A stretch of 21,862 bases of DNA from a virus. Numbering within the stretch: position 1 is the first letter of the stretch; every line of letters begins with the position of its first letter. Under the pieces are notes generated by a model. It had not been told where the DNA came from and searched no databases. It saw only the letters and a program-made list of their open reading frames with translations. The position numbers and the translations under genes were made by a program. Positions 1-21,862 of this stretch are shown here, piece by piece. The stretch covers positions 1 through 21,862 of the IMG/VR virus record IMGVR_UViG_3300035034_001882; one strand, given 5' to 3'.

Positions 1-80
1 ATATTGTAAGTGTATAAAATTATTGGTTTTATTAGGTTTTTGGCGAACAACTAAAGGTAATGTAATACTACACTTACCTT

Positions 81-127
81 GCCTTCTAAGCAGAGGGTCG
101 CACGTTCGAGTCGTGCTCGGATCGCCA
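81..127 (+). other. attP core: 3' half of tRNA-Arg(UCU)
   Basis: This stretch matches a tRNA from the anticodon stem to the CCA end. The anticodon loop is CTTCTAA (83-89) with anticodon TCT at 85-87. The variable loop is 95-99. The T arm GCACG-TTCGAGT-CGTGC (100-116) pairs perfectly. The acceptor strand TCGGATC is followed by G and CCA (117-127). Nothing upstream (1-80) resembles a D arm or acceptor 5' strand, so this is not a complete tRNA. The integrase gene next door reads toward it. The usual explanation is an attP core that rebuilds a host tRNA-Arg gene on integration. The anticodon stem is imperfect on its 5' side (78-82), so host identity probably starts near position 80. Confidence 0.85.
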
Positions 128-169
128 CTTAACAAATTAAAGAATATGTTAACATTATCAGATAGATAC

Positions 170-200
170 AGCCCTTCGGGGCTTGCTATTTTTAAGCTTT
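170..200 (+). terminator. Rho-independent terminator downstream of the att core
   Basis: AGCCC-TTCG-GGGCT (170-183) forms a five-pair stem closed by a stable TTCG tetraloop. It is followed by a T-rich tail containing TATTTTT (188-194). The tail is on the + strand, so it terminates rightward transcription coming from the tRNA side. It does not serve the leftward integrase operon. Confidence 0.65.
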
Positions 201-298
201 TTTTAGCCAACGAAATTCGTTTTTGGCGAATGTTTTTGCGAATTTTCGACATACTTTTTAAACGCATATATTACTCGCCTCTTCGCTTCACTAACTTT

Positions 299-1480
299 TT
301 ACGTGGCAGCCGAACGACTGCCTAATGATTCAATCAAAGCGTCGTCTGCATGGTTTGCAATGTCCTCTAAAACCGACAATCTATTTTTGTAATAGACTGA
401 TTCCAACATCTTAACCGAGGTATCTGTGTACTTTGCCAGCGCTAAAATGTTAGCGTTTGAATTTACCCTGTCTGTTAACATTGAGTGTCTTAAGCAGTAC
501 ATATCTGTACCTGGAATGCCTGATTCCTCACAGGCCGTGCGCCAGGCACCCCTGTATTCATCCATGTGAGTGTTAGGCTTTCCTCGCTTTGGAAACAGAA
601 AGCGGCTATCATGTCTTTGAGACCATGCATCTATTAGTAGCGCAAGGCTAGCAGGCACAGGCACTTCTCGTTTTCTTTTTGTTTTTGATTGGCTAGCTCG
701 AATAGATATTACTGCGCGCAAACTATCGGCATCCTTTTCTTTGTAAAACTTTATTTGGCTCTTTTCTAGCTTAAGCGCCTCGCCTGGACGCATACCTAAT
801 ATGTAAACCATAGTAGCCAACAACTTCACATTGCTTTGCTCATTTATATTTGAGATTAATTCTTTTACTTTTTCTTGTGGTATATAAAAGCGCCGCGTAG
901 ATTTAGGGTCAGGGTTTACATAATCAGGGACACTTCTAACTAAACCTCTAACTCTTGCTTGCTCCATGATTTGAATTAAAGTCTTTCTAGGATTAAAGAA
1001 GCGATAAACCTTATCTCTTACTTCCTCTTCAGTTAACTCACCACTGGCGATTTCAGCTTTATATTGGGTGAACACATCGGCATGATGACTTTTCCATACT
1101 TCATCCCAGCGCTCAGCGGTTAATTGGTTAAGTTTTAAATGACCAAACCACTCCATTAACTTTTGAGTAGAGGTGTAAGACGATGAATAGGTCTTTTCAC
1201 GTATGACGTTAGCGTTTAGGTCAGCTTTTCTTTGAGCTAAAAACAACATGGCGAATTGCTTAAAAGTCTTGAGCCTTGAGGCGTTAACCTTAATATCTAA
1301 GCCCAGCCATTCATTGAACAGCTTTAAACCCTCTTTATATGCTTTAGCTTCGTTTGCCTTACCCTTTATACCAATATTCTTTCTGAATTCACTGCGCCTT
1401 TCAGCTGAAAACTTTCTGAAATACCAAACATCTCTAGCTTCATCTAAAAACAAATTAGGATACCGAGTAGACTTTATCAT
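299..1480 (-). CDS. int: Tyrosine-type site-specific integrase
   Basis: The 393-residue length is usual for phage tyrosine recombinases. It would catalyse integration into, and with an excisionase excision from, a host tRNA-Arg gene. An N-terminal arm/core-binding region (about 1-190) precedes the catalytic domain. The first catalytic Arg is in ILGMRPGEA (R231), and the beta-hairpin Lys is in SQSKTKRKR (about 264-271). The second Arg is in YCLRHS (R331). The nucleophile is in MLESVYY (Y363 likely). The usual His three residues before R331 is Tyr328, and no LGHS box is present; TDTSVKMLESVYY instead resembles the GTSVxMIExHY subfamily. The start overlaps the upstream gene's stop as TAATG, implying coupled translation. 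It is the last gene of the leftward operon and reads into attP. Confidence 0.95.
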   Translation of the reverse strand: MIKSTRYPNLFLDEARDVWYFRKFSAERRSEFRKNIGIKGKANEAKAYKEGLKLFNEWLGLDIKVNASRLKTFKQFAMLFLAQRKADLNANVIREKTYSSSYTSTQKLMEWFGHLKLNQLTAERWDEVWKSHHADVFTQYKAEIASGELTEEEVRDKVYRFFNPRKTLIQIMEQARVRGLVRSVPDYVNPDPKSTRRFYIPQEKVKELISNINEQSNVKLLATMVYILGMRPGEALKLEKSQIKFYKEKDADSLRAVISIRASQSKTKRKREVPVPASLALLIDAWSQRHDSRFLFPKRGKPNTHMDEYRGAWRTACEESGIPGTDMYCLRHSMLTDRVNSNANILALAKYTDTSVKMLESVYYKNRLSVLEDIANHADDALIESLGSRSAAT

Positions 1481-1704
1481 TATATAGCTAGATCGTCTTC
1501 AGGGTCTACGGCTTGACCTTCTAGGTACTTGCGCACAGTCTTTAATTTATAGCGAACTGAAGTGCCAATCTTAATATAAGGAGGCCCTTCGCTCTTTGCT
1601 CGCATGCCTTGAAGAGTGCGAGGCGACATCTTTAAATATTCTGCCATTTCTTTTTCAGTTAACAAAGCCTCGCCTAGAGACTCCGATTCTTTTTTACTTT
1701 TCAT
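1480..1704 (-). CDS. Excisionase-like helix-turn-helix protein
   Basis: This 74-residue protein has a MerR/excisionase-type helix-turn-helix. The segment LTEKEMAEYLKMSPRTLQGM (about 16-35) is followed by a wing with PYIKIGTSVRYKL and a helix ending in a short acidic tail. Family members bind DNA and bend attP/attL or act as small regulators. Its position directly before int, with a one-base TAATG overlap, fits an excisionase (directionality factor). AAGGAG lies eight bases before the ATG. AlpA-type regulator is the alternative reading. Confidence 0.75.
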   Translation of the reverse strand: MKSKKESESLGEALLTEKEMAEYLKMSPRTLQGMRAKSEGPPYIKIGTSVRYKLKTVRKYLEGQAVDPEDDLAI

Positions 1705-1720
1705 AAAGTAATCTCCTTAA

Positions 1721-1912
1721 TCATGACGTCTGCTTTCTTTTTTTAAACCACAAGTCTACTTGATCTAAGTCAAAGACATAACCATTTTCATCGTTAATAG
1801 CTGGAAACCCACAGTCTTCAATCCTTCTCTTTAAGGTTTGCTTGCTCCAAGTTACGTAATTTTCAAGGAGCCATTTTTGCTGGACATACTTTTTTCTTTT
1901 AGTCTCTGCCAC
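1721..1912 (-). CDS. Small winged-helix DNA-binding protein, excisionase-like
   Basis: This is a 63-residue basic protein. The start is GTG at 1912, chosen because a perfect AAGGAGG sits six bases upstream and overlaps the ssb stop codon. The segment TWSKQTLKRRIEDCGFPAI (about 21-39) reads as helix-turn-helix, and NGYVFDLDQVDLWFKKRK as wing plus final helix. This is the layout of small excisionase or AlpA-like proteins. It precedes the other excisionase-like gene, so either one could be the true excision factor. The exact role is unknown. Confidence 0.6.
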   Translation of the reverse strand: MAETKRKKYVQQKWLLENYVTWSKQTLKRRIEDCGFPAINDENGYVFDLDQVDLWFKKRKQTS

Positions 1913-1923
1913 TGTTTACCTCC

Positions 1924-2289
1924 TTAAAATGGAATCTCTGAGTGTTCATCTTCAGAAGCACTACCCTTGCTATCTAAAAACTGCACGCTATTTAATACGA
2001 TTTCAACAATAGATTTCTTATCGCCTGGCTCGGTTTCCCATGTACGAGTATTAAGTTTACCCTCTACATATACCAGTGAGCCTTTCTTTAAATACTTAAC
2101 ACACACTTCAGCCGTGTTGCGAAAAGCTACACATCTATGCCATTCGGTATTTTCAACCTTTTGACCTTGCTTGTCTTTATATGATTCGCTTGTAGCTACG
2201 CTAAATATACACATTGTAGAGCCGTCTTTAAGAGCCTTTTCTTCAGGGTCTTTGCCAAGTCTACCGACTAATATTACTTTGTTTACCAT
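1924..2289 (-). CDS. ssb: Single-stranded DNA-binding protein
   Basis: At 121 residues this is a compact SSB. The OB fold begins MVNKVILVGRLGKDPE and continues through FSVATSESY and the NTEWHRCVAF strand (about 47-56), then GSLVYVEGKL. The protein ends in the acidic tail SEDEHSEIPF, the SSB tip that normally recruits partner proteins. It coats single-stranded DNA during phage replication and recombination. The ATG lies one base after the ERF-protein stop, and its ribosome site GAGGAGG is inside the end of that gene. It sits with the exonuclease and annealing genes, so the three probably act as one recombination module. Confidence 0.95.
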   Translation of the reverse strand: MVNKVILVGRLGKDPEEKALKDGSTMCIFSVATSESYKDKQGQKVENTEWHRCVAFRNTAEVCVKYLKKGSLVYVEGKLNTRTWETEPGDKKSIVEIVLNSVQFLDSKGSASEDEHSEIPF

Positions 2290-2290
2290 T

Positions 2291-2965
2291 TTATGCCTCC
2301 TCGAAAGCTAGGCGTAGATTAGAAAACCAGGCGGGCTCTGGTTTACGCCTAGCTTTCAGTGCGCTTGTCACGTCTGAAAGATAGACTTCGAGCTCCCGCC
2401 TTGGTATTTCTGAGAAAACTCTGTTAGCAAACTTACCTTCTTTTACAAGAAAGTCGCCGTCAGATGTTGCTTTTTTCTCTACGTTTTTATTAACACTCTT
2501 TGAATTCTTTTCAACTTTTTCTTTTATGTTAACGCTAGGCGAATCTTTATCGGCGTCATCCATGCCTTCAACCGCAATACAGAAGACTTGGATTAACATA
2601 TATTTAAAAGCCGCCGTAAATGCTTTGTTCGTTGCCTTGTCACTTCTATCTATGCCTTCGCCCTCAACTACCGCTTCAATACTAGAACCATCTTCAGCAT
2701 ATACTTTGTAGCGAATCTTTTGCTTTACTCTTACCTGGGTTTTTCCTTGGCCAGATACCACTTCATTTTCATGGGATTCTAAAACTTCAGGAATAAAGAA
2801 CACGCCGTTTTTAGCAAGTACAGGCTGAAGAGCATTGTAAACAGAGTCGATTGATCTGAATTTATACTTATCGAAGGTGTTTACCCCGTCTTTTCCAATG
2901 GCTCCGACTTCTCTCATTACCTTTGGAATTAGTGCGTAAATTGAATCTAATTTTTTAGCCGTCAT
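2291..2965 (-). CDS. erf: ERF-family single-strand annealing protein
   Basis: This is a 224-residue relative of P22 Erf-type recombinases, which pair complementary single strands. The core includes FDKYKFRSIDSVYNALQPVL (31-50), the strand pair around VRVKQKIRYKVYAEDGSSIE (79-98), and the signature GEGIDRSDKATNKAFTAAFK (102-121) followed by MDDAD. A Lys-rich linker (about 143-168) leads to a C-terminal GK...EIP...YL segment seen in other phage recombination proteins. I chose ATG 2965 because AGAGG lies six bases upstream. An in-frame TTG at 2971 abuts that ribosome site and is unlikely. The start overlaps the exonuclease gene by 11 bases, matching functional pairing of 5'-3' resection and annealing. 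Confidence 0.9.
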   Translation of the reverse strand: MTAKKLDSIYALIPKVMREVGAIGKDGVNTFDKYKFRSIDSVYNALQPVLAKNGVFFIPEVLESHENEVVSGQGKTQVRVKQKIRYKVYAEDGSSIEAVVEGEGIDRSDKATNKAFTAAFKYMLIQVFCIAVEGMDDADKDSPSVNIKEKVEKNSKSVNKNVEKKATSDGDFLVKEGKFANRVFSEIPRRELEVYLSDVTSALKARRKPEPAWFSNLRLAFEEA

Positions 2966-3857
2966 TTTCAACCTCTTGCTTTGGAAACGTTAACTTTTTA
3001 TACGTAGTTGATTTCTTTCTAAACATATCTAGATAGTCTTTAGTTAGCCCTTTAAGCTCAGGCACTTTGGCGTAGTCCACTGAGCCACTTCGCTCAATCG
3101 TAAGTATCTTTAAGCCGCCAATGTTTACCTTTGGATGCTCGCTTACTTCTTTCAGTTTTGATTCTAATTCTTTGTAATGAGCCTGAAGACTGTCAATATT
3201 ACCTTTAAGCATGGCCAATTCTTTTGCCATTGAAACCGCATCTTCATCGGTAATAAAGACAGTATCTTTTTCAGTGATCGGCGGAGGCGTACCGCTTTTA
3301 ACCATAGACATGAAATCTATATCGGCCATTACGATGTCATTTACTAGTGATTCGTTTATGTGTATCTTAACAGCCACTATCTCTTTGCCGTCAGTGCCAC
3401 ACCAATAAGCCTCTTTAACATCAGCCACAAACATTTGCTTATTGATTTGTATTAAGTGGTGCTCTGGAATTTCTTGCTCTTTTTTTGCTAAAGCCAAAAC
3501 CTTCTTACCAACATACTTGGCTTCAAGCACAGTCTTGCCAGGGTCATAGCCGTCTAAAGATGCTAGGTGAACACCATATCTTTCTAAACAAACCGGCTCA
3601 AACTTAATGCCGGTTTCTTTCTCCATAGCTGCCCTGATTATCTCTTCTTGCTCATGGCCCACACGAAAGATGAAGTTATCTTGCTCTTCCATTTCTACAT
3701 CCAAGCCAGACTTATCAAAGAACAAGTCTCGTTTCGTTGTAGAATAAGGTGATTTTTCAAGTAAGATCGGAGTCTCACTTGCGCCAACGCCCTTTCGTCG
3801 CCAAGTATGCCACTCAGGGCTTCCTTGTTTTAGCTCTACTACCTTTATATTCGACAT
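2955..3857 (-). CDS. YqaJ-type viral exonuclease (lambda Exo fold)
   Basis: This is a 300-residue PD-(D/E)xK nuclease. N-terminal motifs are SPEWHTWRRKGVGASE (13-28) and VGHEQEEIIR (66-75). The active-site pair is LDGYD (D102) followed by LEAKYVG (E112, K114), with a conserved downstream helix HHLIQINKQM (133-142). The residues after about 200 (AMLKGNIDSLQAHYKELESKLKEV region) look like a coiled coil. Such enzymes resect double-stranded DNA for the annealing protein encoded next. It is the first gene of the leftward operon, with a strong AAGGAGG five bases before its ATG and a leader of about 135 bases from the promoter at 4001-4029. Confidence 0.9.
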   Translation of the reverse strand: MSNIKVVELKQGSPEWHTWRRKGVGASETPILLEKSPYSTTKRDLFFDKSGLDVEMEEQDNFIFRVGHEQEEIIRAAMEKETGIKFEPVCLERYGVHLASLDGYDPGKTVLEAKYVGKKVLALAKKEQEIPEHHLIQINKQMFVADVKEAYWCGTDGKEIVAVKIHINESLVNDIVMADIDFMSMVKSGTPPPITEKDTVFITDEDAVSMAKELAMLKGNIDSLQAHYKELESKLKEVSEHPKVNIGGLKILTIERSGSVDYAKVPELKGLTKDYLDMFRKKSTTYKKLTFPKQEVENDG

Positions 3858-3873
3858 GAAACCTCCTTAGTGA

Positions 3874-3902
3874 TTGTTAAATACACACATATCTGCTATA
3901 CA
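3874..3902 (+). promoter_or_regulatory. Candidate rightward promoter of switch 1
   Basis: TTGTTA (3874-3879), a 17-base spacer and TATACA (3897-3902), with an extended-minus-10 TG at 3894-3895. Transcription would start near 3909 and run through the 43-codon gene into the regulator at 4090. The CTCAACA at 3926-3932 is a half-site of the 19-bp operator family found near 5600. Confidence 0.55.
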
Positions 3903-3958
3903 ATTAAGCACTACAATTAGAGGTACTCAACAGAGTAAAGTAACCTAAAGGAGACCGC

Positions 3959-4090
3959 TTGCTCGCAGCGTTTAGCGCATACACAATTAGTGTTAATATA
4001 ATAGTAACACTATACATTACTTTAGTCAACGCTAAAGTACTGCCTAACATCGCTTACTTACGCAACAAAGTAACGTATGGTGATACTTAA
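3959..4090 (+). CDS. Probable 43-residue membrane peptide upstream of the regulator
   Basis: The reading frame begins with TTG at 3959. A strong AAAGGAG (3947-3953) sits five bases upstream. It stays open for 43 codons and ends in TAATG, overlapping the ATG of the regulator gene. The regulator has only GGTGA as its own site, so translational coupling would make sense. The peptide starts MLAAFSAYTISVNIIVTLYI, a hydrophobic stretch long enough to span a membrane, and ends in a polar tail with Lys and Arg. The same DNA carries the leftward promoter and both palindromes, so part of the pattern could be chance. I recognise no family. Confidence 0.5.
   Translation: MLAAFSAYTISVNIIVTLYITLVNAKVLPNIAYLRNKVTYGDT
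3988..4012. promoter_or_regulatory. Palindrome A, operator-like, over the leftward -10
   Basis: TAGTGTTA (3988-3995), nine bases, then its exact reverse complement TAACACTA (4005-4012). It covers the -10 hexamer of the leftward promoter (4001-4006), and its centre also holds a TATAAT on the + strand (3997-4002). TAGTGTT recurs at 4627-4633 and 5943-5949. A repressor site is inferred from position and symmetry. Confidence 0.6.
4001..4029 (-). promoter_or_regulatory. Leftward early promoter for the recombination-integration operon
   Basis: Read on the minus strand: TTGACT (4029-4024), a 17-base spacer, TACTAT (4006-4001). Start near 3994. This is the strongest sigma70-type match ahead of the YqaJ-ERF-SSB-int operon. 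Palindrome B covers its -35 and palindrome A its -10. Confidence 0.7.
4018..4039. promoter_or_regulatory. Palindrome B, operator-like, over the leftward -35
   Basis: TACTTTAG (4018-4025), six bases, then CTAAAGTA (4032-4039), an exact inverted repeat. It contains the -35 TTGACT. Related AAAGTAAC words occur at 3937-3944 and 4067-4074, suggesting several half-sites for one regulator, perhaps the protein encoded at 4090. Confidence 0.55.
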
Positions 4091-4485
4091 TGGGCCAAAT
4101 AGCTGAAAACTTAGCAAAAAACATGAAGAAGCGCCGGAAGAAAATCGGGTGGACTCAGCAAGATTTAGCTGAAAAGTGTGAATATTCCCTAGAAAATATC
4201 AAGCGAATTGAAACTGCAAAGAACTTTGTTTCGGAAGAGGGGCTTGATAGGATAGCAACAGCCCTTAATATAGAGCCCAGCTTGCTTTTAGCTGGCCCAA
4301 AAACACAAAGGTTTAGCGGCGAGCTAACCACTAGCGAGTGCTGCGAGATTCTCGCCAAGCTTGAAGGCACAGAACCTTTGCGCCGGTCTCTGGCCCTGGC
4401 AATACTGTTTGATGACAGGTCAATCTTACCCCCTCTTTCTGAGGACATGGAAGCTGAGCTTCTTGGTTTTGCAAAAGCTGATTAG
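4090..4485 (+). CDS. XRE-type helix-turn-helix regulator, probable repressor of switch 1
   Basis: This 131-residue protein has an N-terminal Cro/CI-type helix-turn-helix. The helices span about 5-67, with WTQQDLAEKCEYSLENIKRI (21-40) as the recognition region and EGLDRIATALNIEPSLLL closing the domain. The C-terminal half is short and helical. It has no LexA/CI-type self-cleavage region (no Ala-Gly site or Ser/Lys pair), so RecA-driven cleavage is not expected. It faces the leftward recombination operon across the palindromes at 3988-4039, so it probably represses that promoter. The ATG is the first possible start, since a stop lies three codons upstream. Its start overlaps the stop of the 43-codon frame. 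Confidence 0.85.
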   Translation: MGQIAENLAKNMKKRRKKIGWTQQDLAEKCEYSLENIKRIETAKNFVSEEGLDRIATALNIEPSLLLAGPKTQRFSGELTTSECCEILAKLEGTEPLRRSLALAILFDDRSILPPLSEDMEAELLGFAKAD

Positions 4486-4666
4486 CCCTTAAAAATACTC
4501 TGTGTGCGATAGATAATTTTGTCTTTTTTTTTCATCTGCTTACATCCCCGTTATTTAATCGCCTTATCGGTAAATGCAAATATTCGCTTAAATAAGATTT
4601 GTTAACTTTATATTAAGTAAATGCACTAGTGTTTAAGTAATCTTAACGGCTGGCCGATATAGAGTT
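4486..4666. other. Non-coding gap with direct repeats and a palindrome
   Basis: The gap contains a long T run (about 4522-4531) without a convincing hairpin. It also contains two direct repeats TTAAGTAA (4613-4620 and 4633-4640), exactly 20 bases apart, bracketing the palindrome CACTAGTG (4624-4631). The palindrome joins a TAGTGTT word shared with palindrome A. This looks like a control site for the small membrane gene at 4667. I see no consensus promoter and no convincing gene. Confidence 0.4.
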
Positions 4667-4867
4667 ATGAAAAATAAAACTAAATATTCTTTTTACGTAA
4701 GCCTGATAAGCCTACCTGCTATCATATCTACGTGTTCACCCTGCATAGCAATAACAGAAAGACAGTGTCAGCAAAGTAAAATAGGCATGTTTGTTATGGG
4801 TGTGGTTATTTCAGTATTGATATTTGCTGTTCACAAAGTGTATCTTAGAATAAGAAAGAAAGATTAG
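4667..4867 (+). CDS. Small membrane protein, function unknown
   Basis: This is a 66-residue protein with a Lys-rich start and two hydrophobic segments. The first is about residues 9-28 and carries two Cys (C23, C26). The second, about 39-59, is GMFVMGVVISVLIFAVHKVY, followed by a basic tail RIRKKD. It could be a two-pass protein or have a cleaved signal peptide plus one anchor. The ribosome site is weak (AGAG). It lies between two regulator loci, where temperate phages often keep lysogeny-expressed exclusion genes, but nothing in the sequence proves that role. Its stop overlaps the stop of the facing gene. Confidence 0.55.
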   Translation: MKNKTKYSFYVSLISLPAIISTCSPCIAITERQCQQSKIGMFVMGVVISVLIFAVHKVYLRIRKKD

Positions 4868-5229
4868 CCTAAGTGCTTTTTCAGGAAGTCCTCTTCCACA
4901 GGCTTTTTTCTAGTCCTCTCTCTACCAAGCGATGTAAAGAAATAAAACCATAAAACAGTCCCGAACACAAAGCTTGTAGCCAAAGCACCGTCTTGTAGTT
5001 TTATAAAAAGAGGAGGCACAATGCCATATATAGCGTATGAAGCTATACGAATCGCCGTTAAATGAAATAGTATTAAGTGCACCTTTTCTATTAACTCAGA
5101 CTTCTTGAATGCAGACTCACTATGAAAAGCAAAAAAACTATTCTCATTATTTATAAAATGATTAATCTCTTTAAAGAAAACAATAAAAGAAACCGCATTA
5201 AATATTATACTTAAAATTGTCATAAACAT
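4864..5229 (-). CDS. Three-pass membrane protein, function unknown
   Basis: This 121-residue protein has hydrophobic segments at about 2-19 (MFMTILSIIFNAVSFIVFF region), 52-76 (LILFHLTAIRIASYAIYG and on) and 82-101 (ALATSFVFGTVLWFYFF). It ends in a charged tail (RERTRKKPVEEDFLKKHLG). No family is recognised. No ribosome site is visible before the ATG at 5229 or the alternative ATG at 5223. A minus-strand TATAAT at 5245-5240 would put the transcript start only a few bases before 5229, so leaderless expression is possible. It meets the gene at 4667 tail to tail, sharing four bases. A lysogeny or exclusion role is a guess from location. Confidence 0.55.
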   Translation of the reverse strand: MFMTILSIIFNAVSFIVFFKEINHFINNENSFFAFHSESAFKKSELIEKVHLILFHLTAIRIASYAIYGIVPPLFIKLQDGALATSFVFGTVLWFYFFTSLGRERTRKKPVEEDFLKKHLG

Positions 5230-5314
5230 TTATACAGCAATTATAATGCCGCCTCTAAATACAACGTGTTTACTCTGAGTCTTAAGCTCTGTAGATATAG
5301 TTAACACCACTAGC

Positions 5315-5572
5315 CTATTCTGGCACATTATCCCGCTTACCAAAAGGCACCCCTGATTTTTGAATCACTAAAGACATCGGCACCCCCAACAAATCAGCAA
5401 GCTGACGAGCCTCACCTATTTGAATCTGGCGCAGCCCATTGATAGCCCGATGCAAAGACGTATGGTCCATTACTCCGCCAGATCTACTTGTCATGTGCCG
5501 AGCCAATCCTCGAACAGACTTATACGCACTGGCTTCAATCTGCTTTTCAAACCACTTAGTGTTAATACTCAT
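5315..5572 (-). CDS. Helix-turn-helix regulator, candidate lysogeny repressor of switch 2
   Basis: This is an 85-residue, single-domain DNA-binding protein. SVRGLARHMTSRSGG (about 19-33) leads into DHTSLHRAINGLRQIQIGEA and RQLADLLGVPMSLVI, a helix-turn-helix layout common in small phage regulators. It is divergent from the regulator at 5697, the classic repressor/Cro arrangement. No ribosome site precedes the ATG. The predicted -10 (TATGCA, 5589-5584) places the transcript start about five bases before it, so the mRNA may be nearly leaderless, as lambda cI is from PRM. A 19-bp operator-like site covers that -10, which would allow autoregulation. Which protein of the pair maintains lysogeny is uncertain. 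Confidence 0.75.
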   Translation of the reverse strand: MSINTKWFEKQIEASAYKSVRGLARHMTSRSGGVMDHTSLHRAINGLRQIQIGEARQLADLLGVPMSLVIQKSGVPFGKRDNVPE

Positions 5573-5580
5573 CTAAACAC

Positions 5581-5599
5581 TGTTGCATAAACCTCAACG
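5581..5599. promoter_or_regulatory. Operator-like site O1
   Basis: TGTTGCA-TAAAC-CTCAACG, 19 bases. It matches the perfect palindrome at 7957-7975 at 5 of 7 left-arm and 6 of 7 right-arm bases with the same five-base spacer. It covers the -10 of the leftward promoter for the gene at 5315. Confidence 0.6.
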
Positions 5600-5612
5600 C
5601 CTTGCAATGCAA
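5584..5612 (-). promoter_or_regulatory. Leftward promoter of the regulator at 5315
   Basis: On the minus strand: TTGCAT (5612-5607), 17-base spacer, TATGCA (5589-5584). The -35 lies in the palindrome TTGCAATGCAA (5602-5612). The -10 is a weak match, and the call rests mainly on spacing and position. Confidence 0.4.
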
Positions 5613-5650
5613 AATGAAGTTTACCTTAACATCTTGTATTTTTTATTGGA

Positions 5651-5669
5651 TGTTGAGAAAAACTCACCA
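5651..5669. promoter_or_regulatory. Operator-like site O2
   Basis: TGTTGAG-AAAAA-CTCACCA, 19 bases, one arm mismatch from the perfect form. It lies 14 bases before the ribosome site of the rightward regulator gene at 5697, where a bound protein would block that gene's expression. Confidence 0.65.
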
Positions 5670-5696
5670 CTAATCAGTGAGCAAGGAGCAACAACC

Positions 5697-5945
5697 ATGA
5701 TTATGAAACCAGCTGAATACGTAGTAAAGCAATTCGGAGGCGTTAGAAAAACCGCTAGAACTATAGGAAGAAGCCCCGCCGCCGTATGCAAATGGAATAA
5801 AAGCAAGGCTGACGGTGGACTCGGAGGCACAGTGCCTAAAGGACTTCAAACTACAATCTTGCAAATGGCCGAAGACCTTGAACTAGACATTACGCCCGCT
5901 GACCTAATATTAGGCAGAGAAATAGCCGATGAAGATGTAGACTAG
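5697..5945 (+). CDS. Cro/YdaS-like helix-turn-helix regulator
   Basis: The 82-residue form starts at ATG 5697, which has AAGGAG eight bases upstream. The frame is open back to an ATG at 5583, but that extension runs through both operator-like sites and lacks a ribosome site. The segment EYVVKQFGGVRKTARTIGRS, then PAAVCKWNKS, is the helix-turn-helix. GGTVPKGLQTTILQMAEDL and a LDITPADLILGRE ending are typical of small phage YdaS/Cro-like proteins. It is the first rightward gene before the terminase operon and divergent from the regulator at 5315, so it probably plays the Cro role. Its stop lies immediately before operator-like site O3. Confidence 0.75.
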   Translation: MIMKPAEYVVKQFGGVRKTARTIGRSPAAVCKWNKSKADGGLGGTVPKGLQTTILQMAEDLELDITPADLILGREIADEDVD

Positions 5946-5964
5946 TGTTGAGATAAGTGCAACG
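5946..5964. promoter_or_regulatory. Operator-like site O3 before the terminase genes
   Basis: TGTTGAG-ATAAG-TGCAACG. The left arm is identical to the perfect site at 7957; the right arm keeps 4 of 7 bases. It begins right after the stop of the upstream regulator and ends just before the terS ribosome site. Confidence 0.45.
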
Positions 5965-5978
5965 TAAGGAGTTTATAC

Positions 5979-6452
5979 ATGGCTAAAGAAGCAAAAAAAA
6001 CAGAGCTAAACGAAAAGCAAAAGCTCTTTTGCCAGGAATATTTAAAAGATCTTAACGCCACTCAAGCTGCTATTAGAGCGGGATATTCAGAAAAAACTGC
6101 GAAATCCCAAGGCCAACGCCTGTTGACTAATGTTTACATTAAAGAGTTTTTGGAGAAACAAAACGAGCAAAGACAAGAGCGAGTGAAAGTAGACGCTGAC
6201 TACGTACTAAAAACAATTACCGAAACCAGTGAACGTTGCGCCCAGAAAGAACAGGTCATGGAATACTGTCCGGCAGAAAAAGCAATGGTGCCTACAGGTG
6301 AATGGAAGTTCGAACATCGAGGCGTATTAAAAGGATGCGAGCTTTTAGGTAAACACTTAAAGCTGTTTACGGATAAGGTGGAGCATTCGATTGATAAGAC
6401 TTTAGAAGATATTATTACGGAATCGTTTAAGAAGGAGAAAGAGAATGATTAA
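5979..6452 (+). CDS. terS: Terminase small subunit
   Basis: This 157-residue protein belongs to the Terminase_2 type. The N-terminal DNA-binding region reads LNEKQKLFCQEYLKDLNATQ (9-28), then AAIRAGYSEKTAKSQGQRLL, the hallmark helix-turn-helix of these subunits. The middle (VDADYVLKTITETSERC and after) is the oligomerisation region. The Lys/Glu-rich end (KKEKEND) probably contacts the large subunit. It recognises the packaging site and activates the motor ATPase. AAGGAG lies seven bases before the ATG. Its end overlaps the start of a 17-codon micro-ORF that leads into terL. Confidence 0.9.
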   Translation: MAKEAKKTELNEKQKLFCQEYLKDLNATQAAIRAGYSEKTAKSQGQRLLTNVYIKEFLEKQNEQRQERVKVDADYVLKTITETSERCAQKEQVMEYCPAEKAMVPTGEWKFEHRGVLKGCELLGKHLKLFTDKVEHSIDKTLEDIITESFKKEKEND

Positions 6453-6498
6453 CAGTTTAAGGCATGTAAAAGAAATTAACGGCAAAGACGAGGAGTGA
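6445..6498 (+). CDS. 17-codon micro-ORF linking terS and terL
   Basis: ATG at 6445 has AAGGAG (6432-6437) seven bases upstream and overlaps the terS end by eight bases. The peptide MINSLRHVKEINGKDEE ends in TGA, which overlaps the terL start as GTGA. terL has no usable ribosome site of its own, because GAGG directly touches its GTG. The micro-ORF would therefore carry ribosomes across the gap so they can reinitiate at terL. The act of translation may matter more than the peptide. Confidence 0.5.
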   Translation: MINSLRHVKEINGKDEE

Positions 6499-7937
6499 AA
6501 CTAGCCGCTGAGAAGATTAGATATTGGCGTGAAAACCCGATTCAAGCGGTGCGTGATAACTTCAAAGTCGAGCCTGATATTTGGCAGAGAAAAGCACTAG
6601 AAGCTTTTGTATCTAATGATAGAGATAAAATACGCATCGCCCTTCGCGCCTGCGCCGGCCCTGGCAAGTCAGCGGTCCTTGCATGGTGTGGTTGGCTATT
6701 CCTTTTATGCTTCTGTGAAAAGGGTGAACACCCAAAGGGTGCAGTCGTTTCAATCACTCAAGACAATTTAAAAGACAATCTATGGTCTGAAATGAGCAAG
6801 TGGCAGCAACGCTCACCTATTTTAAAAGCTACGTTTACCTGGACGCAAACTAAGATCTTTCAAAACGATTATCCTGAAACGTGGTTTCTAGCTGCCCGCT
6901 CTTTTCCAAAGTCAGCTGACACTGAAACACTTGGAAAGACTTTATCAGGTGTGCATGGAAAGTATGTCTTATTCCTAATAGATGAATCAGGCGCTATTCC
7001 GATTCAAGTAGGAAAGGCAGCGGAGCAAGCAGTCGGTGAAACGCTCGCGCGTGGCGGGTTTGTTAAGATCATGCAAGCTGGAAACCCGATAAGTTTAGAC
7101 GGGATGTTATATGCAGCTGATAAATCAGATGATTGGTTTAAGATTAAAATTACCGGCGACCCCGATGACCCTGAGCGCTCACCAAGAATTGATGCAGAAT
7201 GGGCGCGTGGACAGATAGATAAGTATGGACGTGATGACCCCTGGGTTATGGCCTATATTTTGGGGCTGTTTCCAAAGTCTTCTATTAACTCTCTACTTAG
7301 TGAAGACGATGTTATGCAGGCAATTAACCGTGTGATAAAGCCAGAGGACATTTCTTTTTCTCAAAAACGATTAGGCATAGATGTGGCCAGGTTCGGACTT
7401 GATTCTACTGTCATCTTTCCAAGACAGGGTTTGTGTGCGTTTAATCCTGTAGTAATGAGAGGGGCCGATAACCCACAAATTGCAGCGCGTGTGATGAAGG
7501 CAAAGCTTAAGTGGGGCTCACAAGTTGAGTTTGTAGACGGCACCGGAGGCTTTGGCGGCGGCGTGGTAGATTTTCTAAAACAAGCTGGCTATCATCCAAA
7601 AGAAATTCACTTTTCATCTAAGGCCATTGATGAGAGATACTATAATAAACGAACCGAAATGTGGTTTATGATGAGTGAATGGATTAAGGGAAACGGCGGC
7701 TTGCCAAATGATAATGACTTGCTTGTTGAGCTTTGCGCACCAACTTATACAATTAGAAATGGTAAGCTATTACTTGAGCCAAAAGAAAAGATCAAGGAGC
7801 GCCTTGGCAAATCACCGGATAAGGCCGATGCATTGGCGTTAACATTTGCTCTACCAGAAATGGTAAGAACCGACAATATCCCAGGACTAGAGACTAATTT
7901 TAACAAGGCAAAGACCGACTTTGACCCTCTTTCATAA
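6495..7937 (+). CDS. terL: Terminase large subunit (packaging ATPase-nuclease)
   Basis: This is a 480-residue motor protein that drives DNA into the prohead and cuts it. Walker A is RACAGPGKSA (51-60; K58), and Walker B with the catalytic Glu is VLFLIDES (148-155; D153, E154). The RNase H-like nuclease domain has acidic residues in GIDVARFG (D286), EFVDGTGG (D348) and PDKADALAL (D455). These cover both active sites, so the protein looks intact. The start is GTG at 6495; a stop lies six codons upstream and no other start fits the conserved N-terminus. It overlaps the micro-ORF stop by four bases. The packaging mode (headful or site-specific) cannot be read from this window. Confidence 0.95.
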   Translation: MKLAAEKIRYWRENPIQAVRDNFKVEPDIWQRKALEAFVSNDRDKIRIALRACAGPGKSAVLAWCGWLFLLCFCEKGEHPKGAVVSITQDNLKDNLWSEMSKWQQRSPILKATFTWTQTKIFQNDYPETWFLAARSFPKSADTETLGKTLSGVHGKYVLFLIDESGAIPIQVGKAAEQAVGETLARGGFVKIMQAGNPISLDGMLYAADKSDDWFKIKITGDPDDPERSPRIDAEWARGQIDKYGRDDPWVMAYILGLFPKSSINSLLSEDDVMQAINRVIKPEDISFSQKRLGIDVARFGLDSTVIFPRQGLCAFNPVVMRGADNPQIAARVMKAKLKWGSQVEFVDGTGGFGGGVVDFLKQAGYHPKEIHFSSKAIDERYYNKRTEMWFMMSEWIKGNGGLPNDNDLLVELCAPTYTIRNGKLLLEPKEKIKERLGKSPDKADALALTFALPEMVRTDNIPGLETNFNKAKTDFDPLS

Positions 7938-7956
7938 ATAGCTTTGACATGACGTG

Positions 7957-7975
7957 TGTTGAGATTACCTCAACA
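7957..7975. promoter_or_regulatory. Operator-like site O4, perfect palindrome
   Basis: TGTTGAG-ATTAC-CTCAACA: seven-base arms, exact inverted repeat, five-base spacer. It sits between terL and the acetyltransferase gene. A consensus TTGACA (7944-7949) lies just upstream and TATATT (7989-7994) downstream, but they are too far apart to form one promoter. Confidence 0.7.
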
Positions 7976-8013
7976 GTTTACTTTTCCTTATATTAAACCG
8001 AGTCTATTGTTGA

Positions 8014-8457
8014 ATGGATTTTCAAACAGAGAAGTTTACAGATATAGAGCACGAAGTCTTGCCTCTGCTAGAAAAGCACTGGGCTGAAGTTAGCGTCTAT
8101 GATGATTTAAAAGTCGATGTAAACACCGAGTCCTACAAAGTATTAAGTGATAATGAAGCTCTAATTATCTTCACAGCCCGTGTTGACGGCAAACTTGTAG
8201 GCTACGCTTCTTTTTTTCTCGGCACCTCCCTACATATAAAGACCCTATTTCAAGCCATTCAAGACGCTGTTTACCTAGATAAACAATACCGCTCTAAAGA
8301 CTCCGGTTTTATTAAGTGGTGCGAAACACGTCTAAAAGATATGGGCGTTCAAATTATATTTCACATGGTTAAAGAAAATTATGACTGGTCTAAGTCCCTT
8401 ATGGGCTCAGGCTACAAATTAGATGAAAAGGTTTATTCAAGAAGATTAGATCTTTAA
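8014..8457 (+). CDS. GNAT-like N-acetyltransferase, phage type
   Basis: This 147-residue protein resembles phage-encoded GNAT proteins. The strand pair ALIIFTARVDGKLVGYASFF (49-68) is the usual central beta hairpin. VYLDKQYRSKDSGF (86-99) occupies the acetyl-CoA pyrophosphate-binding strand and loop, although the canonical Q/R-x-x-G-x-G/A pattern is only partly kept. IKWCETRLKDMGVQIIFHMV is the following helix and strand, and GYKLDEKVYSRRL the C-terminal strand. The substrate is unknown. It lies between terL and the head genes, a place where podoviruses often carry such a gene. No clear ribosome site precedes the ATG. The operator-like site at 7957 suggests its expression is controlled separately. 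Confidence 0.7.
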   Translation: MDFQTEKFTDIEHEVLPLLEKHWAEVSVYDDLKVDVNTESYKVLSDNEALIIFTARVDGKLVGYASFFLGTSLHIKTLFQAIQDAVYLDKQYRSKDSGFIKWCETRLKDMGVQIIFHMVKENYDWSKSLMGSGYKLDEKVYSRRLDL

Positions 8458-8472
8458 AAGGAGTATTGGTTT

Positions 8473-8877
8473 ATGGGCTCTTCCAACCCCTTAGCTTTTG
8501 TAAATCCATTTATAAACATTGCCACTGGCAGAGGTAAGTCTGAGGATTGGCGAGACGCAGGCCGCACTATTATGACTGGCGGTATGTCAGATGCATTTAG
8601 ATATGTGAAAGAGACCGCACAAGCCCCTGGCAAAGAAAAAGCAGCGGCTGAAAAACTAGCTGCCGAGCAACAAGCTGCATTCGATAAATCACAAAATGAA
8701 GTAGCCCTAAAAGAATCAAACGACTTAGCACGTGATGAAGCCAATTCCTTGCGTGATCGCCAAAGATCAAGACAGAGAAAGGTTTCGGCTAACAACAGAA
8801 GCGGCGGCGGCTCTAGCCTATTAGGCGGCTCAATCGGTTCAAGTGGAGTGGGCGGCAAAAGCCTATTAGGTAGTTAA
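8473..8877 (+). CDS. Gly/Ser-rich small virion-associated protein, gp7.3-like
   Basis: This is a 134-residue protein of three parts. The N-terminus is hydrophobic (NPLAFVNPFINIATG). A helical Ala/Lys/Glu-rich middle (about 46-95) is probably a coiled coil. The tail is Arg- then Gly/Ser-rich: RDRQRSRQRKVSANNRSGGG, then SSLLGG and KSLLGS. Short basic, Gly-rich proteins ending in such LLG motifs sit next to portal genes in many podoviruses, and T7 gp7.3, a tail assembly protein, has a similar build. That match is by composition and position only. AAGGAG lies ten bases before the ATG. The stop overlaps the portal start as TAATG. Confidence 0.6.
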   Translation: MGSSNPLAFVNPFINIATGRGKSEDWRDAGRTIMTGGMSDAFRYVKETAQAPGKEKAAAEKLAAEQQAAFDKSQNEVALKESNDLARDEANSLRDRQRSRQRKVSANNRSGGGSSLLGGSIGSSGVGGKSLLGS

Positions 8878-10601
8878 TGGAATCAGCAAAAGCTAAAAAC
8901 GACTCACTAATAAAACAACTAGAAAACGAGCGAGCTAGTTTTATATCTCACTGGAAAGACTTAGGTGATTTTTTAAAGCCAAGACGCCCGCGCTTTTATA
9001 CTTCAGACATCAATAAAGGGGACAGAAAAAATCAAAAGATTCTAGACTCTACGGCCACAATGGCCCTACGTACTATGGCCTCCGGCATGATGAGTGGAGT
9101 GACTTCGCCTGCAAGACCTTGGTTTAAACTAGCCACGCCCTATGACGAACTAAACCAAATGGAGTCTGTTAAGAAGTGGCTTCATGACGTATCTAATATT
9201 ATATCAGTTAGCTTTTTAAGATCTAATCTCTATAATTCTTTGCCTATTATATATGGAGACATGGGCGCATTCGGTACGGCGGCCCTCTTTATAGATGAAG
9301 ATAGTGAGGAAGTTTTTCAAACCTTTCCTATGCCTATTGGTTCTTACTCCATTGCAAACAATGAAAAGCTACGCATTGATGTGTTTACACGAACCTTCAA
9401 GATGACAGTGAGACAGATTGTTTCAAAGTTTGGTAAAGATGAAACAAGTAAAATCGACTGGTCAAATATATCTGAAGCCGTAAAAGAAAAGTATGAAAGT
9501 GGCTTACATGATGAATGGGTTGAAGTATGCCACACTGTAAAGCCTAATCAAGAATATAGTAAAGACAAACTAGAATCAGAATTCAAGAAATACATATCTA
9601 TATATTATGAAAAAGACTCTAAGCCTAAAGGCGGCGAAGATGTTTACCTTAGTAAAAAAGGCTATGACTACTTTCCTGTTCTATGTCCACGCTGGGAAGT
9701 AAACGGCGGCGATGCTTACGGGACAGATTGCCCAGGCATGGTAGCTCTTGGTGACGTAAAACAATTACAACAGGGTGAAAGAAAAACTCTACAAGCCTTA
9801 GAGAAGATGATTAACCCGCCACTTGTAGGTTCATCGAACTTAAGAAATCAAAAAGTCTCACTACTTCCAGGTGACGTAAACTATGACGATACCCCAGGCG
9901 GTGTGGGCGGCTTAAGAGCCCTACATGAAGTCAACTTTCGCGTGGACTTAATGGAAAACAAGCAACAACAAGTTAGGCATAGAATTCAAAGAGCTTTCTT
10001 TGAAGATTTATTTTTAATGCTAGCCAGCTCAGATCGTCGCCAAATTACAGCGCGTGAAATTGAAGAGCGTCATGAAGAAAAACTATTAGCTTTAGGGCCC
10101 GTGCTTGAACAATTAAATCAAGATTTACTAGACCCATTAATTGACATTGCCTTTGACCTACATATCAAACAAGGTCTGTTGCCTGAAATACCTGAAGAGC
10201 TAAGCGGTGTTGTATTAAAAGTTGAATACATATCTGTTATGGCACAGGCGCAAAAACTTATCACTATCGGTGCAGTTGATCGCTTCACTCAATACGCAGG
10301 GCAAGTCGCTAGCTTTGACCCAAGTGTTTTAGATAAAATCAGCGCAGATAAATTAATAGAAACTTACGGCGATATTACTTCCATTCCTCCAGGCATTGTT
10401 AAGTCAGATGAAGAAGTTCAAGCAGCGAGAGAAGCTCAGGCTCAGGCTCAGGCCCAAGCTCAGCAAATGCAACAAATGCAACAAATGGCCGGTGCCGCAC
10501 AAAATCTAGGTAAGACACCTATGGGTCAGGACTCAGCTCTTGACCGAATGATTGATGAAGCGGGCGCCAATCAAATAAGTGAGGGCTTTGTAGATGAATA
10601 A
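8877..10601 (+). CDS. Portal (head-to-tail connecting) protein
   Basis: The 574-residue length matches the T7 gp8/BPP-1 family of portal proteins. Signature stretches are DLGDFLKPRRPRFY (28-41), ASGMMSGVTSPARPWFKL (68-85), a YGDMGAFGTAALFIDED segment and EIEERHEEKLLALGPVLEQL in the long helical wing. Twelve copies form the DNA channel at one capsid vertex, bound by terminase during packaging and by the adaptor afterwards. The C-terminus carries a Gln/Ala/Met repeat (AQAQAQAQQMQQMQQM). The start is coupled to the upstream gene through TAATG, and the end overlaps the Bbp19-like gene by eight bases. Confidence 0.95.
   Translation: MESAKAKNDSLIKQLENERASFISHWKDLGDFLKPRRPRFYTSDINKGDRKNQKILDSTATMALRTMASGMMSGVTSPARPWFKLATPYDELNQMESVKKWLHDVSNIISVSFLRSNLYNSLPIIYGDMGAFGTAALFIDEDSEEVFQTFPMPIGSYSIANNEKLRIDVFTRTFKMTVRQIVSKFGKDETSKIDWSNISEAVKEKYESGLHDEWVEVCHTVKPNQEYSKDKLESEFKKYISIYYEKDSKPKGGEDVYLSKKGYDYFPVLCPRWEVNGGDAYGTDCPGMVALGDVKQLQQGERKTLQALEKMINPPLVGSSNLRNQKVSLLPGDVNYDDTPGGVGGLRALHEVNFRVDLMENKQQQVRHRIQRAFFEDLFLMLASSDRRQITAREIEERHEEKLLALGPVLEQLNQDLLDPLIDIAFDLHIKQGLLPEIPEELSGVVLKVEYISVMAQAQKLITIGAVDRFTQYAGQVASFDPSVLDKISADKLIETYGDITSIPPGIVKSDEEVQAAREAQAQAQAQAQQMQQMQQMAGAAQNLGKTPMGQDSALDRMIDEAGANQISEGFVDE
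10434..10487 (+). repeat. In-frame short tandem repeat in the portal C-terminus
   Basis: Five six-base units, four GCTCAG and one GCCCAA (10434-10463), are followed by CAAATG and two CAACAAATG units (to 10487). They encode Ala-Gln and Gln-Gln-Met repeats. Such tracts can change length by replication slippage without breaking the frame. Confidence 0.7.
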
Positions 10602-10920
10602 TCAATCAAAACCAATGGTGAAAAACGCTGCTAGTGAAAAGCAAGTAGCCAGTGCCAATCAAAAAGAAAAATTCAAACGCTCAGAAGAGATTCAAGACAT
10701 GCGCTTTGTAATGAACACAATACAAGGACGCCGATTTGTTTGGCGACTCATGGGTCACTGCAAGTCTTTTCAATCTATCTACGAGCAGTCAGCGCGCATT
10801 CACTACAATTCTGGCAAGCAAGATGTGGGCTTTTATATTATGCGCGAAACACAAGATGCTGACCCTGATCTATGGCTAAAAATGCAACAAGAAAACATGA
10901 CAATTAAAGGAGATAATTAA
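10594..10920 (+). CDS. Bbp19-like phage protein
   Basis: This is a 108-residue protein. The conserved core DMRFVMNTIQGRRFVWRLMG (35-54) followed by SIYEQSARIHYNSGKQDVGF and DPDLWLKMQQEN matches the small Bbp19 family, which lies between portal and scaffold genes in BPP-1-like podoviruses. Its biochemical role is not established, and the location suggests head morphogenesis. It overlaps the portal gene by eight bases, and its stop forms TAATG with the scaffold start, so translation is coupled on both sides. Confidence 0.8.
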   Translation: MNNQSKPMVKNAASEKQVASANQKEKFKRSEEIQDMRFVMNTIQGRRFVWRLMGHCKSFQSIYEQSARIHYNSGKQDVGFYIMRETQDADPDLWLKMQQENMTIKGDN

Positions 10921-11543
10921 TGGAAGAGGCAACACAGTCCGTTCAAGATACAACCAACACGGATAAGTCTACCATATTAACCCAAACTGACGAGCCAACA
11001 ACTGACGTCAAGGCTGAAGAGGTTGAGGTTAAACAAGAAGTAGAAACTAAATCAAAGCCGGAAGAAAGAATCATACCTGAAAAGTATGAGCTTAAACTTT
11101 CTGAAGATTCCCGATTAAGCGCTGAAGCCCTGGAAGAAATTTCTGAATACGCAAAACAGAAAGGACTAACCAATGAAGAGGCTCAGGATGTTTTAAGTCG
11201 GGATGAAAAAGTGGTGCAAGGTTTCGTTTCAAGAAATCAGGATCAGTTTGAGCAAGTACAAAGTGACTGGGTTAACCAGATAAAACAAGACAGTGAAATT
11301 GGTGGAGACAGGTTCAACGAGTCTGTAGTAGCTGCCAAATCTGTCGTTGATCGCTTTGGCTCAGAAGAGTTTAGGCAAGAGTTAAATGAATCAGGTTACG
11401 GGAATCATCCTGGTCTTGTTCGTTTATTCGCAAAAGTAGGTAGAGCAATGGCAAACGATAAGTTTGTACATGGGGGTGCAAGTGTGGTTGAAGAGCCGCC
11501 GCAAAGTCATGAAAACATTCTCTACCCTGAAACAAAAACATAA
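10920..11543 (+). CDS. Probable capsid scaffolding protein
   Basis: This is a 207-residue, strongly acidic protein. A disordered Thr/Glu/Lys-rich N-terminus (about 1-55) precedes a helical region (LSAEALEEISEYAKQKGLTN and on). A conserved end, GYGNHPGLVRLFAKVGRAM (about 166-184), recurs in podovirus scaffold-like proteins just before the capsid gene. Scaffolds shape the prohead and then leave it. No protease motif is visible. Position directly upstream of the capsid gene and composition support the call; sequence identity alone would not. The start is in TAATG overlap with the Bbp19-like gene. Confidence 0.75.
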   Translation: MEEATQSVQDTTNTDKSTILTQTDEPTTDVKAEEVEVKQEVETKSKPEERIIPEKYELKLSEDSRLSAEALEEISEYAKQKGLTNEEAQDVLSRDEKVVQGFVSRNQDQFEQVQSDWVNQIKQDSEIGGDRFNESVVAAKSVVDRFGSEEFRQELNESGYGNHPGLVRLFAKVGRAMANDKFVHGGASVVEEPPQSHENILYPETKT

Positions 11544-11561
11544 AACTAAAGGAGTTTTAAA

Positions 11562-12551
11562 ATGGCTGTAATTGGCAATAAAAACCCTACTATGCTCGAT
11601 GTAGCAAGTAGAACAGAAGAAGGTAAGGTAGCAAAATCAATAGTTGAAATTCTATCTGAAACAAATGAAGTAATCGCTGACGCCTCTATGGTAGAAGCAA
11701 ACGACGGCTCAGGTCACAAAACTACAATTAGAAGTGGTTTACCTATGGCTACTTGGAGACAGTTAAACTACGGTGTTCAACCTAGTAAATCAACTACTGT
11801 TCAAGTGAAAGATTCTTGCGGTATGCTTGAGTCATACGCTGAAGTAGATAAGTCTTTGGCAGACCTAAACGGTAACACTGCGGCGTTTCGTTTAAGTGAA
11901 GACAGAGGTTTTCTTGAAGGTATGAATCAGACCTACACTGAAACTTTGTTTTACGGTAACACGGCTGAAGACCCTGAAAAATTCATGGGCTTAGCTCCTC
12001 GTTATAACTCATTGAGTGCTGAAAATGCTTCTCATGTATTAAGCGCAGGCGGTTCAGGTTCAGACAATACTTCTATTTGGTTAGTGGTATGGGGTCAAAA
12101 CACTGTTCACGGTATCTATCCAAAAGGTTCTATGGCTGGTCTTCATCATAAAGATCTAGGCGAAGAGACTTTAAAAGATGCTAACGGCGGTTTGTATCAA
12201 GGCTACCGCACTCATTACAAATGGGATTGTGGTTTAGTTCTACGTGATTGGAGATATGTTGTTAGAATAGCTAACATTGATGTATCAGACTTAACTAAAG
12301 ACGCGGCAACTGGCGCAGATTTAATTGATCTAATGGCTCAAGCTTGCGAATTAGTTCCAAACTTGAATATGGGTCGCGCGGCATTTTATTGTAACCGTAC
12401 TATTTCTTCTTTCCTACGCAGACAAATGGCTAATAAAAATAACGTTCATCTTTCTCTAGACGAGGCGGCTGGCAAGAAAGTTATGGCTTTTGACAGTGTG
12501 CCAGTAAGAAGAGTAGACGCTATTTTAAACAGCGAAGCGGCAGTATCTTAA
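11562..12551 (+). CDS. Major capsid protein, BPP-1 type
   Basis: This is a 329-residue protein with the features of BPP-1-like major capsid proteins (HK97 fold). Recognisable parts are MAVIGNKNPTMLDVASRTEE at the start, TTIRSGLPMATWRQLNYGVQ (54-73), LYQGYRTHYKWDCGLVLRDW (about 211-230) and the end strand AFDSVPVRRVDAIL. It forms the icosahedral shell. AAAGGAG seven bases before the ATG is a strong site, as expected for the most abundant virion protein. It lies between the scaffold and cement protein genes, the standard order for this group. Confidence 0.9.
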   Translation: MAVIGNKNPTMLDVASRTEEGKVAKSIVEILSETNEVIADASMVEANDGSGHKTTIRSGLPMATWRQLNYGVQPSKSTTVQVKDSCGMLESYAEVDKSLADLNGNTAAFRLSEDRGFLEGMNQTYTETLFYGNTAEDPEKFMGLAPRYNSLSAENASHVLSAGGSGSDNTSIWLVVWGQNTVHGIYPKGSMAGLHHKDLGEETLKDANGGLYQGYRTHYKWDCGLVLRDWRYVVRIANIDVSDLTKDAATGADLIDLMAQACELVPNLNMGRAAFYCNRTISSFLRRQMANKNNVHLSLDEAAGKKVMAFDSVPVRRVDAILNSEAAVS

Positions 12552-12579
12552 TTTAATTAATCTATAAGGAGATTTAAAA

Positions 12580-12999
12580 ATGTATACAGATAAACAATTA
12601 GAATTCTCAAGTGAGCAAGCGGTTACTGCAACCGCTGCTTCAACTAACAACATTGATCTAGGTGCAGCTAGAGATATCGGCGTTTCTGAAGGCTTGCATG
12701 TTTTCGTAAACGTTGATGAAGCGGCTGTATCAGCTGGCGCTTCTACTTTGGTAGTAGCCCTAGAAGTTGATAGTGACCCTGCTTTCGGTAGCGCAAAAGT
12801 TGTTGCTACTACAGCGGCAATTCCAAAAGCCACTTTGGTAGCTGGTCATAGCTTCTATCTTCCGGTACCTGTTGGTGCAGACGAGCGTTATATGCGCTTA
12901 AACTACACGGTTGGTACTGCTAACTTAACGGCTGGTAAATTTACTGCTTCGATTGTTAAAGACATTCAATCTAGCAAAGCTTATCCAGACGCTTTATAA
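12580..12999 (+). CDS. Bbp16-like capsid cement protein
   Basis: This 139-residue, beta-rich protein matches the Bbp16 cement family, which decorates and stabilises the BPP-1 capsid. The opening MYTDKQLEFSSEQAVTATAA, the middle VVALEVDSDPAFGSAKVVAT and the closing YPDAL are typical. It directly follows the capsid gene and has its own AAGGAG. It probably binds the outside of the shell at symmetry axes or capsomer junctions. Confidence 0.85.
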   Translation: MYTDKQLEFSSEQAVTATAASTNNIDLGAARDIGVSEGLHVFVNVDEAAVSAGASTLVVALEVDSDPAFGSAKVVATTAAIPKATLVAGHSFYLPVPVGADERYMRLNYTVGTANLTAGKFTASIVKDIQSSKAYPDAL

Positions 13000-13010
13000 G
13001 GAGTATTTAA

Positions 13011-13205
13011 ATGGCTAAGAAACAATTTAAGGCTATTAAAAAAGGTTTTGACGGGAAGAAAATCCGTATGGCCGGTGAAGTTTTCGAGTATGAAGGCAAG
13101 CCAGGTAAATGGATGAAAGAAGTAGGCGCAGCTGAATCAAAAGAAGCGGTTAAGTCTATGAAGGCAAAATCAAAAGATAAGCCAAAAGATGAAGACGTGA
13201 TCTAG
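13011..13205 (+). CDS. Small Lys-rich protein, function unknown
   Basis: This is a 64-residue protein with a compact start (FKAIKKGFDGKKIRMAGEVF), a YEGKPGKWM segment and a Lys-rich low-complexity tail. The first half resembles small beta-barrel-like modules found in phage head genes, but I cannot assign a family. AAGGAG lies seven bases before the ATG, 11 bases after the cement gene. Position suggests a minor head or completion role. Its stop codon lies inside a small hairpin, CTAGTG/CACTAG (13202-13219). Confidence 0.7.
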   Translation: MAKKQFKAIKKGFDGKKIRMAGEVFEYEGKPGKWMKEVGAAESKEAVKSMKAKSKDKPKDEDVI

Positions 13206-13231
13206 TGTCCATGCACTAGTTGAACGCAAAC

Positions 13232-13273
13232 GAGGGGGCCAGGGCTTGTTACGCTTTATCCCCCTCACCTTTT
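13232..13273 (+). terminator. Long GC-rich hairpin between head and tail genes, possible partial terminator
   Basis: GAGGGGG (13232-13238) pairs exactly with CCCCCTC (13260-13266) across a 21-base loop. Only a short TTTT follows (13270-13273), so termination would be partial. It may protect the capsid mRNA 3' end or lower expression of the tail genes. It is the only stable hairpin in the late gene spacers I checked. Confidence 0.5.
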
Positions 13274-13287
13274 AAGGAAGAGAAACT

Positions 13288-13893
13288 ATGACGACTAAAA
13301 CAGAAATTGATAACATGGCACTTGGGCACTTAGGGGCTCACGCGATGATTCAAGATCACGATACGGATGAATCAGCCGAGGCGAAGGCTTGTAGAATTTA
13401 TTTTGAGATAGCAAAGAAAAAAGTTCTAGAAGACTTTGATTGGCCGTTTGCACGTCAGTATGCAGATCTGGCTTTAGTTTCAGAGAATCCAAACGCAGAC
13501 TATACAAGATCATATCGCTACCCTTCAGGCTGTTTAGCCATTAGAGGTATAGTGACCGGCACTGTTCACACACCAAGTGATGCAAGGCCAACTTACCAAA
13601 TAGGTAGTGATGCTACGGGCAGACTAATATTTTGTAATGAAAGCCCCGCAACAATTAAATACACCAAAGAAATTACGGACCTAAACATATTTAGCATGTC
13701 TTTTGTTATGGCTCAAAGCTACTTACTTGATAGTATGATCGCGCCTAGAATTACCGGCGGAGATGCTTTTAATAGACAAGAAAAAGCAATGAATATGTAT
13801 TTCTTGCAGATAGCAAAGGCACAATCTAATGCGGCCAATGAAGAGCAATTACTTCCTGAGCCTGGAAGTTCATTTGAGAGGGTTAGAGATTGA
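13288..13893 (+). CDS. Tail tubular protein A-like adaptor (gp11-like)
   Basis: This is a 201-residue adaptor that would form a ring under the portal and join head to tail. The opening TEIDNMALGHLGA, followed by CRIYFEIAKKKVLEDFDWPF (about 35-54), is the signature of this family. The strand RYPSGCLAIRGIV and a helix-rich C-terminus follow. AAGGAAG lies before the ATG. The stop shares four bases (TTGA) with the start of the next gene, so the two tail tube proteins are made together. Confidence 0.85.
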   Translation: MTTKTEIDNMALGHLGAHAMIQDHDTDESAEAKACRIYFEIAKKKVLEDFDWPFARQYADLALVSENPNADYTRSYRYPSGCLAIRGIVTGTVHTPSDARPTYQIGSDATGRLIFCNESPATIKYTKEITDLNIFSMSFVMAQSYLLDSMIAPRITGGDAFNRQEKAMNMYFLQIAKAQSNAANEEQLLPEPGSSFERVRD

Positions 13894-16772
13894 CTACTGT
13901 AATGCAGAGAAATTTTTCTAGTGGCGAGATAGACCCAGGGCTTTACTCAAGGGCTGATATTACTCGCTATGCTACAGGCTTAAAGACTTTAAAAAATGCT
14001 TATGTCTTAAGTGTAGGCGGTGCAGAAAACAGATCTGGCTTTCAGTTTGTTGGCCAAGTGGCTAACTCCGCTCACAATGTTAAGTTAATACCCTTTGAAT
14101 TAAGTGATACAGTATCTTACGTATTAGAATTCGGTGACGAATACATGCGTGTAATAAAAAATGGCTCTTATGTATTTGAAACAGCACAAAATATTACAGC
14201 CATTAGTGAGGCTGACCCGTGTGTAATTACCTATTCTGGCTCAGATAATTATGCCAACGGAGATGTTGTTTATATCTCTGGCATTGTTGGTATGACTGAA
14301 TTAAATGCTCGCTACGTGGAAGTTAAAAACGTTAACACCGGCGCTAATACTTTTGAAATAAAAGCCTTAGACGACAAGTTTGACACAGCGGCAGATATTG
14401 ATTCAAGTGCGTTTACGGCCTACGCAAGCGGCGGGACTATTAAGAAAATATATTCCCTTGCTACGCCCTACCAGCATGAAGATGTGGCATTGTTAAAGTA
14501 TGCACAGACCACAGATAGAATCAGCATTGTACACCCAGACTACGCTCCTAAAAATCTATTTAGAACAGACGATACGGATTGGTTAATGTTAGATCTGTTT
14601 TCAACAGAGCCCTTTTCACCCGATTCTATAGCATTAGACACAAAGAGCTCTGGTTCAAATACCTACCGCTATAAGGTGACGGCATACGAACTAGAAACAG
14701 GCACGGAAAGTTTATCTGGTACAGCCGCCTCTGTTTCAATATCGTCAATAACTAAAGCAAACCCTGCGGTAGTAACAACGGGCGCTACACATGGCTTTGT
14801 TACCGGAGATGAAGTAAAATTTCCTAGATTTATCACTGGAATGTTAGAGCTTAGTTCAAGAAGAGCTATAATAAACGTAACCTCTACAACGACCTTTGAA
14901 TTAATAGGTGTAGACTCAACAAATTATGGCACCTTCTCTACTTTTGGTAGCCCTGAAATAGCCAACACATATTTAGCTGTAACAAGTGCTGCAGCACCAA
15001 CGGCCTCAAACCCTATTACAATAGACTTTGATTTCTTCACTAACTCTACGAGTAAATTTAATTTCAATATATACAGAGAAGATAATGGAGTATATGGCTT
15101 AATAGGCATAGTGCCAGCCGTATCGGGATTAGTTGGCTCTTATAGTTTTGTAGATGTAGGGGCGACGCCAGATCTCACTGACTCACCGAAAGTATACGCC
15201 GATGTTTTTAGAGATACGGATAACTACCCTTCAGCTATTGCATATTACCAGCAAAGGCTTGGCTTATTTTCAACAAATAATATTCCCGAATTAGCCCGTC
15301 TATCAGACATCGGAAACTTTAGGGGTTTTAACGACTCCTCAACTCCAAGGGCCGATAGTCGAGTAAGCTTTCAAATTGCTGGCAAAAAATATTCTAAAAT
15401 ACACCATGCAGTAGATTTAAACGCTTTGATTTTATTTACTTCATCCGGCGAGTTTGTAGCTCAGGGCGGAGCAAGTGGCGCGATCACGCCGACAGAAATT
15501 AACTTAAGACAAAACTCTTATAATGGCGCTAGCGAAATATTAGAGCCAATCATTATTGATTCAACCGCTCTATACGTTCAGGCCAGGGGCTCAGCCATTA
15601 GAAGCATAGGTTATGACTTTGCAGTAGACGGCTATAGAGGAGATGACCTAACGACTTTTAGTAAACATTTATTTAAGGGTAAAACTCTAGCGTCTTGGGA
15701 TTTTCAACAAACCCCAGACAATCTTTTGTGGTGCGTGCGTGATGACGGCACACTGCTTTGCTTAACGTATGTTAGGGAGCAAAATATTTTAGGTTGGTCT
15801 AGACACGATACTGCCGGCTTATTTAAAGATGTGTGCGTGGTTACTGAGGGTACGGAAGATGTGGTTTATGTGGTCGTAGAAAGAACAAGAGACTCTACTG
15901 GCAATGTCTATAAATGTGTAGAGCGCATGAGCACAAGACAAGTAATTGATGTAAAAGAAAATGCTTTTTTAGATTCTCACCTAACCTATGACGGCACAAG
16001 TGTCGGTATTAGTGGCCTGATTTTATTTGCTAACGGTACAGATTGGGGCGCTGAAAAAGATTTAACTTTATATTCGGGTCTTGGAGACTTTGTTTCCGGC
16101 ATGGTTGGCAACATATATACGTTTAGAAAAAACGGTGAATACTTACGGTTAACAGTAACCGGATATACCAGTGCGAACAATCTTGTTGTACAGGCTGACA
16201 AGTCAGTGCCTGCAATATTTCGAGGCCAACCCTTGCCAGTAGCAGCTTTAGCGGCAACAACTATTAGTGGCTTGTGGCACTTAGAAGGCGCTGAAGTTTC
16301 CGTATTTGCTGACGGCTTTGTAGAGGCAAGCCCAAACAATCCTGACTATACTACCTTAACAGTTACAAACGGAAGCATTACGCTAAGTGAAGCTTATGGA
16401 TTAGTCCATGTTGGCCTTCCCTACACTACTGACATTGAAACCTTAAATATATACACGCAAGGCGCTCAAAGCTTAATTGATAAAAAGAAAAATGTTTCGC
16501 GTGTATCGGTGCAATTAAATAATTCACGCGGCGGTTGGTTTGGTCCAAAAGAACCAGCTGGCACAGACTTATTAGAAAACTTAACTGAAATGAAACTACG
16601 AGACACGGAAGATTTAACGGACCCCATTGCACTGCAAACAGGTGACGTACACGTAAATATTTTGCCTGAATGGAATTCAAACGGTCGAGTCTTTATCAGA
16701 CAAGTAGACCCCGTGCCTTTAACAATATCATCAATCGCGCCTGTTGTTTGGGTGCCAGTGAGAGAGGGTTAA
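13890..16772 (+). CDS. Tail nozzle protein (tail tubular protein B/gp12-like) with FCCH-like inserts
   Basis: At 960 residues this is longer than the T7 nozzle (about 790). The N-terminus (MQRNFSSGEIDPGLYSRADI) and the central YPSAIAYYQQRLGLFSTNNI (446-465) followed by SDIGNFRGFN are nozzle hallmarks. Two related inserts, about 101-177 (VITYSGSDNYANGDVVYISG) and about 276-345 (THGFVTGDEVKFPRFITGML), match the FCCH-type beta domain first named from ubiquitin-activating enzymes and often annotated in phage tail proteins. I chose TTG 13890 because GAGGG is seven bases upstream and the start shares TTGA with the previous stop. ATG 13902 is the alternative. Confidence 0.85.
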   Translation: MTTVMQRNFSSGEIDPGLYSRADITRYATGLKTLKNAYVLSVGGAENRSGFQFVGQVANSAHNVKLIPFELSDTVSYVLEFGDEYMRVIKNGSYVFETAQNITAISEADPCVITYSGSDNYANGDVVYISGIVGMTELNARYVEVKNVNTGANTFEIKALDDKFDTAADIDSSAFTAYASGGTIKKIYSLATPYQHEDVALLKYAQTTDRISIVHPDYAPKNLFRTDDTDWLMLDLFSTEPFSPDSIALDTKSSGSNTYRYKVTAYELETGTESLSGTAASVSISSITKANPAVVTTGATHGFVTGDEVKFPRFITGMLELSSRRAIINVTSTTTFELIGVDSTNYGTFSTFGSPEIANTYLAVTSAAAPTASNPITIDFDFFTNSTSKFNFNIYREDNGVYGLIGIVPAVSGLVGSYSFVDVGATPDLTDSPKVYADVFRDTDNYPSAIAYYQQRLGLFSTNNIPELARLSDIGNFRGFNDSSTPRADSRVSFQIAGKKYSKIHHAVDLNALILFTSSGEFVAQGGASGAITPTEINLRQNSYNGASEILEPIIIDSTALYVQARGSAIRSIGYDFAVDGYRGDDLTTFSKHLFKGKTLASWDFQQTPDNLLWCVRDDGTLLCLTYVREQNILGWSRHDTAGLFKDVCVVTEGTEDVVYVVVERTRDSTGNVYKCVERMSTRQVIDVKENAFLDSHLTYDGTSVGISGLILFANGTDWGAEKDLTLYSGLGDFVSGMVGNIYTFRKNGEYLRLTVTGYTSANNLVVQADKSVPAIFRGQPLPVAALAATTISGLWHLEGAEVSVFADGFVEASPNNPDYTTLTVTNGSITLSEAYGLVHVGLPYTTDIETLNIYTQGAQSLIDKKKNVSRVSVQLNNSRGGWFGPKEPAGTDLLENLTEMKLRDTEDLTDPIALQTGDVHVNILPEWNSNGRVFIRQVDPVPLTISSIAPVVWVPVREG

Positions 16773-16773
16773 T

Positions 16774-17364
16774 ATGGGCGCAAGCGGTGTTGGAGCAGCG
16801 GGAATGGCAGGTATAAGTTTATACCAAGGCTACGTGCAGTCTGAGGCAATAAAGTCAGAGGCTAAATTTAGTGCTCAACTAGCCAGACAAAACGCAGAGC
16901 TAGCAGAGGCAAAAGCAGCTGACGCTGTAGTAAGGGGTGACAAACAAGCTTCCAACTTACAACTTGAAGTAAGTCAGCTGCTAGGCACGCAAAGGTCAGG
17001 CTACGCGGCTCAAGGCGTAATTGTTGATAGTGGAAGTGCAGCTGAAGTAAGTGATGCAAGTAGAAGGTCATTACAAGAAGACGTAAATACAATTAAATCA
17101 AACGCATGGAAAGAAGCTTGGGGCTTTAAAATGGACGCTCAAAACATTGGCTTTGAAGCTGAGCTGAACACACGTGCTGCAAAAAATAAAGCGAGAAATA
17201 CGCTGATAACTAGTGGTTTGCAGGCGGCTAACTTTGCTATGCAGGGAGTAAGTAAAGGTGGAGCTACTTCAGGTAAAACTACATCTAGTGGCTTCGGCTC
17301 TAGTGGTGCCGGAGGCTCAAGCTTTGGAGGTTATTCGGGTGTTAGTGGATATGCAAAGTCGTGA
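16774..17364 (+). CDS. Internal virion protein, gp14-like
   Basis: This is a 196-residue protein built like T7 gp14-type ejection proteins. A short hydrophobic N-terminus (GASGVGAAGMAGISLYQGYV) is followed by a long Ala/Glu/Lys helix. Then comes the family stretch TQRSGYAAQGVIVDSGSAAE (about 72-91), more helix, and a Gly/Ser-rich tail. Such proteins leave the capsid during infection and form the outer-membrane part of the DNA channel. It starts one base after the nozzle stop and is followed by two further ejection genes, matching the T7 gp14-gp15-gp16 order. Confidence 0.8.
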   Translation: MGASGVGAAGMAGISLYQGYVQSEAIKSEAKFSAQLARQNAELAEAKAADAVVRGDKQASNLQLEVSQLLGTQRSGYAAQGVIVDSGSAAEVSDASRRSLQEDVNTIKSNAWKEAWGFKMDAQNIGFEAELNTRAAKNKARNTLITSGLQAANFAMQGVSKGGATSGKTTSSGFGSSGAGGSSFGGYSGVSGYAKS

Positions 17365-17379
17365 GGATAGGTAAGTAAG

Positions 17380-19122
17380 ATGCCAAAAATACCAGAGTAT
17401 AACACAAGAGTAAATGATGCGGCTTTATCTGGACGCTCAAACGTTCGCTCGCCAGGGGCAGAGGCTTTTGGTGGAGGTCAGTCGTTAAATAATGTAGCCG
17501 GTGCGGCTCAAGACTTAGTTCAAACCGGCATGAAATTAAAAAACGATGCCGATAATACTCGCGTACTAGGTGCAATGAACGCCTTTACTGAAAGACAAAA
17601 TAAAAGACTCTATGACCAGCGTGAAGGTCTCATGTATAAGCAAGGTGAAAACGCCTTTGGAATTCATGAAGACTATGAAATGGGTGCAAGAGAAGACTAT
17701 GATGCAATATCTAAAGACTTAAGCCAGGCGCAAAAGCAATTATTTGCCGGTAAAGCTGGTAGTTTTAGAGTAGACACACTCAAAAAAATCAATCAATACC
17801 AGGGGCAACAGCGTCAATCCTATGATAAGAATGTCACTGAATCATATATAGAATCACAAAAAGAATTAACCCTATCTAATTACCGAGACCCACAAGCTGC
17901 ACTAGAAAATATTCAGATACAAAAAGATGAATACTTAAAGTTTGCTGATAGAAATGGTTTACCTAAAGAGCAAGTAGATTTAGAGATTAAGAAAATAGAA
18001 AGTGATAACCTGCACGGAATACTTTCTCGCTACATAGACGAGGGCGATGACCAGTCAGCTCAAGCTATATTTGATGCCAACAAAGACCGAATGCTGGGCT
18101 CACACAAGGCAGCTACGATGAAGGCTTTGGAGCAAGCAAGTCTATTAGGTAAGTCTCAGCGCGGTGCTGACCAGATATGGCAAGACACTGGGGGTGATTA
18201 CTCTAAGGCAATCGAAAAAGCTGAGGGAATAGATGACGCCAAGGTTAGAAAAGAAACCGCTGGTATTATTAGAAAAAAACGTGCCGATGCAGATGCAGCT
18301 CTTAAAGACAAACAAGAAAAGACCTTCTTGCTAGCGGCAGAGTATATGAAAAACAGTCCTGGGCTTGAAGCAAACAAAGCTATACCGTCTTCTATTTATT
18401 CGGCCCTAACCATTAAAGATCAAAAGGCTTTAGAGAAATACCATGATGCAAGTCATAACGAGAATGCTTGGTTTAAGTTTACGGCAATGGGTGAGGATAA
18501 AATAAAGGGCATGAGTGAGGCTCAGTTTAAAAAAGAATGGATTAAGTTTGATGCTTCCCACAAGGCCAAAGCAGAAAAAATGTGGTTAATAGCTACGGGC
18601 AGAAAGTCCCGTGGTGCCAGTGACAGAGAGTTTGTGTCACGTGTTTTAACTTTAAATCAAAGAGTACAAAAAGGCTTAGTAGATAACGGCCTAGTACAAA
18701 CAGGATTAAAAAACGGCTCTAAGAAAAAGAAAGAATCAGATAAGTTTTCAGCTAACTTTTTACTCCGAGTGGCAAATGAAATCGAGCAATTTGAAGTTGA
18801 TAAGGGCGGTAAAACTAGCGGTCAAGAGCAGCAACAAATTATTGATAAGTTAATTATGGAAGATACTTTTGAGTTTAAAGTTGATGACTGGGGCTTTGAC
18901 TCAGACAAAACAAAGGCTCAGCTAACAGACGGTGATTTTGAAGACGGTGTTTATATTCCTATGAATCAGATACCAGCAAGTGAAATAGAGAGTATTAAAA
19001 ACTCTGCCTTATCGAAGAGTAGAAGTTTGAGTAAGAGAGAAATAGAGCAAGCCTATGCAGCGGTTAAGTTAAATAACTACGCTTTATACAATGCAATTAT
19101 AAGCGGGACTAACGAGGATTAA
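17380..19122 (+). CDS. Internal virion (ejection) protein in the gp15 position
   Basis: This is a 580-residue, hydrophilic, almost wholly helical protein with many Lys, Glu, Gln and Asp and no membrane segment. It begins MPKIPEYNTRVNDAALSGRS, typical of podovirus internal proteins. Residues about 90-300 look like long coiled coils (TLKKINQYQGQQRQSY; ESYIESQKELTLSNYRDPQA). By position it corresponds to T7 gp15, which forms the periplasmic tunnel, although T7 gp15 is longer. The function is assigned from order and architecture. The next gene's GTG follows the stop codon with no gap. Confidence 0.75.
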   Translation: MPKIPEYNTRVNDAALSGRSNVRSPGAEAFGGGQSLNNVAGAAQDLVQTGMKLKNDADNTRVLGAMNAFTERQNKRLYDQREGLMYKQGENAFGIHEDYEMGAREDYDAISKDLSQAQKQLFAGKAGSFRVDTLKKINQYQGQQRQSYDKNVTESYIESQKELTLSNYRDPQAALENIQIQKDEYLKFADRNGLPKEQVDLEIKKIESDNLHGILSRYIDEGDDQSAQAIFDANKDRMLGSHKAATMKALEQASLLGKSQRGADQIWQDTGGDYSKAIEKAEGIDDAKVRKETAGIIRKKRADADAALKDKQEKTFLLAAEYMKNSPGLEANKAIPSSIYSALTIKDQKALEKYHDASHNENAWFKFTAMGEDKIKGMSEAQFKKEWIKFDASHKAKAEKMWLIATGRKSRGASDREFVSRVLTLNQRVQKGLVDNGLVQTGLKNGSKKKKESDKFSANFLLRVANEIEQFEVDKGGKTSGQEQQQIIDKLIMEDTFEFKVDDWGFDSDKTKAQLTDGDFEDGVYIPMNQIPASEIESIKNSALSKSRSLSKREIEQAYAAVKLNNYALYNAIISGTNED

Positions 19123-21862
19123 GTGGCAACAGAAACAGATGCGTTTTTATCAAGAGCTAATCAAAGCGGTATGGATATACCAGGCGTAGACATTGAGTCA
19201 GACACCGGAATAGATTCTAGTGGCTTTCGCCCTCAGCCTCAAAAACAAAGTGCGGGTGAAGTAGATTCGTTCTTACAAGGCGCTTCTCAATCTGAAGATA
19301 AAAAATTAGACATGGCATTTAGACAGGCCATTGATAAAGAGCCCGCCAAGGCTCAAGACATATTAAACCTAGAAGCCAGGACAGGCTTGCCAGGTGACTT
19401 TATTGAAAGAAACTATGACAAGGTTAAGCTAGAGACTAGTTCACAAGACTTTAATGCAAAGAAGTTTAGAGAGGGCTCACCCCTAGTGGCTGAGTTTATG
19501 TCTAAAAACCCACAATATGCGGCAGCTGTAAAAAATGATTTATCTAACCTTAATTACTTTGAAAGACAATGGGGTTTTGTAAAAGGTAAGTATAAGTCTA
19601 ACCGTCTAAAATCAGAGCTAACAGACCTTGGTGAAAAAGCTTTTTTAGGTACTGCAAGCGAAGATGAATTAAAAAGAATAGATGAAATTGAAATAAATAT
19701 GGGCGACCTTAATGCCAATAATTTTGGCGTAGACGGCTTCTTTGAACAAATACCAGGCCAGTCAGTAGATACTCTTGGTACAGTAGCAGATGCTTTTATT
19801 AAAGGTGTGCCGCGTGGTTTAAAGGCTGGCTTAGAAGCTGGTATGCAAGCCGAGGATGCCACGGGGTTAAAAGGAAAATTAGCATTTCCGGCAATGGTCG
19901 TTGGCGCGAAAGCAGGTATTGCCTTTGAAGCTGGACGCGCAGAGGGCGCACTCGCCTACCTTGATTATAGAAAGATTAAAGATGCTAACGGTGATTTACT
20001 AGATAATGATTCGGCCAAAGGTGCTGCCGTCATCACGGGCGTAATCAATGGCTCACTTGAAATGGCTGGTATGGCCTTATCTAAAGTACCAGGCATTGCT
20101 GGCTTCTCTCGCGTAGGAATTAAAAAGATATTACAAAACCCTGCGACTTCGCGTGCTTTTCTAGCTTATGCCAAAGAAATTGGCGTGGGCATGGGCGGTG
20201 AAGGAATCACTGAGGGTATACAAGAGCTAATGACTTCATCTTCCGGTAAGATTGCTACTCTTATGCAAGACGGTAGAATTTCAAGCATGTCTCCTGGCCA
20301 AATACTAGAAGAGCTATTTAATAAAGATACTCTAAGCGCTGCACTAGAATCAGCCCGCGCCGGTGCTCAAGGCGGCGGCGGTTTATCTGTTATTACAAAC
20401 GCTACTAAACTACGTAGTGATTTAAAACAAGTAAAAGAATCAAAAGAAAAGATTCAAGCCTTTACCGAGCTGGCAATTCAAGTGCCTGAAATGGAGATAG
20501 CAAAAACAGCTCCGGTACAAACAAGGGCTTTAATTAACCGGCTAGCAAAAGCTAATGATACTGAAAATGTATTTGTGCCAGTTGAGAAGTGGAATGAATA
20601 CTTTCAGTCTAAAGGCTTAGACCCACAGCAAGCAATTAGTGAAGTCTTAGGTGAAGGGGATGACTCTTATCAAGAAGCATTAGAGACCGGCGGTGATATA
20701 ATCATTCCAACGGCTGACTATGCTACCAAGATCGCTGGCACCGAACACCATGAATACTTTCAAAACGAAGTAAAGACTGACCCGCTAGAAATGAATGCTA
20801 GAGAGATTAGAGAGTTTGAAATTGAAATAGACCAGCGACTTGAGTCTGAGCAAGTTGAAACTGAAATAGATCAAGAGCAAATAGATGCCGATCAATTTCA
20901 AAGTGATATTGAATCACAGTTAACAGAGGCGAAAGTAAATCAAAAAGAAGCAAGCGCTGGGGCACTAATACAAAAAAGCTTCGCTCAGGTAATGAGTAAA
21001 AGAATGGGCCAAACCTTAAAAGAATTCACTGGTCAAAATCAATTGGAGATAAGAAATCCTGAAGTACAGGGGCCGATAAGTGCAGATATAGATTCACAAG
21101 TGGCGCAGTTTAATCAAGAAGAGTTTAATAGTTCTGGGTTAAAAATATATGACAATGAAACTAGGATTGAAGGCATTAATCTGCCGGAGTCTGTTGAAAT
21201 TGCGACACTAGAAGCTGACACAGAGGTTGGTGCTTCCGATCTAGTTAATAAAATGGCCGACGATTTTCAAAAAAAATCATTCGCCAACGGAAATACAGGC
21301 TGGGCTATTGAAGTCAATAAGGCTGGCATAAAGAAAAATGCCAACACAATAGGTTCCCCAGAAAATAAGGTATTGGCGCTTAATATAAATAAAGCTTTAG
21401 AGGGTGCGGTTTATCATCACACTCAAGTAGATAAGGACGGCAGAGATAGCGATGTAAGGGCCGTACATTCTCTTCGCTACCTGTTTAATTTCAATGGAAA
21501 GGATTATCTAGCAAAAATAGAAGTGAGAGAAACTAAGGAAGGGTTTAAGTTTTACAATAGTTTTGCTGAAGAAATAAAATCGGAGAGTTTGCGAACCTCT
21601 GGTTTCAAGCCAGTGCCGCAGGGACTCCCCGCCCGCCAAGATGAGCCAGGCGGTAATAGCGTAAATATACAGCAATATATAGAAATAGTCAATGATAAGC
21701 GTAGGGATAATCCTTATTACCAAACCGCCACGGCTCAAAACCTAGATAATAAACCCGCCCCTGCTTTTTATCATAAAATCCAACAAGTTATAGACCAAAA
21801 GATTCAAGGCAAGTCTGCCACAGTTGAGCAAGTTAGATCTATCATTAAAGATCTAAAGCCTG
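19123..21862 (+). CDS. Large polyvalent/ejection protein in the gp16 position, cut by the window edge
   Basis: The GTG at 19123 follows the previous stop directly, with GAGGA four bases upstream. The frame stays open for 913 codons to the edge. Residues 220-420 hold Gly/Ala-rich, partly hydrophobic helices including GMGGEGITEGIQELM (about 356-370), a motif of phage large polyvalent proteins. IIPTADYATKIAGTEHHEYF (about 527-546) is another recurring segment of such proteins. A long acidic Glu/Gln stretch (about 565-620) follows. About 700-815 (WAIEVNKAGIKKNANTIG; VRAVHSLRYLFNFNGKDYLA) resembles the LPD3 or barnase/EndoU/RelE-like nuclease type. A further helical region begins FYHKIQQVIDQKI. 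I see no lytic transglycosylase motif in the visible part. Confidence 0.75.
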   Translation, partial: MATETDAFLSRANQSGMDIPGVDIESDTGIDSSGFRPQPQKQSAGEVDSFLQGASQSEDKKLDMAFRQAIDKEPAKAQDILNLEARTGLPGDFIERNYDKVKLETSSQDFNAKKFREGSPLVAEFMSKNPQYAAAVKNDLSNLNYFERQWGFVKGKYKSNRLKSELTDLGEKAFLGTASEDELKRIDEIEINMGDLNANNFGVDGFFEQIPGQSVDTLGTVADAFIKGVPRGLKAGLEAGMQAEDATGLKGKLAFPAMVVGAKAGIAFEAGRAEGALAYLDYRKIKDANGDLLDNDSAKGAAVITGVINGSLEMAGMALSKVPGIAGFSRVGIKKILQNPATSRAFLAYAKEIGVGMGGEGITEGIQELMTSSSGKIATLMQDGRISSMSPGQILEELFNKDTLSAALESARAGAQGGGGLSVITNATKLRSDLKQVKESKEKIQAFTELAIQVPEMEIAKTAPVQTRALINRLAKANDTENVFVPVEKWNEYFQSKGLDPQQAISEVLGEGDDSYQEALETGGDIIIPTADYATKIAGTEHHEYFQNEVKTDPLEMNAREIREFEIEIDQRLESEQVETEIDQEQIDADQFQSDIESQLTEAKVNQKEASAGALIQKSFAQVMSKRMGQTLKEFTGQNQLEIRNPEVQGPISADIDSQVAQFNQEEFNSSGLKIYDNETRIEGINLPESVEIATLEADTEVGASDLVNKMADDFQKKSFANGNTGWAIEVNKAGIKKNANTIGSPENKVLALNINKALEGAVYHHTQVDKDGRDSDVRAVHSLRYLFNFNGKDYLAKIEVRETKEGFKFYNSFAEEIKSESLRTSGFKPVPQGLPARQDEPGGNSVNIQQYIEIVNDKRRDNPYYQTATAQNLDNKPAPAFYHKIQQVIDQKIQGKSATVEQVRSIIKDLKP

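Follow-up and report, generated by a model that had tools for sequence, protein, structure and literature searches.

A dispersed family of predicted Cro operators at the switch and around the terminase genes of a viral genome and its podovirus relatives

The present analysis identified no late-gene activator in these small podoviruses, and what times the expression of their packaging genes is not obvious. The locus described here raises the question of whether one small regulator could act both at a genetic switch and on the terminase genes. The window (the whole stretch of DNA analysed, a 21.9-kb viral record that is possibly a fragment) starts with a leftward integrase-recombination operon, followed by a helix-turn-helix (HTH) gene at 4090 and by a divergent pair of small HTH genes, one on the minus strand (5315–5572, 85 aa, CI-like) and one on the plus strand (5697–5945, 82 aa, Cro-like). 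Next come terS, on the plus strand, for the terminase small subunit (5979–6452; Pfam Terminase_2, E 9e-31), terL, on the same strand, for the large subunit (6495–7937; PHROG terminase large subunit, E 5e-22), a GNAT-like gene, and then the head genes. At the left end, positions 60–130 resemble the 3' half of a tRNA gene, with an anticodon-loop-like CTTCTAAG and the ending GGATCGCCA; ARAGORN detected no whole tRNA there, and this tRNA-like end next to the integrase is likely to be an attachment site.

A preliminary description of this DNA, made from its letters, proposed that four 19-bp sites of the form TGTTGAG-N5-CTCAACA constitute an operator family. All four were found where it had placed them, and all are intergenic. 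Two lie in the divergent switch: TGTTGCATAAACCTCAACG (5581–5599), 8 bp from the start codon of the 5315 gene, and TGTTGAGAAAAACTCACCA (5651–5669), upstream of the cro-like gene, with three mismatches and one mismatch to the pattern, respectively. The third, TGTTGAGATAAGTGCAACG (5946–5964; three mismatches), fills the interval between the cro stop codon and the ribosome-binding site of terS, and the last, the palindrome TGTTGAGATTACCTCAACA (7957–7975; no mismatch), occupies the 76 bp that separate terL from the GNAT-like gene. Across the family, 4 to 8 of the 9 base pairs are symmetric, with 8 of 9 at 7957. The count of four nevertheless omits a fifth, less well supported site, TGTTGAGCTTTGCGCACCA (7724–7742), within terL. 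On the minus strand, a terminator-like hairpin at 5662–5682, whose 8-bp stem is followed by TTTTTCTC, overlaps the 5651 operator in its right half.

When the window was scanned with the pattern, allowing up to three mismatches, it gave six matches, a number reached by none of 100 shuffles (mean 1.3); the two beyond the original four are 7724 (two mismatches, within terL) and 2115 (three mismatches, within the ssb gene). Since this consensus came from the very sites being tested, an independent test was made using a motif built from relatives only. Its top five matches in the window were 7957 (21.7 bits), 5946 (19.2 bits), 5651 (17.8 bits), 7724 (17.5 bits), and 5581 (16.6 bits). For sites scoring 16.5 bits or more, of which the window has five, permuted motifs give an expectation of 0.04 (at most 1 in any of 300) and an order-3 Markov model one of 0.035. 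Four of the five lie in non-coding DNA, which makes up 5.8% of the window (P about 5e-5).

Which protein might read these sites? The 5697 protein (P0002) matches Pfam P22_Cro with an E-value of 1.6e-5 and 25.0 bits, below the curated cut-off of 30.2, and a Cro relative, L059, clears that cut-off (30.7 bits). Its AlphaFold model has a pLDDT of 92, and the best PDB matches found by Foldseek are the Cro proteins of Xfaso1 and N15, then that of P22, with E-values above 0.001 and probabilities of up to 1.00. By profile and predicted fold, the protein is thus a Cro of the P22/N15 type: sequence and fold agree with that family, and the operators lie in a divergent switch region. Homologs were gathered from phage records and viral contigs by alignment search, 35 remaining after dereplication. 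Single-sequence searches of viral contigs with the 5315 or the 5697 protein gave no confirmed relative, and a scan of bacterial genomes gave two Cro relatives only and no close prophage.

In 31 of the 35 dereplicated relatives, a site of the form TGTTG-N9-CAACA (up to two mismatches) is present upstream of cro, usually at two fixed places, mostly starting 26 bases and also 105–170 bases before the start codon. The site often falls on the promoter −10, the right half-site itself being the −10 (e.g., TTTACG-17-CAACAT in L079). A counterpart of the 5581 site was found immediately upstream of the homolog of the 5315 protein (P0001) in L052. Half-sites match within each phage and vary between phages, to an extent that none of 1000 label permutations reached; AG at half-site positions 6–7, for example, occurs in 9 of the 14 half-sites of the window versus 14 of 156 elsewhere. 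This agreement within phages and difference between them is what one would predict if each set of operators tracks its own regulator.

The relatives also carry such sites far from the switch. Whole records contain 3–13 sites each, totals that include the one to three switch sites, as against 0.3–0.7 for motifs permuted and run on the same genomes, a null that keeps the sequence structure. The excess is clear in DC33 (12 versus 0.6), G005 (13 versus 0.5), ctQRb9 (6 versus 0.7), and zth2-2 (9 versus 0.6), of which DC33 and G005 are related to each other and to G007 and are not independent; weaker cases are ctEw122 (6 versus 0.7), Carin1 (3 versus 0.3), G004 (4 versus 0.6), and G008 (4 versus 0.5). 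Many operator copies above chance are what a multi-site dispersed regulon should show, and dispersed sites are a property of the group. Several sites recur at equivalent positions among the relatives: before exo, ahead of the terminase operon, and in the space that follows the tail nozzle gene. In G001, which has a 5315-type protein and an integrase, an operator is centred on the TATAAT of the exo promoter TTGACA-17-TATAAT; at the nozzle/h33230 gap no promoter is evident, though the site recurs in DC33-like phages, ctEw122, and zth2-2. Limnohabitans phage DC33 (L134, PQ492659.1) is itself entered in GenBank under Inoviridae, yet has podovirus terminase, portal, and tail genes.

In the relatives, a small HTH gene opens the terminase operon and an Sf6-type terS comes next. 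Within the 300 bp upstream of this operon, 13 of 14 dereplicated loci have a site scoring 11 bits or more, against 0.25 with permuted motifs (maximum 7); at 13 bits, the figures are 11 of 14 against 0.07. Moreover, a −10-like hexamer stands at a fixed distance (offset 25) from the terminase site, with a mean of 4.0 of 6 matches over 13 loci and 2.9 for the next best offset, a strong signal that is not independent of its choice because the offset was chosen by scanning 25 positions and some loci are close relatives. This fixed distance places the left half-site on a −35-like TTGnnn, and the site in relatives usually covers the −35 of a promoter-like TTGnnn-17-nAnAAT. Promoter elements, here as elsewhere in this work, are consensus readings made by eye or by a simple scan. 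The sites thus sit at promoters of several operons in the relatives (cro, exo, and terminase), placements that argue for occlusion of RNA polymerase, while in the window the switch alone is clear in this respect. A conserved small HTH gene (motif GYRIG-SHHNA) directly precedes terS in many podoviruses (L134:7138-7398, L145:15830-16090, L136:36495-36830).

The link between switch and terminase made in the preliminary description is therefore borne out in the sense that the same class of site occurs at both in the relatives and is lacking in the permuted and Cro-less controls. As to conservation of the individual sites, the switch sites recur as a class, and 5946 has a counterpart by analogous position only because, among the relatives collected, none has this Cro with terS directly behind it. 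A promoter with the geometry seen in relatives was sought at 5946 and 7957, including by a promoter scan, and was not found; how these two sites act is accordingly a guess, since neither shows a clear promoter.

The CTCAACA at 3926, proposed as a half-site through which the regulator might communicate with switch 1, did not hold up as a member of the family. Outside the full sites, CTCAACA/TGTTGAG occurs in the window only at 3926 and 14915, near the uniform expectation of 2.7, and 3926 falls in another inverted repeat, TACTC-AACA-GAGTA; as an operator it was rejected as a chance occurrence belonging to a different palindrome. A better candidate at this switch is the palindrome TGTTA-N9-TAACA (3991–4009), inside TAGTGTTA...TAACACTA (3985–4040), which overlaps the −10 of a promoter-like TTGACT-17-TACTAT facing the exo operon. 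It has the 5-N9-5 geometry of the operator family, but TGTTA replaces TGTTG, and since its 8.9 bits are not above chance for the family it was left out of the count.

The reading that we regard as probable, on the strength of the sequence comparisons, is that the 19-mers are operators of the 5697 Cro, and probably of its 5315 partner also, through which the switch would be repressed and the terminase region blocked. An alternative is the one first proposed, namely that the sites belong to the lysogeny repressor 5315, which would silence the late genes in the manner of stoperators, Cro being secondary. The 5315-type protein indeed occurs in exactly the two records that bear an integrase, the window and G001 (2 of 2, versus 0 of 14 for the others), the switches of BcepIL02 and BcepMigl, which include a 5315-type protein, contain weak sites of this class in their gap, and, in common with stoperators, 5946 and 7957 occupy short stretches between genes. 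Against this, neither a 5315-type protein nor a tyrosine integrase was found in 14 of the 16 records examined that have this Cro and dispersed sites, which makes Cro the probable common reader; given that records in IMG/VR are not always complete, failure to find either in them does not prove true absence. The sites are palindromic, whereas the stoperators of L5 are asymmetric, span 13 bp, and are recognised by a monomer (PMC9283540). The 5315 protein, with a low-confidence model (pLDDT 73), shares 34% identity with the ‘cI-like’ gp08 of BcepIL02 and 39% with the N-terminal portion of its G001 relative, whose ORF is longer and continues into a C-terminal part that the 5315 protein lacks. Relatives of TerL without this Cro, used at first for conservation, became a negative control since they lack both Cro and strong sites: they contain no site of at least 16.5 bits in 397 kb (0.4 expected) and, at a loose threshold, 10 versus 4.3 expected, near background. 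A reading with 5315 as the main repressor is rather doubtful. The proposal that a lysogeny regulator silences late genes retains its tie between switch and terminase region, but as a pure lysogeny reading it is too narrow, given that most Cro records have neither a 5315-type protein nor a tyrosine integrase, and the shared trans-acting factor would be the Cro-like 5697 protein. The 5315 protein is likely to be a second reader in the temperate members.

Other explanations concern single sites. That 7957 works chiefly as an RNA hairpin, weakly terminating transcription or stabilising the mRNA behind terL, and is not an operator seems quite improbable: it does form a perfect 7-bp stem with a 5-base loop (−7.1 kcal/mol), followed by GTTTACTTTT, and was flagged by a terminator scan, but the T tract is poor, that scan yields 8 such sites versus 3.8 expected, and the stem is an exact operator and the best match in the window to a motif from the switches of other phages. 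A bifunctional element is possible. It is rather doubtful, too, that terS and the GNAT-portal genes have weak internal promoters, with 5946 and 7957, respectively, as the operators through which these are repressed by occlusion. The position of the terminase-upstream site of relatives on a promoter-like −35 speaks for this, but the −10 for 5946 would be GTTTAT (5971–5976), with a transcription start then past the terS ATG, and 7957 has no −10 at the right distance. As to 7724 and the lower matches at 2115 and 2465, the chances are even that they are fortuitous occurrences in coding sequence. Coding matches in the window number 3, where synonymous shuffles give 0.9 and 5 in 150 of them attain that count; with a threshold of 15 bits the figures are 1 and 0.3, and the E-L residues encoded at 7724 are conserved in TerL; on the other side, 7724 has the phage-specific TGTTGAG half-site, and coding sites in DC33 (8 versus 2.0) and ctQRb9 (4 versus 0.9) exceed synonymous shuffles.

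If the 19-mers are Cro operators with the consensus TGTTG-N9-CAACA, they would be read by the Cro-like protein and probably by its CI-like partner, which we infer to act as repressors rather than as activators. The sites at 5581 and 5651 would then be the operators of the divergent switch, and those at 5946, 7957, and possibly 7724 would fall within a transcription unit that runs cro-terS-terL-GNAT. Once dimers had bound, the cro/late promoter would be closed, and transcription would meet additional obstacles ahead of terS and beyond terL. Expression of the packaging and late genes would thereby be prevented in the lysogen, and for as long as the regulator had not been diluted or inactivated. 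For 5946 and 7957, an elongation roadblock and a weak, unrecognised promoter are both possible, as is, for 7957, a hairpin with a second role.

This arrangement may be compared with several known systems. It resembles the Cro/CI switch of the P22/N15 type in its divergent CI-like and Cro-like genes, its palindromic operators on promoter elements, and its P22/N15/Xfaso1 Cro fold; it differs in its operator class (TGTTG-N9-CAACA), in the extra operators outside the switch, including those around the terminase genes, and in that relatives here retain Cro and the dispersed sites while having neither a CI-like protein nor an integrase. In the Bcep22-like phages (Lessievirus) BcepIL02, BcepMigl, and JC1, too, a cI-like gene of the 5315 type and a small HTH gene are transcribed away from each other, and the gap between them holds weak sites of this class, but the partner there is an RsaL-like HTH_92 protein and not P22_Cro; two such sites lie between the cI-like and HTH_92 genes (L132:4898-4971, L133:3853-3926).

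To our knowledge, the C1 repressor of phage P1 is not a Cro-type protein. Its 22 operators are, like those described here, many dispersed sites of one repressor, but they are asymmetric 17-mers (PMC8546580). In the SPbeta prophage, one regulator, MrpR, similarly acts on repeated intergenic elements, the SPBREs, across the prophage (PMC10516654), but MrpR is tyrosine-recombinase-like and its element is 15 bp long. The cluster A mycobacteriophages (L5, TipsytheTRex) have many genome-wide repressor sites, some in short intergenic gaps as here, but their stoperators are 13 bp long and asymmetric, follow the direction of transcription, and are recognised by a monomeric repressor that has a special second domain (PMC9283540). 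The near-palindromic 19-mers of the window are probably read by a small Cro-type protein, and the candidate readers, of 82 and 85 aa, do not combine an HTH with a stoperator domain; the likeness to stoperators initially drawn does not extend to the form of the site or the make-up of the reader. Because the sites are palindromic and the likely reader is of the Cro type, the system belongs to none of the P1, L5-type, and SPbeta systems, though it is similar in its working. We conclude that this is a genuine system of Cro operators at multiple sites, which we class as a Cro/CI switch variant whose operators are dispersed; among the papers searched, none was found that describes a Cro with dispersed sites in podoviruses.

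The matching sites at switch and packaging genes suggest that one small protein governs several steps of infection. We lean, by a modest margin, towards a model in which Cro without CI would serve as a global timer in a broad group of integrase-less podoviruses, controlling the recombination operon and the late terminase operon as well as the promoter of its own gene, and in which a CI-like partner would share the sites in temperate members such as the phage of the window. With a Cro operator conserved ahead of the terminase operon, in most cases on a −35-like hexamer, the question of timing would have a direct and testable answer, and Cro would act genome-wide and no longer as a protein of the local switch alone. 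This would hint, too, at how a lysis–lysogeny switch can come about, a CI-like protein being added that reads Cro operators already in place.
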